Assembly (NCBI RefSeq): GCF_004322855.1 | Contig: NZ_CP036402.1 | Coordinates: 3,906,001-3,970,000, forward strand | DNA from: Egibacter rhizosphaerae | GTDB taxonomy: Bacteria > Actinomycetota > Nitriliruptoria > Euzebyales > Egibacteraceae | DNA: 64,000 nt | Direction: 5' to 3' | In this document: piece after piece, positions 1 through 64,000 of the stretch | How positions within the stretch are numbered: position 1 is the first letter of the stretch | Layout of the letters: the number at the start of each line of letters is the position of its first letter | The notes under the pieces: generated by a model | Databases searched by the model: none | The model's input: the letters and a program-made list of their open reading frames with translations, nothing else | Told to the model about the DNA's origin: nothing | Made by a program: the position numbers and the translations under genes

Positions 1-2043
1 GACCTCGCCGCCCAGCGCTCGCACCAGCGCGCGCACGATGAAGAGGCCGAGACCGGCACCGCTGGTGCGCATCCGCAGCGGGTCCTCGAGGCGCTCGAAC
101 CGCTCGAACACGCGATCGCGGTCCTCGAGCGGCACTCCCGGGCCCTCGTCGATCACGCGGATCTCCACGTGCTCGTCGCGTTCGATCACGTGCACGGAGA
201 TCGTCCCCCCGGTGGGGCTGAACTTGCCCGCGTTGTCGAGCAGGTTGGCGAGGACCTGCTGCAGTCGGAGCGCGTCGGTCGTGCCGAGGAGGGACTCCGG
301 TCCCTCGTACGCGACGACGTGCTCGGGGAGCGACTCCTGGGCCCGGTCGACCTCCCCGCGCACGACCTGCACGAGGTCGGCCGTCGCCGGCACGACCCGC
401 GGTGGGTCGCTGCCCTGCGAGGAGAGTTGCGCAACGAGGATGAGGTCCTCGACGAGGCGCCCCAGGTGATCGGCGCGGTTCTCGATCTGGTCGAGCAGCC
501 GCTGCCGCTGGTGCTGGTCCAGGCGGTCGGCGCGTTGGGAGAGGAGCTGCGCGCTCGCCTTGATGGGCGTCAGCGGGGTGCGCAGCTCGTGGCTGACGAT
601 CGCGAGCATGTCGTCCTTGGCCTGAGCGACGCGGCGCTCCTCGGTCACGTCGTGCACGACCGCGACCGACAATCGGCCGAGCCCGGCGTCGTCGACGCTC
701 GCGATCGCGACACGCCAGATCCGCCCGTCGTCGGTGTTGGTGTTGGGGCGGATGACGTCGTGCACTCCCGGATCCTGCCAGGGGCCGGGCCCCAGGACGT
801 CGTGGACCTGTTGGTGCCGGCCGTCGGTGGTCCCCGTGAGGCTCGCCATCGCGTCGTTCCACAGCCGGACGATCCCGTCGTCGTCGAGCACGAGGATCCC
901 GTCGGCGGTCCCGCCAACGACCGCCTCGAGGGTCGCGCGTTCCTGCTCGAGCGCCATCGAGGCCGCGGCGCGGTCCAGGTGCACGCGTGCCGAGCGGGCG
1001 AACCGCTCCAGCCAGGGCAGCAGCTCGTCAGCGGTGGCCGCGCCTTCGCCCCACGCGACGAGCACGCCGGGACCGAAGGGCACCGCGAGGGCGCGCTCCT
1101 CGCCGAGGAGGCCGAAGTCCGCCAGCGTGCCCCGCTGGGGATCGGCCTCCCCGTCGACAGGGCACGAGCCACTGCCCTCCGGTGCGCCGGCCCGCCAGCG
1201 ACCGTCGTGCCACAGCGCCGCCGACAGGCCGAGCGTCGTGCGCACCCCCTCGCTGATGAGGCGGCTCACCTCGACCGGGTCGCGAGCCTCGGCGAGATTG
1301 CGTTCCACCTCGACGAGGAGATCAGATCGGTTCCGCAGCCGTTGCTCGGAGGTCTGCGCTCGGCTGGCCAGGTGGAGGAGGATGAGCGGCGCGGCCATCG
1401 CGGCGAGCGCGAACGGCGCGTTGACCCAGAGCACCAGGACGAGGACGGCGAACGCCCCGTTGCAGGCCGGGACGAGCGCGCTGGTGGGTGCGAGCTGCTG
1501 CGCGAGACGGAGCGGGTTGCGCTGGGTCACGAACCCCGTGATCAGCGCGATGAGGACGCTGTTCGCGACGATGAACAGGGCCACCGCCAGCGCGAAGCCG
1601 AGGACCGTTCGCGAGTCGAGCCGCAGCGGGTCGTCGGCGATCGAGAACAGCGTGATCGCGGCCAGGCTCGCGCAGACGGTGTACTGCGCGCAGTTGAACA
1701 GGACCTTGATCGGCTCCGTCCGCTCGAGGAGCTGGGCGATGAGGATGCCGAGGAGCGCGCCCAGCGCCACGTTGCCCGGGGCGGTGAACGCGAGTGCCGC
1801 GAACACCGCGGTGTCCGCGAGCGCGAAGCGGATCGTGTTGTCGTTGCGACTGTCGATGTCGAGACCGAACCGCTCGCCCAGGACCATCGAGGCCGCGATG
1901 GCCACGACCGGTACCGGCGACATCGCGGCCGGGGCCAGGGCGATCGCGGCCGCGCAGAGCGCGACCGCGGCGGCGGTGACCAGCCAGATGAGGCGCTGCG
2001 CTGAGCGTGGTAGCTCCCGGAGCGCCTCACGGATGCCGGTCAC
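1..2043 (-). CDS. Membrane sensor histidine kinase, 3' end cut by window edge
   Basis: The minus strand stays open from a GTG at 2043 to the window edge (681 codons, no stop). The first ~230 residues are strongly hydrophobic with several membrane segments. A GAF-like stretch follows (about 240-370), then a PAS-like domain (about 380-480, with GILVLDDDGIVRLWN). The HisKA box SHELRTPLTP has the phospho-acceptor His near residue 485. The HATPase N box (LLDNAGKFSP), G1 (DEGPGVP) and G2 (GLGLFIV) are all present, so the catalytic core is nearly complete and only the extreme C terminus is missing. It should autophosphorylate on His in response to an unknown signal; no response regulator is visible. 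The start lies 7 nt after the stop of the upstream protease gene, so the two are probably co-transcribed. An earlier start inside the protease gene cannot be excluded. Confidence 0.88.
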   Translation of the reverse strand, partial: MTGIREALRELPRSAQRLIWLVTAAAVALCAAAIALAPAAMSPVPVVAIAASMVLGERFGLDIDSRNDNTIRFALADTAVFAALAFTAPGNVALGALLGILIAQLLERTEPIKVLFNCAQYTVCASLAAITLFSIADDPLRLDSRTVLGFALAVALFIVANSVLIALITGFVTQRNPLRLAQQLAPTSALVPACNGAFAVLVLVLWVNAPFALAAMAAPLILLHLASRAQTSEQRLRNRSDLLVEVERNLAEARDPVEVSRLISEGVRTTLGLSAALWHDGRWRAGAPEGSGSCPVDGEADPQRGTLADFGLLGEERALAVPFGPGVLVAWGEGAATADELLPWLERFARSARVHLDRAAASMALEQERATLEAVVGGTADGILVLDDDGIVRLWNDAMASLTGTTDGRHQQVHDVLGPGPWQDPGVHDVIRPNTNTDDGRIWRVAIASVDDAGLGRLSVAVVHDVTEERRVAQAKDDMLAIVSHELRTPLTPIKASAQLLSQRADRLDQHQRQRLLDQIENRADHLGRLVEDLILVAQLSSQGSDPPRVVPATADLVQVVRGEVDRAQESLPEHVVAYEGPESLLGTTDALRLQQVLANLLDNAGKFSPTGGTISVHVIERDEHVEIRVIDEGPGVPLEDRDRVFERFERLEDPLRMRTSGAGLGLFIVRALVRALGGEV

Positions 2044-2050
2044 GCCATGC

Positions 2051-4081
2051 TCACTCGTCGACGATGAGGTTCCAGGAATCGGCGCGCCAGCTCAGGATAT
2101 CCCAATCGTCGCTCCGCCAGCTCAGGATCTCGGTCTCGAGTTCCCTCCAGCTGAGGATGTCCCAGTCCTCACTGCGCCAGCTGAGGATGTCCCAGTCGTC
2201 GCCGCGCCAGCTGAGGATGTCCCAGGCGTCGCTGTAGCGCAGCTGCGCCCAGTCGTCGGCGGTCCAGACGCTCGCGTGCCAGTCGGCCGCGGTCCAGACG
2301 CCGCCCTGCCAGTCCTCGGCTCGCCAGCTCAGGATGTCCCAGGTCACGGCGGGGTGCCGCCACTCGGGGGGGTCGTCCCAGCGCGCCGCGGCCCAACCGT
2401 CGGCCTTCCAGCCTCCGTCGCTCCACTCGGCGGGTTCCCACTGGGCGGTCGCCGGCATCGGCAGGAGCCCCAGGGCCCGGCGGACCGCGCGGTCGCGGAC
2501 CTCGCCGGCCCGGCCCCGGGCCTGGTCGCGGGCCTCGTCGGCACGGTCGCGCGCCTCGTTGGCGCGGTCCCTGGCCTGCTCGCGGGCCTGGTCGGCGCGG
2601 TCCTGACCGTCCGTGCGGGCTTGGTCGGCCCGGTCGCGGGCATGGTCGACCCCGTTGTGCCCGGCGGCGTTGCCGTGCCCGTGGTCGCCCTGCTGCCCGG
2701 GCGGGCCGGGCCGATCGGGCGGCCCCGGAAGGTCCGGTGGCCCGGGCGGGTCCGGGAGGTTCGGGGGTCCGGGCAGCGGCTCCTGCAGCTCCTCGGGGCG
2801 CTCGCCCTCGATGCCGTCGACGGCGGCGAGGACCCCGGGGGCGTCGACGATCCGCTGCCCGTCGCTCTCGTTGCTGCCGTCCAGCAGCGCCTCGGTGAGC
2901 TCCAGCCCGTCGAGCCCGGGGTTCTCCGCGGAGGCGAGGGCCGCGGTCCCGGCGACCAGCGCGGTCGAGATCGAGGTGCCGCTGCCTCGCAGCAGCCCTT
3001 GCTCCAGGCGCGCGATGCCGCCGTCGTTGTCTTCCTCCTCCGCCTGATTCCGCGCGTTCACGCCGAGGATCGACTCCGGGTCGTGATGGCTGATCACCTC
3101 GACGCCGGGGGCGTAGATCCGGGGGGCCTCGTCTCCCACGCGGTTGTGTCCGCTCCCGGAGAACTCCTCCCCGTCGGAGGCGCCGACCGCGAGCGTGCCG
3201 GGGCTCGTCGCCGGCGAGGAGAGATTGTCCGGGCCGTCGTTCCCCGACGCCGTGACGAGCAGGACCCCGTTGGCGCCGAGGCGCTGGGTCGCGATGTCGA
3301 GCAGCTGCCCGGCGGCGTTGTCCGGGTCCACGCCGAGGGCCAGCGATCCCACGCGGATCCCCAGGTCACGGCCGGGGCCGTGCAACCACTCGAGGGCGGC
3401 GAGGACCGTTCCGAGGTCGGTGTCGCCATCCTGGTCGCCGACCTTCAGGGACAGGATCCCCGTGTCCGGCGCGATGCCGGGCATCGAGTTCCCGCTCGCC
3501 GCGATGAGCGACGCCATGAAGGTGCCGTGCCCGTAGCCGTCGCCGCCGCCGCTGTCGGTGAAATCGACCTCGCCCGCGATCGATCCCTCCAGGGCCTCGA
3601 TGTCGGCCACGCCGGTGTCGATCAGGGCCACCAGCCCGTCCCCGCCGGTCTGCGTGTCCCAGGCTTCGGTCGCCCCGATGGTCTCGAGGGCCTCGTGAGG
3701 GCCTTCCAGACCGGTGGTGTGCGTGGTCGCGCCCTCGCTGGAGCTCGTCTCGTCACTGTCGGGGGCGACGTACTCGCCGCCCGAGGGATCGTCCGCGGTC
3801 TGCCACGACAGGGGTGTGTCGGCGGCCACGCCACCCTCGGGGCGCTCGGAACTGCGGATCAGGAGCGCGTCGGCGACGAGGAGCGGGGTCACGACCTCGG
3901 CATCGCCAGGAAGGTCCGCGCTCGCGGGCACGATCCATTCGGTCGCGCCGGCGTCGTGGGGTCCTGCTCCGCCCGCGTGCGCCGGGGCGCCGACCGGAAG
4001 GGTCAGCGCGATCAGCGCAGCGAGGGCGACGAGGCCGGCGAGCACCCTCCGACCGGTGGATGGGGCGTGAGTCCCTCGCAT
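2051..4081 (-). CDS. Secreted S8 (subtilisin) serine protease with Trp-rich C-terminal repeats
   Basis: 676 aa. Residues 1-37 form an export signal (RR, hydrophobic core, APAHA cleavage-like end). The S8 catalytic triad is visible: Asp155 in LIDTG, His185 in GHGTFM, Ser370 in GSGTSIS, with oxyanion Asn281 in TASGND. After the protease domain come a Pro/Gly-rich linker (about 425-470), an Arg/Asp/Ala-rich probable coiled coil with repeats such as DRADQAR (about 475-540), and a 129-residue Trp-rich tail (548-676). The tail has six copies of an ILSWR core, mostly as WDILSWR, spaced 9-10 residues apart near the end. The mature enzyme should act outside the membrane; the tail may bind the envelope or other copies (inference). 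The ATG at 4081 is preceded by GAGGTG. The downstream histidine kinase starts 7 nt after the stop. Confidence 0.93.
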   Translation of the reverse strand: MRGTHAPSTGRRVLAGLVALAALIALTLPVGAPAHAGGAGPHDAGATEWIVPASADLPGDAEVVTPLLVADALLIRSSERPEGGVAADTPLSWQTADDPSGGEYVAPDSDETSSSEGATTHTTGLEGPHEALETIGATEAWDTQTGGDGLVALIDTGVADIEALEGSIAGEVDFTDSGGGDGYGHGTFMASLIAASGNSMPGIAPDTGILSLKVGDQDGDTDLGTVLAALEWLHGPGRDLGIRVGSLALGVDPDNAAGQLLDIATQRLGANGVLLVTASGNDGPDNLSSPATSPGTLAVGASDGEEFSGSGHNRVGDEAPRIYAPGVEVISHHDPESILGVNARNQAEEEDNDGGIARLEQGLLRGSGTSISTALVAGTAALASAENPGLDGLELTEALLDGSNESDGQRIVDAPGVLAAVDGIEGERPEELQEPLPGPPNLPDPPGPPDLPGPPDRPGPPGQQGDHGHGNAAGHNGVDHARDRADQARTDGQDRADQAREQARDRANEARDRADEARDQARGRAGEVRDRAVRRALGLLPMPATAQWEPAEWSDGGWKADGWAAARWDDPPEWRHPAVTWDILSWRAEDWQGGVWTAADWHASVWTADDWAQLRYSDAWDILSWRGDDWDILSWRSEDWDILSWRELETEILSWRSDDWDILSWRADSWNLIVDE

Positions 4082-4443
4082 GGCGGCACCTCGGGGTCGT
4101 TATCGGCGTTGGGACTGGTTACTGGGAGTGATCGGCATGTTACCCCAGATGCTCCAGGCTCACGTCGCGTTTGACTCGAAGTGACTAGTCCGCAGATGGT
4201 CCGGGCTACCGGCTGCGGGGGCCCCGAGGCGGGGGAGCTTCCCGGTCGGATCGTACCGGAGGACCCTGGCGCCACCCGATGCCGTGCGCTGGGTGCACGG
4301 TCTCTGCGCGACGGACCTAGGGTGTGCTTGTCCGCTCTGGTTGGGGTCGACGCTGCACGACCTATACTTGAGGCGGATCGCGCGCCCGTTCGCGGGTGTG
4401 GTGACGCGAACCGACGTCGCATGACCGTAGGAAGGGTGTCCCG
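4082..4443. other. Intergenic region between divergent protease and rodZ genes
   Basis: 362 bases with no convincing gene. It must hold the divergent promoters. A sigma70-like promoter toward rodZ is listed separately. Long open frames that cross this region lack coding character and overlap the real genes. Confidence 0.6.
4341..4368 (+). promoter_or_regulatory. Candidate promoter of the rodZ-cinA-thpR run
   Basis: TTGGGG (4341-4346), 16-nt spacer, TATACT (4363-4368), about 75 nt before the rodZ ATG. Recognised by eye only. Confidence 0.45.
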
Positions 4444-5316
4444 ATGGAGTCGGGCATCGGCGAGACGTTGCGCAGCGCCCGTGAGCGGTCCGGAGTCACG
4501 CTCGCGGACGCTGCGGCCGAGACCCGCATCCGGGAGACCCATCTCAGCGCACTCGAACGCGAGGAGTTCGACAACCTCGGCGGTGAGGTCTACGTCAAGG
4601 GGTTCCTCCGCAGCTATGCCCGGTTCCTCGGCATCGACCCCCAGCCCCTCGTCGAGGCCTACCGGCAGCAGTACGCCGCGCCGGCGCCGATCGAGGAACT
4701 GAGCCACGAGCCGGTCGAGTCGCCTCCGCAGGCTCGTCGTCCCCTGGCGGCACTCGTCGTGGCCGTCGCGATCCTCCTCGTCGGCGGTCTGGCGCTGATC
4801 AGCCTCTTCGCGCCCGATGACGAGGAAACCGCCGACGCTCCCGTGCCCGACCCGGTCGAGGACGACGAGGACGCGGTCGCCGGCAACGGCGAGGACGAGG
4901 GGAACGACGAGGACGAGGACGACGACGAGGACGAGGACGACGACGAGGACGAGGACCAGGCGAACGACGACGAAGACGGCGATGACGAGGAGAACGAGGA
5001 GGGGAACGACGACGAGGAGGAGGAGGAGGAGGACGACGAGCCCGGCCCCTCCGAGGAGATCGTGCTCGGGTTCGCCATCAACGGCGGGCAGTCCTGGGTG
5101 CGCATCGTCGTGGACGGCGAGAACGTCGAGGAGGGCACCCTGTCCGAGGGCTTCTCCGAGACCTACCGCGGCGACGAGGTCGTCATGCGCATCGGCAACC
5201 CCGGCGCGGTCCAACTGGAGCTCAACGGCGAGGACCTGGGGGAGGTCGGCGAGCCCGGGATGCCGATCGACGTGACGTGCTCGACCGATCTCGCGGACTG
5301 CGAGGTGAGCGCCTGA
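4444..5316 (+). CDS. rodZ: RodZ-like membrane-anchored helix-turn-helix protein
   Basis: 290 aa. Residues 1-75 match the RodZ/HTH_25 cytoplasmic domain (IGETLRSARERSGVTLADAA... VKGFLRSYARFLGID). One membrane segment spans about 100-123. A very acidic linker made almost only of Asp/Glu/Asn (about 125-200) is followed by a C-terminal DUF4115-like beta domain (204-288). RodZ links MreB-type cytoskeleton to cell-wall elongation; the external domain would face the wall. The position before cinA and recA matches many actinobacteria. ATG 4444 follows AGGAAGGGTGTCCCG, a usable Shine-Dalgarno. The acidic linker comes from a GA(C/G)GAC-type DNA microsatellite and may vary in length between strains. Confidence 0.88.
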   Translation: MESGIGETLRSARERSGVTLADAAAETRIRETHLSALEREEFDNLGGEVYVKGFLRSYARFLGIDPQPLVEAYRQQYAAPAPIEELSHEPVESPPQARRPLAALVVAVAILLVGGLALISLFAPDDEETADAPVPDPVEDDEDAVAGNGEDEGNDEDEDDDEDEDDDEDEDQANDDEDGDDEENEEGNDDEEEEEEDDEPGPSEEIVLGFAINGGQSWVRIVVDGENVEEGTLSEGFSETYRGDEVVMRIGNPGAVQLELNGEDLGEVGEPGMPIDVTCSTDLADCEVSA

Positions 5317-5333
5317 GCGGCGGGGCGGGGACC

Positions 5334-6674
5334 ATGCGCGCCGAGATCGTCGCGGTCGGCAGCGAGCTCCTGCTCGGCGACGGGGTCGACACGAACTCGG
5401 CCTGGATCAGCGCCCGGCTCAACGAGATCGGCGTCAACGTCCACCGGCACGTGACCGTGGGCGACAACGACGAGCGCCTGCGGGCGGTGCTCGTGGAGTC
5501 CTGCGGGCGCGCCGAGGTCGTCGTGGTGACCGGTGGCCTCGGGCCGACGCAGGACGATCGGACGCGTGACATCGTCGCCGAGCTCGCCGGGGTGCCGCTC
5601 GAGCGGGACGAGCAGCTCGTCTCCTACCTGGAGCGATACTTCGCGGACCGCGGACGGGAGATGACCGAGAACAACCTCCGCCAGGCCGATCTTCCCAGTG
5701 GGAGCCGGATCCTCGCGCCGGCCGGCACCGCGGCCGGGTTCGCGGTCGAGTGCTCCGGTGCCACGATCTGGTGCCTGCCGGGGGTCCCGTGGGAGATGCG
5801 CACGCTCGTCGAGCGCGAGCTCGTTCCCACGTTGGCGGCCCAGACGGGTGCGTGGGCCACGGTGAGCCGACTCGTCCGCACCGCCGGGATGGGCGAGTCC
5901 CAGGTCGCCGAGCGCTGCGCGGATCTGGTCGACCGTCTGGACGCCCAGGGCAACCCCACGATCGCGTTCCTGGCCTCCAAGGGCGAGACGCGCGTGCGCG
6001 TGACCGGACGGGCGGAGACTCGCGAGCAGGCCCTCGCCCTCATCGACCCGGTTGTGGACGAGCTCGTCGACCGTCTGGGAGCGGGCTTCGCCGGCCTCGA
6101 CGACGAGGGCGCCGAGCACGCGATCGCGCGTCAGCTCGGCCACCTCGGCTGGACGCTGGCGGTGGGCGAGTCGCTCACGGGTGGCAGCGTCGGCGGCCGG
6201 CTGGTGCACGTCCCCGGCGCGAGTCAGTGGTTCCGCGGCGGCGTGACCGCGTATGCCACGGACGCGAAGCCGTCGCTCCTCGGGGTGTCGCGTGACCTGC
6301 TCGACCGGCACGGCCCCGCGAGCCAGGAGGCGGCGATCGCGCTCGCGGCCGGAGCACGGGACCGGCTCGAGACCGACGTCGGCCTCGGCCTCGTCGGTGT
6401 CGCCGGGCCGGAGCCCCAGCAGGGGGCGGAGGTCGGGACGGTGCACCTCGCGGTCGTGCTGCCCGACCCCTCCGGACTCGACGCGCAGCAGCGCAGCCGC
6501 ACCGTCCGGCTGCCCGCCGGCGGACGTGACACCATCCTCGACTTCGCGACCAGCGCGGCGCTCGACTACGTCCGTCGCCGGCTCGCCGAGGCGATGCCCG
6601 ATGAGGGCTCGGGTCCGGCGCCCGCGGGGCCGTCGGGGTCCGGAACGGCGGAATCGACCACCTATCCAGGATGA
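5334..6674 (+). CDS. cinA: CinA family protein (competence/damage-inducible, NMN deamidase type)
   Basis: 446 aa from ATG 5334 (MRAEIVAVGSELLLGD). An upstream in-frame start at 5277 would overlap rodZ and lacks family similarity. The N-terminal half is a MoaB/MogA-like (MoCF) domain with TGGLGPTQDD and LPGVPWEM. The C-terminal half is the CinA amidohydrolase domain (ESLTGGSVGGRL, VGVAGPEPQ). Members act in pyridine-nucleotide salvage as ADP-ribose pyrophosphatase and/or NMN deamidase. It lies 17 nt after rodZ, overlaps thpR by ATGA, and sits just upstream of recA, the classical cinA-recA arrangement. Confidence 0.93.
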   Translation: MRAEIVAVGSELLLGDGVDTNSAWISARLNEIGVNVHRHVTVGDNDERLRAVLVESCGRAEVVVVTGGLGPTQDDRTRDIVAELAGVPLERDEQLVSYLERYFADRGREMTENNLRQADLPSGSRILAPAGTAAGFAVECSGATIWCLPGVPWEMRTLVERELVPTLAAQTGAWATVSRLVRTAGMGESQVAERCADLVDRLDAQGNPTIAFLASKGETRVRVTGRAETREQALALIDPVVDELVDRLGAGFAGLDDEGAEHAIARQLGHLGWTLAVGESLTGGSVGGRLVHVPGASQWFRGGVTAYATDAKPSLLGVSRDLLDRHGPASQEAAIALAAGARDRLETDVGLGLVGVAGPEPQQGAEVGTVHLAVVLPDPSGLDAQQRSRTVRLPAGGRDTILDFATSAALDYVRRRLAEAMPDEGSGPAPAGPSGSGTAESTTYPG

Positions 6675-7357
6675 CCGACGAGACGGGTGCGGGTTCGCGG
6701 ATGAGCGCGGGGGATGCGCGCGCCGCCGACGCGGGCCGGTCGCCAGGCGCCGAGCGGGCCGGGGCCGAGCGGGGTGGGGCCGAGCGGGCCGGGGCCGAGC
6801 GGGGTGGGACCGAGCGACTGTTCGTCGGCGTGCTCGTGGGGGAGGAGGCCGCCCGGGACCTGGACGAGGCGCTCGCGCCCCTGCGCCGCGAGCACTCCCG
6901 ACTGACCTGGATCGCCCGCGAACGATGGCACCTCACGCTCGCGTTCCTCGGCGAGGTCGATCCCGACACCGCGGCGGCCGCCGATCTCGCGGTCGAGGAG
7001 GCCGCGGGGGTGCACCCACCGATGACCGTGGCGTTGGACGGCTCGCTCGGGCGTTTCGGTCGGGGCGTGCTGTGGGCCGGGATCGTGGCCTCGTCGGAGC
7101 TGGATGCGCTCGCCGCCGACGTGCGCTCCCGATTGACGGCCCGTGGGGTGGGCTTCGACGACAAGCCCTTTCATGCGCACCTGACCGTTGCCCGCCCGCC
7201 CCGGCGCGGTCGGCTGCCGTCCGGGATCACCGACGGGTTCGCGGGACCGACGACCCGCTGGACGCTGGAGGCCGTGCACGTGGTGCGCTCCGAGCGCGGT
7301 CGAGGCGGGGGTCGCTACGTGACTCGATCGCGGTCCCCGCTGGCCGGTCCCGCCTGA
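6671..7357 (+). CDS. thpR: RNA 2',3'-cyclic phosphodiesterase (2H family, ThpR)
   Basis: 228 aa. The start overlaps the cinA stop (ATGA). The two HxTx motifs of the 2H superfamily are present: HLTL near residue 92 and HLTV near 174. The catalytic domain starts around residue 50 (RLFVGVLVG). The first ~49 residues are extra: two alternating copies of GAERAGAERGG-like sequence encoded by a 30-bp tandem duplication (about 6750-6811). That segment is low-complexity and probably dispensable; translation might instead start further in. These enzymes hydrolyse 2',3'-cyclic phosphate RNA ends to 2'-phosphates. Confidence 0.88.
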   Translation: MTDETGAGSRMSAGDARAADAGRSPGAERAGAERGGAERAGAERGGTERLFVGVLVGEEAARDLDEALAPLRREHSRLTWIARERWHLTLAFLGEVDPDTAAAADLAVEEAAGVHPPMTVALDGSLGRFGRGVLWAGIVASSELDALAADVRSRLTARGVGFDDKPFHAHLTVARPPRRGRLPSGITDGFAGPTTRWTLEAVHVVRSERGRGGGRYVTRSRSPLAGPA

Positions 7358-7402
7358 CGGTGGCGGGGCGGGTCGAGCCGCGAGCGGGCCCTGCCATCGA
7401 TG

Positions 7403-7418
7403 TCGAACACGTATTCGC
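7403..7418. promoter_or_regulatory. LexA operator (SOS box) upstream of recA
   Basis: TCGAAC-ACGT-ATTCGC matches the actinobacterial SOS box TCGAAC-N4-GTTCGA at 10 of 12 fixed positions. It lies 137 nt before the recA GTG, and lexA is encoded in the same window. A second palindrome, GTACCT-CCT-AGGTAC, is at 7465-7479, between the box and the gene; its role is unknown. Confidence 0.75.
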
Positions 7419-7554
7419 TACACTTCGGATCCACAGGGGCGGCACCCGGATCCGCGGGATTGTCGTACCTCCTAGGTACCGTGTGGCGCACAGCTTGTGA
7501 GCGAGTCGGCGACTGCTTCCCCGCGCCGCAACCCATCACCCAGAAGGAGCGAGC

Positions 7555-8769
7555 GTGGAGCGCGACAAAGCCCTCGATATGGCCATCGGCCAGATCGAAA
7601 AGCAGTACGGCAAGGGCGCGATCATGCGCATGGGCGAGGAAGCCAAGGTCCAGGTGGCCTCCATCCCCACGGGCGCGCTGAGCCTCGATCTCGCGCTCGG
7701 CATCGGCGGAATCCCGCGAGGCCGCGTCACGGAGATCTACGGACCCGAGAGCAGCGGGAAGACCACCGTCGCGCTGCACATCGTGGCCGAGGCGCAGCAG
7801 GCCGGCGGGATCGCCGCCTTCATCGACGCCGAGCACGCGCTCGATCCCAAGTACGCCCGAGCACTCGGGGTCGACGTGGAGGCTCTGCTGGTGAGCCAGC
7901 CGGACACCGGGGAGCAGGCCCTCGAGATCGCGGACATGCTCGTCCGCTCGGGGGCGGTCGACGTCGTCGTCGTCGACTCGGTCGCCGCTCTCACCCCTCG
8001 TGCCGAGATCGAGGGTGAGATGGGCGACAGCCACGTCGGGTTGCAGGCCCGTCTCATGAGCCAGGCCTTGCGCAAGCTCGCCGGCACGCTGCAGAAGTCG
8101 AGCACCGCCGCGGTCTTCATCAACCAGATCCGCGAGAAGGTGGGGGTCATGTTCGGGAGTCCCGAGACGACCCCGGGCGGCCGTGCGCTCAAGTTCTATT
8201 CCTCGGTGCGGCTCGACGTCCGGCGCATCGAGTCGTTGAAGGACGGCAACGACTTCGTGGGCAACCGCATCCGCGTCAAGGTCGCGAAGAACAAGGTCTC
8301 CGCGCCGTTCCGCCAGGCCGAGTTCGACATCCTCTTCGGTGAGGGGATCTCCAAGGAGGGCGCCATCATCGACGTGGGGGTCGACAACGGGATCATCAAG
8401 AAGGCGGGCGCCTGGTACACCTACGACGGCGAGCAACTCGGGCAGGGCCGCGAGAACGCCCGCAAGTTCCTGAAGGAGCACACCGACGTCGCAGCCGAGA
8501 TCACCAAGAAGGTCACCGAACATCTCGGGCTCGTGCCCACCGACGTGACCGGGGGTGAGGCGAGCGGCGACGTCGAGGGATCCGCTGGTGGCGTCGAGTC
8601 CGCTGAGTCCACCGAGAGCGGTACGGCCGGGGGCGATTCGCAAGCCGAGGGATCCACCAAGGGCCCCAAGGGGGGCAAGGGCACGAAGGCCAGCAGGACC
8701 CAGAAGGCAGATCCACCCGGCGACGCCGAGGTCGACGCGGACGGCAGCCCATCGCTCATCAACGAGTAG
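7555..8769 (+). CDS. recA: Recombinase RecA
   Basis: 404 aa. It has Walker [10 protein letters not shown], the loop with [21 protein letters not shown] and [21 protein letters not shown], all diagnostic of RecA. The GTG start at 7555 has AGAAGGAG 6-13 nt upstream. No intein is present, unlike RecA of some actinobacteria. After residue ~330 the tail is long and low-complexity (Gly/Ser/Glu, then Lys-rich, then acidic). It forms the strand-exchange filament and is the LexA coprotease. SOS control is shown by the box at 7403-7418. recX follows 8 nt after the stop. Confidence 0.98.
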
Positions 8770-8777
8770 ACCCGGCA

Positions 8778-9326
8778 GTGAACGACCCGACCACCGCCTC
8801 TCGACCCGACGTGGCCTCGGGCTCGACCCCCGAGACCGGTACCGCGCCCGACCAGGTCGGGGACGCCGTGGCATTCGTGCTCCGCAGCACACGCCAGCGA
8901 CCCCAGACGGAGGCCGAGCTGCGGGACAAGCTCGCGGAACGCGGCGTCGCATCGGAAGTCGTCCAGGAGGCCCTGGCCCAGGCCCGTTCGCTCGGCGCGA
9001 CCGATGACCGTGCCTTCGCGCGGGCCTGGGTCCGGGACCGCGGCCAGGGCCGCGGGTACGGCGCCTTGCGGCTGCGTCAGGAGTTGCTGCGCCGCCGCGT
9101 GCCCGACCATCTCGTCGACGAGGCCCTCGCGACGCTGGAGGATCGGGACGAGGAATCCGTGGCCGAGGATCTCGCGCGCGAGCGTGCTGCGCGCTTCGAG
9201 GCTCGGATCGAGCCCGACCGAGCCGCGCGCCGACTCGCGGGGTTCCTGCAGCGGCGCGGGTACCCGCCCGCGCTGGCGCAGCGGGTCGCCATCCGAGTCA
9301 GTGGCCTGGACCGGGACTGGGACTGA
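8778..9326 (+). CDS. recX: Regulatory protein RecX
   Basis: 182 aa. It contains the three-helix RecX repeats (AVAFVLRSTRQRPQTEAELRDKL; GATDDRAFARAWVRDR; GALRLRQELLRRRV). It binds and destabilises RecA filaments, limiting recombination. The GTG start is 8 nt after recA, so it is almost certainly co-transcribed with recA and SOS-induced. The first ~25 residues are Thr/Ser/Pro-rich and not part of the fold. Confidence 0.94.
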   Translation: MNDPTTASRPDVASGSTPETGTAPDQVGDAVAFVLRSTRQRPQTEAELRDKLAERGVASEVVQEALAQARSLGATDDRAFARAWVRDRGQGRGYGALRLRQELLRRRVPDHLVDEALATLEDRDEESVAEDLARERAARFEARIEPDRAARRLAGFLQRRGYPPALAQRVAIRVSGLDRDWD

Positions 9327-9358
9327 GCAGAGGCCGGGCGAGCGACGGCAAGGCGCGT

Positions 9359-9386
9359 CTGCCTGCGTGTCGGCCGGTGCAGGCAG
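9359..9386. terminator. Hairpin between convergent recX and hydrolase genes
   Basis: CTGCCTGC, 12-nt loop, GCAGGCAG: a perfect 8-bp stem. There is no T tract, which is common in high-GC terminators. It sits between two convergent genes and could serve both. Confidence 0.45.
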
Positions 9387-9404
9387 GGCCATGAGGTGGG
9401 CCGG

Positions 9405-10259
9405 TCACGCCGCCAGCAGCCAGTCGAGGAGCTCGGGCCAGACCGGCCTCCCGACCGAGCGGTGCAGCAGGTGGATGTGGCCGATCCGGTCCGCGTCGAC
9501 CTCGTCGGGCTCCACGACCCGGGTCTCGACGGTTGCGGCGATGAGTCGATCGTGCAGTGCCGCATGCGTCGCTGGTGTCGCCCAGCCGTCGTCGGCGGCA
9601 CGGACGGCGAGCACCGGCGCCGTGATCTCGGCGAATCCGCTCGTGTCGAGGGTCGCGTCGCCGAAGATGAAGTCGGGATCGCGGCACCAGCGGCCCCACT
9701 CGGCGAGCACACCACGGGGCAGATCGTCGCCGCCCCACGCCCATGAGGGCGCGTAGCCGCAGAGCGCCGCCACCAGCGGGAAGTAGGTGTACCAGCCGAG
9801 CGCGAGCCGCCAGCGCTGCCCCTTCGCCATGTCGCCCCAGTAGCCGGACATGGCGGAGACGGTGAGGATGCGCGCGGGCAGCCTCCGCGAGTCCGCGAGC
9901 GGCAGGAACGCGGCGCCGGCGCTCTGTCCCACCCAGAGCACGCGGCCGTCCGTGTGCTCGCTGGCGTGGCGCAGTACCCCCTCGATGTCGAGCTGCCCCC
10001 AGTCGCGCATCGTCGCCCGCTCCGACCGTGGAGGTCCGTTGCGCGACGCGCCCGTCCCGCGGTAGTCGAACGTGATCGTCGTCGCTCCGCGCTCGACGAT
10101 CGCCAGCGCGAAGTCGCGATAGAAGCGCTGGGGGACCCCCGTCGCACCGGCGATGACCACGACGTCGTCGCCCTCGCCTGGGTAGGTGTGGGCGGCGAGC
10201 TCGCGCCCGTCTGCCGCCTTGATCGGGTGCGGTGTGGGCACCACCGACGCGTCCGTCAT
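9405..10259 (-). CDS. Alpha/beta hydrolase (serine hydrolase)
   Basis: 284 aa from ATG 10259, with GGGGGTGACG just upstream. Visible hydrolase features are the early DYRGTGAS oxyanion region, nucleophile elbow GQSAG (about residue 110), acid Asp in AADDGW and His in HIHLLHR near the C terminus. The substrate cannot be told; the family includes esterases, lipases and aminopeptidases. Long upstream in-frame extensions (to 10679) lack coding character. It is convergent with recX. Confidence 0.82.
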   Translation of the reverse strand: MTDASVVPTPHPIKAADGRELAAHTYPGEGDDVVVIAGATGVPQRFYRDFALAIVERGATTITFDYRGTGASRNGPPRSERATMRDWGQLDIEGVLRHASEHTDGRVLWVGQSAGAAFLPLADSRRLPARILTVSAMSGYWGDMAKGQRWRLALGWYTYFPLVAALCGYAPSWAWGGDDLPRGVLAEWGRWCRDPDFIFGDATLDTSGFAEITAPVLAVRAADDGWATPATHAALHDRLIAATVETRVVEPDEVDADRIGHIHLLHRSVGRPVWPELLDWLLAA

Positions 10260-10593
10260 CGTCACCCCCGTCGAGCTACTGCCCGAGCCGCTGTCGACCG
10301 GTCGCCCGAGCCGGCGAGTATGACGCACCACCGTCGTCGCCTCGCTTGAGGGGGCGCTGCTGCTCGCCCGGGTCGAGCGGGACGCGCAGCCGGTGCGCAC
10401 GGTTGCACGCGATCTGGCCAGCCGCGCCCAGTGAGGTCTCGTCCGGGCGGATCGGTGCCGGGACCCATCTGGGCGGACGCATGCCCGTATCTGCACAGCA
10501 TCCCGCCCACGTGCCGGTTGCAATGCCGGTGACGAATTCGATCGTACGATTGAGATAGGATTTTTCGTTCCGCCGAGTTCTCGTTCTGCGCCG

Positions 10594-10623
10594 TTGACGC
10601 TTTCATCTCGGCCGCCGTATCCT
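10594..10623 (+). promoter_or_regulatory. Candidate sigma70-type promoter of rny
   Basis: TTGACG (10594-10599), 18-nt spacer, TATCCT (10618-10623), about 125 nt before the rny ATG. The rest of 10260-10748 holds no gene I can support. An AT-richer patch with GATTGAGATAGGATTTTT lies just upstream of the -35. Confidence 0.5.
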
Positions 10624-10748
10624 GCCCATGACCAGCGCGTTTGCCGCAGAGTTCCGGGCTCGCGGCGCGGCCGAGGCATTCAACCCCCGCCGGTCAGCGC
10701 GAGTGGGCTCGGGCGCACATGCGCACGCGCCGAATGAAGGAGGCGCGC

Positions 10749-12164
10749 ATGGAGGCCACCGCGACGGCGTGGGCATTGGCCACGGTCGTCGCGCTGGCCA
10801 CGGCGATCGTCGTGCTGACGGTCGATCGCGCGTTGGCGCGCCGTCGTAAAGCCCGTGAGCACGGGGGCCTCGACCAGCGAGAGCAGCGCTTGCTCCAACG
10901 CGAGGAGACCCTCGAGACGAAGGCCTCGACCCTCGAGCTCCGGGAGGCCAATCTGCTCGAACGCGAGCGGACCCTCGCGGCGGCTCAGGCCGACCTCGAG
11001 GACGAGCGGGTCACCGTGCGAAAGCGGCTCGAGGAGCTCGCCGACTACACCGCTGACGAGGCGCGCCAGGACCTCATCGAGGAGGTCGAGGCACAAGCCC
11101 GTGCCGATGCGCGGGAGCTCGTCCGTGACGTGGAGCAACGCACCCGCCAGGAGGCGGGTCGACGCGGGCAGGAGATCCTCGCGACCGCCGTGCAGCGCGT
11201 GGCCTCGTCGTCGACCGCTGCGGTGGCGACGAGCACGGTCAGCCTGCCCGACGAGGACATGAAGGGTCGGATCATCGGGCGGGATGGTCGCAACATTCGC
11301 GCGTTCCAGCAGGTGACCGGCGTCGACGTGATCGTCGACGACAGCCCGGGGGTCGTGACGCTGTCGAGCTTCGACGGGGTGCGCCGCGAGATCGCGCGGC
11401 GGACGCTCGAGGCGTTGGTGGAGGATGGGCGCATCCAGCCCGCGAGCATCGAGAACGCCTTCGAGAAGGCGGCGGACGACGTGCAGAAGTTCGTGCTCGC
11501 CGCGGGCGAGGAGGCGATCAGGGAGGCGCGGGTCGAGGATGACGTGCCGGACGAACTCGTTCGGCTCCTCGGCGAGTTGGAGTTCCGCAGCAGCTACGGG
11601 CAGAACGTGCGCCTGCACAGCATCGAGTGCGCGCTGATCGCGGGAGTGATGGCCGAGGAGCTCGGTCGGGACGGCACCGTCGCGCGGCGCGCGGCCCTAT
11701 TGCACGACATCGGCAAGGCCCTCACGCACAAGGTCGAGGGAAGCCATGCGGCCGTCGGTGCTGAGCTCTCGAGGCGCGTGGGTGAGTCCGAGCCGGTCTG
11801 TCACGCGATCGCGGCCCACCACGACGAGGTCGAGCCCCAGACCGTCGAGGCCGCCCTCGTGCAGGCCGCTGACGCCGCGTCCGCTGCCCGGCCGGGGGCT
11901 CGTCGCCAGGCGTGGGAGCAGTACGTCAGTCGGCTCAACTCGATCGAGGACATCTGCCAGTCGTTCGATGGTGTCCGCGAGGTCCATGCGCTCCAGTCGG
12001 GCCGTGAGGTGCGTGTCATGGTCGCGCCGGACGCGATCGATGATACGCAGGCGAGGTCGTTGACCTCCGAGATCACCCGCAAGCTCGAGGCCGAGGCGCG
12101 CTACCCGGGGCAGATCAACGTGACGGTGATCCGCGAGTTCCGCGTGCGCGGGACCGCCAAGTAG
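10749..12164 (+). CDS. rny: Ribonuclease Y
   Basis: 471 aa. ATG 10749 is chosen because GAAGGAGG precedes it by 5 nt; the 36 codons upstream have no such support. It has an N-terminal membrane helix (about 5-27), a long charged coiled coil (30-150), a KH domain (MKGRIIGRDGRNIRAFQ) and an HD domain (H..., ALLHDIGKAL, AAHHDE). The tail ends with the RNase Y signature INVTVIREFRVRGTAK. It is a membrane-bound endoribonuclease that starts mRNA decay. RNase Y next to recA is known from Firmicutes. Many actinobacteria rely on RNase E/J instead, so its presence is mildly informative on lineage. Confidence 0.94.
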   Translation: MEATATAWALATVVALATAIVVLTVDRALARRRKAREHGGLDQREQRLLQREETLETKASTLELREANLLERERTLAAAQADLEDERVTVRKRLEELADYTADEARQDLIEEVEAQARADARELVRDVEQRTRQEAGRRGQEILATAVQRVASSSTAAVATSTVSLPDEDMKGRIIGRDGRNIRAFQQVTGVDVIVDDSPGVVTLSSFDGVRREIARRTLEALVEDGRIQPASIENAFEKAADDVQKFVLAAGEEAIREARVEDDVPDELVRLLGELEFRSSYGQNVRLHSIECALIAGVMAEELGRDGTVARRAALLHDIGKALTHKVEGSHAAVGAELSRRVGESEPVCHAIAAHHDEVEPQTVEAALVQAADAASAARPGARRQAWEQYVSRLNSIEDICQSFDGVREVHALQSGREVRVMVAPDAIDDTQARSLTSEITRKLEAEARYPGQINVTVIREFRVRGTAK

Positions 12165-12371
12165 GGCAGTCGCCCTTGACTTCGCCGGTGGTTCCGTTCC
12201 ACCCCGCGACCAGAGCCAGGAGCGCCTTCACGCGGGCACCGACCCCCCGCTGACCTTGAGCCTCCAGGGTCTGTCCACCGCCCGCACAGAAGGCATTGCG
12301 ATCCCCCCGAAGCGCCGGTAGCTTCCAACGCCCTCAGATCAGCGGAATGTGCTCGCAAGGGTTGGACAGCT

Positions 12372-13148
12372 ATGCCTGGGCGAACGTTCTTGATGGCCCT
12401 GTTCGGGGCGTTGCTGATGGTGGCGGCTTCCTGCACGTCCGACGAGCCCGAGGTGGAGAGTGCGGAGCCTCCGGATAGCGAGGGGGACGCTGATCCCGCC
12501 CCGACCTCCGCGGAGGAGGATACGACCGACCCCTCCCCAGAGGACCCCAACGACTCCGATGAGGAGGCGGAGGACAACGCCGCGGATGACGAGGCGGACC
12601 CCGCCGATGACGAGGAACTCACCACGGGGGAGTTCGCCCGCCCCGACGAGTTCGATGAGGACCACCTTGTGGAGTCCTACCAGAAGCTGGAGGAAATCGA
12701 CTCCGAGAGCCTCAACCGAGTGCTCGAGGATGGCGAGTGGACCGAGGAGAACACAAAGTACCTGGACTGGATGTACACAGAAGAAGAGGCTAGTCGCCGC
12801 AGGGAGGCCCTGCTTGGCCCTGTCGATTTCGCGGAACGAGAGGAAAGGGGACTCTCAGATGAGCCCAGACCGGCAGATGTAATCGGAATCGATAGGGCGA
12901 TCGAGGACTATTGGCCTGATTGCGTCCACGTTGAGTTCATCATTGATGAAAGTCCTTTCTTTGCTGACGGTTACAGTGGAGTTCAGCGGCCCGTCTACAC
13001 CACGCTCGTTCCGCGCGACCCAGGGCGCGTTAGCTCGCAATATAATCCGACGCCTTGGGTTCAGTGGGACGCGACCGTGACGGTGGACGCTGAACCAGTC
13101 GAGGAGCAGGATCTTCGCGCTCCATGCGAGGAGGAGGTTCTGCGGTGA
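12372..13148 (+). CDS. Lipoprotein of unknown function
   Basis: 258 aa. It starts with a lipoprotein signal: MPGRTFLMALFGALLMVAASC, lipobox VAASC with Cys near 21. An acidic Asp/Glu/Pro linker (25-85) leads to a C-terminal region with no family I recognise. The second half is visibly less GC-biased in codon choice than its neighbours. The stop overlaps the next gene (GTGA), so the pair should be one operon and the products may work together outside the membrane. Confidence 0.7.
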   Translation: MPGRTFLMALFGALLMVAASCTSDEPEVESAEPPDSEGDADPAPTSAEEDTTDPSPEDPNDSDEEAEDNAADDEADPADDEELTTGEFARPDEFDEDHLVESYQKLEEIDSESLNRVLEDGEWTEENTKYLDWMYTEEEASRRREALLGPVDFAEREERGLSDEPRPADVIGIDRAIEDYWPDCVHVEFIIDESPFFADGYSGVQRPVYTTLVPRDPGRVSSQYNPTPWVQWDATVTVDAEPVEEQDLRAPCEEEVLR

Positions 13149-14041
13149 CGATCCTTGCCGTACGGCGCGTAGGGTCACTCCTGTTGACGTTCGGTGTATT
13201 GCTGGTGACCTTCCCTTCGGCAGTCGTGGGTGCTCAAAGCGATGCCGACCCGCATGTGGAACGGGGAGACGACCAATCTCAGGTTCATGGCCACGTCGAA
13301 GCAGAGCACGAAGGTGCGGAGATCGAGGAGGTCATCGACGAAGGGCTTCCCGATCCGGAGGATGTCGGACTCGAGTTCATCGTCCAGGCGGAAGACACGG
13401 ACGACGACGGGGGCGAGGAACTCTGCTGGGACGTGGTCGTGCACGTTTTCGAAGGCGCGCGGGAGGAGTTCGGCGGGACGAGCTCCGTTGACGAGATCGA
13501 GGAGGAGTCCCTCGATCGCGAGGATGCCGGGGACAGCTGGTGGCCGGACATGGTGGATGGGCGTTGTGAGCACGAACAGGTGACAGCGGAACTGGAGGCG
13601 CACTTCGCCGAGTTGGCGGGCTCGGTGCCCATGCCCGAGCCCGATCCGAACATCGAGCCGGGAATGGCGGTGACCGGCCTGCCCGCCTACTTGGAGACGG
13701 GCATCGAGGTGGATTACGAGGCCATCTCGTTCGGCGAGTTGCTGGGCACCTTCCACGTCACCCCCGTTCCGCGCGAGGTCAGCGTCGACTGGGGGGACGG
13801 GTCCGTGGACGGTCCGGTGGAGGCCGAGGACGGACCGTGGCCCGACGGTGAGCTGACGCACGCCTACAACGACGTTGCAGACCTGACGGTCGGAGTGCTC
13901 CAGGAGTGGGACGCGTACTGGGAGTACGAGGACGGCGAGCCCGGCGTGATCGGCGATCACTCCGGCGTGGTGCGGGGGCTACAGTCCTACTCCGACCTCG
14001 GCTTGGAGGTGCACGAGATCCGCGCCCGGCGGGTGGAGTGA
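13145..14041 (+). CDS. Secreted PKD-like protein of unknown function
   Basis: 298 aa from GTG 13145, overlapping the upstream lipoprotein stop. It has an N-terminal signal peptide (LLLTFGVLLVTFPSAVVGAQS) and an acidic middle. Toward the C terminus VSVDWGDGS... LTHAYND resembles the WDWGDG/HxY core of PKD-type beta domains found in secreted actinobacterial proteins. The role is unknown; it is probably surface-exposed. A hairpin follows the stop. Confidence 0.68.
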   Translation: MTILAVRRVGSLLLTFGVLLVTFPSAVVGAQSDADPHVERGDDQSQVHGHVEAEHEGAEIEEVIDEGLPDPEDVGLEFIVQAEDTDDDGGEELCWDVVVHVFEGAREEFGGTSSVDEIEEESLDREDAGDSWWPDMVDGRCEHEQVTAELEAHFAELAGSVPMPEPDPNIEPGMAVTGLPAYLETGIEVDYEAISFGELLGTFHVTPVPREVSVDWGDGSVDGPVEAEDGPWPDGELTHAYNDVADLTVGVLQEWDAYWEYEDGEPGVIGDHSGVVRGLQSYSDLGLEVHEIRARRVE

Positions 14042-14061
14042 CCTGTGATCACGGTCGGCCC

Positions 14062-14083
14062 TCGACCGGCGGGCTCCGGTCGA
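14062..14083. terminator. Hairpin between convergent genes
   Basis: TCGACCGG, 6-nt loop, CCGGTCGA, placed 20 nt after the PKD-like gene and before the convergent TetR gene end. No T tract. Confidence 0.45.
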
Positions 14084-14103
14084 TGGCCCGCAGCGGCCAG
14101 GGG

Positions 14104-14655
14104 TCAGTGGTTGGTAGCGGTCAGCCAGCGGCGAAGCTGGGCAGCCTGTTCATCGAAGCTGGTCGCGCCCCCGTCGAGATCTCGCTGGGTGATGATCCCG
14201 AAGACCGTGATCACGAGGAAACGAGCTTCGCCCGAGGCGAGGTCGAGCGCATCGGCAAGCTGCGATACCGCGCGATCCATCGTCGCGACCATGACCTCGG
14301 TGCCGTCGTCGCTGCGCTCCCGCAGGTGGTCGAGGCAGATGCGGTTGTAGCGGGCGAGCCAGTCCTCGTGGGCCGCCGCGTTGGCGAGCAGTGCGTCGAA
14401 CCGCGCCACCGGCCCCTCGGCCTGTTCGAGGTCGGCTGTGAGCACGACGGTCAGCCGTTCGGTCATGTGCTCCACGACCCGCAGGAACAGGTCCCGCTTG
14501 CCGCTGAAGTAGTGATAGATCGTCCCGGTCGACACGCCCAGCGCGTCCGCGACCTCCCGGGTGGTGAGCCCGTCGAACCCTCGATCCGCGAACAGCTCCG
14601 CGGAGCCCGCGAGCAGTTCGGCGCGGTACTCCTCGTGGTCGACGATCTTCGGCAC
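14104..14655 (-). CDS. TetR family transcriptional regulator
   Basis: 183 aa. Residues 10-55 form a TetR helix-turn-helix (AELFADRGFDGLTTREVADALGVSTGTIYHYFSGKRDLF). The C-terminal ligand domain is not assignable. The GTG start lies 2 nt after the stop of the small-efflux gene, so both are on one transcript and the regulator probably represses its own operon. A candidate operator lies upstream of the efflux gene. Confidence 0.9.
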   Translation of the reverse strand: MPKIVDHEEYRAELLAGSAELFADRGFDGLTTREVADALGVSTGTIYHYFSGKRDLFLRVVEHMTERLTVVLTADLEQAEGPVARFDALLANAAAHEDWLARYNRICLDHLRERSDDGTEVMVATMDRAVSQLADALDLASGEARFLVITVFGIITQRDLDGGATSFDEQAAQLRRWLTATNH

Positions 14656-14657
14656 GG

Positions 14658-15143
14658 TTAACCCCCTACGGCCGTCATGCCACCCACGGTCGCCAAGGCA
14701 GTGCCGGCTGCCCAGAGCGCCAGGCTCCCCGCCGTCCAGATCACGACCTCCCGACGCGACGCGCCGAGCCCGAGGGCGATCAACGCGGCGAGATGGATGC
14801 CCGTGAGCAGGGGTCCCAGCAGTGCCAGCCCCGGAACCCCGTAACGCCGGGCGACGCGGCGGCCGCGGGCGTACCGGCCCGACTCGGCGCTGCCCGGGGC
14901 CGCCTTACCCCGCGCCTCCCGCCGGCGCAGGATCACCGACCAGCCCGCCACCAGCCCGAGAACCGGGAGGAAGTTCCCGACGAACGCCACGATCGCCACG
15001 AGCGTCGGGTCGAGATCGAGCAGGATCGCGGGAGGCACGACAACCAGAAGCTCGACCCACGGCACGGCTGCCCCGATCAGGACGGCCAGGTAACCCAGCG
15101 CGCCCTGTGCGGCCCAGTCCCGCAGGAGGTCGAGCACGTCCAT
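14658..15143 (-). CDS. Small multidrug export protein family (Sm_multidrug_ex) membrane protein
   Basis: 161 aa with about four hydrophobic segments and a central basic loop (RRREARGKAAPGSA). The pattern IGAAVPWVELLVVVPPAILL and PGLALLGPLLTGIHLAALIALGLGA fits the Sm_multidrug_ex/COG2426 family; drug export is only inferred in that family. ATG 15143 is preferred over a TTG at 15158 because TTGGAG then serves as ribosome-binding site at good spacing. It is the first gene of an operon with the TetR gene. Confidence 0.75.
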   Translation of the reverse strand: MDVLDLLRDWAAQGALGYLAVLIGAAVPWVELLVVVPPAILLDLDPTLVAIVAFVGNFLPVLGLVAGWSVILRRREARGKAAPGSAESGRYARGRRVARRYGVPGLALLGPLLTGIHLAALIALGLGASRREVVIWTAGSLALWAAGTALATVGGMTAVGG

Positions 15144-15169
15144 GGCAGCCAACTCCAAAATTTAAATCG

Positions 15170-15182
15170 AACGCTCGTTATA
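15170..15182 (-). promoter_or_regulatory. Candidate -10 box and TetR operator
   Basis: On the minus strand TATAAC (15182-15177) overlaps the palindrome AACG-AG-CGTT (15179-15170), about 30 nt before the efflux start. A repressor bound there would block transcription start. Confidence 0.4.
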
Positions 15183-15245
15183 CTATCGTAGTTCCCTCCG
15201 TCGCGCCGCACCACGGGGCGTGGGAGACCAGCGGCTGCCGTTCGC

Positions 15246-15325
15246 CATCCCACGATGCGGCGTGGGCGCAGCCGGCTGCCGTCGCCATCCCACAATGCGG
15301 CGTGGGCGCAGCCGGCTGCCGTCGC
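15246..15325. repeat. Two tandem 40-bp repeats upstream of miaB
   Basis: Units 15246-15285 and 15286-15325 differ at one base. A degenerate third copy precedes them (about 15208-15245). Each unit contains CCCAC...GTGGG and the perfect 12-bp palindrome GCAGCCGGCTGC, so each can fold into two hairpins. The array ends 13 nt before the miaB ATG, so it lies in the promoter or mRNA leader. Confidence 0.85.
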
Positions 15326-15338
15326 TATCCTCCGGCCA

Positions 15339-16757
15339 ATGAGCGCTCCCACCTACTTCATCCGCACCTTCGGGTGCCAGATGAACGAGCACGACTCCGA
15401 GCGCGCGGCCGGCGTGCTCGAGACGATGGGCTACCGGCCCGCGGCGGACATGGACGCCGCGGACCTTGTGCTCTTCAACACCTGTGCGGTCCGCGAGAAC
15501 GCGGACAACAAGCTGTACGGCCAGCTGTCGCAGGTGAAGCCGCTCAAGCAGGCGGACCCGGAGAAGACCGTCGTCGTCGGGGGCTGTCTGGCGCAGAAGG
15601 ACCAGGACGCGGTCGCGGAGAAGGCTCCGTGGGTCGACGTGGTCTACGGCACCCACAACATGGGACGTCTTCCGGAGTTGCTCAGCCAGGCGGACTCCAC
15701 CCACCTGCCGGTCGTGGAGATCCTCGAGCACACCGAGATGTTCCCGTCCGCGCTGCCGGCTCGGCGCGAGGTCGAGCACCACGCGTGGGTCTCGATCTCG
15801 ATCGGCTGCAACAACACCTGCACGTTCTGCATCGTGCCGATGCTCCGGGGCCCGGAGAAGTCCCGCAAGCTGGGCGAGATCGTGAGCGAGGTGCGGGAAC
15901 TCGTCGCCGACGGCGTCCGGGAGGTGAGCCTGCTCGGGCAGAACGTGAACTCCTACGGCCGCGACCTCGTGTTCGCCGATCCCGGCGACGGGCCACGCAA
16001 CCGCACGATGTTCGCGGAGCTCTTGTACGCGCTCGGGGAGGTCGACGGCCTCGAGCGGGTGCGCTTCACGAGCCCGCACCCCAAGGACTTCACAAGCGAC
16101 GTGTTCGCCGCGATGCGCGACATCGACAACGTCTGCGAGCAGTTGCACCTGCCGCTGCAGTCGGGCAGCGACCGCATCCTCAAGCGGATGCAGCGCAGCT
16201 ACCGGGCGCAGCGCTTCCTCGACCTCGTCGCCGAGGCTCGGGAGACCATTCCCGGTGTGGCGATCTCGACCGACATCATCGTCGGCTTCCCCGGTGAGAC
16301 CGAGGAGGACTTCGAGTCCACGCTCGCCGTGGTCGAGCAGGCGGCCTTCGACGCCGCGTTCACCTTCGAGTACTCGCCCCGGCAGGGGACCGCGGCGGCC
16401 GAGATGGACGGTCACCTGCCCGCCGACGTAGTCAACGCGCGGTATCAGCGGCTCGCGGGGCTCACGCGGGACTTGAGCGAGCAAGCGAACGAGCGCCAGG
16501 TCGGCACGGTCCAGGAGTTGCTCCTCGAAGGGCCCAGCAAGAAGGACCCCACCAAGCTCTCGGGCCGCACGCGCACGAACCGGCTCGTGCACGTACCCGG
16601 CCCGGACGGGGGCGGTCTCGCCGGGCTCGCCGCCGGCCAGCTCGTCCCCGCGCGCCTCGATTCCGCCCGTGCGAACTATCTGCTCGGCGAGGTCGTCGAC
16701 GCGGCGTGCGATGCGCCCGTGGGCGGACCGCGACCCATGACGACCGCGCTGCGGTGA
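15339..16757 (+). CDS. miaB: tRNA-2-methylthio-N6-dimethylallyladenosine synthase MiaB
   Basis: 472 aa from ATG 15339 (MSAPTYFIRTFGCQMN). It has the N-terminal UPF0004 domain with three Cys (GCQMN, NTCAVR, GGCLAQ), radical-SAM motif CNNTCTFC and QNVNSYG, and a C-terminal TRAM region ending near GQLVPARLDSARANYLLGE. It adds the methylthio group to i6A37 of tRNA, the modification made by MiaA encoded two genes downstream. The tail (about 455-472) extends past TRAM. Repeats precede the gene. Confidence 0.96.
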   Translation: MSAPTYFIRTFGCQMNEHDSERAAGVLETMGYRPAADMDAADLVLFNTCAVRENADNKLYGQLSQVKPLKQADPEKTVVVGGCLAQKDQDAVAEKAPWVDVVYGTHNMGRLPELLSQADSTHLPVVEILEHTEMFPSALPARREVEHHAWVSISIGCNNTCTFCIVPMLRGPEKSRKLGEIVSEVRELVADGVREVSLLGQNVNSYGRDLVFADPGDGPRNRTMFAELLYALGEVDGLERVRFTSPHPKDFTSDVFAAMRDIDNVCEQLHLPLQSGSDRILKRMQRSYRAQRFLDLVAEARETIPGVAISTDIIVGFPGETEEDFESTLAVVEQAAFDAAFTFEYSPRQGTAAAEMDGHLPADVVNARYQRLAGLTRDLSEQANERQVGTVQELLLEGPSKKDPTKLSGRTRTNRLVHVPGPDGGGLAGLAAGQLVPARLDSARANYLLGEVVDAACDAPVGGPRPMTTALR

Positions 16758-17578
16758 CGACCGGGGCGACTGACGGCTCGGGCTCGGGGGAGCTCGTCGG
16801 CGTCGCGCTCGTGCCCAGCGCCCCGGTGCTGGTCGAGGGCGTGAGCCCGGTCCGACCCGAGGGCATGGACGCCGTGGGGGAGGCGGCTGACGGCGCCCTC
16901 GCGGAGCTGGTGCACGCGGAGCTCGTCGTGCTCGTCGCGGCTGCACCCGATCCGGCGGCCACGACGCCCGCGCCCGACTCGCCGCTGGCCGCGACCGCGC
17001 CCTTCCCGGCGGGGGTGCACCAGACGGCGCGGGCGGGGCTGGGGTCGCTCGGGCTGCCCGATGTGGGGAGCGATCTTCCGGTGCCCGCCCGCGCCGTCGC
17101 GACGATCGCGGCCGCGACGGAGCTGCCGCGTCTGCGGGGCCCGCTGCCGGTGGATCTCGCGGTGCTCGCGCTGCGGCTGCGGCCGGCGCGGCCCGTCGTG
17201 CCCGTCGCGGTCGACTCGACCGCCGAGGCCGCGGAGCTGCGGAAGGTGGGCACCGAGCTCGCCGCCGCGGCCGAGGATCTCGGCCGGCGAGTCGGGCTCG
17301 TGGCCGCGGGGGAAGGCAGCGCCGGCCTCGACGAGCGCGCCCCGCGGCACGTGATCGAGGGTGCGAAGGAGTGGGAGGACCGCCTCGTCTCGGCGCTCGC
17401 CGACTTCGACATCGACGGGCTCGCACGGCTGGGCCCGCAGGAGGCCGGCCGTGTGGCGGCGCGTGGATGGGCCTCGACCCTGGTGGCCGCCGCGGCCGCA
17501 GGCGCGAGCGGGCGGTCGTTGTCCCTGCGGCGTCACGCGGCGCCGCGCGGCCTCGGCTACGCGATCGCGGTCGGCTGA
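16754..17578 (+). CDS. Conserved actinobacterial protein encoded between miaB and miaA (extradiol-dioxygenase-like fold)
   Basis: 274 aa, GTG start overlapping the miaB stop (GTGA). Ala/Val/Leu-rich. VGVALVPSAPVLVEGVSP and the region around RPVVPVAVD resemble the actinobacterial protein found at the same place between miaB and miaA in mycobacteria (Rv2728c-type), which has a class III extradiol dioxygenase/MEMO-like fold. I cannot identify metal ligands with confidence. Function unknown; the conserved position suggests a link to tRNA modification or just co-expression. Confidence 0.75.
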   Translation: MTTGATDGSGSGELVGVALVPSAPVLVEGVSPVRPEGMDAVGEAADGALAELVHAELVVLVAAAPDPAATTPAPDSPLAATAPFPAGVHQTARAGLGSLGLPDVGSDLPVPARAVATIAAATELPRLRGPLPVDLAVLALRLRPARPVVPVAVDSTAEAAELRKVGTELAAAAEDLGRRVGLVAAGEGSAGLDERAPRHVIEGAKEWEDRLVSALADFDIDGLARLGPQEAGRVAARGWASTLVAAAAAGASGRSLSLRRHAAPRGLGYAIAVG

Positions 17579-17583
17579 CGGTC

Positions 17584-18498
17584 ATGCTCGCGCTCGTCGG
17601 ACCGACCGCCGCGGGCAAGTCCGAGGCGGCGCTGTCGGCGGCGCGCGAACTCGACCGCACCGGGATCCCGGTCGAGATCGTCGCGGTCGACGCTTTCACC
17701 GTCTACCGGGGGATGGACGTGGGCACGGCGAAGTCCCCGGCCGAGGCGCGCGCGGAAGTCGCCCACCACATGGTCGACGTGCTCGCGCCGGAGGAGGACT
17801 GCACCGTCCAGTGGTTCCAGGGGCAGGCGCGCCAGCGGATCGCGGAGGTTCGCGCACGTGGGGCCCTGCCGCTGCTCGTCGGGGGCTCCGGGCTCTACTT
17901 CCGGGCGGTGGTGGATCCGCTCGAGTTCCCCCCAACCGACCCGGACGTGCGGGACGCGCTCGTCGCGCGGCACGCGACGGATCCCGAGGGTGCCCACGAG
18001 CAGCTCGCGCGCCTCGACCCCGCGGCGGCCGCGCGCATCGAGCCCGGCAACCTTCGCCGCACCGTGCGGGCGCTCGAGGTGATCCGCCTCACGGGACGGC
18101 CGTTCAGCGCGTTCCGCACCGCGTGGGACCTGCCCCACGAGCCGCGGTCCGACCTTCACGTCGTCGGAATCGACATGGATCGCGCGACCTTGGCCGAGCG
18201 CATCGAACGACGCGTGGCACGGATGCTGGCCGGTGGGCTGGTGGAGGAGTGCCGTGCGCTCGCCGGCCGCTCGCTGTCGCGCACCGCTCGCCAGGCGATC
18301 GGCTATGCCGAGGTGTTCGACTACCTGGCCGGGCAGGCGAGCCTCGAGGAGGCCGCCGAGCGCGTCCGCGTCCGGACGCGGCGGTTCGCCGCGCGCCAGC
18401 AACGATGGTTTCGCGCGGACCCGCGGGTACAGTGGAGATCCGACCGCGTCGCGGCAGCCCTCGTCGGAGCCGCGAAGGAGCGACTACCGAACCGATGA
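17584..18498 (+). CDS. miaA: tRNA dimethylallyltransferase MiaA
   Basis: 304 aa from ATG 17584. The P-loop is GPTAAGKSE. DAFTVYRGMDVGTAK stands where the family usually has DSxQVYxGxDIGTAK. LVGGSGLYFRAV and the C-terminal QAIGYAEVFDYL are present. It transfers a dimethylallyl group to A37 of tRNAs reading UNN codons, giving i6A, the substrate of MiaB. It lies 5 nt after the preceding gene, and its stop overlaps the dapF start (ATGA). The Ser/Gln of the DSxQ motif are replaced by Ala/Thr. Confidence 0.94.
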   Translation: MLALVGPTAAGKSEAALSAARELDRTGIPVEIVAVDAFTVYRGMDVGTAKSPAEARAEVAHHMVDVLAPEEDCTVQWFQGQARQRIAEVRARGALPLLVGGSGLYFRAVVDPLEFPPTDPDVRDALVARHATDPEGAHEQLARLDPAAAARIEPGNLRRTVRALEVIRLTGRPFSAFRTAWDLPHEPRSDLHVVGIDMDRATLAERIERRVARMLAGGLVEECRALAGRSLSRTARQAIGYAEVFDYLAGQASLEEAAERVRVRTRRFAARQQRWFRADPRVQWRSDRVAAALVGAAKERLPNR

Positions 18499-19442
18499 CC
18501 GCCCCAGTGCCGGGATCCGCAGCCCTCGCCTTCGTCAAGGCGCACGGGACCGGCAACGACTTCGTGCTGCTGCCCGACCCCCAGGGAGAGCTTGCGCTCA
18601 CGGCCGCCCTCACGCGGGCGTTGTGTGACCGGCACCTCGGGTTGGGGGGCGACGGGGCGATCCGGCTCGCGCCGGGGGAGGAGTCGCCGGGGGACCCGTC
18701 GGCCGACGTGTTCATGGACTACCGCAACGCCGACGGCTCCGTGGCCGAGATGTGCGGCAACGGCGTGCGCTGCGTCGCGAAGTACGTGGTGGACCGCGCG
18801 CCGGGCCTCGACCGGGTGAGGGTCGGCAGCCGGGCCGGCACGAAGGAGGTCGCGGTCGTCTCCCGTCATCCCGACGGGCGGGTCGACCGGCTCCGCGTCG
18901 ACATGGGTGCGCCCGAGGTGCTGGCCGACGACCACCCGCTGACCGTCGGCGGGACGCGCTTCTCAGCGGTCACGGTCTCCATGGGCAACCCGCACGCGGT
19001 GCTCGTCGTCGAGGACGTCGACATCGTCCCGCTCGCGCGGCTCGGCCCGGCGATCGAGACCCACACCGACTTCGGACAGGGAACGAACGTGGAGGTCATC
19101 GCACCGCTCGGGGGAGGTCGCATCGCGGGGCGCATCTGGGAGCGAGGCGTGGGCGAGACCCTGGCCTCGGGCACCGGGGCCTCCGCGATGGCCGTGGCCG
19201 CGCACCAGCGAGGGCTGGTCGGTCGCGAGGTCACCGTGACGCTGCCGGGCGGCACGCTCGACGTGAGGCTCGACGATCCCACCCTGTGGGTCACCGGGCC
19301 CGCGGTGGAGGTGGCCTCGGGCCAGCTCGACCCGGCGTGGTGGGGGCAGGCGCGTGCCGGCGAGGCCGAATCGACGGGGGATCCGGCTCCTTCGGGGGAC
19401 GCGCCGCCGACCGACGAACCGACGACGACAGGAGTGATGTGA
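18495..19442 (+). CDS. dapF: Diaminopimelate epimerase with second catalytic Cys replaced by Ser
   Basis: 315 aa. KAHGTGNDFVLL, DYRNADGS.AEMCGNGVRC and MGNPHAVL are typical of DapF. The first catalytic Cys is present (MCGNG). The second motif reads ERGVGETLASGTGAS, with TCG (Ser) at about 19174-19176 where the family usually has Cys (A/S-CGTGA). The enzyme converts L,L- to meso-diaminopimelate for peptidoglycan and lysine. The C-terminal ~35 residues are a low-complexity Pro/Thr/Glu tail. The start overlaps miaA and the stop overlaps hflX. A Ser/Cys pair may still work at a lower rate, or another residue may assist; this is inference. Confidence 0.92.
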   Translation: MTAPVPGSAALAFVKAHGTGNDFVLLPDPQGELALTAALTRALCDRHLGLGGDGAIRLAPGEESPGDPSADVFMDYRNADGSVAEMCGNGVRCVAKYVVDRAPGLDRVRVGSRAGTKEVAVVSRHPDGRVDRLRVDMGAPEVLADDHPLTVGGTRFSAVTVSMGNPHAVLVVEDVDIVPLARLGPAIETHTDFGQGTNVEVIAPLGGGRIAGRIWERGVGETLASGTGASAMAVAAHQRGLVGREVTVTLPGGTLDVRLDDPTLWVTGPAVEVASGQLDPAWWGQARAGEAESTGDPAPSGDAPPTDEPTTTGVM

Positions 19443-20836
19443 CCGACAAGCGATCCACCCGCACCGAGGAGCCCCAGGCGCCACTGCGTCGCGCCGATCG
19501 GCGGCGCGCGGCGGCCCAGCGTGTGCGCGACGATGCGCCCCAGGAGGGCGTCGCGATCATCCGGCGGGTCGACCGCGCGGTGCTCGTTGCGGTGCAGACA
19601 CCGGAGCAGAACCGTGCCGACGTCGACGGCGCGCTCGACGAGTTGGCGTTGCTGCTCGACACCGCGGGTGGCGAGGCGGCCGAGCGACTCGTGCAGCGCC
19701 GCGACCATCCCGACGGCGGCACGTTCATCGGCCGCGGCAAGATCGAGGAGCTTCGCGAGCTGGCGGCGGAGACGGACGCCGACGCGGTGGTCTTCGACGA
19801 CGAGCTGTCGCCCGCGCAGCAGCGCAACCTCGAGGAACGACTCGGCGTCAAGGTCCTCGACCGCACGATCGTGATCCTCGACATCTTCGCGCAGCACGCC
19901 GCGAGCCGGGAGGGCAAGGCGCAGGTCGAGCTCGCGCAGCTGAGCTATCTGCTGCCGCGGCTCCGCGGCTGGGGACACGCGCTGTCGCGCCTCGGCGGCG
20001 GGATCGGCACTCGGGGGCCGGGTGAGACGCAGCTGGAGGTCGACCGCCGGAAGCTGAACCGTCGGATCGCGAAACTACGGCGTGACCTCGAGGACTTCGA
20101 GCGAACCCGACGCCTCAAGGGCGCTGAGCGCGAGCGCCAGCAGGTCCCGGTCGTGGCCCTCGTCGGTTACACGAACGCCGGCAAGTCGACGTTGCTGCGC
20201 GCGCTGTCGGGCGCCGAGCTGCACGTGGCCGATCAACTGTTCGCGACCCTCGACACGACCGTGCGTCGCGTGTCGTTGTCTGACGGACGGGAGGTCGTGG
20301 CGACCGACACTGTCGGGTTCGTCCGAAAGTTGCCCACGCAGCTCATCGAGGCGTTCAAGTCGACCCTCGAGGAGACGCTGCGTGCGGACCTGGTGGTCCA
20401 CGTCGTCGATGCGTCCCACCCGGAGGCCCAGGTGCAGATCGCCGCCGTCGACGAGGTGCTGGAGGAGATCGGCGCGCAGGACATGCCCACGCTCCTCGCC
20501 CTCAACAAGGTGGATGCGCTGGACGCCGAGGAACGGCGCGAACTGCACCGGGACTTCCCCGATGCGGTGGCCGTGTCGGCGGCGACCGGGCAGAACGTCG
20601 AGCGTCTGCTCGGTCGTGTCGCCGCCGCGTTGCCCACGCCCCGCCGCGAGGTCGAGGCCCTCGTGCCTTACGCCGAGGGGCAGCTCGTGGCGCAAGCGCA
20701 CCGCGAGGGGGAGGTGCGCAAGGAGGAGCACCGCCCGGAAGGGACCTACCTGGTGGTCGATGCGGACCGCGTCACCGCCGATGCGCTGTGGCCATACGCG
20801 TTCGCCGATCCCTGGGCCGGTGAGCGGGGGGAGTGA
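19439..20836 (+). CDS. hflX: GTPase HflX
   Basis: 465 aa, GTG start overlapping the dapF stop, with GGAG at 19431. It has the N-terminal HflX domain (GGTFIGRGKIEEL; VFDDELSPAQQRNLE; GIGTRGPGETQLEVDRR), a coiled-coil linker and a GTPase domain with G1 GYTNAGKST, G3 DTVGF, G4 NKVD. It binds the large ribosomal subunit and rescues stalled or heat-damaged ribosomes. It is the last gene of the miaB-hflX run. Confidence 0.96.
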   Translation: MTDKRSTRTEEPQAPLRRADRRRAAAQRVRDDAPQEGVAIIRRVDRAVLVAVQTPEQNRADVDGALDELALLLDTAGGEAAERLVQRRDHPDGGTFIGRGKIEELRELAAETDADAVVFDDELSPAQQRNLEERLGVKVLDRTIVILDIFAQHAASREGKAQVELAQLSYLLPRLRGWGHALSRLGGGIGTRGPGETQLEVDRRKLNRRIAKLRRDLEDFERTRRLKGAERERQQVPVVALVGYTNAGKSTLLRALSGAELHVADQLFATLDTTVRRVSLSDGREVVATDTVGFVRKLPTQLIEAFKSTLEETLRADLVVHVVDASHPEAQVQIAAVDEVLEEIGAQDMPTLLALNKVDALDAEERRELHRDFPDAVAVSAATGQNVERLLGRVAAALPTPRREVEALVPYAEGQLVAQAHREGEVRKEEHRPEGTYLVVDADRVTADALWPYAFADPWAGERGE

Positions 20837-20872
20837 CGACCCCCTGTGACGTCGGGAAACCGCCGGAGGACT

Positions 20873-21091
20873 TCAGGGCCCGTCGCTCTCCTCGATCACC
20901 GTCTGCCGCCCGGGTTCGCGGACGACCCGGCGGCGGTTGCGCATGAACAGCCCCGCCACGAGCCCGGCGCCGCCGCCGACGATGAGGATGTAGCCCACGG
21001 CGACGAGGTTCACGCCAGGGATGTCCGCCGTGATGGCGAACGCGAGGATCGCGCCGAGCACGATCAGGCCGATACTGCCGCCAATGGTCAT
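20873..21091 (-). CDS. DUF6458 family small membrane protein
   Basis: 72 aa with two hydrophobic segments (GLIVLGAILAFAI; GYILIVGGGAGLVAGLF) and a basic tail. The opening MTIGGSIGLIVLGAILAFA matches the small actinobacterial DUF6458 family. Function unknown. It is convergent with hflX. Confidence 0.8.
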   Translation of the reverse strand: MTIGGSIGLIVLGAILAFAITADIPGVNLVAVGYILIVGGGAGLVAGLFMRNRRRVVREPGRQTVIEESDGP

Positions 21092-21266
21092 CGCTGACCC
21101 TCCTGCAGCCGGCGCGAGTCAGGGACTACGCGGAACGTCGCGAAGAACGCCGGCGTGACGAAGGTGCCCGGATCAGGCGGGTCGCCACACCTTCGGACCT
21201 TGTCCGGATCACCGATGTCCGGAGTCGTGGTGACGTCAGGGCCGACCGTCAGGCAGGCACCGGCGG

Positions 21267-21962
21267 TCAGACGGTACGCAGGACCGCGACGACGCGCCCG
21301 AGGATCTGGTTGTCCGCTTGCGGGTCAAGCGGGATCGGCTCGAAGGCTTCGTTCGACGGGTCGAGCCACAGCCTGCCGTCCCGGCCGCGCCGGAACCGCT
21401 TCACAGTCGCCTCACCGTCGATCAGCGCCGCGCACATCTCCCCCTGCTCCACGGTGGGCTGCTGGCGAACCACCACCAGGTCGTCGGGCAGGATCCCGTC
21501 GTCCACCATCGACTCGCCTCGAACGCGGAGCATGAAGAGCGTGCCTTCGCCGACGAGGTCCTCGGGCAGCGTGACCTGCTGCTCGATGTGCTCATCGGCG
21601 ATGATCGGCGCGCCTGCAGCGATCTCGCCCACCAACGGGATCCGGCGGACGCCGGCGAGTTCGGCAGCCTGAGCGCCCTCGGCGTGCGCGGCTTCTGCTG
21701 CGGCCTCCCCGGGCGGGGGGAGCACCTCGATCGCCCGCGGGCGGGACTGGTCGCGGCGCAGGTAGCCGGCCTGCTGCAACTGCGCGAGCTGGTTGTGCAC
21801 GCTCGAGGTCGAGCTCAGGCCGACGGCCTCGCCGATTTCGCGCACGCTCGGCGGAAACCCGCGATCTCGCACGGCGTCGCGGATGTACGTGAGGATCGCG
21901 TGCTGACGTGGCGTGAGCCCCCCGGAGTGGACCTCGTCGGCAGGTTCGGTGGGTGTGGACAC
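21267..21962 (-). CDS. lexA: SOS repressor LexA
   Basis: 231 aa from GTG 21962, which has AGAAGGAGGGG just upstream; an in-frame ATG at 22058 lacks this. It has an N-terminal winged helix (TPRQHAILTYIRDAVRDRGFPPSVREIGEAVGLSS). The autocleavage site is Ala116-Gly117 (EIAAGAP) and the catalytic dyad Ser151 (RGESMVDDG) and Lys188 (GEATVKRF). It represses DNA-damage genes, and RecA filaments trigger self-cleavage. Two LexA boxes lie 108-153 nt upstream, so it controls itself and the divergent LysM gene. The 5' leader would be roughly 100 nt. Confidence 0.97.
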   Translation of the reverse strand: MSTPTEPADEVHSGGLTPRQHAILTYIRDAVRDRGFPPSVREIGEAVGLSSTSSVHNQLAQLQQAGYLRRDQSRPRAIEVLPPPGEAAAEAAHAEGAQAAELAGVRRIPLVGEIAAGAPIIADEHIEQQVTLPEDLVGEGTLFMLRVRGESMVDDGILPDDLVVVRQQPTVEQGEMCAALIDGEATVKRFRRGRDGRLWLDPSNEAFEPIPLDPQADNQILGRVVAVLRTV

Positions 21963-22069
21963 GGCCCCTCCTTCTGGCTGAGCCCTCTCGGGCTGCGGAG
22001 TCCGTCGACAAGGATCGTGGGATGACGACCTCTTGATGGCGTGAACGGTAGCAACCATCCAGGCGAATT

Positions 22070-22085
22070 ACAAACATCTGTTCGA
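22070..22085. promoter_or_regulatory. LexA operator 1, lexA-proximal
   Basis: ACAAAC-ATCT-GTTCGA matches TCGAAC-N4-GTTCGA at 10 of 12 fixed positions. On the minus strand a TGTAAT -10-like hexamer (22072-22067) overlaps its edge, which fits autorepression of lexA. Confidence 0.7.
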
Positions 22086-22093
22086 CTCGCCTG

Positions 22094-22122
22094 TTGACAT
22101 CGAACGCACGTTCGTGCACCAT
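22094..22122 (+). promoter_or_regulatory. LysM-gene promoter with embedded LexA operator 2
   Basis: A perfect -35 TTGACA (22094-22099) directly abuts the LexA box TCGAAC-GCAC-GTTCGT (22100-22115, 11 of 12 fixed positions). A weak -10 (CACCAT, 22117-22122) follows a 17-nt spacer. Transcription would begin near the ATG at 22129, so the mRNA may be leaderless. The two operators are 30 bp apart centre to centre. Confidence 0.72.
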
Positions 22123-22128
22123 GGCCAC

Positions 22129-22581
22129 ATGGTGATCGAACAGGGGTTCGGATCAGGACAGGAGGCGGCCGGTGTGGCGGCGCGTGGGGGCCCGCCGCAC
22201 CGTGCCGCCACCCCGATGGGGCGACGGGTGCTGGCTCGTCGTCGGATCGGGGTGGTCGTGGCGCTGGGGATGCTCGGCCTCGTTGGGTGGACGGGGGCGG
22301 GCCTGTTCGCCGCGGGGGACGAGGGGGGAGCGGCACCGGCCGCGCTCGCTGAAGCGCAGGCCGCCCCAGCGCCCTCGGATGCCCCGGCGGGTGTGCGAGC
22401 GAGCGAGGTCGACGGTGGGATCGTGGTCGTCGGTGAGGGTGAGACGCTGTGGGAGCTCGCGCCAGCGGAGGTCGACCCGCAGGCCTGGGCGGGCGAGGTC
22501 GCCGCGCACAATGAGGTCGAGCCGACCGAGGTTCGCGCCGGGCAGCCGCTGCGGGTCCCGCCGGGAGCCGGCGAGGGCTGA
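22129..22581 (+). CDS. SOS-induced LysM membrane protein, probable cell-division suppressor (ChiZ/DivS/YneA type)
   Basis: 150 aa from ATG 22129; a GTG at 22114 lies inside the operator and is less likely. A basic N terminus is followed by one membrane segment (about 39-63), an Ala/Pro linker and a C-terminal LysM-like domain (VVGEGETLWELA... VAAHNEVEPTEVRAGQPLRVPP). It is divergent from lexA and shares its LexA boxes. In Mycobacterium Rv2719c (ChiZ), in Corynebacterium DivS and in Bacillus YneA occupy the same place and block division during SOS. By position and architecture this is the local equivalent; sequence similarity beyond LysM is not evident. Confidence 0.82.
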   Translation: MVIEQGFGSGQEAAGVAARGGPPHRAATPMGRRVLARRRIGVVVALGMLGLVGWTGAGLFAAGDEGGAAPAALAEAQAAPAPSDAPAGVRASEVDGGIVVVGEGETLWELAPAEVDPQAWAGEVAAHNEVEPTEVRAGQPLRVPPGAGEG

Positions 22582-22640
22582 GCCAGGGCATGGGTCGCGA
22601 TCCCCCGGAGGTGCGGTCAGCAGCGCCGGCGGGGACCGGG

Positions 22641-23117
22641 CTATGGCGTCGAGGCGGGCTCGGGCGGCTCGTCGTCGGTGGACAGGCTCGCCAGTTCGCG
22701 ATGGAAGTCCTCGGGGCTGGTGAAGCTCTTGTACACGCTCGCGAAGCGCATGTACGCGACGTCGTGGAGCTCGCGCAGGGCGGCGAGCACCTCGCCGCCC
22801 ACGACGTCGGACGTGACCTCCCGCCTCCCCGAGTCGCGTAGCCGTCCCTCGACCCGGGCGACCGCGCGTCGCACGGCTCCGGGCTCGAGCGGCAGGTTCG
22901 TGGTCGCGCGGGCGATGCCTTTCGCCACCTTGTCCCGGTCGAATGCCTCGACGTCGCCGGAGCGCTTGCGTACCCGCAGAGGGGTCTGCTCCACGCGCTC
23001 GTACGTGCTGAACCGTTGCCCGCAGGAGTTGCAGGCTCGGCGGCGGCGGATCGCTTCGCCCGCCGCTCGCGAATCGATCACGCGGTCGTCGTCGGTCGCG
23101 CAGTACGGGCAGCGCAC
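22641..23117 (-). CDS. nrdR: Transcriptional repressor NrdR
   Basis: 158 aa from GTG 23117, after GAGGAGGGAG; the longer frame to 23186 adds unrelated residues. It has an N-terminal zinc ribbon (CPYC... CNSCGQRF) and an ATP-cone domain (RKRSGDVEAFDRDKVAKGIARA... YMRFASVYKSF). NrdR senses dATP/ATP and represses ribonucleotide reductase genes. It is divergent from nrdJ, with a pair of NrdR boxes in between. Confidence 0.96.
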   Translation of the reverse strand: MRCPYCATDDDRVIDSRAAGEAIRRRRACNSCGQRFSTYERVEQTPLRVRKRSGDVEAFDRDKVAKGIARATTNLPLEPGAVRRAVARVEGRLRDSGRREVTSDVVGGEVLAALRELHDVAYMRFASVYKSFTSPEDFHRELASLSTDDEPPEPASTP

Positions 23118-23605
23118 GCGCTCGCTCCCTCCTCGTCGGTCGGTCCCTGTGCATTCTCGCTGGACGGTCGAGCGCGTGCTCCCCAAGACCTTGCGGTTGT
23201 GTCCCCACCGAGGGGCGGGCGATCCACACCGCGACCTGTCCTGTCCGCCGTGGGTCCCCAGGCTTGTCCCCAGGATCTGTGGAAAACCTGAAGTACGTCC
23301 ACAGCCGTGGACGGGCGATTCGGTGCCAACGGGCGGATTCCGTCGGTACAGTCACGCGTCCGACCGGCCGGTGCGCTTCCCCGGCCACCCAGGGCCCACA
23401 ACATATTGTATCTCCACGTGCATGGGGCCTCCGTATCTAGGGGCTGACGTGGATTCGGTCCTTGACCCGACGAGCTCGTTGTAGCAGAGTTACGGGTCCT
23501 GAATTACAAGGCTGAGATTCGTGGTGCAGGGGTTCGGGGGCTTGCCACCACACACCCAGCCGGGCACGACACCAACCGACCTCGCCGTCGAGCCAGGAGC
23601 CATAC
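23118..23605. promoter_or_regulatory. nrdR-nrdJ divergent control region
   Basis: 488 bases without a gene. Besides the NrdR box pair it holds DnaA-box-like 9-mers: TTGTCCCCA (23264-23272), TGTGGAAAA (23278-23286) and the palindrome GTCCAC-AGCC-GTGGAC (23297-23312), all within 50 bp. A TTGACC -35-like site is at 23462. Confidence 0.5.
23396..23443. promoter_or_regulatory. Pair of NrdR boxes upstream of nrdJ
   Basis: Box 1 (23396-23411, CCACAACATATTGTAT) matches the published consensus ACACWATATATWGTGT at 13 of 16 positions. Box 2 (23428-23443, CCTCCGTATCTAGGGG) is weaker (9 of 16). It sits exactly 32 bp further on, the usual spacing of paired NrdR boxes. This fits repression of nrdJ by the adjacent nrdR product. 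Confidence 0.75.
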
Positions 23606-26600
23606 ATGCAGACCACCGACGAGGCGCTCACCGCGGTCGGCACCGCCGAGGACGACGCGGGGCTGCGCATCCGCCGCTTCTTCACCCGCGACGACGTCCA
23701 GCCCTACGACGAGCTCGAGTGGGAGCTGCGCGACGCCGTCATCAGCGATTGGAAGTCCGGCGAGGTCGCGTTCGAGCAGCGCGGCGTGGAGTTCCCGACG
23801 AGCTGGTCGATGAACGCGACCACGATCGTGGCCCAGAAGTACTTTCGGGGGCACCTCGGCACGCCGGAACGCGAGCGCAGCGTCAAGCACATGATCGACC
23901 GGGTCGCCGACACCATCACGCGGTGGGGGCTCGAGGGCGGCTACTTCGCGGACGAGAGCTCGGCCGAGGTCTTCAACCACGAGCTCAAGCACCTGCTCGT
24001 GACCCAGAAGGCGGCGTTCAACAGCCCGGTGTGGTTCAACTGCGGCACCGAGGACAAGCCGCAGTGCTCGGCGTGCTTCATCCTCTCGGTCGAGGACACG
24101 ATGACGTCGATCCTCAACTGGTACTACGAGGAAGGCGTCATCTTCAAGGGTGGTTCCGGCAGCGGGGTGAACCTCTCGAAGATCCGGTCGAGCAAGGAGA
24201 AGCTGCGCGGCGGCGGCGAGGCGAGCGGGCCCGTGTCGTTCATGCGCGGCGCCGACGCTTCGGCCGGGACGATCAAGTCTGGCGGCAAGACCCGTCGCGC
24301 AGCGAAGATGGTGATCCTCGACGTCGACCACCCCGACGTCGAGGAGTTCATCTGGTGCAAGCGCAACGAGGAGCAGAAGGCTGCCGCCCTCGCCGCCGCC
24401 GGCTTCGACATGGGCTTCGACGGCGCGGACACCGGCAGCATCCAGTACCAGAACGCGAACAACTCGGTGCGCGTCACCGACGAGTTCATGCAGGCCGCGG
24501 TGGAGAACCGAGACTTCGAGCTCAAGACCGTGACCGGCCGGGAGGCGGTCGAGCGCGTCGGCGCGCGCGACCTACTCAACCAGATCGCGCAGGCGGCCTG
24601 GGAGTGTGCAGACCCAGGGGTGCAGTACGACACCACGATCAACGACTGGCACACCACGCCGAACGCGGGGCGGATCAACGGCTCGAACCCTTGCTTCCCC
24701 GGCTCGGCACGCGTGCACACCGATAAGGGCCTCGTTCGCTTCGAAGAACTGACGCGTCGGGTGCAGCAGGGTGAGACCTTCGGGGTGTACACCCACGATG
24801 CCACGAATGCGGAGGCCCCCTCGACCCGCGTCGAGCTGACCTCGCCCGAGGCGTTCATGGTCACCGGCCGCAACCCGATCGTGCGGCTGCGATTCTCGAA
24901 CGGACAGGAGCTCCGCTGCACGCCGAACCACAGCATCTGGACCACGAACCGCGGCTACGTGGCGGCCGAGGATCTGACGCCTGAGGACCGGGTGCTCGCA
25001 CTCGATGTCGCCACCCCCGCTTCCCAGGCTGATCAAGCGCTGCCGGTGCGGACCGACCTCGCGGCCTACCGCGAGAAGGGAGATCGAGCGAAGGAGCTTC
25101 GCCTGCCCGAGAAGTGGAGCGACGAGCTCGCGCACTACCTCGGGTGGCACACCGGCGACGGCTCTGTGTCGGGGAACTGTCTCTCCACGATCTACGGCGG
25201 GGAGGAGGAGCAGACGCATCACCTCCCGCGCCACCGTGAACTCCTCGCATGGCTGAACGGTGACCAGCACCCGACTCCGTCGATGCAGGAAAACGGCACG
25301 CAGCAACTGCGGTTGACCCGCCGGCCGCTGCGGAAGTTCTTCGAGGCGCTCGGCGTCTCGGACGCGCACGCGGCGGACAAGCGGGTTCCATGGGCGGTCT
25401 TCGAGGCGCCGGAGGATGCGCAGGCCGCCTTCTTGCGTGGGCTGTTCGACGCGGACGGAACGGTGGTCGACGTGAAGACGAAGGGCGACCGCTACGTGAG
25501 CCTCGGCTCCAGCTCGCCCGAGCTTCTCCGCGACGTGCAGGTGCTGCTCACCGCCCACGGGATATCGAGCCGCATCTACGCGACGAGGGGTGCTGAGGAG
25601 CAGTCGGGCCTTTCGTACGTCCGTCGGGACGGGACAGAGGCGATCTACGCGAGCAAGCAGGCCTACCAGCTGCGGATCAGCGGGCGCTCCCTAGAGGCCT
25701 ACGCGCGGGGGATCGGGTTCGACCTCCCGGGCAAGCACGCGCGGCTAGTCGACGTGGTCGAGGCCTACAGCCGCTACGACACGGACCGCACGGTGCGGCT
25801 CGAAGATCGCACCCACGATGGTGTGGAGCTGACCTACAACCTCACCGAGCCGCGCAACCACAGCTACGTCGTTGATGGTGTCGCGGTCCGCAATTGCTCC
25901 GAGTACATGCACCTCGACAACTCGGCGTGCAACCTCGCGAGTCTAAACCTCCGCAAGTTCGAGGTCGACGGGACGTTCGACGTTGACGCGTTCAAGCGCG
26001 CCGTCGAGATCGTGTTCACCGCGCAGGAGATCATTGTCGGGAACTCGAGCTACCCGACCGAGAAGATCGAGGAGAACGCGCACCGCTTCCGCCAGCTCGG
26101 CCTCGGCTACGCGAACCTCGGCGGGCTGCTCATGAGCCAGGGCATCCCCTACGACTCCGAGGAGGGCCGCGCTTGGGCGGGCGCGGTCACCGCGCTGATG
26201 ACCGGGCACGCCTACCGCACGAGCGCCGAGCTCGCGGCCGTGCAGGGTCCGTTCGAGGGCTTCGCCGACGATCGCGAGGGCACCCTGCGGGTAATCGGCA
26301 AGCATCGCGATGCCGCCCACGACATCGACGCGGACAAGGTGCCGGCCGATCTGCTCGCGGCCGCCCAGCAGGCGTGGAACGAGGCGCACGAACTCGGCCA
26401 CGAGCACGGCATCCGCAACGCGCAGTCCTCGGTGCTCGCTCCAACCGGCACTATCGGCTTGATGATGGACTGTGACACGACCGGGGTGGAGCCCGACCTC
26501 GGCCTCGTGAAGATGAAGAAGCTCGTCGGCGGCGGGACGATGCGCATCGTCAACCAGACCGTCCCGCGGGCCCTCGACAGCCTCGGCTATCAGCCCGAGC

Positions 26601-28900
26601 AGATCGAGGCGATCGTCGACTACATCGACGAGCACTCCACCATCGAGGGCGCGCCCGGCTTCCGCGAGGAGCACCTGCCGGTGTTCGACTGCGCGATGGG
26701 GGAGCGCTCGATCTCGCCCATGGGGCACGTGCGGATGATGGGTGCGGTCCAGCCGTTCATTTCGGGAGCCATCAGCAAGTGCGTCGTCGGCGAGACGCTC
26801 GTGCCGACCGAGGACGGGCTGGTGAGGATCGAGGAGCTGCACGAGGGTGAATCGGCGGACTCGTTCCGCGACGACGTGCGGCGGGTCGCGTCCCTCGGCG
26901 GCGAGGCGAAGACCGACGCCTTCTACTACGGCGGCACGCGCAAGGTGCAGCGCGTCGTCCTGCGGTCGGGCCACGAGGTCACGGGCACCGAGAACCACCG
27001 CGTCCTCGTTGGGGGCCCGTCCGGCCTCGCGTGGCGGTACCTCGACGAGATCGAGGTCGGCGAGTACGTGGGGACGCGGTACGGCTCGGAGCTGTGGTCG
27101 GAGGTGCCCGCGCGCCTCGACGGCTTCGTGCCGAGCCCGTCGTACGGCCCCCAGAAAGCGGTGTCGCTGCCCAACGAGATGAGCGAGGAACTCGCCTTCC
27201 TGCTCGGCGCCTACTGCGCGGAGGGCAGCATCAGCCGCAGCAACTGGACGATTCGCATCACCAACCAGAACCTCGAGGTGCTCGAGCGCGTCAAGTCCGC
27301 GTTCGAGTCCCTGTTCGACGTGGATGCGAGCATCGTCGACCCGGTGGACCGCTGTGCGCACGTGGCGGTGGCCTCGAAGACGCTCGTTGAGCTCTTCGAG
27401 TTCCTCGGCTGCGGCGTGGGGGCATCCGGCAAGCGAATCCCCTCCGTGGTGCTGCGCTCGCCGCGGAGCATGGTCCTGTCGTTCCTTCAGGGGCTGTGGC
27501 TCGACGCCTACGCCGCGCCCGGTGCGATGCCGAAGTGGGCGCTGTGCGTCGACTCGCCGGAACTGCTCGATGACGTGCAGGCGGTGCTCACCAACCTTGG
27601 GGTCGTGCACAGCCGGATCGCCAAGCACAACGAGGAGCACGAGAAGACGTACGACGAGGTCTACGCGACGGGTCACCACGCGGCCCGGCTGCTGGAGCTC
27701 GTGCCGTTCCTCGAGCCCGATAAGGCCACAAGGGCCGAGCGCGTTCGCGAGCAAGCGAGCGACGGGCCCCACAACACCGCCGACGTTGTGCCCGGCATCA
27801 CGGGCAGGGAGCTGTACGACCTGATCCCCGCTGGGTACGGCGACGGGGAGGACGGACAGCCGAAGTCGGTGACCTGGCGGTTCCTGCTCGACCCGCGCAC
27901 GACGCATGTGAGCCGGCGGACCCTCGAGCGCGTCGCGGCGATTCCAGGCGTCGAACTGCCCGAGTGGCTGCAGCAGGTACTCGACGACGGCTTGCACTTC
28001 AGCCCCGTCGCGACGGTCGAGGACGCAGGGATGCGGGAGGTCTACGACCTGTCGGTGCCGTCCACCCACGCGTTCGTCGGCAACGGGATGGTCAACCACA
28101 ACACCGTCAACATGCCTGAACAGGCGACGGTCGAGGACGTCGAGGAGATCTACACCGAGGCGTGGCGCCTGGGTGTGAAGGCCCTCGCGATCTACCGGGA
28201 CAACTGCAAGGTGAGCCAGCCGCTCGCGATCGCGACGAGCGACGACAAGAAGCAGGAGGTCCCGGCCACGACCGAGGAGGCCGCCGAGCAGGGCGTGCGA
28301 CGCCGTCGCCTGCCGAAACAGCGGCCGAGCCAGACGATCTCGTTCACCGTCGGGGAGGCCGAGGGCTACCTCACCGCCGGTGAGTACCCCGGTGACGGGC
28401 TCGGCGAGATCTTCGTCAAGCTCGGCAAGCAGGGCTCGACGCTCTCGGGCGTGATGGACGCGTTCGCGATCGCGACGTCGATCGGGCTGCAGTACGGCGT
28501 GCCGCTCGAGGAGTACGTCAAGAAGTTCACGAACATGCGGTTCGAGCCCGCCGGGATGACCGACGACCCGGAGGTCAAGTTCGCCGCCAGCGTGCTCGAC
28601 TACATCTTCCGCCGGCTCGCGATCGAATACCTGCCGGCCGAGACCCGGGCCGAGCTCGGGATCTACACGATCGAGGAACGCAACGCGCAGCTGGACGCGC
28701 AGTACGGGCCCGCGCCCGGGAGCACGGAGGCGCCGAAGGCCGATCCCGAGGGGCAGACCGTGCTGCCCGTCGAGAAGGAGAGCCGTGTCGACGACATCTA
28801 CGGGGACGCGCCGATGTGCTTCTCCTGCGGGATCCGCATGCAGCGTTCCGGCGCGTGCCACGTCTGCGAGCAGTGCGGCACGACCACCGGTTGCAGTTGA
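23606..28900 (+). CDS. nrdJ: Adenosylcobalamin-dependent (class II) ribonucleotide reductase NrdJ with two inteins
   Basis: One 1764-codon frame: exteins of 362, 295 and 265 residues (about 922 aa after splicing) plus inteins of 401 and 441 residues. Extein motifs include redox Cys in PQCSAC, the radical/redox Cys pair in NPC-SEYMHLDNSAC (11 residues apart, as in class II enzymes), SSVLAPTGTIGLMMDCDTTG, AISK-TVNMPEQ, and a C-terminal zinc-type CFSCG...CHVCEQCG with the final Cys of GCS. It makes deoxynucleotides with B12 as radical source, independent of oxygen. ATG 23606 has AGGAG 6 nt upstream. Without splicing both active-site loops would be broken, so the inteins must be active if this is the only reductase. 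Confidence 0.97.
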   Translation: MQTTDEALTAVGTAEDDAGLRIRRFFTRDDVQPYDELEWELRDAVISDWKSGEVAFEQRGVEFPTSWSMNATTIVAQKYFRGHLGTPERERSVKHMIDRVADTITRWGLEGGYFADESSAEVFNHELKHLLVTQKAAFNSPVWFNCGTEDKPQCSACFILSVEDTMTSILNWYYEEGVIFKGGSGSGVNLSKIRSSKEKLRGGGEASGPVSFMRGADASAGTIKSGGKTRRAAKMVILDVDHPDVEEFIWCKRNEEQKAAALAAAGFDMGFDGADTGSIQYQNANNSVRVTDEFMQAAVENRDFELKTVTGREAVERVGARDLLNQIAQAAWECADPGVQYDTTINDWHTTPNAGRINGSNPCFPGSARVHTDKGLVRFEELTRRVQQGETFGVYTHDATNAEAPSTRVELTSPEAFMVTGRNPIVRLRFSNGQELRCTPNHSIWTTNRGYVAAEDLTPEDRVLALDVATPASQADQALPVRTDLAAYREKGDRAKELRLPEKWSDELAHYLGWHTGDGSVSGNCLSTIYGGEEEQTHHLPRHRELLAWLNGDQHPTPSMQENGTQQLRLTRRPLRKFFEALGVSDAHAADKRVPWAVFEAPEDAQAAFLRGLFDADGTVVDVKTKGDRYVSLGSSSPELLRDVQVLLTAHGISSRIYATRGAEEQSGLSYVRRDGTEAIYASKQAYQLRISGRSLEAYARGIGFDLPGKHARLVDVVEAYSRYDTDRTVRLEDRTHDGVELTYNLTEPRNHSYVVDGVAVRNCSEYMHLDNSACNLASLNLRKFEVDGTFDVDAFKRAVEIVFTAQEIIVGNSSYPTEKIEENAHRFRQLGLGYANLGGLLMSQGIPYDSEEGRAWAGAVTALMTGHAYRTSAELAAVQGPFEGFADDREGTLRVIGKHRDAAHDIDADKVPADLLAAAQQAWNEAHELGHEHGIRNAQSSVLAPTGTIGLMMDCDTTGVEPDLGLVKMKKLVGGGTMRIVNQTVPRALDSLGYQPEQIEAIVDYIDEHSTIEGAPGFREEHLPVFDCAMGERSISPMGHVRMMGAVQPFISGAISKCVVGETLVPTEDGLVRIEELHEGESADSFRDDVRRVASLGGEAKTDAFYYGGTRKVQRVVLRSGHEVTGTENHRVLVGGPSGLAWRYLDEIEVGEYVGTRYGSELWSEVPARLDGFVPSPSYGPQKAVSLPNEMSEELAFLLGAYCAEGSISRSNWTIRITNQNLEVLERVKSAFESLFDVDASIVDPVDRCAHVAVASKTLVELFEFLGCGVGASGKRIPSVVLRSPRSMVLSFLQGLWLDAYAAPGAMPKWALCVDSPELLDDVQAVLTNLGVVHSRIAKHNEEHEKTYDEVYATGHHAARLLELVPFLEPDKATRAERVREQASDGPHNTADVVPGITGRELYDLIPAGYGDGEDGQPKSVTWRFLLDPRTTHVSRRTLERVAAIPGVELPEWLQQVLDDGLHFSPVATVEDAGMREVYDLSVPSTHAFVGNGMVNHNTVNMPEQATVEDVEEIYTEAWRLGVKALAIYRDNCKVSQPLAIATSDDKKQEVPATTEEAAEQGVRRRRLPKQRPSQTISFTVGEAEGYLTAGEYPGDGLGEIFVKLGKQGSTLSGVMDAFAIATSIGLQYGVPLEEYVKKFTNMRFEPAGMTDDPEVKFAASVLDYIFRRLAIEYLPAETRAELGIYTIEERNAQLDAQYGPAPGSTEAPKADPEGQTVLPVEKESRVDDIYGDAPMCFSCGIRMQRSGACHVCEQCGTTTGCS
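24692..25894 (+). other. Intein 1 in NrdJ (401 aa, LAGLIDADG)
   Basis: It covers residues 363-763, between SNP and CSEYM. It starts with Cys (CFPGSARVHTDKGLVRFEEL) and has Hint block B TPNH. LAGLIDADG-type blocks are YLGWHTGDGS and FLRGLFDADG. It ends GVAVRN before Cys+1. The Cys+1 residue is the predicted thiyl-radical cysteine of the reductase. The penultimate residue is Arg (codon CGC) where most inteins have His. The homing endonuclease motifs look intact. Confidence 0.93.
26780..28102 (+). other. Intein 2 in NrdJ (441 aa, LAGLIDADG, second block divergent)
   Basis: It covers residues 1059-1499, between AISK and TVNMPEQ. It starts Cys-VVGETLVPTEDGLVRIEEL, has block B TENH, and ends AFVGNGMVNHN before Thr+1, so all splice residues are standard. 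The first LAGLIDADG-like block is FLLGAYCAEGS. The second reads FLQGLWLDAYAAPG, lacking the usual ADG, so the endonuclease may be weakened or lost. Confidence 0.93.
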
Positions 28901-28917
28901 TGTGAACCGTCAGACCG

Positions 28918-28984
28918 GTGGCACCGGATCCGTCAAGTCGGTGTCACCGGTCCGTCAAGCGAGTGTCAGTGGATCTGTCAATAG
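28918..28984. repeat. Three degenerate 22-bp direct repeats after nrdJ
   Basis: Units start at 28918, 28941 and 28963 with the core GTGTCACCGGATCCGTCAAG. They begin 17 bp after the nrdJ stop. Repeated TG-starting units are typical of the multiple terminal repeats of IS21-like elements, so this may be a relic of an insertion-sequence end (inference). The rest of 28985-29062 holds only the ribosome-binding site of the next gene. Confidence 0.7.
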
Positions 28985-29062
28985 TGACATCCATCACGGC
29001 GCAGCCGAAGACAAGGCCGCCCCCGGTCCCGCTGCCGTAAGTAGACGTGGGAGGTGAAGTGC

Positions 29063-29287
29063 ATGGCCGGAAAGCAAGGAGAGCGCGACACGTACAAGTA
29101 CCGGTATGTCGATTCGGGGGGTCGCGTAAAACATTCAGGTATAACGAACAACCCGGATCGACGCGAAGGGGAGTTGAACCGCAAGTACGGATCGGGACAA
29201 CTGCAGAAGGTTGGTCGCCGCACCACGCGCGAGGCCGCGAAGGAGTGGGAAGGCAGACGCCCGAGTGCGAAGCGGGCCGGCCCTTAG
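29063..29287 (+). CDS. Small GIY-YIG-like protein
   Basis: 74 aa from ATG 29063, with GGGAGG 8 nt upstream; GTG 29054 is an alternative. KYRYVDSGGRVKHSGITNNPDRREGELNRKYG resembles the GIY-YIG nuclease core (Y...GIT-N-PxRR--EH). The downstream Glu-bearing part of a full nuclease is very short, so catalysis is uncertain. It is highly charged and cytosolic. It is visibly AT-richer than the nrdJ side and precedes a predicted nuclease gene by 50 nt in the same direction, suggesting joint acquisition. Confidence 0.62.
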   Translation: MAGKQGERDTYKYRYVDSGGRVKHSGITNNPDRREGELNRKYGSGQLQKVGRRTTREAAKEWEGRRPSAKRAGP

Positions 29288-29337
29288 GGGTGGGCTTGGT
29301 GGAACTCGCGGAGCAGCCAGGGGAGATTGTATAACCG

Positions 29338-30777
29338 ATGCTGTTCAGCGAGTTCTACCAGATTACGAAGGGCCAGGAGGACGACTGGTTCGACACGATC
29401 CTGGATGCAGATACGAAGCTGTTCATCGACCCCTTTCTGCTCTATAGGGAAGATGAACTCCCCGATTCACACTGGTACGGCGCACATAGCGGCATCATTG
29501 AGCACTTCCAGCAGGTCTTCGAGCTACTAGCACTTGCCGGCTGTGATTCCAAGCATCTGCCGTATCGCGTAGCCCTCGGTGCACTGTCGTTTCGGGAACC
29601 ACGCGAGTTTTGCCTGGGGTATACCGCCGAAGGGACCAGGGGTGCCGGCAGCGCAAAGGGCTTCGCTAAGCTCATAGCAGCTGCGATGTGTGATGCGATC
29701 AGGCGTGGAAGGAAGGAACTCCGGCATTTCGAGGAGCTTGGAGTGCTTCACGAAGGGATCGGTCCAGATCGCATCTCGGACATGGCATGCACTGTTCTCA
29801 AGAGCAAGTTCCTATCGTACACGCAAACCGTGGCACGTCGGCATGGGCTCCAGCTGGACACGCACAAACTCCCTAATGCGTCCTTCGACAATGAGGCGTA
29901 TTCCTGGAGGTCGGACTCCGTCTGGCTGCCAACGAATCCTTACAGCAGTGGTCCGCTCCTACTGACGCCTGCGCGGTTTCTGAACGATTTGCCGACGTTG
30001 AATGCTGATGACTGGTGGGCTGCGCAGGAAGCCCACGAACTACGGGATCGCTTCAACCTGGACGTCGTCCGGAGGGTGGATAAGAAGACCATAGTTGATC
30101 TTGCAAATCGCGATCCTGCTGCAGTGGAGGCATGGGCCAAGCGTCGGGAAAGCGAACGTGCAAGACCGTACGACCTCCGCCGTGATGCCAATGGTGTGTA
30201 CCGTTGGGATATTGAGTCTCGTAAGTATGCTGAAGAAAACCCCATAAGCCTTGCAGATCCTGAAACGCACGAGCAGTTCCTCGACGTCGTGGAAGCGCTT
30301 ATCGAGCGCTTTCGGCATTTCGTTGAGAACGACGGTGGTTGGAGGTTGCTTTGGGACGATAGGGGGCCGAAGCCGGAATCGGCTGCGCAACTCCTATTTC
30401 GAGGGCTAGCAAGGACCTATTGCGAGCTACATGGAATTAACGTCGACCGTGAGGTGCTGCTCGGTGACGGGGCGGTCGACTTCAAGTTCTCGTCCGGGTA
30501 TGAGCATCGAGCTCTGCTGGAAGTGAAGAAGGTTGAGAATGGCAAGTTTTGGAATGGGCTGAACGCTCAGCTGCCGAAGTATTTGGAGGACGATCGTTGT
30601 GTGGACGGGTGGCTATTGGCAGTTCGGTTTCAGGGAAGGGGTGTATCCGTCCAGCGTGTAAAGAATATCCCTGAAGCCGTTGACTCAGTGTCGCAGAGGC
30701 TCGGGATGAACATTCGCTACAGCCTTGTAGACGCGCGCCGTTCGCCGTCTGCATCGAATATGTCGACTCCGAAGTGA
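29338..30777 (+). CDS. Predicted PD-(D/E)XK nuclease, possible defence gene
   Basis: 479 aa, and base composition much less GC-rich than the flanking genes, which points to transfer. The N-terminal part (DDWFDTILDADTKLFIDPFLL; GIGPDRISDMACTVLKSKF) is a domain I know only from uncharacterised proteins. The C-terminal third holds a restriction-endonuclease-like core: GAVDFKF...ALLEVKKV, with Asp near residue 380 and Glu-x-Lys near 395. A conserved-looking Gln follows in NAQLPKYLEDD. No methylase or helicase is next to it. It probably cuts nucleic acid; a role against phage or plasmids is inference from composition and neighbourhood. ATG 29338 has a somewhat distant GGGGAG. Confidence 0.68.
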   Translation: MLFSEFYQITKGQEDDWFDTILDADTKLFIDPFLLYREDELPDSHWYGAHSGIIEHFQQVFELLALAGCDSKHLPYRVALGALSFREPREFCLGYTAEGTRGAGSAKGFAKLIAAAMCDAIRRGRKELRHFEELGVLHEGIGPDRISDMACTVLKSKFLSYTQTVARRHGLQLDTHKLPNASFDNEAYSWRSDSVWLPTNPYSSGPLLLTPARFLNDLPTLNADDWWAAQEAHELRDRFNLDVVRRVDKKTIVDLANRDPAAVEAWAKRRESERARPYDLRRDANGVYRWDIESRKYAEENPISLADPETHEQFLDVVEALIERFRHFVENDGGWRLLWDDRGPKPESAAQLLFRGLARTYCELHGINVDREVLLGDGAVDFKFSSGYEHRALLEVKKVENGKFWNGLNAQLPKYLEDDRCVDGWLLAVRFQGRGVSVQRVKNIPEAVDSVSQRLGMNIRYSLVDARRSPSASNMSTPK

Positions 30778-30846
30778 TTGCGGTTCTCCGGTCCCGTCAA
30801 GGACGCTTCTGGTTTGCGTAGGGATGTGGGCGCAGGGCTTCGTGGG

Positions 30847-31566
30847 TCAGGGGGAACTGGGTAGGGCTGCACTTTCGGGAAACAAGGCGGCCATCGTCTC
30901 ACGGCTGGGTCGCGGGGGTTCGCCTCCGAGGATGCCGGCGTGAAGGAGGCGGGCGAGGGCGACGTGTTCGTTGTTGGTGAGCCGCTGGGTGTCAAGCTCG
31001 CCGTCGCATAGGGCGCGGTGCAGCAGTTGAGCAGCGGTTCGGGGGAGCTGTCGGCGGGTGTGCTCGGCGCGGATCGCGTCGCGCAGCGCGTCGGGTTCGG
31101 TGAGGTGGGTGGCCGGGTGCAGGACGAGGTCGCCGCGGTGGTGCTGGAGGGTGGCGCCGGTGGTCGCGAGCAGTTGGGCGAGTTGGTCGGCAGCGCGATC
31201 GGTACGGTTGAGGGTCCAGCCGAGGCTGGTGGCGGCGGTGTCGCGTGGGAGCCGGTGGTCATCGGCGTGGTGCGGCAGCGCGCCGAGCGCTGCGGCGTCC
31301 GCTTCGAGGCTGTCGCCTGCGTGTTCTGTTCGGTCGTGTGCCTCGGAGGCGGGCGCGGCGGGATTGTCGGTCAGGAGCGCGTGGAGGGGCAGCGCGAGCG
31401 CGTCGGCGACGCGGTGCGCGAAGTGGAGGGTGAGGTGCTCGTGGTTGGAGCCGGCTTCGAGCGCGCTAATGACGACGGATGTGACCGCGAGGTCGCGCGC
31501 GAGGGCGCGTTGCGAGAGGCCGAGCTCGTGGCGGCGAGTCGCGATGCGTGTGGCGTCGAGCGGCAT
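30847..31566 (-). CDS. XRE-family helix-turn-helix protein
   Basis: 239 aa. Residues 5-65 are a Cro/CI-type HTH (RHELGLSQRALARDLAVTSVVISALEAG). The rest (70-239) is Ala/Leu/His-rich with a winged-helix-like stretch (SLGWTLNRTDRAADQLAQLLATTGATLQ). Its ATG overlaps the stop of the upstream recombinase-like gene. It is probably a regulator or target-binding partner of that gene. It is convergent with the nuclease gene. Confidence 0.75.
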   Translation of the reverse strand: MPLDATRIATRRHELGLSQRALARDLAVTSVVISALEAGSNHEHLTLHFAHRVADALALPLHALLTDNPAAPASEAHDRTEHAGDSLEADAAALGALPHHADDHRLPRDTAATSLGWTLNRTDRAADQLAQLLATTGATLQHHRGDLVLHPATHLTEPDALRDAIRAEHTRRQLPRTAAQLLHRALCDGELDTQRLTNNEHVALARLLHAGILGGEPPRPSRETMAALFPESAALPSSP

Positions 31567-32423
31567 CAGGCGGCCTTTGACGAGCCGAGGTTGGTGAGGG
31601 CGAATCCGCGCCCGGCGAGCCAGCGGCGATCTGCGGGCTGGCGACGTACGGCTTGCCCGTTCAGCAGCGGCACGCCGAGCTCGCGTGTGGCGTCGCCCAG
31701 GGCGGTGGCGGCGGCGCGTTGCCCGAGGGGTTGGCCGCGGGGGTCGGTGAGCAGCGGGTCGGTGTCGGTTGCCCCGTGGGTGAGTCGTCGGAGTCGTTTG
31801 GCGCGCAGGAACGGTTCGCTGCCGGTGGGCATCTCCATGGGTCCGTGCGCGCCGGTCACGTAGCGGCCGTCCGGGTCGGCGTCGGCAAGGGTCAGCGAGC
31901 GCAGGTCGTCGATGGCCAAGCCGGCGGCGGTGAGCGCGCATACCAGCGCGCGGTGCGGGGGCCGGTAGGCGCGCAGCGCGGTCCACGTCCGCGGATCGCG
32001 GACGGCGCGGCGAGGTGCGGCGGGTTGGGCCGCGAGCAGCTCGTAGAGGTCGAGGGAGGCGAGGGTGCCGCGCGTGAAGCAGGCGGCTTGCACGGCGCGC
32101 ACGCGGGTGGCGAGTTCGGCTTGGGTGGCGGTGTCGGCGATCTCGTCGGCGAGGAGGGTGCGCAGCACCGCCTCGGTGGCCCCGTCGCGGTCGATGCGCT
32201 GGCGGGTGCGCTCGAGCGTGTCCCGGTAGCAGGCGTCGAAGACGGCGAACTTGCCGAGTCCGGGTTCGCCGCTGACCAGGCCGATCTCGCGCAGCTCGAC
32301 GACTTGCCGGGCGAGTACGTGGGTCTTGCGCAGCGCGGTGGTGCGAACCACCGCAGCGTCGTCGACGCCGGCGAGGTGGCGTCCGCCGGCCTGCGGTTGT
32401 GGTGCGGCGGTGGGGCTGGTCAT
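31566..32423 (-). CDS. Chimeric protein: truncated AAA P-loop N terminus plus recombinase-like C terminus
   Basis: 285 aa from ATG 32423 (AGGAG 8 nt upstream). Residues ~25-58 (TTALRKTHVLARQVVELREIGLVSGEPGLGK) look like the start of a TniB/IstB-type ATPase, but the P-loop Lys is followed by Phe instead of Thr and the remaining ATPase motifs are absent. From about residue 140 (TWTALRAYRPPHRALVCALTAAGLAIDDLRSLTLADADPDGRYV) the sequence resembles the core of tyrosine recombinases. I cannot find the R...HxxR...Y catalytic set. It is likely a rearranged mobile-element gene, perhaps no longer catalytic. Confidence 0.5.
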   Translation of the reverse strand: MTSPTAAPQPQAGGRHLAGVDDAAVVRTTALRKTHVLARQVVELREIGLVSGEPGLGKFAVFDACYRDTLERTRQRIDRDGATEAVLRTLLADEIADTATQAELATRVRAVQAACFTRGTLASLDLYELLAAQPAAPRRAVRDPRTWTALRAYRPPHRALVCALTAAGLAIDDLRSLTLADADPDGRYVTGAHGPMEMPTGSEPFLRAKRLRRLTHGATDTDPLLTDPRGQPLGQRAAATALGDATRELGVPLLNGQAVRRQPADRRWLAGRGFALTNLGSSKAA

Positions 32424-32520
32424 GGGCGCGGCTCCTGGGAAGGGGGCGTCGGTAGGGCGGCGTGCTACTGGTCGGCGAGGCCAAGCCAGCTTTCGGCTTG
32501 CTCGTCGTCGGGGTCGTCGC

Positions 32521-32799
32521 TTAAGGCTGGGTGGGGACTGGATCGTCGATGTGCGGGCTGGCGGGCGGGTCGGCGAGGTCGAGCAGGTCTTGGTCCCCCG
32601 GGCCGGTCGTCCGAACGCGTCCGCATCGCGGATGAGTACCGGGCTGCGGGCCCTTGCTCCCCGCGCGCACCCCGCATGCGGCGCACCACGCCCGCTCGAT
32701 GGTGGTCTCGACCACGAGCTCGACCTGCCGGGCCTCGAGCACGCGGAAACCTTCGAGCCCGAGCACGACAGCATCAGCTGCACTACCCTCAATCACCAC
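32521..32799 (-). pseudogene. ISL3-family transposase, N-terminal fragment with frameshift
   Basis: GTG at 32799. ADAVVLGLEGFRVLEARQVELVVETT...WCAACGVRAGSKG matches the N-terminal zinc-binding region of ISL3 transposases. The natural continuation VLIRDADAFGRPARG lies in another frame (about 32590-32640), so a frameshift is present. Nothing of the DDE core is left. Not functional as a transposase. Confidence 0.6.
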
Positions 32800-32854
32800 C
32801 TGGCGCCCTCCTGCCTCGCAGTCCTTGACAACCGCGAGTCTCGGAGGGCGTCAG

Positions 32855-32872
32855 GCGTTCACGAAAGAACCC
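32855..32872 (-). repeat. Terminal inverted repeat of the ISL3 remnant
   Basis: Minus-strand GGGTTCTTTCGTGAACGC marks the outer end of the element. I could not find the matching opposite end. Confidence 0.5.
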
Positions 32873-32998
32873 TGCCCGGCTCGCCCGTCACGCCCGCTCC
32901 CCACTTCGAGACGAAGAGCCAGAATCGGGTGGCGCGGCTGTTCGACGCGGGATGTGGCATGCTCTAGGCATGTGGGGCATCCGCAGTCGGTGGTGGTA

Positions 32999-33862
32999 AT
33001 GGTCGCGAATTGGGAGATCGCCGGGGAGCGTCGCGTCACCGGCGCCGTGCGCGGGGTCATGGTCCATCCGGTGCGCGAGCGCGCCAGCGGGACGGGTGTG
33101 GTGGTTATGGCTGGCTCCAGCGGCCGGGTGGACGTCGAGCGGGCGCGTCTGTTCGCCCACCACGGAGCCGTTTCGCTGGCGGTCGGCTACTTCGGTGGTC
33201 CGGGTGAGCCGCCCGGCCTTTGTGAGGTGCCCCTTGAGCTGTTCACTGCCGCGGTGACGGGGGTCGTCTCGTGCGTGTCCGGTGCCGTCGGCATGGTCGG
33301 GGTCTCCAAGGGCGCCGAAGCCGCCCTGGTCACCGCTTGTTTGGACTCTCGCGTCGACATGGTCACGGCGTTCGCACCCAGCTCGATGGTGTGGGCGAAC
33401 CTGGGAGCCGGACGCGATGGTCGTTCATCGCCGCAGCGCTCGTCTTGGACCTGGCGCGACACACCGCTGCCGTTCGTTCCCATCCTCACCGACCGGGCGC
33501 CCACGGTCGGGGGCTTGCCCGCGTACCGCAGCGTGTACGAAGCCAGCCTCGCTGCCTTCCCGCAGGCCGCCAAGCGGGCTGCCATCGCCGTCGAGGAGGT
33601 CGACGCGGCGCTGCTCCTGGTCGCCGGCGGTGAGGATGCGGTCTGGCCGTCGGCGCGGTTCGCCGACGAGCTCGAGCGACGAGGAAGCCACCGCGTCACC
33701 AAGCTGATGCACACCGACGCCGGTCACCGCATCCCTCTCCCCGGTGAACCGCTGCCTGCCGGGGGACAGGCCATGGCCCGCGGCGGCAACCCGACGGCCG
33801 ATGCCGAGCTCGGTGAGGTCGCCTGGCAGCACATCGTCACCTCTCTGCAGCTCACCCCATGA
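32999..33862 (+). CDS. Acyl-CoA thioesterase/BAAT C-terminal-type hydrolase
   Basis: 287 aa from ATG 32999. It has an alpha/beta-hydrolase fold with nucleophile elbow GVSKGAE (Ser ~104), Asp in GGEDAVWPS and His in TDAGHRIPLP. The layout and the lines SLAVGYFGGPGEPP and FTAAV match the BAAT C-terminal/dienelactone-hydrolase-like family that cleaves acyl-CoA or acyl thioesters. The N-terminal thioesterase domain of full BAAT proteins is lacking. It has no partner genes and lies next to the IS relic. Confidence 0.75.
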   Translation: MVANWEIAGERRVTGAVRGVMVHPVRERASGTGVVVMAGSSGRVDVERARLFAHHGAVSLAVGYFGGPGEPPGLCEVPLELFTAAVTGVVSCVSGAVGMVGVSKGAEAALVTACLDSRVDMVTAFAPSSMVWANLGAGRDGRSSPQRSSWTWRDTPLPFVPILTDRAPTVGGLPAYRSVYEASLAAFPQAAKRAAIAVEEVDAALLLVAGGEDAVWPSARFADELERRGSHRVTKLMHTDAGHRIPLPGEPLPAGGQAMARGGNPTADAELGEVAWQHIVTSLQLTP

Positions 33863-33906
33863 CCGCTCCGCCAGAACAGCCAACGCTTCGAACCCTCTGC
33901 GCCGTG

Positions 33907-34203
33907 TTAGCCCGGGTCCGAGTTCGTGCTGCTCGGCGTCGCTGCTCGGCGCACACGTTCTTCGTATCGAGCGACTGCTGCATCGAGCTCTGCCCCCGGA
34001 TCGACGTCGAGCTCCACCGCCAGCGCCACCACGCTGAAGACCAGGTCCCCCACCTCGGCGCGCAGCTCGGGTGAGGCGGCCGCGGGGGGCTTGTGTCGCC
34101 CGTAGCCCGTCGAGATCAGCAGCTCTTTGGCGACCTCACCGGTCTCGCTGCTCAGGTCCGCAACCCGAGCCAACGGCTGACATCGCAGGTCGTGACTGTC
34201 CAC
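33907..34203 (-). CDS. MazG-like nucleotide pyrophosphohydrolase domain protein
   Basis: 98 aa. The core ETGEVAKELL...ELRAEVGDLVFSVVALAVELDVDPGAELDAAVARYEERV fits the all-alpha NTP-PPase family, with the metal-binding ExxE...ExxD pattern present (E-GE-AKE; E-GD). The first helix of the family is poorly matched, so the N terminus may be altered. The GTG start at 34203 has only a weak ribosome-binding site. The likely role is hydrolysis of non-canonical NTPs. Confidence 0.65.
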   Translation of the reverse strand: MDSHDLRCQPLARVADLSSETGEVAKELLISTGYGRHKPPAAASPELRAEVGDLVFSVVALAVELDVDPGAELDAAVARYEERVRRAATPSSTNSDPG

Positions 34204-34289
34204 CCTTCGCGTGCGACCTAGCGGGCGGCTCAGGCGGTGGCCGCGGGCCGTCGATCAGTTCCGCCTCGAGAGCAGTTCACGAGCGCACA

Positions 34290-34398
34290 AAGTGTCACTG
34301 TGGCAATCCACAGCTGATGTGGATCGCCACAGTGACACCCAGGGCTCTTGCCACAAGGTGTCGCCGCAGATGTCACTGCGATTGCCACAGGGACACTT
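34290..34398. repeat. 109-bp element with 19-bp terminal inverted repeats and internal 21-bp palindrome arms
   Basis: Left end AAGTGTCACTGTGGCAATC (34290-34308) and right end (34380-34398) are inverted copies with one mismatch. Inside, 34292-34312 and 34318-34338 form another inverted repeat (20 of 21 bp, 5-nt loop). A fourth partial copy is at about 34349-34363. The shape suggests a MITE or the collapsed ends of an IS with multiple TG-starting terminal repeats. Confidence 0.8.
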
Positions 34399-34422
34399 CG
34401 TGACCTTGTGAAGGCGGACGAC

Positions 34423-34454
34423 GGGCGGGGCCTCCGAGTGAGGCCCCGCCCTTT
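34423..34454 (+). terminator. Strong rho-independent terminator without an obvious gene
   Basis: GGGCGGGGCCT, 7-nt loop, AGGCCCCGCCC, then TTT: a perfect 11-bp stem. The nearest genes upstream on the plus strand end at 33862. It could end transcripts entering from the repeat element or belong to a lost gene. Confidence 0.75.
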
Positions 34455-34572
34455 GCGTGCCGGGGGGATTTACGGGCCTTCGCCCTCACGCTCCGGGCAG
34501 CGGGACCTGACGGGAACGCCTACCGTGTTACCGGCATGTCGCTGTGGGAGAGGCGGATGCGGGGCGGTAGCC

Positions 34573-35472
34573 GTGAGCGGTGAGCACCTCAGTTGGATCG
34601 AGGTCGCGCGTCACGTCCGTGACCGTCGGGTCCGGCGGGCGCTGTCTCGCGAGCTCCACATGCGAGCGCCGTGGCCGTTCAAGTTCGTGAGGGCGCTGGT
34701 CGAGCAGCGGCGCCTCCGCCCTGGGGGGGCGGCAGGTCTTCCCGGGGTTGCGGGCTTCGCGGGCGGGCTCGTGGCCGCGGGGACTGTACGAGCGGGTGGC
34801 TCGTCGGCCCGGTCAGCGGTGCCTCAGGGGTTCGCGGTGGGACTGGTCGGTGCGATCGCCGTAGGCGTGGCGAGCTGGCTGGAACCCCGCGACCGACTGC
34901 GTCATCTCTCCGATCTCGTCGCTGATGCGCGTACGGGCTTGGTCTCGAGCGCCACGCTCGACCGCGACGGGCGGCGGGGTCTCCGGGTCGTGCCGTTCCC
35001 CCTCGTCGGGCCGGCGGCGTGGGTGGGGCCACCCTGGTACGGGGGCGTGACGACGTATCCAGGTCGGGCGGTCACGCTCGTTCGCCGCGATCCCGGCCCG
35101 CCCTCGCGTGAGCTGCGAGTAAGCGTGTCCGCCTTGTCGGGCGACACGAACGTCGCGCGCGTGCTGCGTGCCCGACCGCGGGAGCCGCTGCGCGACGTCG
35201 AGGTTCCGGTCGACGGCCGCCTGATCCGATTCACCGTCTACCCGCCGCCGGTGCCTCCGCCCGAGTCGGTCGAGCGTGAGGACGTGAAGCCGCCGCGGGA
35301 AGATGCCTGGCAGGCGCTAGGGACCGTCGACGAGCTCGAGGTGGGCCTGGAGGGCCTCGGGCTCGAGCCCGAGGAGGCCGCGTTGAGCGTGGGCGTCGAC
35401 CCCCAGCCCTACGAGCGGGCCGCTCGCGACCTCGCCGACTGGCTCCGGGAACGGCGGGGCGGGCGCTGGTGA
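34573..35472 (+). CDS. Membrane protein of unknown function
   Basis: 299 aa from GTG 34573. A basic N terminus is followed by Gly/Ala-rich hydrophobic stretches (about 60-75 and 85-105), then a hydrophilic beta-rich region and an acidic C-terminal part (ELEVGLEGLGLEPEEAAL...PYERAARDLADWLRERRGG). I recognise no family. A terminator-like hairpin follows. Confidence 0.55.
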   Translation: MSGEHLSWIEVARHVRDRRVRRALSRELHMRAPWPFKFVRALVEQRRLRPGGAAGLPGVAGFAGGLVAAGTVRAGGSSARSAVPQGFAVGLVGAIAVGVASWLEPRDRLRHLSDLVADARTGLVSSATLDRDGRRGLRVVPFPLVGPAAWVGPPWYGGVTTYPGRAVTLVRRDPGPPSRELRVSVSALSGDTNVARVLRARPREPLRDVEVPVDGRLIRFTVYPPPVPPPESVEREDVKPPREDAWQALGTVDELEVGLEGLGLEPEEAALSVGVDPQPYERAARDLADWLRERRGGRW

Positions 35473-35481
35473 GACGATGCG

Positions 35482-35502
35482 GCCGGCGACCCGGTCGCCG
35501 GC
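35482..35502. terminator. Hairpin after the unknown membrane protein gene
   Basis: GCCGGCGAC, 3-nt loop, GTCGCCGGC, 10 nt after the stop codon. Confidence 0.5.
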
Positions 35503-35667
35503 GGCGTCGCACCATGCCTGGTCTGGGTGGAGGCCGTGCGGACCGGGTTTGCGTGACCATGATCGGGCGTGGACATTTCCCGTTGCGTGGTTCGCGAGGT
35601 TTCGCGGCGGCAATAGGGTCAGGAGGGCCGCCATGGCGCTGCGTATGGTCTCGAGGGAGGCGCTCGG

Positions 35668-36105
35668 GTGGATGAGGTCGTCGTCGGGGTGGATGGGTCG
35701 CCGGAGTCGGACCAAGCGTTGGACTGGGCGGTCGACTACGCGCGCATGACCGGTCACCGGATTCGGCTCGTTCACGTCTATCTGCCTCGGTCGGCGCAGT
35801 ACCCCTTCAACCTCTTGGAAGGCGGTTCCACCGCAGGGATGGCCGCCTCCGACCGGACCACTGGCCAGGCGTTGCTCGCACACCGCAAGCAGCGTTTGGC
35901 CGACCTGGACGATGTCGACCTAATCACCGAACTGGTCGAGGGCGGAGCCGCGGACGCGCTGATTGAGCGCTCCGAGGACGCTGCCCTGCTGGTGGTGGGT
36001 GCGCGCGGAATGGGGGCAGTGGTCGGTCTGCTCATGGGATCGGTCAGCCAGCGCTGTGCCCAGCACGCCCGTTGTCCCGTCCTGGTGATGCGCGGCCGCG
36101 AGTAA
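35668..36105 (+). CDS. Universal stress protein UspA family
   Basis: 145 aa, single Usp domain: VVVGVDGSPESDQALDWAVDYA at the start, and the ATP-binding motif G-x2-G-x9-G-S near residues 112-126 (GARGMGAVVGLLMGSVS). It binds ATP and acts in stress or dormancy responses. GTG start. The antiporter gene follows 137 nt later in the same direction. Confidence 0.92.
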   Translation: MDEVVVGVDGSPESDQALDWAVDYARMTGHRIRLVHVYLPRSAQYPFNLLEGGSTAGMAASDRTTGQALLAHRKQRLADLDDVDLITELVEGGAADALIERSEDAALLVVGARGMGAVVGLLMGSVSQRCAQHARCPVLVMRGRE

Positions 36106-36242
36106 CGACGTTCACCATCGGCGTCGTTCGGTGAGCGTACGGTTTCGCCGGCGCCCAGCCGTCCCCCGGCTGGACACGGGACCCGCACAGTGGAACCCAC
36201 GCGCCCGAGGCGTCGAGGACAACCGAGGACAAGAGAGGTGGT

Positions 36243-37724
36243 GTGGCGGACTTCGGGCTCGCGGTGGACCCGCTCGTGCTGGGCGCGGGCGTGCTCGTGG
36301 TGCTCGGGGTGCTCACCGCCGCGCTCGCCGAGCGGATCCGCATGCCCGCGCTGCTGTTGTTCCTGGGCCTGGGGATGCTCGTGGGCGACGACGGGCTGGG
36401 GTTGACCAGCCTCGACGACCCAGAGGTGGCCCAGACCGCCGGTGTGCTCGCTCTGCTGGTCATCCTCTTCGAAGGTGGTCTGACCACACGGGCGAGCGAC
36501 CTGCGGCGCGCCGCCGCTCCCGGCTTCCTCATGGCCACGCTCGGCGTGGTGCTCACCGCCGGCACGGTCGCAGCCGGCGTGCTGCTGCTGACCGACTTGG
36601 AGGTCACCACCGCGCTGTTGCTTGGTGCGGTCGTGTCCTCGACCGACGCGGCGGCGGTGTTCACCGTTGTGCGCCGGTCCCCGCTACCGCGGCGGATCAC
36701 CTCGCTCCTGGAAGTCGAGTCCGGCGCCAACGACCCCATGGCGGTGCTGCTCACCGTGTCGGTGCTCGAAGCATGGCGCCTCGACCCCGCCCCGGCGGAC
36801 CTCGTCGTGTTCGGCCTCACCCAGCTCGGCGGGGGCGCGTTCGCGGGGCTGGTCGTTGGCGGGGTCGCGGTGCAGCTGTTGCGCCGCGCTCCACTTGGGG
36901 CTGCCACCCTCTACGCGATCTTCGCCCTGGGCGCCGCGGGCGCCGCCTACGGCCTCGCGGCCTGGTTCGGCGCCAGCGGTTTCCTCGCGGTCTATGTGTG
37001 CGGTCTGTTGGTCGGGCTCTACGTACCGCGCCACCGCCGCACCATCCGCGCCTTCCACCAGGCGCTGGCCGGCCTGGCCGAGATCGGCTTGTTCCTGCTC
37101 CTGGGTCTGTTGGTGTTCCCCTCCGAGTTGCCCGGAGTGACGCTGCCGGCCATCGGCATCACCGCGGTGCTGGTCGTGCTCGCCCGTCCGCTCGCCGTGC
37201 ACGTGTGCATGGGCTGGTACCTGCTGACCAGGCGGTGGCATCCTCGCGAGCTCGCGCTGGTGTCCTGGGCCGGGCTACGCGGCGCCGTGCCGATCGTGCT
37301 CGCGACCTTTCCGCTCACGCAGGCCTATCCGCAGGGTGCGTTCATCTTCAACACGATCTTCTTCGTCGTGCTCGTGTCCACCGCCCTGCAAGGCTCCAGC
37401 ATCGGCGGCTTCGCGCGCCTCCTCGGGCTACGCGAAGAAGTCACCGTCTGGGCACCCATCGCCGAGTTCCTGCCGGTCGACGACCCCGACCTCGACGTGA
37501 TCGAGGTGGAGGTCGCCGACGACATGCCGATCGCCGACGCCACGATTCGCCAGCGCCCACTGCCTGACGGCTTCCGAGTCGTCGCGATCGTCCGCGAAGG
37601 TCGCACCCTCGTGCCCCGGGGCGACACCACCATGCACCCCGGCGATCGGATCGTGATCACCACCGCCACCGACCCCTCCAACAACGACCGCATCGTCTCT
37701 TGGGCCACCGGCCAACCGGCGTGA
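36243..37724 (+). CDS. Potassium/proton antiporter, CPA1 NhaP2/CvrA type, with TrkA-C domain
   Basis: 493 aa with ~12 hydrophobic segments (15-395). ILFEGGL, SSTDAAAVF and ESGANDPMAV are typical CPA1 exchanger motifs, the last carrying the Asn-Asp of ion binding. From about 405 there is a soluble TrkA-C (RCK_C) domain (ADDMPIADATIRQRPLPDGFRVVAIVREG...PGDRIVITT). It exchanges K+ or Na+ for protons at the membrane, gated by a cytosolic ligand. GTG start after an AGAGAGGTG-type site. Confidence 0.9.
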   Translation: MADFGLAVDPLVLGAGVLVVLGVLTAALAERIRMPALLLFLGLGMLVGDDGLGLTSLDDPEVAQTAGVLALLVILFEGGLTTRASDLRRAAAPGFLMATLGVVLTAGTVAAGVLLLTDLEVTTALLLGAVVSSTDAAAVFTVVRRSPLPRRITSLLEVESGANDPMAVLLTVSVLEAWRLDPAPADLVVFGLTQLGGGAFAGLVVGGVAVQLLRRAPLGAATLYAIFALGAAGAAYGLAAWFGASGFLAVYVCGLLVGLYVPRHRRTIRAFHQALAGLAEIGLFLLLGLLVFPSELPGVTLPAIGITAVLVVLARPLAVHVCMGWYLLTRRWHPRELALVSWAGLRGAVPIVLATFPLTQAYPQGAFIFNTIFFVVLVSTALQGSSIGGFARLLGLREEVTVWAPIAEFLPVDDPDLDVIEVEVADDMPIADATIRQRPLPDGFRVVAIVREGRTLVPRGDTTMHPGDRIVITTATDPSNNDRIVSWATGQPA

Positions 37725-37925
37725 GGTCGTCAACGACGGACGGGGGAGACGGCGCGACAACACGCTCCCTGAAGTGGGGAGACAACGGACTCCCGATCGG
37801 GAACGGTGCTCTCTCGCCAGTCGCCATCTCACACGTTCCTGAGGGCACGAAGTGTCACTCGGGCCTTCCCTATGACATACTCTGTCCATAGTTCACAGCT
37901 GGCCTGGATCGTCACGGCGGGTGAC

Positions 37926-38855
37926 ATGGGCAAGAGAGCACGCGTCGAGATGCGCCGTACCGACGACGCGCTCGTCCTGCGGGATGACGACGACGAGGTG
38001 TCGTTGCCAGCGGCCGGGATCGTCGACGTGGACGTCAACGTGCCGTTGCGGGAGCCGCGACGAGACGACTCCCGTCGAACGATCACGGTGGTGCTGCAGC
38101 CCGGGACGGTCACCCGCGATCGATTGTCCCGCGGGCAACTCCGACGGTGGCTCGTGGCCGACGACGTGCTTGACGTGCCGGCGCATCGCACGAGCGGGTT
38201 CGAGCGGGAACTCGCGGTGGCGGAGCCTCCCGAGCCGCAGGAAGGCGACGGATCGGTCGAGCCCTCGCGGCGATGGTCGGTCCTCCACGGCTACCGACGA
38301 CGCCAGGGCCGCCTCGCCGTGTTGCCGTCGTACGGCCTCACCGTGATGGCCTGGGTGATGGCGGGCTTCATCATGATGGTGGCGATCCATGCCCCCCTGC
38401 CGCATCCGGTGCTTCGCGTGCTGATAGCGACCCTCGCCCTCCCTGTCTTCCTCGCGCCGGTGGTGCTGCGGTGGAGCATCAGCACCCAGGGCTTCACTCG
38501 CGGATCGTGGCGGCCCAAGCGTGGCCGGATGGTGGTTCACCAACGCTGGCGGGCAGGGGAGCATCTTCGGCTCAGGGCCGGCATGCACCTCGGGTCCGAG
38601 CTGCAGTACGGCCCGGGCGGGGCGGCGGATGTGCCGATGCTGCGCACGCACCGGCTGGTGGCGGTGGTCGCCGGCGCCTACGAGGACGGTCTGGTCCCCG
38701 AGGGCGTCGAGCTCCGCGTCGACCGTCGGCTGTCGCGACGCAGTCGACGTCGCCTCGACACCGCGGGCGTTCCGTGGTTCGACCTCCGCCCGACCCGGCC
38801 CTGGCGTCGCGAGCCCGCGCACGTCGGGTCAGCGGGCCGTGCCACTTCGGCCTGA
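37926..38855 (+). CDS. Two-helix membrane protein of unknown function
   Basis: 309 aa from ATG 37926; in-frame starts upstream (37806, 37872) lie in AT-richer sequence without coding character. An N-terminal soluble beta-rich domain (1-130) is followed by two adjacent membrane segments (about 138-158 and 165-185) and a basic C-terminal region with Trp/Arg-rich beta strands. No family recognised. A separate copy of CACGAAGTGTCACT sits 66 nt upstream. Confidence 0.6.
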   Translation: MGKRARVEMRRTDDALVLRDDDDEVSLPAAGIVDVDVNVPLREPRRDDSRRTITVVLQPGTVTRDRLSRGQLRRWLVADDVLDVPAHRTSGFERELAVAEPPEPQEGDGSVEPSRRWSVLHGYRRRQGRLAVLPSYGLTVMAWVMAGFIMMVAIHAPLPHPVLRVLIATLALPVFLAPVVLRWSISTQGFTRGSWRPKRGRMVVHQRWRAGEHLRLRAGMHLGSELQYGPGGAADVPMLRTHRLVAVVAGAYEDGLVPEGVELRVDRRLSRRSRRRLDTAGVPWFDLRPTRPWRREPAHVGSAGRATSA

Positions 38856-38867
38856 GTCTCCGGGGCA

Positions 38868-39788
38868 TCAGGCCTGACGGGCGATCGCTGCGGCGACGGC
38901 CGGTGAGGTGAGCATCTGCACGACCGCGTAAACGACGGCGGGCAGCGCGACCTCGGGCGGCAGGCCGGACGCGAAGACGACGAACGCGGCGATGGAGAAC
39001 TCCTTCTTGCTGACGGTGAAGAGCATCGCGATGCGGTCACCGCGCCGGCTGAGCAGCGGTCGAGCGGCCAGCGCGAGCAGGTAGCCGGTCGCGTTCAGCG
39101 CGAGCGCGGCGGCCGCGACGAGCAGCACCTGGATCGGCGCACCGAGGATGGCGCCCGCGTTCGGACCGATGACCGCGAGCAGCAGGGCGAGGTAGGCCAG
39201 CGACGAGCCGGCCGACAGCGCGGGTTCGAACGGCTCGATGCGGCGCGGCCATCGGCTGCGCAGGGCCACCCCGACTGCGGTGGGTGCGAGCACGGTGAGG
39301 GCGAGCTCGCCGACCAGCGCGCCGACCGGAACCTCCAGGTCGATCCCGGTGAGCAGCAGGAACAGCGCCGGTACCAGGAACGGCGCGAGCGCCGTGTTGA
39401 CGGCGTTGAGCACGGTGGCCATGGCGACGTTGCCGCGCGCGATCCACACCAGCAACGGGCTGGACACGTCGGTGGGCAAGACCCCGACGAGCGTGATGCC
39501 GAGCCCGAGCGGTCCCTGACCGAACACCAGTCGGCCGAGGATGAAGCCGGTGACGCTCATCGGTCCGTACACCAGCCCGGTCGCCAGCGCCTGGACGCCG
39601 GGGCGGCGCAGAACCGCACGCAGCGCCGCGACGTCGAACGTCAGCGCCACGCAGAGCATCAGGATCGCGAGCAGCGGGGTGATCGCGCGACTCAGTGCTT
39701 GACCGACCTCGGGCACCGCCAGACCGAAGGCGGTGGTGGCCAGCACGAGCGGGAGCAGGTGCCGCTCGATCGCTCGAAGGCGTTCCAT
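38868..39788 (-). CDS. Bile acid:sodium symporter (BASS) family transporter
   Basis: 306 aa with 9-10 hydrophobic segments across the whole length. MLCVALTFDVAALRAVLRRP, LVGVLPTDVSSPLLVWIARGNVAMATVLNAVNTALAPFLVP and SKKEFSIAAFVVFASGLPPEVALPAVVY match the BASS/SBF fold. It is probably a sodium-coupled uptake carrier for an organic anion; the substrate is unknown. It is divergent from the SpoIIE gene. Confidence 0.88.
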   Translation of the reverse strand: MERLRAIERHLLPLVLATTAFGLAVPEVGQALSRAITPLLAILMLCVALTFDVAALRAVLRRPGVQALATGLVYGPMSVTGFILGRLVFGQGPLGLGITLVGVLPTDVSSPLLVWIARGNVAMATVLNAVNTALAPFLVPALFLLLTGIDLEVPVGALVGELALTVLAPTAVGVALRSRWPRRIEPFEPALSAGSSLAYLALLLAVIGPNAGAILGAPIQVLLVAAAALALNATGYLLALAARPLLSRRGDRIAMLFTVSKKEFSIAAFVVFASGLPPEVALPAVVYAVVQMLTSPAVAAAIARQA

Positions 39789-39898
39789 CCGCGCCTCTCA
39801 ACTCGTCGGACGCGTGGTGGCGTTCCACGTGCGAGCCTTGGCCGGTGGCTCGGGCCGCGGTGAACAATCGCACGTATCCTGGTCGTTGTTCCGCACGG

Positions 39899-39945
39899 TC
39901 AAGGAGTGAATGTGGGCACACTCAAGGAGTGAACGTGGGCGCAAC
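39899..39945 (+). repeat. Tandem duplication of a ribosome-binding site and start codon
   Basis: A ~23-bp unit (TCAAGGAGTGAAYGTGGGC...) occurs at 39899 and 39922. Copy 1 has its own GTG (39912) opening a 6-codon frame MGTLKE that stops at 39930-39932, 2 nt before the GTG of the real gene in copy 2. The mini-frame may couple translation. Confidence 0.85.
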
Positions 39946-41248
39946 CGGTGTGTTGCCGGATGAGGAGCGGGAGCGGCTGGAGGCCGTGCGACGCTACGGG
40001 ATCCTCGACACCCCGCCCGATGGGGCCTTCGACCGGATCGCGGCCCTGGCCGCGCGCTTCTTCGACGCGCCCATCGCGACGGTGTCGATCGTGGATCAGG
40101 ACCGGATCTGGTTCAAGGCGACACACGGGCTCGACGTCGACGAGGTCGACCGCGCCCCCGGTCTGTGCGCCTCGGCGATCCTGCAGGCGGATCCCTACAT
40201 CGTGACCGACGCCATCTCCGACCCACGCGCGCTCGAGAACCCGCTCGTTCGTGGCGAACTCGGGGTGCGGTTCTACGCCGCCGCGCCCATCCGGTCCCTC
40301 GACGGTTACAACCTGGGCACGGTCAACGTGATCGCGGGCGAACCTCGGGAGGTCACCGAGGACCAGATCGCCACGCTGCAGGATCTGGCGGCGATCGCCG
40401 TCGACGAACTGGAGCTGCGGCTCGCGGCCCGCCGAACCGTCGAGGCGGAGCGAGCCCGCCGAGTGCGGGGCGAGTACCTGCTCGACCTGTTGCAGTCCTG
40501 GCTGCTGCCGCAGCGGATGCCGGAGATCCCGGGCGTCGAGGTGGCCGCCCACTACGCACCGGCCTCCGCTGAGTTGCAGATCGGCGGGGACTTCTACGAC
40601 GTCTTCAACCTGCACGACGGCCGGTTCGCCGTGACCATCGGCGATGTCTGCGGCAAGGGGCCGACCGCCGCCGCGGCGACCGGGGAGATCCGGCAGATGC
40701 TACGGGCCCTGGGCCGGGTGGAGGCTCGTCCGAGCCGGGTCTTGGCCCTCCTCAACGAGGCCCTGGTCCACGAAGGGATGGACCTGCACCACGACGAGGG
40801 CTCGATGGAGCGGTTCTGCACGGCCTGCTTCGCGTCGGTGGACACCTCCGCCGCTCCCCTCACGATCTCCGTCGCGAACGGGGGGCATCCGCTCGCGCTG
40901 CTCCGGCGCGAGAAAGGAGGAGTCGAGGCCCGTGGTGAGGCCGGCGACCTCGTCGGTGCGTTCGCGGAGTTCGAGGCCGGCGAGCACGGCCTGCACCTCG
41001 AGGTCGGGGACATGGTGTTGTTCTACACCGACGGCGCCGTGGAACAGCGAGGCCAGTCGATCGAGGTGGGGGAGCAGACCCTGCGGAAGGCGCTGGAGTC
41101 CGCACCCAGCACGAGTGCCGAGGAAGCCCTCGAGCACGTTCGCCGCACGGTCCACGAGGCGCACGAGACGCTCGACGACGACGTCGCGCTCGTCCTGTTG
41201 CGCGTTCTGCCTTCGAGCGACGGGGGCGGCTACCCGTCGAACGGGTAA
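39935..41248 (+). CDS. GAF-SpoIIE (PP2C-type) serine phosphatase
   Basis: 437 aa from GTG 39935 with AAGGAG upstream. The GAF domain covers 10-165 (RRYGILDTPPDGAFDRIAALAARFFDAPIATVSIVDQDRIWFKA). A short coiled linker precedes the SpoIIE phosphatase domain (190-430) with metal ligands in GGDFYDVF, IGDVCGKG, NGGHP, LFYTDGAVE and DDDVALV. It probably dephosphorylates an anti-sigma-factor antagonist in response to a GAF-bound signal. Its 3' end overlaps the convergent lipoprotein gene by 19 bp. Confidence 0.92.
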   Translation: MGATGVLPDEERERLEAVRRYGILDTPPDGAFDRIAALAARFFDAPIATVSIVDQDRIWFKATHGLDVDEVDRAPGLCASAILQADPYIVTDAISDPRALENPLVRGELGVRFYAAAPIRSLDGYNLGTVNVIAGEPREVTEDQIATLQDLAAIAVDELELRLAARRTVEAERARRVRGEYLLDLLQSWLLPQRMPEIPGVEVAAHYAPASAELQIGGDFYDVFNLHDGRFAVTIGDVCGKGPTAAAATGEIRQMLRALGRVEARPSRVLALLNEALVHEGMDLHHDEGSMERFCTACFASVDTSAAPLTISVANGGHPLALLRREKGGVEARGEAGDLVGAFAEFEAGEHGLHLEVGDMVLFYTDGAVEQRGQSIEVGEQTLRKALESAPSTSAEEALEHVRRTVHEAHETLDDDVALVLLRVLPSSDGGGYPSNG

Positions 41249-42453
41249 GCGTCCGCCACTCCGTCGGGCACGTCTCCGACGAGCTCACCCGGTAGCGCCT
41301 CGGGGTCGGGCAGCCGATCCCGGTCGACCGCGAGCACCATCCGGTACGGGTTGTAATCGTCGGTGCAGGCGCCGGCGCCGAAGCTGTCGCGCGTCACCTC
41401 GAGGTCCCCGTCTCCGTCCGTGGCGACATCGGCGAGCCATCCCGGGCACGAGCCCGACTCTCCCGAGCTCCACACGAGCAGCGCCTCGTCGTCGAAGTCG
41501 ACGGCGTCGAGGTCGTCGTAGCGGCCGGGCTCGCCCTCGTCGGGCGCCCCCGCCTCGAGATCGTCGGGGACGTTGTTGGCCCAGGCCGTCTCGGCGGTCT
41601 CGCGGTCCCAGGCGACCTCGAGGAGCGCGAAGGGATCGGCGTGCGGGTCGAGCCCGTCGCGCCATCCCTCGACCTTCGCGAGCGGCCGCACCGGGCCGTC
41701 CGGGGCGGGTCCCTCGGGCGGGTCCAGGACGTTGACGCAGATCCGGTCCGCGCCGAACTCCCGTGACAGGTCGGCCACCGTTTCCTCGTCGCCGTCGAGG
41801 ATGTCGACCGAGACGCGGTTCTCTCGCTCGCCCGAGCCCGTGCCGACGATGGCGCCCGGTGCCTGGTCCGCGCCGGCCTCGTGCTGCTCCTGCATCCGCT
41901 CGGTGATCTGGCCCTGGATGGCACGCAGCTCCTGGTGGGTGTGGTCGGCCTCCACGACCCGGATGTCCTCACCGAAGCGCTCGGCGACCTCCTCCTCGTA
42001 CGCGTCGAGGTCCTCGGTGAAGGCGACGTAAAGGGCCGCACCCTCGGCCTGCTCCACCCAGACGCCGGCGAAGGCGTCGGGAGCCTCCCGTTCGGCCCAT
42101 CCCCGGAGTTCGCTCGGCGTGTCGCCGTGGTCGCCTCGCGTCGTGAGCTCCTCGCGCTCCTCGCTGGTGTGCGGGAACCCGAAGGCCCAGTCGTCCTCAT
42201 CGGTCGTCTCGAGAACCTCGCGGACGGTCTCCTCGTCGCTGTCGAGCGCGTACCCCGCGCGGGCCTGCTGTGCGTCGGCGACCTCGTCGTCGTCGGCCAG
42301 CGGACCATCCACATCGGCTTCGTCAGCCGCGCGGAGCTCCGCGCAGCTGGGGGCGACGTCCGGCTCGTCGCCGGTGCCGATCTGGAGTGGCCCGGGCTCC
42401 GCGCAGGCGGCCAGCGGCAGGACGAGCAGCAGGGTGACGATGAACGGGCGCAT
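41230..42453 (-). CDS. Lipoprotein of unknown function
   Basis: 407 aa from ATG 42453 (GGGAGGAC upstream). Signal peptide MRPFIVTLLLVLPLAAC with lipobox LAAC, Cys ~17. The mature part is acidic throughout, with paired Cys (PSC; RIC; GSCPG; GAC) that could form disulfides outside the cell. No family recognised. It is a plausible surface sensor or binding protein. Confidence 0.75.
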   Translation of the reverse strand: MRPFIVTLLLVLPLAACAEPGPLQIGTGDEPDVAPSCAELRAADEADVDGPLADDDEVADAQQARAGYALDSDEETVREVLETTDEDDWAFGFPHTSEEREELTTRGDHGDTPSELRGWAEREAPDAFAGVWVEQAEGAALYVAFTEDLDAYEEEVAERFGEDIRVVEADHTHQELRAIQGQITERMQEQHEAGADQAPGAIVGTGSGERENRVSVDILDGDEETVADLSREFGADRICVNVLDPPEGPAPDGPVRPLAKVEGWRDGLDPHADPFALLEVAWDRETAETAWANNVPDDLEAGAPDEGEPGRYDDLDAVDFDDEALLVWSSGESGSCPGWLADVATDGDGDLEVTRDSFGAGACTDDYNPYRMVLAVDRDRLPDPEALPGELVGDVPDGVADAYPFDG

Positions 42454-42581
42454 CGGCGTCCTCCCGGAACGGTGGGTGCTCATGGTCTTCGACGTCCGTT
42501 CGTGCGGCACCGTTCCATGAGGGTCGTGCCCGATCGGTGCGACCGAGGTCGGCCGGGGGCGAGGGTCGGCCGTATGGCCCG

Positions 42582-44336
42582 CTACTCGAGGAGCCGCTCG
42601 CCGCCGGCCTCGAGCTCGGCGGCCTGCTGCGCCAGCTCGCGCAGGTGCTCGGGCACCGACGGGACGGTGGCACGTCCGGTGACGAGCGACCCGTCCTCGT
42701 CGAGCCGAGCGGTGATCCGCACACCGAGGTTCGGATCGAGGTCGGGATGGTCGCTGCGTGTGTGCGCGCCACGGCTCTCCCGGCGTTCCCGTGCGCCGAG
42801 AAGCGTTGCCTCGGCGGCCAGCAGGCTGCCGTCGAGGTCGAGCGCGTGGGCGAGATCGGTCCACCCCTCGGAGCTCGGTCGCACGTCGATGCCGGTGGCG
42901 GCCTCGCGGATCCCGCCGAGGGTGGCGAGGCCCTCGTCGATCGTCTCCTCGTCCCGGACCACCCCGGCGGTGCGCCACAACTCGTCGCGGACCGCCCGCT
43001 GTAGCGGTCGCGCGAACTCCCGGCCCTCGTGGACGAAGCTGTCGAGCCGGGCGTGCGCGGCGGCGATGCGGTGGCGGCTCCGCAGTTGCACGTCCTGGTC
43101 GAGGCTGAACGCCGACGCCGCCTCACCCGCGCGCCGACCGAACACGACCGTCTCGGCGAGCGAGTTCCCGCCGAGCCGGTTCGCGCCGTGCAGGCCGGCG
43201 GTCGCCTCGCCCGCGGCGTACAAGCCTCGTACCTCGGTCGCTCCGGTGGCCGGCTCCACGACGACGCCGCCCATCGAGTAGTGGGCCGTGGGTGCGACCT
43301 CCATGGTCTCGCTCGCGATGTCGATCAGCTGCGAGTCCAGGAACTGTCGGTACATGCGCGGCAGCTTCTCGAGCAGTTGGTCACGGTCGAGGTGGGTGAC
43401 GTCGAGGAACACCCCGCCGTGGGGGCCGCCGCGCCCGGCCCGCAGCTCGCTGTAGTTCGCGAGGGCCACGCGGTCGCGGCTCGACAGCTCGAGGCGTTCG
43501 GCGTCGTAGCGCTCCATGAAGCGTTCGCCCTCGGCGTTGCGCAGCACCCCGCCCTCGCCGCGCACCGCCTCGGTGACGAGCACGCCGGCCCAGTCCTCCG
43601 GGTGGACCATGCCGGTCGGGTGGAACTGCACGAGCTCCATGTCGGCGAGCGTCGCTCCCGCCCGCAGCGCGAGCGCCATCGCGTCACCGGTGTTCTCGTC
43701 CCGCCGGGACGAGCTCTGCCGCCACAGGCGTGTGTGTCCACCGGCGGCGAGCACCACGGCGTCGGCGAGCACCACGGTCCGGTCGCCGGTGTGCTGGTCG
43801 AAGGCCAGCGCGCCGAAGCAGCGCCCCTCGTCGACGAGCAGGTCGCTGACGTAGCAGTCCTCGATCACGTCGATCCCGAGCTCGGTGACCCGATCGGCCA
43901 GGGTGTCGAGGATCGCGCGCCCGGTGTAGTCCCCCGCGTAGCAGGTCCGCCGGTAGGTGTGCGCGCCGAAGTAGCGCTGGTCGATCGCGCCCTCGTCCGT
44001 GCGCGCGAAGTCGCAGCCCCACTCGTCGAGCTCGGCGATGGCCGCCGGGGCGTCCCGCGCGAGCAGCTCCGCGAACGTGGGATCGGGGAGGAAGTAGCCC
44101 TCCGCCAGGGTGTCGGCGGCGTGCTGCTGCCACGAATCGTCGGGATCTCGCGTCCCGAGGACGGCGTTGATCCCCCCGGCGGCGAGCACGGTGTGCGCGT
44201 CCTTGCGTGGGCGCTTGCCGACGACGGTCACCTCCACACCGGCGTCATGGCCCGCGATCGCGGCTCGGAGGCCGGCTGCGCCGGTACCGATGACGAGCAG
44301 GTTGGTGACGCTGGTCCGAGTGGTCGCTCGCGTCAT
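42582..44336 (-). CDS. FAD flavoprotein of the succinate dehydrogenase/fumarate reductase/L-aspartate oxidase family
   Basis: 584 aa from ATG 44336. It has N-terminal dinucleotide-binding VIGTGAAGLRAAI, AAGGINAVLG, the capping region HPTGM, EAVRGEGGVLRNAEGERFM, substrate-site HYSMGGVVVEP, and GLYAAGEATAGLHGANRLGGNSLAE with the C-terminal helical domain. No iron-sulfur or membrane subunit is nearby, so it could be a soluble fumarate reductase or an L-aspartate oxidase (NadB); no nadA or nadC is next to it. A monocistronic gene is likely. Confidence 0.88.
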   Translation of the reverse strand: MTRATTRTSVTNLLVIGTGAAGLRAAIAGHDAGVEVTVVGKRPRKDAHTVLAAGGINAVLGTRDPDDSWQQHAADTLAEGYFLPDPTFAELLARDAPAAIAELDEWGCDFARTDEGAIDQRYFGAHTYRRTCYAGDYTGRAILDTLADRVTELGIDVIEDCYVSDLLVDEGRCFGALAFDQHTGDRTVVLADAVVLAAGGHTRLWRQSSSRRDENTGDAMALALRAGATLADMELVQFHPTGMVHPEDWAGVLVTEAVRGEGGVLRNAEGERFMERYDAERLELSSRDRVALANYSELRAGRGGPHGGVFLDVTHLDRDQLLEKLPRMYRQFLDSQLIDIASETMEVAPTAHYSMGGVVVEPATGATEVRGLYAAGEATAGLHGANRLGGNSLAETVVFGRRAGEAASAFSLDQDVQLRSRHRIAAAHARLDSFVHEGREFARPLQRAVRDELWRTAGVVRDEETIDEGLATLGGIREAATGIDVRPSSEGWTDLAHALDLDGSLLAAEATLLGARERRESRGAHTRSDHPDLDPNLGVRITARLDEDGSLVTGRATVPSVPEHLRELAQQAAELEAGGERLLE

Positions 44337-44608
44337 GGGTGCGGCTCCTCCCCCCTGACGGGCACGGCATCCGGCGCAGTGTGCCCCAGCCGCTCGCGCA
44401 GAACCCACGGGCTCGGCCCGATCCGCTCGTGAGCGCGGAGAGACTTCGACGCCGGACGCCACCGAGGAGGTTGCGCCTCGGCTGAGGGGGTATCGGGGTC
44501 GCCTCGCGTTCGTCCCGGGGGTGCTCGGGGTTCGCGGGGATGCGTAGTCGCACCCGGCGCGGCACAGGCGCGCCGATCTTCGTCCGAACCGCAGGGGGTC
44601 TTCACGGC

Positions 44609-45724
44609 ATGGCTGCATCCGACGCACCGGCCGCTCGCGACGAGGGCGGCGATTCCGTGGCGCACAGGTTCTGGCGGGCCGGTCGGACGGCGTGGGCGTT
44701 CCTCGGCCTGCTCGCAGCGGTCGCGGTGTTGGGCTACCTCGTGTCGCTGATCGATCTGGTCGTGGTGCCACTGGTGCTGGCGTTGTTCCCCGCCACGCTG
44801 CTGAGCCCGCTGGCCACTTGGCTGAAGCGGCGCGGGGTGCCGTCCGCCGTGGCCTCGCTCGGCACGATCGTGGCCGGCATCCTGCTGCTCGCCGGGATCA
44901 TCGGCGGGCTCGTCCCGGTGGTGGCCAACCAGGCCCCCGACCTGTTGGAGGCTGCGGGCGAGGGTATCGGCGATCTCCAGGAGGCCTTGGCCGAGCGCGG
45001 TGTCCAGATCGGCGGGCTCGACGAACTGCTGGAGCGAGCCCAGGAGGCCGCACCGGAAGCTGGGGAGCTCGCCGCTGAGGCGATGGACGCGGCGATGGTG
45101 GCCTTCGAAACGTTCGCCGGAGTCCTGTTGCTGTTCGTGGTGATGTTCTTCTACCTCAAGGACGGGCGGCGCTTGTCCGATGGCGTGCTCTCGCTGCTGC
45201 CCGAGCACGCCCGACCCCATGCCCGCACTCTCGCGGACCGCTCGTGGCAAACCCTCGGCGCGTACTTTCGCGGCCAGCTGCTCGTGGCGCTCGTCGATGC
45301 GCTCGTCATCGGCATCGGATTGCTCATCTTGGGGATTCCACTCGCCGTCCCCCTTGCCGTGCTGATCTTCTTCGGCGGTCTGTTCCCCGTCGTCGGAGCG
45401 GTGGTGACCGGGGCGCTCGCCATGCTCGTCGCGCTCGCCGATCAAGGCCTCGTGGTCGGGCTGATCGTCCTGGGTCTCGTGCTCGTCGTGCAGCAACTCG
45501 AGAGCAACGTCCTCGAGCCGTTCATCCTCGGCAGGGCGATCCGTTTGCACCCCTTGATGGTCCTGCTGTCCATCACCGCCGGTGCTCTTCTGCTCGGCAT
45601 CCTCGGCGCGTTCCTGGCCGTTCCGGTCGCGGCGATCGTCGCCGAGGTGGTCGAGTATCTCCGTGAGCGAGCTGGTACGGAGGCCAGTGGGAGGTCCGCG
45701 CACCTCAAGGGTCGAGCCGTCTAA
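44609..45724 (+). CDS. AI-2E family transporter (PerM/TqsA type)
   Basis: 371 aa from ATG 44609. It has a cluster of hydrophobic segments at both ends and a central amphipathic region (ANQAPDLLEAAGEGIGDLQEALAERG...). FLKDGRRLSD-like FFYLKDGRRLSDGVLSLLP, AYFRGQLLVALVDALVIGIGLLILGIPLAVPLAVLIFFGGLFPVVGAVV and VQQLESNVLEPFILGRAIRLHPLMVLLSI are family hallmarks. It may export a signal molecule or act in Na+/proton exchange; the substrate is unknown. Confidence 0.9.
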   Translation: MAASDAPAARDEGGDSVAHRFWRAGRTAWAFLGLLAAVAVLGYLVSLIDLVVVPLVLALFPATLLSPLATWLKRRGVPSAVASLGTIVAGILLLAGIIGGLVPVVANQAPDLLEAAGEGIGDLQEALAERGVQIGGLDELLERAQEAAPEAGELAAEAMDAAMVAFETFAGVLLLFVVMFFYLKDGRRLSDGVLSLLPEHARPHARTLADRSWQTLGAYFRGQLLVALVDALVIGIGLLILGIPLAVPLAVLIFFGGLFPVVGAVVTGALAMLVALADQGLVVGLIVLGLVLVVQQLESNVLEPFILGRAIRLHPLMVLLSITAGALLLGILGAFLAVPVAAIVAEVVEYLRERAGTEASGRSAHLKGRAV

Positions 45725-45815
45725 CGACGAGAACGCCCCGCCGGGCACGTCCCGCCGGGCACGTTTCTTGCGCCCGGAAGCGGGCACCGTGGGCTCCCCC
45801 GAGGGAAAGGGATCG

Positions 45816-46010
45816 ATGATGGCAGACGAGAAGGGTCGCACGGACAAGGTGAAGGGCAAGGCCAAGGAGGCCGCTGGCGAGGTGACCGACGACGAGGAAC
45901 TGCGTCGCGAAGGCAAGACCGACCAGGCCGCGGGCACCGCCAAGGAGAAGGTCGACAAGGCCGCGGACAAGGTCAAGGAGACCTTCAAGGGCGACGAGAA
46001 CGACGAGTAA
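45816..46010 (+). CDS. CsbD family stress protein
   Basis: 64 aa, Lys/Glu-rich. GRTDKVKGKAKEAAGEVTDDEELRREGKTDQAAGTAKEKVDK is the CsbD pattern. It is a small helical general-stress protein of unknown mechanism. Two ATGs in a row (45816, 45819) follow GAGGGAAAGGGA. Confidence 0.9.
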   Translation: MMADEKGRTDKVKGKAKEAAGEVTDDEELRREGKTDQAAGTAKEKVDKAADKVKETFKGDENDE

Positions 46011-46087
46011 CCGCTCGCGCATCGCCACCGGGCGGCCGTGGCTGCTGCGGCAGGTGGTTTCGCGGACGACTTCCCTGGAGGGCCGAC

Positions 46088-46837
46088 ATGGCCGAGGTGT
46101 TCGAGACCGGTGACATCGCGTTCCTGTACCGGCCGAGGGTCGATGAGGACGATCCCGACAGCCTCCGCGACGTCCAACAGGTCGCCGTCGTTCTCCGACC
46201 TCGCGGTGGTGGCTGGCGTCAGATCATCCTCGGGGAGAAGCAGCTGCCCGATCCTGAGGCCTCCGGGTCGCACCGCACCTGGGCGTTCGTCGACTCGGTC
46301 GGCTCCAGCCGCGACCAACTGCGGCGGATGCTCTCGTCCGAGACGTACGAGACCGAGACGCAGGGCGAGCGCACCCGCCCCGCGTATCGCCCGGCCGGTG
46401 AGGGCGTGTACGCGATCGCCCGATACCGCGACGAGGTGCGACTGCTGTACGACCTTGAGCTGCCCGCCCAGCGCGGTGCGGTCCAGAAGGCGCTCAACAT
46501 CACTCAACAAGCCCGACTGGTGTTCCAGGTGCGCCATCCCGACGCGGATGCGCCGCAGGGCCAGGGCCTCGAGCCCGAGGATCGCGCCGACTATCCCGCG
46601 CACCTGCGCGAGCGGTTCGGGGATCGCCAGTGGATCGGCGTGGAACCGCCCGAGTTCCTGGACCACCCGGGGGCCGAGGTCGCGCTCGTCGGCGCCAAGG
46701 CGAGCGTGCCCGGCGAGCTCGAGGAGGCCGTGGAGCCCGAGGACGAGGACGCCGAATCCGCCGATGTCTTCTCCACGCTCAAGCTCTCGCGTGACGAGCA
46801 CCCCGCGGACCCGCTGTTCGGCAGGGCGTGGGAGTGA
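46088..46837 (+). CDS. Conserved hypothetical protein
   Basis: 249 aa, cytosolic, ATG after CTGGAGGGCC. The N-terminal half looks like a small beta domain (FLYRPRVDEDDP...VAVVLRPRGGGWRQIILGEKQLPD), followed by an acidic C-terminal stretch (PGELEEAVEPEDEDAES). No membrane segment and no domain that I can name. Compact and full-length in appearance. Confidence 0.7.
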   Translation: MAEVFETGDIAFLYRPRVDEDDPDSLRDVQQVAVVLRPRGGGWRQIILGEKQLPDPEASGSHRTWAFVDSVGSSRDQLRRMLSSETYETETQGERTRPAYRPAGEGVYAIARYRDEVRLLYDLELPAQRGAVQKALNITQQARLVFQVRHPDADAPQGQGLEPEDRADYPAHLRERFGDRQWIGVEPPEFLDHPGAEVALVGAKASVPGELEEAVEPEDEDAESADVFSTLKLSRDEHPADPLFGRAWE

Positions 46838-46923
46838 CCCACGTGGCTACGACCGAGCGCTGATGGACCTCGTCGGGGCCGTCGAGGGCTGAGGGATTTA
46901 CGGCCGGCGGCTCCTGCGGTGGC

Positions 46924-47115
46924 TCACCGTTGGGCCGCGGCGCGGGCGGGCTCGTCCGATTGCCCGGCCTCCTTGGCCACGTGGTGGCCGTTCGAGTGGG
47001 CCAAGCGTCGCGGCAGCGCGTTGCACGTCGGGCAGGCCAGACGCGGGTCCACGGTCTGGACGCTCCCACAACGGAACCATTGCGCACAAGTCTCGCAGAA
47101 ACCCATGAACTCCAT
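46924..47115 (-). CDS. Small zinc-ribbon protein
   Basis: 63 aa from ATG 47115. FCETCAQWFRCGS...LACPTCNALP has two CxxC knuckles plus an extra Cys, typical of a zinc ribbon. The rest is basic and His-rich (LAHSNGHHVAKEAG). A modest AAAGG precedes the start. Function unknown. The short length keeps confidence moderate. Confidence 0.5.
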   Translation of the reverse strand: MEFMGFCETCAQWFRCGSVQTVDPRLACPTCNALPRRLAHSNGHHVAKEAGQSDEPARAAAQR

Positions 47116-47436
47116 GTGGATGCCTTTGCTCCCCGGCCCGGGCCGGCCGCTCGATGAAGGCGGTGCCGCGACCTCGGCACGCAGCCCGAACCCTCGACAC
47201 GGCGCGCCCGACGAGCACTCGCGAGGACTGCGGCCGACCGCGGAGTCTGGAGACGACCCTGGGGAGCCTGCCCGGCTCGGCGCGGGATGAATCCCGGCGC
47301 CGGCCGGTGAGGCCGGCCGGGTGCCGGCGTGGACCCGTCCCGTGCAGGGACGTCGGGCGGGCACGGGTCCGTGCACGGGGCTCGGGCGGCCGTCCCGGGA
47401 CGGCCGCCCGACTGGGTGCGCCAGGTGCCGAATCGG
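47116..47436. other. Gene-free stretch with strong palindromes
   Basis: No gene supported. It holds a GC-rich inverted repeat cluster around 47297-47330 and the perfect 30-bp palindrome at 47382-47411. Confidence 0.6.
47382..47411 (-). terminator. Perfect 30-bp palindrome downstream of the truncated phosphatase gene
   Basis: TCGGGCGGCCGTCCC and its exact reverse complement abut with no loop, 26 nt after the stop of the minus-strand gene ending at 47437. It has no T tract. It can act as a terminator, or as a binding site for a dimeric protein. Confidence 0.5.
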
Positions 47437-48276
47437 CTACCGCGCGCCGCGCGTGGGTACCCGCACGTCGACCGAGACGAGGTGGTGGTCCGACGACGCG
47501 GCGATCTCGGCGTACTCGTGATCGCTGGTGGGCCAGAACACGTTGGAGTCCCGGATCTGCAGGTTGTTGCTGGGCAGCGCGTAGTCCACGCGAGCGGTCC
47601 AACCGAAGTCGGCGGTGTGGTGTTCCGGTTCCGGCGGACACCGCTCGACCGAAGGGTCATCGGCTTCGGCGTGGCGCTCCACGGCCCCTTCGCTCGACGG
47701 CGCGTCACGGTCGTTCACCTTCGGGTGGTCGAGCAGCTGGTTGATGGCGCCCTCGACCGAGTCGCCCACGCAGGGGTCGGCGTTGTAGTCGCCGAGGACC
47801 ACGAACGACGCTCCCGGGTGCAGACCGCCCTGCTCGCCGTCGTCATCGTAGAGGTAGTCCCCACGGGCGGGATGCACGTAGTCGGCCCACAGGCGGATCT
47901 CGTCGTGGTTGCGCAGCACGTTTCGCTGCTCCTCGCCGTCGAAGGCCGGCGGTGTGGGGTGCGCGTTGAGGGTGTGGACCACGTGGTTGCCGACCTCGAC
48001 GGGCACGTTCCAGTGCGACTTCGATGACAGCGGGAACTCCTCGAGGATCTCGTCGGAGTACCAGTCGCCCTCCTCGTCGGTCTCCGGATCGCTCGGCAGC
48101 ATCGCGCCGGGCATGTCGGCCCACCGGAAGTCCTGGAACGTGCGGATCTCCTCCTCGACGATCGGGTACTTCGAGAGCACGAGCATGCCGTATTGGCCCT
48201 CGTAGAACCCGAAGCCCCAGGCGTCGTCGGGCGTGCCGGTCTCTCCGTCCCGGTTCAGGTCGAACCCGGAGTCCAC
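47437..48276 (-). pseudogene. 5'-truncated endonuclease/exonuclease/phosphatase family gene
   Basis: About 279 codons remain. GFDLNRDGETGTPDDAWGFGFYEGQYGMLVLSKYPI, ...ADMPGAMLP, ...VVLGDYNADPC and ...SSDHHLVSVDV match the C-terminal two thirds of secreted EEP-family proteins, including the GDxN and SDHH catalytic parts. The signal peptide and the N-terminal NxxE catalytic region are missing. Homology stops near 48276, only about 43 bp before the ATG of the divergent monooxygenase gene. The frame stays open without homology to about 50121. It is probably inactive, though a GTG near 48276 could still start a fragment. Confidence 0.75.
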
Positions 48277-48318
48277 ACCGGCGGGACCGGCCCGGAGCCG
48301 GGCGCTACGCTCCCGGCT

Positions 48319-49956
48319 ATGTCCGCAGCCAGCGACACCCCACGTACTCCGGTCGCCATCGTGGGCGCCGGCCCGGTCGGGTTGGCGCTCGCACTGGGGC
48401 TGGCCCGCCACGGGATCGCGAGCACCGTCGTCGAGCGCAACGACACGACGAGTCCGCACGCCAAGGCGCCGGGCATCCACGTCCGCACGCGCGAGGTGCT
48501 CGCCCGGTGGGGCGCGGCGGAGCCGCTCGTCGAGGCGGGCGTGCTGCTGCGGCACCTCACGCTGCACGCCGCCGGATCCGACCGCGCGTTGCTGACGGCG
48601 GACTTCGGTCGGCTCGACGACGAGGCCGATCGGCCCGGCCTGCTCGTGCTCGAGCAGTCCGAGGTCGAGCGCGGGCTCCTGGAACTCGTCCAGCAGAGCG
48701 GGGCGAGCGAGGTCCGATTCGGCACGGAGGCCGTGGGGCTCGACCATCAGGCCGACGGCGTGCGGCTGACGCTGCGCGACGCGTCGGGAACCTCGACGCT
48801 GGACGCGGAGTACGTCGTCGGCTGTGACGGCATCGGCAGCTTCGTGCGCGAGGCCGTCGGTCTGCCGTTCGACGGGTTCACCTACTCGCTGGGCGCGATG
48901 CTGGCCGACGTCGCCCTCGACGACGCTCGCGACGATTCCGCGTGGCCGCGGGTGCGCAACAGCGCCGGTGGACTCACCGCTGCGCTGCGGCTGCGACCCG
49001 GCCGGTGGCGGCTGATCCGCCTCCACCCGGGGGCCGTGCCGCTCGGCGACTCCGACGAGGCGCGGCACGTGCGTGACGACGAGGTCGCGGCCTGCGTCGC
49101 CGAGACCCTCGGCACCGGCCAGGTGCGGGTGGACTGGGCCAATCGGTTCCAGATCCAGCGCCGGTCCGCCCGTCGGTTCCGGGTCGGTCGCGTGCTGCTC
49201 GCGGGCGACGCCGCGCACGTCCACAGCCCCGCCGGCGGGCAGGGCATGAACGCCGGCATCCAGGACGCGGGCAACCTCGCCTGGAAACTCGCCGGTGCCT
49301 TGCGGGGCGGCGATGCCCACCGACTGCTGGACAGCTACGACGTCGAGCGTCGCGCGGTGGTCGTCGGCAGCGTCTCCCGGTACACCGACTTCGTGACGCG
49401 AGCGATGCTGCAGACCCCGGCGCCCGCCCGGGCCGCGGGGTTCGCGGCGGCGGGTGCGATGCTCGGCGTGTCCGGATCGGCGCGGCGGGCGCTGCGACGC
49501 ACCGCCATGCTCGACCTTCACTATCCCGCCTCCCCGTTGCTCGACGGTGCCGAGCGCGCGGCGGGTCGCCGCCTGCCGAACCCGTGGCTGCGGAGCACCG
49601 ACGGTGAACTCGTCCGCCTGCACGACCGCCTGCCGCTGGGCGCCGCCCTGATCGCCGTGGGCGACACCGGCAGCGCGCACCTCGCGCTGCTCGCCGAGCA
49701 CGCCCCAGTGGACGCCGTCGTCGCGGTCGGGCCCAGCGGGTACGAGGAGTCGACGGGAGTGCTCACGAGGCTGCTCGGGGCCTCCCGCGGCTGGATCCTC
49801 GTTCGGCCGGACGGCCACGTCGCCTGGGCCCGCCGCGAACCCGACGGGCTGGTGGAGGCGGCCGCCGCCGCACTCGGGTGGTCGGATTCGGGAGCCGCGG
49901 TGGGAACGGGCCCTGGGGCGGGAGCGGGTCCTCAGGACGCGGTGGCGCGCCGATAG
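48319..49956 (+). CDS. FAD-dependent aromatic-type monooxygenase (group A)
   Basis: 545 aa from ATG 48319. It has N-terminal GxGxxG (VAIVGAGPVGLALALGLARHG), DG motif GCDGIGSFVREAVG, and GD motif RVLLAGDAAHVHSPAGGQGMNAGIQDAGNLAWKLAGAL, followed by a C-terminal thioredoxin-like region without redox Cys. The UbiH/PheA/TfdB family hydroxylates aromatic or polyketide substrates with NAD(P)H; the substrate is unknown. Its start abuts the truncated phosphatase gene. The 3' end overlaps the convergent hypothetical gene by 25 bp. Confidence 0.9.
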   Translation: MSAASDTPRTPVAIVGAGPVGLALALGLARHGIASTVVERNDTTSPHAKAPGIHVRTREVLARWGAAEPLVEAGVLLRHLTLHAAGSDRALLTADFGRLDDEADRPGLLVLEQSEVERGLLELVQQSGASEVRFGTEAVGLDHQADGVRLTLRDASGTSTLDAEYVVGCDGIGSFVREAVGLPFDGFTYSLGAMLADVALDDARDDSAWPRVRNSAGGLTAALRLRPGRWRLIRLHPGAVPLGDSDEARHVRDDEVAACVAETLGTGQVRVDWANRFQIQRRSARRFRVGRVLLAGDAAHVHSPAGGQGMNAGIQDAGNLAWKLAGALRGGDAHRLLDSYDVERRAVVVGSVSRYTDFVTRAMLQTPAPARAAGFAAAGAMLGVSGSARRALRRTAMLDLHYPASPLLDGAERAAGRRLPNPWLRSTDGELVRLHDRLPLGAALIAVGDTGSAHLALLAEHAPVDAVVAVGPSGYEESTGVLTRLLGASRGWILVRPDGHVAWARREPDGLVEAAAAALGWSDSGAAVGTGPGAGAGPQDAVARR

Positions 49957-51065
49957 GCCTGTCCGCGGTCGGTGCCCGTGCGCTGCCAGCCTCCCCGGAG
50001 GCGGGGTGGGTCGGCCAGCGTGACGGTCGCCTCCCACCGGTAGGTCGTCGGCCACCGGCGGAACGTGGGGACCACGGTCGTGACCGTCCGCATCAGCAAC
50101 GGCAGACGACCCGGGCGCCATCGTCGGGTGACCTCGAGGGCCAGGTCAACCTCCCGCTCGCGGCGGTGGGCCGACCACGTGCCCCCGGTGATCGGGTCGC
50201 CGTCGATCGTGACCGTCCAGTCGCCGTGACGAGCCGCGCGCTCCTCGAGGGCGGCGAGGTTGGGGAAGGCGGGGGAGAGGTCGAGGCGGGTCCGATGCTC
50301 GTCGTGCCGGACGGCGAGCGCGGCGATGCTGCGACCGTCGTCAGCGAGCTCGACCGGCCCGGGTGCAGCCGGGTCGATCACCCCCAGCGGGCCCGGGCCG
50401 CTCGCATTGACCTCGACCGCGGACAACGGCGCGGCGTACTTGATGAGCCGCCGCCCGTGGAGACGGGCCGCCGGCAGACGACCCGTCGCGGCCTCGCGGC
50501 TGCCGATGCGCACCACCGGAGGCGGCGAGGTGTCGCGCACGAGCTCGAACCCGTGGAGGTAGACCAGCAACAGCGCGTGCGGGTTCTCGATCGCCGCGCT
50601 CACGGGCGCGAGCAGGTTCGCCCCGCGTCGCCGACGCCCGTTCCGGTCATCGACGACGACCTCGATCGATCGGCCCGCCACGTCGCTGAACCGCACGTTT
50701 GCGGCGACGCCGTTCTCGGCGACGTCGAGTCCCGCACGCTCGAAGGTCGTCGCGGTCCACTCACCCATGCCCGCACCCACGGTGAAGCTGGCCGGATCGA
50801 GCGTGAGGCCGGGCTCGTGGTAGTAGTCGCAGCGGCCGTCGGCGCGGCGCGACAGGAACACGAGCATGCCCGTGCCGTGGATCGTGTCGTCGAGGTGCTG
50901 GAGCTCCAGGCCGTCGTAGACCGGGTCGTCGAGCTCGCAGTTGAGGAACCGGGCGATCGGTGCCACCGACAGGTTGAACGGGCACCACGGGCCGCGGGGT
51001 GAACGCCCGTCCGGCTCGGACGCGCCAGGGGCCTCCCGGTCGCGGATCGGCTCTGTGTTCATCAC
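49932..51065 (-). CDS. Hypothetical protein, possibly lipocalin/attH-like
   Basis: 377 aa from ATG 51065 (GGGGAGGTC upstream). Mostly beta-strand-like, with no membrane segment or signal. LDDTIHGTGMLVFLSRRADGRCDYYHEPGLTLDPASFTVG and the later VELADDGRSIAALAVRHDEHRTRLDLSPAFPNL look like two related beta barrels, as in AttH-type lipocalins, but this is a weak impression. Convergent with the FAD monooxygenase. Confidence 0.65.
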   Translation of the reverse strand: MMNTEPIRDREAPGASEPDGRSPRGPWCPFNLSVAPIARFLNCELDDPVYDGLELQHLDDTIHGTGMLVFLSRRADGRCDYYHEPGLTLDPASFTVGAGMGEWTATTFERAGLDVAENGVAANVRFSDVAGRSIEVVVDDRNGRRRRGANLLAPVSAAIENPHALLLVYLHGFELVRDTSPPPVVRIGSREAATGRLPAARLHGRRLIKYAAPLSAVEVNASGPGPLGVIDPAAPGPVELADDGRSIAALAVRHDEHRTRLDLSPAFPNLAALEERAARHGDWTVTIDGDPITGGTWSAHRREREVDLALEVTRRWRPGRLPLLMRTVTTVVPTFRRWPTTYRWEATVTLADPPRLRGGWQRTGTDRGQAYRRATAS

Positions 51066-51206
51066 TGCTAGACCTCCCCGATGCTCCAGAGTTCCATCTC
51101 AGCCGCTGTCGGGGGGGCGCGCCGGGTCCAACGGCCCGGAGATGGCGAGCCGCTCGACCCACTGACCGCCCGAGGCCTCGCCGGACCCGGTGCGGCCGTG
51201 CGCGAG

Positions 51207-51779
51207 TCAGCGCGGACGGGCCAGCCGGCGGAGATCGTCGACCGTCGGCGACCGTCGGGCCCCGAGTCGCGCGACCAGCGCGAGGAGGAGCTGCGCGGTG
51301 GCGAGCGCGTCACCGAACGCGTGATGGGCGCGGGGAACGGGCAGTTCGTAGCGCCTCGCCAGTGCGGTGAGGGTGAGGTCCCGGTGGCCGTGCTCACCCT
51401 CGACCTCGCGGGCCAGTTGCATCGTGTCGACCGTCTCGTTCCTCGGCCACCGGACGCCGAGGCGGCGCAGCATCGCGAGCTCCAGCCAGGCGCCGTGGGC
51501 GACGAGGGTCCGGCCGTCGAGCACCGCCGTGAGGATCGAGCCCACGTCGGCCGGCGTCGTGCCGGCGGCCACGTCCTCGGGCAACAGCCGGTGGAACGGC
51601 ATGGAGGCGACCGGCACTTCCCCGTCGCTCGCGATGAGCGTGTAACCCCCGTCGGCCACCCGAATGCGGCCGTTCACGATCGCGACCCATCCGGCCGACA
51701 ACGGCCGTGCCTGGCGGGGATTCGCGTCGGTGGTCTCGAAGTCCACCACCAGGAACCCGGCGTCCTGCCACACGGTCAC
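51207..51779 (-). CDS. DnaQ-like 3'-5' exonuclease (Pol III epsilon type)
   Basis: About 190 aa; GTG 51779 chosen, GTG 51773 possible. Exo I motif VDFETT; Exo II region LVAHGAWLELAML, in which the usual Asp is Glu; Exo III HHAFGDALATAQLLL. DEDDh-type exonucleases remove 3' nucleotides from DNA or RNA. In many bacteria a stand-alone epsilon-like gene follows a DUF294 nucleotidyltransferase gene, as here, and the pair is often linked to acetate/organic-acid transport. Co-transcribed with the upstream gene. Confidence 0.8.
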   Translation of the reverse strand: MTVWQDAGFLVVDFETTDANPRQARPLSAGWVAIVNGRIRVADGGYTLIASDGEVPVASMPFHRLLPEDVAAGTTPADVGSILTAVLDGRTLVAHGAWLELAMLRRLGVRWPRNETVDTMQLAREVEGEHGHRDLTLTALARRYELPVPRAHHAFGDALATAQLLLALVARLGARRSPTVDDLRRLARPR

Positions 51780-51825
51780 GGTGGTGCTCGCCTCGGGCGG
51801 TGCGCCCGTCGCCGTCCACGTCGGC

Positions 51826-53676
51826 TCACCCCAGCATCCCCGTGTGGTAGGTGCTCGCGAGGACCTCCTGGGCCAAGCGCACGGCCTGGAACGTCTCCTT
51901 GAGATCGCTGCGCACCAGGGGCGACAGATCGCCGGGATCGATGCGGTTCGTGAGTGGCTGTCCGGCCGCGTGCTGCTCGAGGTGGCCCCGCAGGCGGAGG
52001 CCGAGCGCGATGTCGTAGCCCCCGCGCAGCGTCGACGCCAGGTCACCGGAGATGCGGCGATCCTCGGACGCTGCCCGAAGGCGACTGGGGGTGTCGAGGA
52101 CCCGACTCGCTCCCGCGAGCGCGTGCACCCGTGCGATGTCGGCGATCGGCAGCATCGCACCGGCCTTGAGGTCGAGCGTTCCCGCATGATCGCCCGAGCG
52201 CTCGACCGTGAGGCGCCCGGTGAACCCCAGCGGTGGCCGATAACGCGTCGCCTCGCGCGCCAGTTGCCCCAGGAAGCGCTGGTTCCCGGCGGCTTCGGCG
52301 ATCGTGGGGGCGAGCAACGTGGTCGCGTCGAGCTCGCCCGCCACCGTGCGCAGGTCGAAGCCGATTTCGGTGCCGAGCAGGCTGTCGCCGGTGGGGGTGC
52401 GGATCCAATCGCGGAAGCGCTCCTCCCAGGCACCGCGACTCCGCCGCCAGCCGGGCTCGGAGGCCATGACCCCACCCGGGCACCGCGGGTATCCGCAGCG
52501 CTCGAGCGCCGCGGTCATCCAGGTCCCCAGTCGGGCGAACGCCTCCTCATCGGTCGGTGTGAGCTCGTCCGGCAGGAGCAGTCCGCTGTCCTGATCGCTC
52601 GACAACGTCGACTCCCGCCGTGCCTGGCTGCCGAACGCGAGCCATCCGAACGCCGTGGGCATCGACCCGACCTCGTCCTCCGCGAGGCGGAGCAGGCGGG
52701 AGATCACCCGGTCGGTCACCGTCGACACGACCCTCGCGGTGTCGGTGGGGGAGGTCCCCGCGTCGAGCAGCGCGCGCACCGTCCGCGGGAGGTCCTCCAG
52801 CGCCGAGGCGACCGCCGGGACGTCGGCGGCGCGGTCGAGGGCCTTGCGCAGGAACAGCGGGCTCCGGGTGCCGAGCTGCAGGAGGTCGCTGGAGGTCACC
52901 ATGCCGACGAGCCGCTCGCCCTCGCGGACCGGCATGTGATGGATGCCGGCGGCGAGCATGTCGATGAGGGCCTCGGCGGCCGGGACGTCCGCCGCGATGG
53001 TCCGGACGGGGAAGGTCGCGAACGCCTCGACGGGCTCGTCGGGGCTCGCGCCCTCGGCGACGAGCCGGTTGCGCAGGTCGCGATCGGTGAGGATGCCGAC
53101 CCGGTCGCCGCGGAACACGACCAGGCAGGACACGCCGTGTGCGCGCATGCGGCGTGCGGCCACCCGGCAGGCCTCGTCCGGTGCGGCGGTGAGCAGGGGT
53201 GTGCTCATCATCGACCGTGTCGCGGCGGTCTGAAGGTCGATGCGCTCGGCGGGATCCGAGGAGTCGGTCGCGCCGAGGCGCTCCGGGCGGCCGGACCAGG
53301 CGAGGTCGATCGCTCGTTCCGGCAACATCACGAGGAGCGCCGCGCGCTGCGTCACGATCGTGGTGTCGGCAGCGGGTGCGTGGAACTCGACCTCGCCGAC
53401 GAGGTCGATGGTGCGATCCTCGGCGTCCTGGACGAGGAGCGCACCGCGCCAGACCACCAGCGGTCGGGCGTCACGGACGGGTGTCCGGGCCCCCTCGGCG
53501 AGGTAGGTGAGCTCGGCGTCGCGCGCGAGGGGCTCGAGGTCACCGCGGGCCAGCCCGTGGAACGCGGGGCAGGCCTCGAGCAGCTCGACGAGATCGGTCA
53601 GCGCCGCAGCAGGCGGCTGCTGGGACCCATGTGCGGCCCAGCGCGCCGGTCGACGGGGACGGTCACCTGCGGCCAT
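51826..53676 (-). CDS. DUF294 putative nucleotidyltransferase with cNMP-binding and CBS domains
   Basis: 616 aa. A cyclic-nucleotide-binding-like domain (about 35-125) precedes two CBS motifs (about 150-270: MSTPLLTAAPDEACRVAARRMRAHGVSCLVV; VREGERLVGMVTSSDLL). A DUF294 nucleotidyltransferase core contains GSQARRESTLSSDQDSGLL (the GS...DxD pattern), and a DUF294 C-terminal helical domain ends the protein. It probably transfers nucleotides to a protein or small molecule under control of adenine-nucleotide or cNMP binding; targets are unknown. The start region overlaps no other gene. Confidence 0.9.
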   Translation of the reverse strand: MAAGDRPRRPARWAAHGSQQPPAAALTDLVELLEACPAFHGLARGDLEPLARDAELTYLAEGARTPVRDARPLVVWRGALLVQDAEDRTIDLVGEVEFHAPAADTTIVTQRAALLVMLPERAIDLAWSGRPERLGATDSSDPAERIDLQTAATRSMMSTPLLTAAPDEACRVAARRMRAHGVSCLVVFRGDRVGILTDRDLRNRLVAEGASPDEPVEAFATFPVRTIAADVPAAEALIDMLAAGIHHMPVREGERLVGMVTSSDLLQLGTRSPLFLRKALDRAADVPAVASALEDLPRTVRALLDAGTSPTDTARVVSTVTDRVISRLLRLAEDEVGSMPTAFGWLAFGSQARRESTLSSDQDSGLLLPDELTPTDEEAFARLGTWMTAALERCGYPRCPGGVMASEPGWRRSRGAWEERFRDWIRTPTGDSLLGTEIGFDLRTVAGELDATTLLAPTIAEAAGNQRFLGQLAREATRYRPPLGFTGRLTVERSGDHAGTLDLKAGAMLPIADIARVHALAGASRVLDTPSRLRAASEDRRISGDLASTLRGGYDIALGLRLRGHLEQHAAGQPLTNRIDPGDLSPLVRSDLKETFQAVRLAQEVLASTYHTGMLG

Positions 53677-53924
53677 GCGCAGCGATCGACTCGCTCACGG
53701 CGTCCCCGTTCAACTCGGCCCTCCCGAGCGTACCGTGCCGCCATCGACGAACCCGACCCGATTCCGACCGCAATCGGATGCAAGCGGGCCGGTTCGGGCG
53801 GGTAGGTTGTGCCGTGGCTCGCGCACGTATATGCGCGATGCGTACGGCACTGGAACGTCCAGCGTGGGCAATGGTGGCACCCCACCATCGGACAGCCCGC
53901 ATGCCGGGACGAGAGGAGGCCGCG

Positions 53925-55379
53925 ATGGGCTTCATCGCCGAGCAGGAGTGGGACGGCAAGGTCTACAGCGACGGATGGACGCGTCCGAGCGGGGGCGCGA
54001 TGGACATCATCGAGCCCGCGACGGGCGGGTCATTGGGTCGGTCCGGGGTGGCCGGGCCGGAGGACGTCACCAACGCGGCCGCGCGTGCGGCGCAGGCCCA
54101 GCGGGAGTGGGCGGCCAAGAGCTTCGAGGAACGCTCGGCAATCCTGCGCCACGCGGGCGAGTTGCTCGAAGAGCACACCGATGAGATCCACCCCTGGATC
54201 ATGCGCGAGACGGGCGCGATCGGGGGTAAGGCCGGGCTGGAGACGCACGTGGCCGCCGAGGAGTGCTTCGAGGCGGCGGCGTTGGCGCGCCAGCCGCAGG
54301 GCGAGATCCTGCAGACCGCCAAGCCGTGGATGAGCTTCGCCCGCCGGCGTCCCGTGGGCGTCGTGGGGGTGATCAGCCCGTTCAACTTCCCCCTCATCCT
54401 CTCGACGCGGTCGGTCGCGCCGGCGTTGGCGCTGGGCAACTCGGTCGTGCTCAAGCCGGATCCCCGGACGCCGGTGACCGGTGGCGTGCTGCTGGCGCGT
54501 GCCTTCGAGGAGGCCGGGCTGCCCGAGGGGGTGCTGCACGTCCTGCCCGGCGGCGCCGACGCCGGCGAGGCGCTGGTGGCCGACCCACAGGTGCCGGTGA
54601 TCTCGTTCACCGGCTCGACCGAGGGCGGTCGCAAGGTGGGCGAGGCCGCGGCGCGCCATCTCAAGCGCACACATCTGGAGCTCGGCGGCAACTCGGCGCT
54701 CGTGATCCTCGACGACGCCGACCTGGACGCAGCCGTGTCCGCCGGCGCGTTCGCCTCGTTCATGCATCAGGGGCAGATCTGCATGACCACCGGCCGGCAC
54801 CTGGTGCACGAGCGCATCGCCGGCGACTACCTCGACGCCTTGCGCGAGAAGGCCGAAGGTCTGCCGGTCGGGAATCCGGCCACCGATCAGGTCGTGGTCG
54901 GGCCGCTGATCGACGAGGGCCAGCGTGACCGGGTCCACTCCCTGGTGAGCCAGAGCGTCGACGGCGGCGCGAAGTTGGTGACCGGCGGCACGTACGAGGA
55001 TCTCTTCTACCAGCCCACCGTGCTCTCGGACCTGCAACCCGACAGCCCCGCCTACCGCAACGAGGTGTTCGGCCCCGTGGCACCGGTGCGGTCGTTCTCC
55101 GACGTCGAGCAGGCCGTGGCCATGGCCGCCGACAGCGACCACGGCCTCTCCCTGGGCATCATGACCGGCGACGTGATGCGGGGGGTGGAGATCGCCGACC
55201 GTGTGCCCAGCGGCATCGTGCACATCAACGAGCAGACCGTCGGTGACGAGGCCGTCGCGCCGTTCGGCGGCGTGGCCGACTCCGGCAACGGCTCACGCCT
55301 CGGCGGCACCAGCAACCTCGAGGCGTTCACCGAGATCCAGTGGCTGACCATGCAGGGCCAGCCCACGAGGTACTTCTAG
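53925..55379 (+). CDS. NAD(P)-dependent aldehyde dehydrogenase (benzaldehyde/betaine-aldehyde type)
   Basis: 484 aa from ATG 53925 with GAGAGGAGG upstream. GVVGVISPFNFPLILSTRSVAPALALGNSVVLKP, FTGSTEGGRKVGEAAA, the general base Glu in LELGGNSA, nucleophile Cys in HQGQICMTTGR, and EVFGPVAPV are all present. Sequence style is closest to benzaldehyde/salicylaldehyde dehydrogenases. The next gene encodes a choline-dehydrogenase-like oxidase, so it may oxidise the aldehyde that enzyme makes. A terminator separates them. Confidence 0.9.
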   Translation: MGFIAEQEWDGKVYSDGWTRPSGGAMDIIEPATGGSLGRSGVAGPEDVTNAAARAAQAQREWAAKSFEERSAILRHAGELLEEHTDEIHPWIMRETGAIGGKAGLETHVAAEECFEAAALARQPQGEILQTAKPWMSFARRRPVGVVGVISPFNFPLILSTRSVAPALALGNSVVLKPDPRTPVTGGVLLARAFEEAGLPEGVLHVLPGGADAGEALVADPQVPVISFTGSTEGGRKVGEAAARHLKRTHLELGGNSALVILDDADLDAAVSAGAFASFMHQGQICMTTGRHLVHERIAGDYLDALREKAEGLPVGNPATDQVVVGPLIDEGQRDRVHSLVSQSVDGGAKLVTGGTYEDLFYQPTVLSDLQPDSPAYRNEVFGPVAPVRSFSDVEQAVAMAADSDHGLSLGIMTGDVMRGVEIADRVPSGIVHINEQTVGDEAVAPFGGVADSGNGSRLGGTSNLEAFTEIQWLTMQGQPTRYF

Positions 55380-55397
55380 CGCGGTCCCGGGCGCCCG

Positions 55398-55439
55398 ACC
55401 GGGCCGGGCCGTCGTCGCAGGACGGGCCCGGCCCGGTTT
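55398..55439 (+). terminator. Terminator after the aldehyde dehydrogenase gene
   Basis: ACCGGGCCGGGCCGTC, short loop, GACGGGCCCGGCCCGG, then TTT (one bulged base). It begins 18 nt after the stop. The following GMC gene probably has its own promoter or depends on read-through. Confidence 0.7.
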
Positions 55440-55534
55440 GCTGTGCGCTCGTTGCGGGGTGAGGCTGGGATCCCACGTGCGTCCCGGGGGGATGGGACGC
55501 GGCCGGACGACCACCAGCGAGACGGACAGAGACC

Positions 55535-57184
55535 ATGACCGAGAGCATCCACGACGTCGTGATCGTCGGCGGTGGCTCCGCCGGGAGCGCCTTGGCCAAC
55601 CGCCTGAGCGCCGACCCCGCCACCGACGTGCTCGTCCTCGAGGCGGGCCGCCCCGACTACAAGTGGGACGTCTTCATCCACATGCCGGCGGCGCTGCCGT
55701 TCCCGATCGGCAGCCGCTTCTACGACTGGAACTACGAGTCCGAACCCGAGCCGCGCATGCACGGGCGGCGCGTCTTCCACGGGCGGGGAAAGGTGCTCGG
55801 GGGCTCGTCCAGCATCAACGGGATGATCTTCCAGCGCGGCAACGCGATGGACTTCGACCTTTGGGCCCGGGACTTCGGCCTGGAATCGTGGGACTACGCC
55901 CACTGCCTGCCGTACTTCAAGCGCATGGAGACGTGCCTGGCCGGCGAGGACCGGTGGCGCGGCGGCGACGGACCGTTGAAGGTCGAGCGCGGGGAGGCCG
56001 ACAACCCCTTGTTCGGCGCCTTCCTCGATGCCGCGGCGCAGGCGGGGTATCCGTTGACCGACGACGTGAACGGGTACCAGCAGGAGGGCTTCTCCCGCTT
56101 CGACCGCAACGTGTACCGGGGACGCCGCCTGAGCGCCGCCCGTGCCTACCTGCACCCGGTCATGGACCGCCCGAACCTGCAGGTGCGCACCCGAGCGATG
56201 GCGGCCCGGATCGTCTGGGACGGCAACCGCGCCCGCGGCGTCGACTACATCCACCGCGGCAGGATGAAGCGCGTGCTCGCCGACGAGGTCATCCTCGCCG
56301 GCGGGGCCGTGAACACCCCGCAGCTCCTCCAGGTGTCCGGGATCGGCGATGCCGACGAGGTGCGTGCGCTCGGTGTCGAGCCCGTCCAGCACCTGCCCGG
56401 AGTCGGGGAGAACCTGCAGGACCACCTCGAGGTCTACGTCCAGTACTCGTCGAAGCAGCCGGTGTCGCTGGCGCCGAACCTCGCCTGGTGGCGGCGCCCC
56501 TGGGTCGGCGCCCAGTGGCTGTTCGGCCGGACCGGGCCCGGTGCGACGAACCACTTCGAGGCCGGCGGGTTCGTGCGCACCAACGACGAGGTGACGCACC
56601 CGAACTGCATGTTCCACTTCCTGCCGCTGGCCATCCGCTACGACGGCACGTCCCCGACCGAGGGGCACGGCTATCAGGTCCACATCGGGCCGATGTTCTC
56701 GGACGTCCGCGGCACCGTGAAGGCGAGGTCACGCGATCCGCGGGACAAGCCGGCGCTGCGCTTCAACTACCTCTCGACCGAGCGGGACCGCCGCGAGTGG
56801 GTCGAGTGCGTCCGGGCCGCGCGCGACATCCTCGGCCAGCCGGCGATGGAGCCGTTCAACGCCGGCGAGATATCGCCGGGCCCCGGCGTGGACTCGGACG
56901 AGGAGATCCTCGACTGGGTGGCGAACGACGGCGAGACCGCCTACCACCCCTCGTGCACGGCCCGCATGGGTCGGGACGAGATGGCGGTCGTCGATCCCGA
57001 CTCGATGCGGGTGCACGGCACCGAGGGGCTGCGCGTCGTCGACGCCTCGGTGATGCCGCGCATCACCAACGCCAACATCTACGCGCCGACCATGATGATC
57101 GCGGAGAAGGCCGCCGACCTGATCCGCGGCGACACGCCGCTGCCACCCGACGACGCGCCGGTGCACCGTCACGGCGCAGGCTGA
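55535..57184 (+). CDS. GMC family FAD oxidoreductase (choline dehydrogenase-like)
   Basis: 549 aa. N-terminal [21 protein letters not shown] signature 1 [20 protein letters not shown], signature 2 [15 protein letters not shown], and the C-terminal catalytic pair His ([12 protein letters not shown]) and Asn ([19 protein letters not shown]). The best guess is choline or another alcohol dehydrogenase (BetA-like) feeding glycine betaine synthesis with the upstream aldehyde dehydrogenase; no BetI regulator or BCCT transporter is visible. ATG after GGACAGAGACC. Confidence 0.9.
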
Positions 57185-57221
57185 GGGATTCGTCGCCCCG
57201 GTTCGCCAGGCTCGTCAGTCG

Positions 57222-57890
57222 TCACCCGGCCCGATCGCGATCGGTCAGCAGGCCCGTGTGCAGCGCCCGCAGGATGGCCTGCGTCCGGTCGCGCACCCCG
57301 AGCTTGAGCAGGATGCTCGACACGTGGTTTTTGACGGTGCCGGGGGCGAGGTGCAGGGCTGTGGCGATCTCCCGGTTGGCGTAGCCGCCGGCCAGCAGCC
57401 GCAGGATCTCGAGCTCTCGTCCGGTGAGTGGCTGGGGATCGGGTTCCTGGTCGAGGGCGTTCCTTGCGGGGAGCTCGCCGGCGGCGCGCACGAGCCGCTC
57501 GGTGATCGCCGGCTGCCACATCGTGCCGCCGGCCGCGATCGTGCGGATCGCCCCGACGAGCCCCTCGAGGGTGACGTCCTTGAGCAGGTAGCCGTGGGCG
57601 CCGGCGCGCAGCGCGCCGAGGACCAGTTCGTCGTCATCGAAGGTGGTCAGTACGAGTGTCGGGATCTCGTCGCCACGCTCGCGCATGGTGCGCAGCACGC
57701 TGATCCCGTCCCGTACCGGCATGCGCAGGTCGAGCAACAGGACGTCCGGAGGGTCGGCCTCGACCGCGGCGAGGGCCTCGTCACCGTCACCGGCCTCGCA
57801 GCTGACCACGACATCGCTGGTCAGCTCCAGGAGTTGCCGCAGCCCGGCTCGCACCAGCGTCTGATCGTCGACCAGGCACACGCGGATCAC
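57222..57890 (-). CDS. NarL/FixJ-type response regulator
   Basis: 222 aa from GTG 57890. Receiver domain 1-120 with acidic pair in LVDDQ, phospho-acceptor Asp in LLLDLRMP and Lys in YLLKD. LuxR-type HTH 155-215 (LTGRELEILRLLAGGYANREIATALHLAPGTVKNHVSSILLKLGV). The start overlaps the stop of the kinase gene (GTGA). It activates or represses unknown targets. Confidence 0.95.
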   Translation of the reverse strand: MIRVCLVDDQTLVRAGLRQLLELTSDVVVSCEAGDGDEALAAVEADPPDVLLLDLRMPVRDGISVLRTMRERGDEIPTLVLTTFDDDELVLGALRAGAHGYLLKDVTLEGLVGAIRTIAAGGTMWQPAITERLVRAAGELPARNALDQEPDPQPLTGRELEILRLLAGGYANREIATALHLAPGTVKNHVSSILLKLGVRDRTQAILRALHTGLLTDRDRAG

Positions 57891-59056
57891 GGGGCGGGGA
57901 CCTCGGTCGCGCTGACGGTCGGGTCGGGGAGCGGTACCTGGGCGGTCACCCGGAACCCCTTCCCGGGTTCCACCGAGACCCGGCCTCCGAGCTCGTGGAC
58001 GCGCTCGGTGAGGCCGGTGAGTCCGTGGCCGAACGAGATGTCGTCGGCGCCGCCGCCGCCGTCGTCCTCGCCGATGAGTACGATCGCGTCCTCGTGGCGG
58101 GACACCCGGAGCCACACGTTCTCGGCCTCGCTGTGGCGGATGGCGTTGGTGACGATCTCCTGGGCCGCCCGCATCAGGGCCGACAGCCGCGCCTCGTCCA
58201 CCTCGATCGCCTCATCGACCTGGAGGTGGATCCGCGGCCGCTGCACGTCGGTGCACAGTGCCGCGAGTGCCGCCTCCAACTCCACCGGCTGCGAGCGCAG
58301 CTGACCGACCGTGTCGCGCACCTCGGTCAGCAAGTCTGTGGCAAGTCGGCGTGCGCGGGTGACGTGCTCGCTGGCGGGCGGCTGAGCGCGGTGGCTGGCC
58401 ACCTCGAGCTCGAGGGAGAGCGCGGTCAGCTGATGACCCACGGCGTCGTGGAGGTCCCTGGCGATGCGCACCCGTTCGGCGCCGCGCACCGATTCCTCGA
58501 GCAGGGCCTGGGTGGCCTGGAGCTCCACGTTGGTGGCGGCCAGCTCCGCCCGCGTGGCCGACTGGCGCGCCTCGAGCCACTGGGCCACGACGACGAACGC
58601 CTGCATCACCCCGTAGAAGCCGACGTATATCGCCACTTCGATGCCATGGACGTCCGCGACCAACGTGGCGCCGGCGAGCAGGGCGAGCGACTGCACGACG
58701 ACCACCGCGATCGCTGCCGGCCGGGACCAGGTCGATGCGGCCATTGCCGCGGAGAACACCATGAGGATCGGCGTCCAGCCTTGACCCGAGTCAAGTAGTA
58801 GCACCGCCAGTACGGCGCTCGTGACGAGTACTCCCACCGCGAGGTTCCGCCCCCGGGGACGTTGCCCGGGTCCCGGCAGCATCAAGGCCGCGAGTGCGAG
58901 CACGAACGTTCCGTACACCGTCCACCACAGCCAGACAGGGCCGACGGTGGGTTGCGTCCCCGCCGCGAACCCCCAGACGAGCATGGGCGCGGCCACGCTC
59001 GCGCAGATGACGATCGAGCCGATCGCGGTCCATCGATCCAGGGACTGCTCCGACAT
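57887..59056 (-). CDS. NarL-type sensor histidine kinase
   Basis: 389 aa from ATG 59056. Four to six N-terminal membrane segments (15-160), a short coiled coil, HisKA_3 dimerisation box ARDLHDAVGHQLTALSLELE with the phospho-His, and a HATPase with IVTNAIRHSEA and GHGLTGLTERV. It pairs with the response regulator encoded downstream with a 4-nt overlap. The extracytoplasmic part is very small, so it may sense membrane state, as in DesK/LiaS-type systems (inference). Confidence 0.93.
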   Translation of the reverse strand: MSEQSLDRWTAIGSIVICASVAAPMLVWGFAAGTQPTVGPVWLWWTVYGTFVLALAALMLPGPGQRPRGRNLAVGVLVTSAVLAVLLLDSGQGWTPILMVFSAAMAASTWSRPAAIAVVVVQSLALLAGATLVADVHGIEVAIYVGFYGVMQAFVVVAQWLEARQSATRAELAATNVELQATQALLEESVRGAERVRIARDLHDAVGHQLTALSLELEVASHRAQPPASEHVTRARRLATDLLTEVRDTVGQLRSQPVELEAALAALCTDVQRPRIHLQVDEAIEVDEARLSALMRAAQEIVTNAIRHSEAENVWLRVSRHEDAIVLIGEDDGGGGADDISFGHGLTGLTERVHELGGRVSVEPGKGFRVTAQVPLPDPTVSATEVPAP

Positions 59057-59219
59057 GCGGGCAAGGTACTGCGTCGTGTCGCCCGCGCGCCTGTGCCGGG
59101 AGTCACGGGTCGAGAACGTGACCTGTGGCACATGACCCGCGCCGGCCGAGGGGGCACGGTCCCGACGCCGCATCGCAGCGGCGAACCGTGGACGGCAGGC
59201 AGCGATCGGAGTGGATCAC

Positions 59220-60407
59220 ATGGCGACGGAACCGACGGGTGCGCGGGGTGCCCGATCAGTCGGGCAGTCCTGGACACGGCCCCACGAGCGGGCGCTCGCC
59301 CCCGACCTCGCGCGCGGCGGGATGCTGTTGCTCATCGTGCTCGCCCACGCGCCGCTCTGGCTCGTCGGACCAGAGCCGGGCGTGTCGACCCACCCCGAGG
59401 GTGGAGGGGTGATCGACGAGGCCTACCGCACCGTGAGCGTCCTGCTGATCGACAGTCGGGCCTACCCACTGTTCGCGGCCCTGTTCGGCTACGGCCTGGC
59501 CCGGGTGGTGGACCGGCAGCGCGCGGTCGGCACGCCCGAGGGCGGGATTCGCCGGCTGCTGCGGCGCCGGGGCTGGTGGCTGATCCTGTTCGGCCTCGTG
59601 CACGCCCTCCTCGTCACCCCGGTCGAGATCCTGGGCGCGTACGGGTTGGCGGCGCTGCTGATCGGCTGGCTCCTGTTCCGGTCGCAGCACGCGGTCCGCA
59701 ACGGGATCGTCGCCCTCGCGCTGTTCTACACCGTGATCGTCGTGCTGGCCGACGCCACGATCGGGTCGATGGAGGACCTCGGCGCCTTCGAGTTCGGCCT
59801 GCTCGGCTACTCGATCAACGACCTCGTGGTGCGGGTGGTCGCCTGGTTCGGCGCCGTCTTCGGCAACGTGGTGATGTTGCCGGTACCGCTGGCGATGCTG
59901 GTCGGTGCCTGGGCCGGACGGCAGCGCCTGCTCGAGGAGCCCGGGCGGCACCGTGGCCTCCTCCTGCGGATGGCGGTCGTGGGGATCCCGGTGTCGGTCG
60001 TCGGTGGGTTCCCACTCGCGCTCGTCGGCGTCGTCGGGGTCGTCGACGGCGTGCCGCTCGCGCCGTTGATCAGCCTGCACACGCTCACCGGCCTCGCCGG
60101 CGGGCTCGGCTATGCCGCGTTGTTCGGGCTCGCCGGGGACCGCTGGCAGGGGCGACGGAGCGGGGCGCTCTGGCTGCTGACCGCGACCGGTCGACGGTCG
60201 CTGACCTGCTACCTGCTGCAGTCGGCGCTGCTCGTCGTGCTCCTGTCGCAGACGTTCCTCGGGGTGGGTGCCCACGTGCACAGCGCGGGGGCCGCCCTGG
60301 TGGCGGTGGCGGCGTGGTCGGGGGGTGTCGCCACCGCCGCCGTGCTGGAACGCGCCGGCCGTCCCGGACCGGCGGACGCGCTGCTGCGCCGCCTCGCCTA
60401 CCGGTGA
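59220..60407 (+). CDS. DUF418 family membrane protein (YeiB-like)
   Basis: 395 aa from ATG 59220, with GGAG 9 nt before it; GTG 59211 is possible. About ten hydrophobic segments. RALAPDLARGGMLLLIVLAHAPLW at the start and the C-terminal DUF418 region with TATGRRSLTCYLLQSALLVVLL, where TGRMALTNYLxQS is usual. The function is unknown; related proteins carry acyltransferase-like folds. Divergent from the two-component system. Confidence 0.88.
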   Translation: MATEPTGARGARSVGQSWTRPHERALAPDLARGGMLLLIVLAHAPLWLVGPEPGVSTHPEGGGVIDEAYRTVSVLLIDSRAYPLFAALFGYGLARVVDRQRAVGTPEGGIRRLLRRRGWWLILFGLVHALLVTPVEILGAYGLAALLIGWLLFRSQHAVRNGIVALALFYTVIVVLADATIGSMEDLGAFEFGLLGYSINDLVVRVVAWFGAVFGNVVMLPVPLAMLVGAWAGRQRLLEEPGRHRGLLLRMAVVGIPVSVVGGFPLALVGVVGVVDGVPLAPLISLHTLTGLAGGLGYAALFGLAGDRWQGRRSGALWLLTATGRRSLTCYLLQSALLVVLLSQTFLGVGAHVHSAGAALVAVAAWSGGVATAAVLERAGRPGPADALLRRLAYR

Positions 60408-60483
60408 CCTCGGGCGGCTCCGGACTCGGCGCGGCTCTGCTTCCGATGGGCGCGTTCGACGGGAGCGAGCCGGGTGCGGGAGT

Positions 60484-61023
60484 TCAGCCGTCCGGCAAGG
60501 CCGTGTCCGGGGCCCGGGCGCTCCACGAGCGGTGGGGCGCGGCCAGCTTCCGGTACTGTCCGCGGAAGTGGACCAGCGGCGCCTCCAGGTCGTCGAGCAC
60601 GAGTTCCTCGATGGTCCCGTCCACCAGGAGTCCGTAGCCGCGCTCGCTGACGTCGACGAGGCGGCACGCCGCTCGGGTCCCGACGTCCGTTACGACCGGG
60701 CCGTGCTCGGAGTCGGCGGTGTCGAGGTCCTGGAACGGTCCACCGGGGACGGGCACCTGCCCGGCGAAGCGCTCGGCGAGGGAGCGGTGCTGCTCGCCCA
60801 GCACGTGGACGACGAAGCGCTCGGTCTCGCGGATCCGGTCCAGGAGGTCCGCCAAGTCACCGAGGAGCCCCAGCACGTGGGCGGGCTCGCCCTCCGCGAT
60901 GATGACCGACCCGATGCTCAACCCCTCCGCGCTGCGGCCATGACCGGATGTCCAGACGGTCACGCCGCTCGTGAGCCGTCCGCGCAGGCGCCGAGCGGGG
61001 CTGTTGTGTGCTTCGGTGTCCAT
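60484..61023 (-). CDS. Flavin reductase-like FMN-binding protein
   Basis: 179 aa from ATG 61023. The split-barrel fold is suggested by LRGRLTSGVTVWTSGHGRSAEGLSIGSVIIAEGEPAHVLGLLGDLADLLDRIRETERFVVHVLG. FAGQVPVPGGPF... stands where the family has a FAG...GxPxL motif. It would reduce free flavin for a partner monooxygenase or bind FMN for other redox work. Two long direct repeats lie immediately upstream. Confidence 0.8.
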   Translation of the reverse strand: MDTEAHNSPARRLRGRLTSGVTVWTSGHGRSAEGLSIGSVIIAEGEPAHVLGLLGDLADLLDRIRETERFVVHVLGEQHRSLAERFAGQVPVPGGPFQDLDTADSEHGPVVTDVGTRAACRLVDVSERGYGLLVDGTIEELVLDDLEAPLVHFRGQYRKLAAPHRSWSARAPDTALPDG

Positions 61024-61101
61024 GCTCCGGTCCTCTTCCAGCCGCCCACGAGGGGGTGGGGCATGCCGTCGAGAGTGGGGTGAGGTTGGCACGTCGGCAG
61101 A

Positions 61102-61391
61102 GGTGTGGACGAGACGGGCATCGGTTCGCACCGATGGAGTCCACACCGCCGCGCCGTTGCATGCGGTGGCCGCACACGGCAGCCGAGGATGCCTCGGGGT
61201 GTGGACCGGAAGGGTGGCTGTGGGCAGCGGACCTGTCCACACCCGGGCTGCCCCGGGCTCCAGACGGGGTGACCGGGGCTCCAGGCGGGGATGCCTCGGG
61301 GTGTGGACCGGAAGGGTGGCTGTGGGCAGCGGACCTGTCCACACCCGGGCTGCCCCGGGGCTCCAGGCGAGGTGACCGGGGCCCTGCGTGG
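61102..61391. repeat. 102-bp direct repeats with three GGTGTGGAC...GTCCACACC hairpins
   Basis: The inverted pairs are at 61102-61110/61139-61147, 61198-61206/61235-61243 and 61300-61308/61337-61345. Around pairs 2 and 3, about 71 bp are repeated almost exactly at a 102-bp period. The arms resemble the high-GC DnaA box TTGTCCACA with one or two mismatches. The array fills the gap between the PP2C gene end and the flavin reductase start; 61024-61392 holds no gene. Confidence 0.85.
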
Positions 61392-61392
61392 C

Positions 61393-62187
61393 TCAGACGG
61401 CAGCGACCACGACCGTTACGTTGTCCGGAGCCTCCCCTGCGAGCGCGGCGTCGATCAACGCCTCGGCGAGCCCGTCGGCCGGCTGATCGGCTTCGAGACA
61501 CCGCGCGATCCCCGCTTCGTTGATCGCCTCGATGAGCCCGTCGGAGCACAGGAGCACCCGGTCGCCCGGGGAGAGGTCGGCCGGGTCCGGCTTGTCGACC
61601 TCGATCTCCGACTCGGTCCCCACGACGCGTGTGAGGATGCTGCGCTCGGGATGCGTGTCGGCCTCGTTCGCGGACATGTGGCCGGCGGCGACCGCCTCGC
61701 CGACCACCGTGTGGTCGGTTGTCAGTTGTCGCAGCCCGTCCGCGGCACGCCACCGGTAGGCCCGGCTGTCGCCGACGTGCGCGAGGTACAGCCTGCCGTC
61801 GGCGAGCAGCCCCGCGGTGAGCGTCGTCCCCATCCCGAGGTAGCTCGGGTTCCGGAGTGCTTCGTCCGAGACGCGGCGGTTCGCCTCCTCGGCGGCCTCG
61901 ACGAGCGCTCGATGCGGATCCTCGGGCCAGTCGCCGCGGGCCAAGCGCTGCTCCAGCGCGGCGAGCGGTTGGAGCGCGAGGCCGGACGCCACGTCACCCG
62001 CCACGTGGCCCCCGACCCCGTCGGCGACGGCCACGACCGAGGAACCGCAGACGAACCCGTCCTCGTTGTTCGGGCGGACGTGCCCGATGTGGGTGCGCCC
62101 GGCGATCCGGTCGCCCCGCTCATGAGCCTCGGGCTCGCGCCCACACCCGCGGGGTCGGGTGTCCTGGGTCTCGGCCTCGTTGGTCAT
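61393..62187 (-). CDS. PP2C-type Ser/Thr protein phosphatase
   Basis: 264 aa from ATG 62187; an upstream ATG at 62262 would add a CPDC-containing leader. Motifs: HVRPNNEDG, VADGVGGH, AHVGDSRAYR, TDHTVV, LLCSDGL and APDNVTVVV, all metal-binding PP2C hallmarks. It is a soluble single-domain enzyme resembling the catalytic domain of PstP. It would reverse Ser/Thr kinase signalling; no kinase gene is adjacent. Confidence 0.94.
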   Translation of the reverse strand: MTNEAETQDTRPRGCGREPEAHERGDRIAGRTHIGHVRPNNEDGFVCGSSVVAVADGVGGHVAGDVASGLALQPLAALEQRLARGDWPEDPHRALVEAAEEANRRVSDEALRNPSYLGMGTTLTAGLLADGRLYLAHVGDSRAYRWRAADGLRQLTTDHTVVGEAVAAGHMSANEADTHPERSILTRVVGTESEIEVDKPDPADLSPGDRVLLCSDGLIEAINEAGIARCLEADQPADGLAEALIDAALAGEAPDNVTVVVAAV

Positions 62188-62317
62188 GCGAAGGGTGATG
62201 CCCGGGCACCCGTTCCCCGATGCTCGTCCGGCCGGGCAGTCGGGACACCTCCGATCGTCCATCCAGTTCAGGGCGCCGAACGGTGGAGCCCGTCGGGCGC
62301 GGGTGAGCGCGCCGTGG

Positions 62318-62752
62318 TCAGCCGACGTGGACCTCCTCGCCATCGAAGGTGATCCCGCGGTCGAGGGTCTTGTGCACAGGGCACTTCACGGCGATCTCCT
62401 GCAGCCGCTCACGCTGCTCATCGTCGAAGTTGCCGTCGATGAAGACGCGGCCGCGGACCCGATCGAGATAGCCGCGGGCCTCGTCCTCGCAGGCCTCGCA
62501 GTCGTCCGCGTGCGCCCGGTCGTGGGTGTACTCGACGCTCACGTTGTCCAACGGCCACCCCTTGTGCCGGCAGTACAGCGCGACCGTGATGCAGGTGCAC
62601 GCAGCGAGCGCGCCGAGCAACAGCTCGTAGGGGTTGGGGCCGGTGTCCTCCCCGCCCGCGTCGGTGGGCTCGTCGGCCGTCCAGACGTGGTTGCCGTTCG
62701 TGATCCGCACGCAGGTGCCGCCGGTCAGGTCGGCTGTGATCCTCGTCGTCAC
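62318..62752 (-). CDS. OsmC family peroxidase-like protein
   Basis: 144 aa from GTG 62752. GPNPYELLLGALAACTCITVALYCRHKGWPLDNVSVEY and AVKCPVHKTL carry the two conserved Cys of OsmC/Ohr proteins. They reduce organic hydroperoxides. Extra Cys (ADDCEACEDEA) lie in the middle. The preceding PfkB gene ends 68 nt upstream. Confidence 0.92.
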   Translation of the reverse strand: MTTRITADLTGGTCVRITNGNHVWTADEPTDAGGEDTGPNPYELLLGALAACTCITVALYCRHKGWPLDNVSVEYTHDRAHADDCEACEDEARGYLDRVRGRVFIDGNFDDEQRERLQEIAVKCPVHKTLDRGITFDGEEVHVG

Positions 62753-62820
62753 CGCGTTCCCCCTCGGCTGATCGGGACGGTTGCCGGTCGGCAGCGTAGG
62801 TGATGCACCTCGTCGGGGGA

Positions 62821-63807
62821 TCAGTGCCTGCCGGGGTCCGCCGGGTCGGTGCGCGGACCCGGGGGCTCCGCTCCTGTCGGGCGCTGCGCGGCCGCGCCCG
62901 CCAGCACCCGACGACCCGGGAGGGCGCCGCGCGCACCCGCGGCCAAGGTCGCGTGCCCCCCGGCGGCGGCCCCGGCAACGGCGGCCTGCTCCGGGGGCGC
63001 ACCGTCCAGCAGCCAGGCGGCGATGAGCGCAGCGTGGGTGACGTCCCCCGCGCCGCTCGTGTCCACCACCTCGACGGGGCAGGCCGGCGCGTGGACCCGC
63101 TCGCCGTCGCCGTCCACGTGCAGGCCTTCCGCACCAGCGGTCACCGCGACGCGGGTGTCGGTGTGGCGGCGCAGTCGGTCGAGTCCCTCGTCGACGTCCT
63201 CGGTGCCGGTCAGGTCGGCCAGCGGCGCCCGTCCGAGCACGAGCAGCGAGATCCGCGGCAGGAGCGCCGCGACGAGTTCTCGCGTGATGCCGCGCGGTGC
63301 GAGATCGTCGAACGTGCCCGGCAGGTCCACGCTGAGCAGGGTGTCGGTCCGGGCACACGCGTCGGCGAGGCCCCGCAGCAGCGCCGCGGGCACGTAGGCG
63401 GAGGTCGCACAGACCCGAGCCCCCGACAGACGGACGAGGTCCGCGTCGGCGAGCTCGAGCGCTCCGGCTCCGCGGCCACCGGTGAAGATGATGCGACGCC
63501 CCTCGGGGTCGACGAAGACCAGCGAGTTCGCCGTGTCCCCGGGCTCGCCGACCCGGACCCCGTCCGTGTCGATGCCGCGCTCGCGCAGGTCCGCGAGCAC
63601 CTCCTCGCCGTCTGCGTCGCGCCCCACGTGGGCCACCATCGCGGCGTCGAGGCCGAGGGCAGCCGCCGCGGCCGCGACGTTGGCCTCGACGCCTCCGGGC
63701 GCGCGGGACCGTTCGAGGATGGCCGCGCCCCCGTCCGGGGGCGGCAGTATCGTCACGCGGTGCACCCGGTCCACGAGCGCGTTGCCGACGGCGAGGAGGT
63801 CAACCAC
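62821..63807 (-). CDS. PfkB family carbohydrate kinase
   Basis: 328 aa from GTG 63807. N-terminal LLAVGNALVDRVHRV, GGVEANVAAAAAALG, and the catalytic signature DTSGAGDVTHAALIAAWL with the base Asp (family consensus DTTGAGD). It phosphorylates a sugar or nucleoside; the substrate is unclear. The start overlaps the stop of the TrpF-like gene. The last ~45 residues are Gly/Pro/Arg-rich and variable. Confidence 0.9.
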   Translation of the reverse strand: MVDLLAVGNALVDRVHRVTILPPPDGGAAILERSRAPGGVEANVAAAAAALGLDAAMVAHVGRDADGEEVLADLRERGIDTDGVRVGEPGDTANSLVFVDPEGRRIIFTGGRGAGALELADADLVRLSGARVCATSAYVPAALLRGLADACARTDTLLSVDLPGTFDDLAPRGITRELVAALLPRISLLVLGRAPLADLTGTEDVDEGLDRLRRHTDTRVAVTAGAEGLHVDGDGERVHAPACPVEVVDTSGAGDVTHAALIAAWLLDGAPPEQAAVAGAAAGGHATLAAGARGALPGRRVLAGAAAQRPTGAEPPGPRTDPADPGRH

Positions 63808-64000
63808 CGCTCGACACTCCCGAGGTGGCCTCCCGGGAGGCGCGGACGAACGCCGCGAGGGCGTCGGGGTCCTTGCGGCGCTCGTCGTGGCTGGTGTGGG
63901 TGTACGAGTCGACGCCGTGCGGGCGGACGACGTCGATGGCCTCGGCGACGTTGGCCGGGCCCAGGCCGCCCGCCAGGATCACCGGCACCCGGTCGCCGAC
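63800..64000 (-). CDS. TrpF/phosphoribosylanthranilate isomerase-like protein, 5' part outside window
   Basis: Only the C-terminal ~66 codons are seen. RVPVILAGGLGPANVAEAIDVVRPHGVDSYTHTSHDERRKDPDALAAFVRASREA matches the last strands of TrpF-type TIM barrels (LAGGLxPxNV phosphate-binding loop). The His-Thr-rich end (SYTHTSHDERRKD) differs from the usual SGVE...GxKD, so it may be a paralogue with another substrate, consistent with its PfkB partner. Confidence 0.72.
   Translation of the reverse strand, partial: VGDRVPVILAGGLGPANVAEAIDVVRPHGVDSYTHTSHDERRKDPDALAAFVRASREATSGVSSGG

Follow-up and report, generated by a model that had tools for sequence, protein, structure and literature searches.

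A subtilase with a tryptophan-pentad tail recurs beside a MASE9-like membrane sensor of exchangeable output

In Egibacter rhizosphaerae, a gene for an apparently exported protease with a tryptophan-rich tail directly precedes a gene for a membrane histidine kinase. What is this tail, and which part of the kinase, if any, belongs with the protease? In this study, we analysed a window of 64,000 nucleotides (contig NZ_CP036402.1, positions 3,906,001 to 3,970,000) together with loci from other genomes, mainly of Actinomycetota. The features of the locus are collected in Table 1.

Table 1. Features of the protease-kinase locus; positions are counted from the first letter of the window.
Feature	Position	Strand	Basis
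Subtilase (S8 family), 676 aa, with Trp-pentad tail	2051..4081	-	PF00082 and Foldseek of the AF2 model
Probable signal peptide, residues 1-36 (..GAPAHA/GG)	3974..4081	-	Inspection of the translation
Subtilase catalytic domain, residues 150-403; D155, H185, N281, S370	2873..3634	-	Pfam and sequence
Long charged helix (coiled-coil-like spacer), residues 477-536	2474..2653	-	AF2 model
Trp-pentad tail, residues 548-676	2054..2440	-	Sequence; 23 Trp, six ILSWR, local 10-aa super-period
Protease-kinase reading-frame gap, 7 bp	2044..2050	-	Sequence
Sensor histidine kinase, 681 of 725 aa inside the window (whole ORF L002:11869-14043)	1..2043	-	PAS, HisKA, HATPase_c
MASE9-like membrane domain of the kinase, residues 14-260, 8 predicted helices	1264..2004	-	Profiles, AF2, loop charges

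The preliminary description of this DNA named a subtilisin tightly linked to a membrane histidine kinase, and both parts of that statement hold. PF00082 (Peptidase_S8) scores 101.9 bits against a cut-off of 21.8, and a Foldseek search with the AF2 model returned subtilisins (best E 2.4e-22). The Asp/His/Ser triad and the oxyanion Asn are all present. In an alignment of 99 tailed relatives, gaps set aside, the catalytic letters are intact throughout (D in 93 of 93, H in 95 of 95, S in 98 of 98), and the oxyanion Asn motif was recovered by regular expression in 84 of 98. The best NCBIfam model of the S8 domain is mycosin (TIGR03921), the subtilase of type VII secretion. However, its 106.8 bits lie below the curated cut-off of 278.75, and no type VII secretion gene was found among the 8 neighbouring ORFs scanned. 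The kinase begins with GTG 7 bp past the protease stop and runs beyond the window; its full ORF carries HisKA (53.3 bits) and HATPase_c (97.3 bits), both above their cut-offs, and a PAS domain. The gap leaves no intergenic room for a kinase promoter, and a promoter may lie inside the protease gene. No response regulator gene adjoins: the three ORFs after the kinase are a CoA transferase, a transglycosylase SLT and one with no match, and the upstream neighbour is a RodZ-like protein (HTH_25, RodZ_C; window 4444-5316, plus strand) whose spacer holds an extreme run of Asp/Glu residues. In the genome, which consists of one 4.64-Mb contig, a single-sequence search with the protease returned only the protease itself, and an S8 profile search returned four S8 genes. 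In addition, the membrane-domain profiles found a second MASE9-like domain besides that of the protease-linked kinase (two matches).

The tail had been described as six ILSWR copies and about 20 Trp residues within the 129 C-terminal residues, behind a coiled coil. The six copies are present in the 129 residues from W548 to the C-terminus; the packing of Trp was correctly noted, with an actual count of 23; and the AF2 model does place a long charged helix before the tail, at fair confidence from about residue 491 (ten-residue mean pLDDT of 38 at 481-490, then 63-85), with a Pro-rich linker between this helix and the catalytic domain. A Trp at every fifth position describes the repeat better than ILSWR does: the window protease has 18 W-x4-W pairs, and none of 2000 shuffles of its own tail has more than 10. 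ILSWR is only the window lineage's version of a wider Trp-every-fifth tail, whose units across the census include DVARW, QTVRW, AAVRW, RGVNW, AGIRW, TGNSW, SGQAW and others. Over 97 tails, 83% of the 1603 Trp-to-Trp steps are exactly five, the second residue after Trp is Gly in 52%, the fourth is Ser or Thr in 48%, and 59 tails end exactly one residue past the last Trp. Unit identity is 0.50 within one tail compared with 0.18 between tails; the Trp period is conserved and the unit is not. Unit autocorrelation (78 of 92 tails) gave super-periods of 10 aa in the window lineage, 15 aa at L057 and 20 aa at L065 and L068. These periods of two, three and four pentads in different lineages led us to reject a single fixed solenoid; therefore, no single coil is implied for the tail. 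For this tail, the preliminary description had considered a role as surface anchor, aggregation module or inhibitory propeptide; AF2 gives the window tail no confident structure (pLDDT below 50 at residues 544-649 and 655-676).

No Pfam model recognised the Trp tail in the window protein. Neither PF00805, which we take to be the accession of the pentapeptide repeat proteins, nor W_rich_C (PF07483) was listed for the window protease up to E 1, in a search whose HMMER filters may suppress such repeats. Against membership in either family stands the super-period, which varies and is not fixed at 20 aa. W_rich_C is named with subtilisins in a legend of PMC2605481.

How widely the tail occurs, and beside what, was determined by a census. 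In the window genome and 60 relatives, a protease match was found in 32 of 61 genomes, and 29 loci were fetched in addition to that of the window; a Trp-rich-tailed S8 was present in 23 of them and in one more, L010. An S8 profile was then built from the catalytic domains of 22 tailed S8 proteins, tails left out, and searched against 396 Actinomycetota genomes, with no more than about five candidates scored per genome. At E 1e-20 or better, 270 of the 396 genomes matched among those candidates; 49 genomes, by hand count, had matches down to about 1e-70. The census sample comprised 40 further stretches from this 49-genome group, 40 lower-ranked controls (a selection of the list) and the earlier loci. 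A tailed S8 was defined as having at least three W-x4-W pairs, which yielded 98 genes after one duplicate locus was dropped. The tailed subfamily was found in 18 family codes of Actinomycetota and in Chloroflexota. A tally by DNA pattern, seven Trp codons spaced 15 bases apart, was discarded: its hits fell in 82 of 396 genomes, and most were noise caused by 15-bp tandem repeats read in another frame. The eight-Trp pattern gave at least 119 stretches and at least 11 loci with a clear tailed S8. The preliminary description had considered that the tail might sit on unrelated proteins without a partner; none did so among the clear cases. A few non-S8 Trp runs in coding-looking frames, such as L104, L142 and L143, were among the matches listed in the eight-Trp scan.

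The tailed subtilases are mostly paired with a membrane domain resembling MASE9 (PF20972), which was searched for with two profiles, A3 and A4, built from protease-linked sensors. In a census gathered partly with tailed queries or Trp patterns, the domain starts within 1 kb downstream on the same strand for 80 of 96 assessable tailed S8 genes, 79 of these within 450 bp; two of the 98 were cut by a contig end and lie outside the 96. The corresponding count for tail-less S8 genes is 0 of 47 (Fisher 2.4e-24, for sequences related by descent). With the S8-profile loci alone, the counts are 29 of 36 tailed and 0 of 38 tail-less. Ten further tailed genes have the domain elsewhere in the locus. A tailed S8 is the first of two tandem S8 genes at L236, L244, L041 and L069; the sensor gene comes first at L266 (before two S8 genes) and L268 and is divergent at L267; an opposite-strand gene intervenes at L060; and L059 looks frameshifted. 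For the remaining six of the 96 (L202, L257, L049, L071, L033 and L120), no MASE9-like domain was found in the fetched stretch, which at L120 covers only 914 bp downstream. Another kind of kinase lies upstream at L033 and L120. Among 55 tail-less S8 genes, 42 have no domain, 8 are cut by a contig end and 5 lie near a MASE9-like domain; four of these five are beside a tailed gene's pair, and the fifth, at L258, looks like a frameshifted tailed gene. A narrower count, which accepted only histidine kinase and GGDEF-EAL partners and at least four W-x4-W pairs, divided 97 tailed S8 genes into 71 with an immediate partner, 8 with a near one, 8 cut and 10 without. We abandoned this partner definition because several partnerless loci had SpoIIE (L256) or HD-GYP (L145, L149) outputs or a reversed gene order.

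At L266 (2952-5570, plus strand) and L268 (7641-10301, minus strand), the S8 genes that follow the sensor, one or two in number, have weak tails of 3-4 W-x4-W pairs, which may be degenerating or a different form.

The preliminary description regarded a recurring protease-kinase pair as possible support for a functional unit. A protease-sensor unit does recur, but the kinase accounts for under half of the partners (36 of 81), and the part that stays is the membrane domain. Pfam showed half of the tested partners to be GGDEF-EAL proteins, and a kinase-specific pairing was therefore rejected: all 10 tested partners of 808-943 aa carry GGDEF-EAL, seven of them with a GAF model also listed, and 9 of the 10 other tested partners are kinases. 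The tenth (L067) gave only a weak MASE9 match; its ORF of 473 aa (7691-9109, minus strand) is MASE9-like and lies beside a tailed S8, and no output domain was recognised in it. HD-GYP-type HD domains are found at L145 and L149, both of Chloroflexota, and at L271, and the partner at L256 has SpoIIE with an ATPase domain. For 81 S8 genes with the domain downstream, a count that leaves out short S8 fragments such as L149, the outputs are 36 histidine kinases, 36 GGDEF-EAL, 2 HD-GYP, 1 SpoIIE and 6 to which no output was assigned. Nevertheless, the N-terminal profiles of the kinase-type and GGDEF-EAL-type partners match each other over 258 columns (probability 100, E 1.5e-47). The MASE9 model itself scores 33.0 and 34.3 bits on the Chloroflexota partners (cut-off 24.3) and 19.8 to 21.6 bits, below the cut-off, on the window kinase, and matches at E 0.1 or better in 12 of 31 kinase-type and 2 of 30 GGDEF-EAL-type members. 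Judged by these profiles, the constant partner of the tailed protease is a MASE9-like membrane domain, not a kinase.

The membrane domain occurs more widely than the tailed protease: at E 1e-8, it was found in 178 of 396 genomes, compared with about 49 of 396 (hand count) for the protease. Of 20 sensor loci chosen for having no listed tailed S8 alongside, 16 have at least 2 kb upstream and no S8 anywhere in the fetched stretch, and 4 are cut by a contig end. The 16 protease-free sensors are scattered among the linked ones on the domain tree, with at least 11 changes; therefore, a sensor can do without an adjacent protease. The dependence is, as gene neighbourhoods indicate, one-sided: the protease would depend on the sensor, and not the sensor on an adjacent protease. 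A comparison of linked with unlinked membrane domains for a contact site gave no clear position (best JS 0.43; 20 unlinked rows, 4 of them cut by contig ends).

On a quick S8 tree of 140 tips, from which nine truncated or frameshifted loci were left out, the tail changes once; the label changes 5 times when truncated or frameshifted ORFs count as tail-less. Because the tail has a single origin on this tree, the pairing counts and the Fisher values are not independent trials. Across the 75 tips for which output kinds were compared on the S8 tree, at least 11 switches are needed. Between histidine kinase and GGDEF-EAL there are at least 9 changes on the S8 tree and at least 5 on the membrane-domain tree, and, given this lower count, some of the former may reflect tree error or partner exchange. 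Across 79 pairs, distances between S8 domains are correlated with those between membrane domains (r 0.627), a value reached in 0 of 1000 permutations (maximum 0.110). Part of this correlation is due to common descent. Within the 13 genomes that have at least two pairs, 80 non-independent ordered comparisons were made, and in 69 of them the cognate sensor fits its protease better than the other sensor from that genome.

AF2 models of ten membrane-domain sequences reach pLDDT values of mostly 70-90 up to residue 270. Searched against solved structures, residues 38-212 of the model have the S-components of ECF transporters (RibU, FolT, ThiT and others) as their best fold matches: the first 21 entries are all ECF-type, including 4m5b and 4m58, which we presume to be ECF-type components, with Z from 10.6 to 14.3 (the latter over 162 residues) and the next entry at 8.6. 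The advised level for helical bundles, Z of at least 13, is reached in 8 of the 21 rows. Foldseek gave only a weak best match to the model (E 2.6e-2), and profile A3 had 0 matches among solved chains up to E 1, so no sequence similarity to S-components was found. Lys and Arg number 2.0 to 3.0 per loop in the model loops b, d and f and 0.03-0.42 in loops a, c, e and g, for both partner kinds, and the predicted outer loops a, c, e and g are only 2-8 residues long. This pattern suggests a domain of eight helices with both termini inside and almost nothing outside and, according to the positive-inside rule, a fold inverted in orientation relative to the S-components. Unlike the latter, the predicted domain also has two extra helices and a signalling output.

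Protease and membrane domain very probably form a functional pair. As to how, we give roughly an even chance to the Trp-tailed subtilase being a dedicated extracytoplasmic subunit of a modular one-piece membrane sensor, which would relay its state to the attached output. At the core of this explanation are a sensor that lacks an outer domain and a neighbouring, probably exported protein whose evolution tracks that of the sensor. In this sensor, the MASE9-like domain, which has hardly any predicted extracellular part, would be fused to an interchangeable cytoplasmic output. The protease would be exported and held at the membrane by its Trp tail, which would touch the membrane domain on its outer face. 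The condition of the protease or of the tail, whether substrate engagement, self-cleavage or release, would then be signalled inward to the attached kinase, c-di-GMP enzyme or phosphatase.

Operons that combine a protease and a regulator are common, and the tight same-strand gene order, together with the frequent sensors without a protease, would also suit a sensor that detects something else, such as envelope or secretion stress or a nutrient, with the protease as an effector in its operon and the tail as an anchor that makes no contact with the sensor. However, the membrane domain stays while the output type changes repeatedly. An output swapped while the input is kept is evidence against the sensor as a mere transcriptional regulator of the protease, for which the output would be kept. 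Moreover, outputs of the HD-GYP, GGDEF-EAL and SpoIIE kinds do not act as gene-specific regulators, and the tail-less subtilases have no such neighbours (0 of 47). We consider this alternative rather unlikely.

Control might also run from inside to outside, by analogy with LapD, a c-di-GMP receptor that controls the external cysteine protease LapG: the cytoplasmic or membrane state of the sensor would switch the protease on or off, and the tail would be a tether. The pairing of c-di-GMP-type proteins with an external protease, in about half of the pairs, resembles that system, and the pocket side of the S-component-like fold, as we assume it to lie, would face inward by the predicted topology. 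However, the protease here is a subtilase, no action on a protease outside the cell is expected from the kinases that make up 36 of the 81 partners, and the GGDEF and EAL domains have scores far above their cut-offs, which would also count against this analogy. We regard such control as improbable.

The two remaining readings are less probable still. Trp-rich repeats suit interfaces, and a tail that keeps its Trp period while its units and super-periods (10, 15 or 20 aa) differ by lineage could serve the protease alone as a wall, membrane or aggregation module, its pairing with the sensor an old linkage with no functional contact; against this stand distances that correlate also between paralogous pairs within one genome and a pairing that survives reversed or divergent order (L266, L267, L268). 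It is equally doubtful that the tail stores a self-encoded peptide signal, as in the tandem yeast alpha-factor cut by Kex2, the subtilase cutting behind Trp to yield lineage-private, Trp-ended pentapeptides bound by the S-component-like domain, so that two neighbouring genes would encode the enzyme, the signal precursor and the receptor: the constant Trp, the alikeness of units within a tail and the tail end one residue past the last Trp agree with this, but many tails are mixed, the putative pocket faces inward by predicted topology, and many sensors have no protease.

Exported accessory proteins acting together with membrane sensors are already known, and in three-component sensing such a protein is read by the sensor, as in LuxP-LuxQ and TorT-TorS. 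The present pair, which we propose as a unit, resembles these systems in having the gene of an exported protein beside that of a membrane sensor. However, the place of the accessory protein is taken here by a subtilase that retains its catalytic residues and carries a repeat tail, and the sensor has hardly any predicted extracellular part and an output exchanged among four kinds. Our search of the open-licence literature returned no description of the Trp-pentad tail, of a subtilase-sensor pairing or of the four outputs on one domain, and no paper on MASE9. The repeat tail defines a subtilase subfamily. Many MASE-type membrane-embedded sensors have no known stimulus, and a passage of PMC8846402 lists MASE1 among them. 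A recurring extracellular partner that is kept through repeated output exchange is therefore a testable input for this orphan class of sensors. Should the protease prove to be the input, a single interface would link proteolysis outside the cell to phosphorylation, c-di-GMP and phosphatase pathways. The pairing, in many little-studied bacteria, points to an undescribed way of reporting outside events.

Three further observations concern individual loci. In genome G236, a tailed S8 has no adjacent sensor (L257) and a MASE9-like kinase without an S8 lies on another contig (L313), possibly a split pair. A GTGSLEAARG-like motif, absent from the window protein, recurs between the S8 domain and the Trp tail at L226, L229, L166, L202 and others. 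In genome G029, three pairs of a tailed S8 and a GGDEF-EAL protein stand in tandem (L064:7461-17148, minus strand), and their tail units differ.

Follow-up and report, generated by a model that had tools for sequence, protein, structure and literature searches.

The region directly downstream of nrdJ in Egibacter rhizosphaerae is probably the remnant of a Tn7-like element that would use the 3' end of nrdJ as its attachment site and that carries an intact candidate defence nuclease as cargo. This reading draws on the integrity of the nuclease gene, on the nuclease residues and fold class of its product, on the transposon context, on recurrence at nrdJ in related genomes and on the defence genes that neighbour its homologues. 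The window, i.e., the whole stretch of 64,000 nucleotides that was analyzed, belongs to a genome of 4.64 Mb represented by a single contig, and the features under discussion are listed in Table 1.

Table 1. Features of the nrdJ region in the window, and stand-alone relatives of the N-terminal part of the large protein
Feature	Position	Strand	Remarks
nrdJ, class II (B12-dependent) ribonucleotide reductase, two inteins	23606..28900	+	stop codon abuts putative transposon end
Left transposon-end-like array, ~22-nt repeats (TGTCA-N8-GTCAA type)	28901..28988	+	begins at first base after nrdJ stop
Small ORF	29063..29287	+	74 aa, intact
Large ORF	29338..30777	+	479 aa, intact
N-terminal part of large protein, residues 1-307	29338..30258	+	PDC-M36A-like; also exists alone, ~305-315 aa
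C-terminal PD-(D/E)XK nuclease domain (predicted), residues 308-479	30259..30777	+	E347, D381, E395, K397, Q411, Y415
XRE-type HTH gene of transposon module	30847..31569	-	HTH_31, 1.6e-5; 36%, E 7e-16 to HTH protein of G039
Chimeric pseudogene, TnsC N-terminus (Walker A region) and accessory C-terminal half, in frame	31566..32504	-	
Stand-alone N-terminal-domain proteins	L141:3992-4936, L142:3992-4906, L143:4001-4948		plasmids

The stop codon of the small ORF (29287) and the ATG of the large ORF (29338) are separated by 50 nt, and each gene is preceded by a ribosome-binding site, i.e., GGGAGGTGAAG ahead of the ATG at 29063, which represents a good Shine-Dalgarno sequence, and GGGGAGA ahead of that at 29338. 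The initial annotation had described two genes running in one direction, 50 nt apart and AT-richer than their surroundings, with no methylase beside the nuclease gene, and each of these points is borne out. The GC content is 0.58-0.59 across 29-31 kb as compared to approximately 0.70 in the flanks, while third-position GC amounts to 0.68 in the small and 0.63 in the large ORF versus 0.92 in the neighbouring nrdJ, indicating that both ORFs are recent arrivals or are under different selection. Furthermore, neither the ORF list nor Pfam revealed a DNA methyltransferase gene in the interval from nrdJ to the remains of the transposon.

The identity of nrdJ is supported by Pfam matches to Ribonuc_red_lgC (5e-133) and Ribonuc_red_2_N (9e-19), in addition to Intein_splicing in two stretches and LAGLIDADG_3. 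The window copy thus harbours two intein insertions with LAGLIDADG domains; nrdJ is intein-free in several relatives (frames of ~940-990 aa), while frames of 1360-1930 aa in others may also hold inteins. For the array that follows, TCCGTCAAGNNNGTGTCA is matched three times in the window at up to two mismatches (0.14 expected), with exact copies at positions 28929 and 28951, and the self-repeat score of the array was reached in none of 300 shuffles. When the 115 bases behind nrdJ were compared with shuffles in 42 genomes for a self-repeat of ~21-23 nt, seven sites exceeded them at p<0.01, where ~0.4 would be expected, namely those of the window genome and of relatives G001, G018, G039, G042, G055 and G059, all six of which possess an array of the same layout. 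Similar arrays were recognized by eye in G007, G028, G051 and G057, and several genomes have a terminator behind the array. No transposase was detectable in the fetched stretch of several array-bearing relatives; such arrays may be solo ends, or could have another origin. Specifically, at L118/L092 (G042), L121 (G055) and L076 (G001) an array directly follows the nrdJ stop codon, and inspection of 11-19 kb brought no Tn7-like genes to light.

Two of these relatives possess a block of transposon genes downstream of nrdJ. In G039, a gene for a 44%-identical nuclease lies directly behind nrdJ with the end array in between, and a 163-aa gene followed by genes for an HTH protein, an accessory protein of ~400 aa, TnsC, TnsB and a TnsA-like protein are arranged in this order downstream, on the opposite strand. 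The same block is found in the same order in G059, 15-19 kb downstream of nrdJ, with the end repeats at the stop codon. TnsB carries rve and Mu-transpos_C domains in both genomes (1e-12 in G039), while TnsC matches TniB at 8e-7 in G039 and at 0.002 in G059. The TnsA candidate fits by position and by a D...E-x-K motif, with 36% between the G039 and G059 proteins, the corresponding HMM being silent. On the evidence of these predicted products, the G039 and G059 elements are Tn7-like, with TnsB and a TniB-type TnsC. The TniQ profile PF06527 was silent throughout, including in 14 control genomes. Among 61 genomes, the accessory protein is strongly matched in three only, namely G039, G059 and the genome of the window, each time downstream of nrdJ.

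End repeats are present at both ends, in inverted orientation, in G039, and at the left end alone in the window and in G059. The inverted copy in G039 lies 24 kb away and represents the right end of an element of ~24 kb, immediately beyond which a second left-end array and terminator occur that closely resemble those behind nrdJ (L101:16781-16990). This suggests that the G039 element came to lie ahead of an end left by an earlier insertion, and hence that the site was used repeatedly. The flanks are nrdJ-like on both sides, though not identical (GCTGA / CGTGA), and no clean 5-bp target duplication can be called. Besides the nuclease gene, the cargo of the G039 element includes a type IIG restriction-modification gene and a GIY-YIG gene.

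The order nrdJ, end array, nuclease, HTH and accessory gene is common to the window and G039. The final component in the window is a chimera, residues 41-93 of which match the G039 TnsC (43%, 5e-9) and residues 86-306 of which match the G039 accessory protein (32%, 2e-12; 1.9e-19 in a whole-genome search), so that it comprises 53 residues of TnsC joined to ~220 C-terminal residues of the accessory protein. Accordingly, TnsA and TnsB have disappeared, as has the larger part of TnsC, and the window transposon is broken. Neither TnsA nor TnsB was detected in the 64-kb window, and local alignment of the left end revealed no right end there; the window copy is therefore diagnosed by comparison with its relatives. 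The initial annotation had placed the two genes between repeat clusters and insertion sequence debris. The repeats on the left stand, while the debris on the right was rejected as an ordinary insertion sequence remnant, since it matches the HTH, accessory and TnsC genes of the G039 element and hence consists of Tn7-like regulator and accessory genes. A short ORF beyond it (32524-32799, - strand) may represent a fragment of an ISL3-family transposase, the N-terminus of which it resembles; Pfam returned no match for it.

The product of the large ORF was not matched by any Pfam family. Residues 4-272 match the PADLOC model PDC-M36A (PDLC04597/PDLC04598; E 1.2e-27 for PDLC04597), although only the N-terminal 60% of this 457-position model is covered, and residues 13-473, i.e., nearly the full length, match PHROG 30194 (E=1.5e-55), to which no function is attached. 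The initial annotation had proposed an undescribed defence module, the large protein of which would join an uncharacterised N-terminal domain to a nuclease core. The two-part organisation and nuclease core are upheld, while the N-terminus is already represented by PDC-M36A and the entire protein by PHROG 30194, so that the protein has been described before, though not characterised. The name PDC-M36A itself denotes a mere candidate, and one which implies a multi-gene system; no PADLOC partner was found beside the 479-aa gene.

The six residues given for the C-terminal domain in Table 1 are invariant in an alignment of eight homologues, and their arrangement as E347, D381, E395-x-K397 and Q411-xxx-Y415 is that typical of PD-(D/E)XK nucleases which possess a QxxxY helix. 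In an AlphaFold2 model based on the same eight-homologue alignment (mean pLDDT 75.7), D381 and E395-x-K397 are positioned at adjacent strands (382-386 and 390-398). VIA-align of residues 308-473 returned BamHI with a Z score of 9.4 (148 residues, 3.9 A) and OkrAI with 8.9, followed by EcoT38I, EcoRV and McrC. No significant row was obtained when Foldseek was run on the complete models (none with E below 0.001), and sequence searches against solved structures gave chance matches only. The predicted structure and residue pattern support the assignment of the C-terminal part as a PD-(D/E)XK nuclease with a restriction-endonuclease-like fold. The nuclease residues are lost in two of eight members, those of Calothrix and Legionella, of a more diverse homologue set. 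The type II PD-(D/E)XK enzymes BamHI, OkrAI and EcoRV, as well as McrC, share the fold and the ExK motif of this domain, yet differ from the 479-aa protein in that identity is only 10%, in its additional N-terminal part of 300 aa and in its lack of a cognate methylase. The nuclease region also matches the end of the NCBIfam model for EruA, which together with HyoA represents NACHT antiphage proteins (NF058535, NF058534), across residues 330-420 (E 0.0016, or 3e-4 with the nuclease domain alone); the 479-aa protein, however, possesses no NACHT ATPase and scores far below the model cut-off, and is thus not an EruA.

A first scan of the genome collection with the single 479-aa sequence returned nothing, while a three-sequence alignment then retrieved homologues in seven reference genomes of Actinomadura, Agromyces, Streptomyces and Microbacterium (31-50% identity). 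Homologues were also found in two of 60 relatives of the window genome (44% and 38% identity) and in 25 plasmid records, and none among INPHARED phages at E 1e-5. The family of this compact protein spans Actinomycetota, Pseudomonadota, Cyanobacteriota and Bacillota, and its two parts are separable. The N-terminal part occurs alone, with no nuclease domain, on plasmids of 9-38 kb in Acinetobacter, Micrococcus and Bacillus, and the PDC-M36A model matches the Acinetobacter stand-alone protein as well as the homologues L109 and L110 and that of G039. Conversely, a 1354-aa protein of G371 (L147:2982-7043) ends in the same PD-(D/E)XK module; its NACHT-like N-terminus matches HyoA (8e-12) and its C-terminus EruA (3e-8), both far below the cut-offs. 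This G371 protein is a possible new NACHT antiphage protein in its own right.

The surroundings of the homologues inspected are rich in known defence genes, a point which the initial annotation had named as a check. For example, the Agromyces homologue has a complete type I restriction-modification system upstream and Tmn downstream; that of a Paenarthrobacter plasmid is located beside an MmeI-type methylase, a DEAD helicase and a GIY-YIG (T5orf172) gene that overlaps the homologue; SIR2 is encoded near the Rhodobacter homologue; an Eco57I-type methylase, a helicase and AbiE are neighbours in Legionella; SLFN-g3 helicases are encoded nearby in Streptomyces and Microbacterium; and conjugation genes are close by in G034. 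A mobile, defence-rich setting is the rule among the homologue loci inspected, this being an observation by inspection rather than a controlled enrichment. From family and neighbours together we infer a defence function, and the 479-aa protein may be regarded as an intact member of a widespread candidate anti-phage nuclease family. The four genes of the Paenarthrobacter plasmid (L010:74-7449), encoding the MmeI-type methylase, the DEAD helicase, the T5orf172 GIY-YIG protein and the PDC-M36A/PD-(D/E)XK homologue, are on the same strand and overlap end to start, and constitute a candidate composite system.

The 74-aa protein had been described as GIY-YIG-like, and its topology is in agreement with that view, although its match to Tox-URI2, a family with the URI/GIY-YIG fold, is weak (E=0.01, 16.6 bits, under the cut-off of 20). 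A single-sequence model predicts a beta-beta-alpha-beta-alpha order with a pLDDT of ~90 over residues 11-50. Foldseek with this model returned UPF0213 GIY-YIG proteins as best rows at E 0.2-0.6, none being significant, while VIA-align gave mixed rows with Z under 4. The protein is thus akin to small GIY-YIG proteins of the UPF0213/YhbQ type in length and in strand/helix order, but its YIG motif reads HSG and searches revealed no convincing sequence relative: none were found in plasmids, phages, IMG/VR or the 60 relatives, and a scan of 396 genomes gave matches of 16-23 bits only, none better than E 4e-4 and many of them interrupted by internal stop codons. The Tox-URI2 family search was silent throughout, in control genomes too. 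A minimal GIY-YIG (URI) fold is plausible on the basis of the model.

Four other explanations were weighed against that of a decayed transposon with a nuclease as cargo. That the GIY-YIG and PD-(D/E)XK proteins act jointly, as a single two-gene defence module, is improbable. The shared direction, 50-nt spacing and similar composition of the two genes are what such a module would show, a 397-aa T5orf172/MUG113 GIY-YIG gene overlaps the start of the Paenarthrobacter homologue, and in Rhodobacter, Microbacterium and the G039 element a GIY-YIG gene is located only a few kb away; these, however, differ from the 74-aa gene in type and position, and GIY-YIG genes are common in defence islands. A relative of the 74-aa protein was encoded beside none of 14 homologues, the 74-aa protein itself has no PADLOC match, and no neighbour was constant among the homologues. 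Constant pairing, the absence of which had been named beforehand as evidence against a two-gene module, is thus not observed, and the pair fails as such; the 74-aa gene is an orphan rather than a regular partner. It is equally doubtful that the repeats are a native regulatory element of the nrdJ 3' end, next to which an unrelated, horizontally acquired pair came to lie beside insertion sequence remnants. Terminators after the arrays in several genomes, some with no transposase nearby, are compatible with this notion, whereas the inverted copy 24 kb away in G039, right behind which another forward array and its terminator are located, is as expected for insertion at an older end; moreover, many relatives have no array after nrdJ, and the strong accessory-gene matches are confined to positions downstream of it.

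The 479-aa protein might instead serve the nrdJ-targeting element in transposition itself, as its gene is inserted between the left end and the HTH gene in both the window and G039. This is very improbable, given that no homologue is present in the stretch read of the G059 element, which holds a complete module, that Streptomyces, Actinomadura, Agromyces and plasmids harbour homologues remote from this transposon, and that G039 already has a TnsA candidate of its own. Somewhat more credible, yet still unlikely, is a lone, type IV-like restriction enzyme whose N-terminus binds modified bases with no sensing of infection. The lack of a neighbouring methylase and the alignment of the nuclease domain with restriction enzymes and McrC above all others would fit such an enzyme, but searches of Pfam, NCBIfam and PADLOC revealed no known modification-reader domain, and the presence of the same effector module on a NACHT-like protein favours an activated effector over a plain restriction enzyme.

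The preferred reading, i.e., a transposon remnant with a defence nuclease as cargo, can be cast as the following sequence of events. A Tn7-like transposon, targeted to its attachment site, would have inserted directly after the nrdJ stop codon; its left end and regulator gene would then have been retained, while what is left of TnsC and of the accessory gene was fused into a single chimeric pseudogene. The 479-aa cargo gene would have survived intact, encoding a stand-alone candidate anti-phage protein. Its N-terminal, PDC-M36A-type part would most likely recognise a sign of infection and then free the nuclease, an activation step suggested by the modular organisation of the family, upon which the PD-(D/E)XK domain would cut DNA, either that of the invader or also that of the host as a form of abortive infection. 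The 74-aa GIY-YIG-like protein, encoded by an additional gene at this locus, might act as a small nuclease or as an accessory factor and would not be a required partner.

The elements described here resemble known Tn7-like transposons (PMC8649781, PMC10293859) in their gene order, with a TnsA candidate, TnsB and TnsC, in the Mu-transpos_C domain of TnsB and the TniB-like TnsC, in their arrays of end repeats, in the proposed insertion behind a conserved housekeeping gene and in defence cargo, such as the type IIG restriction-modification gene of G039. They differ in the proposed site, nrdJ, and in that TnsC is followed by an HTH protein of the XRE type and by a ~400-aa accessory protein; in addition, the copy in the window is broken. 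It is established that Tn7-like transposons integrate at safe sites and bring along a variety of defence genes, and their Actinobacteria-dominated clade has no experimentally characterised member (PMC8649781). In the part of the literature covered, where absence is weak evidence, no report of nrdJ as a Tn7-like attachment site and no match for PDC-M36 or for EruA with NACHT was found, nor was a report found of a phage assay for the 479-aa protein family.

It is tentatively proposed, as a wider and rather less certain possibility, that these elements represent an unreported Tn7-like lineage of high-GC bacteria, which would use the nrdJ 3' end as its site, in which HTH and accessory selectors would replace TniQ/TnsD, and which would spread anti-phage cargo including the PDC-M36A/PD-(D/E)XK nuclease. 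The major carriers of defence genes include Tn7-like transposons, the attachment sites of which show where new defence genes should be sought. If the 3' end of nrdJ is indeed such a site, the region behind nrdJ could be mined for defence cargo in many genomes, and the accessory protein would be a candidate new target selector.
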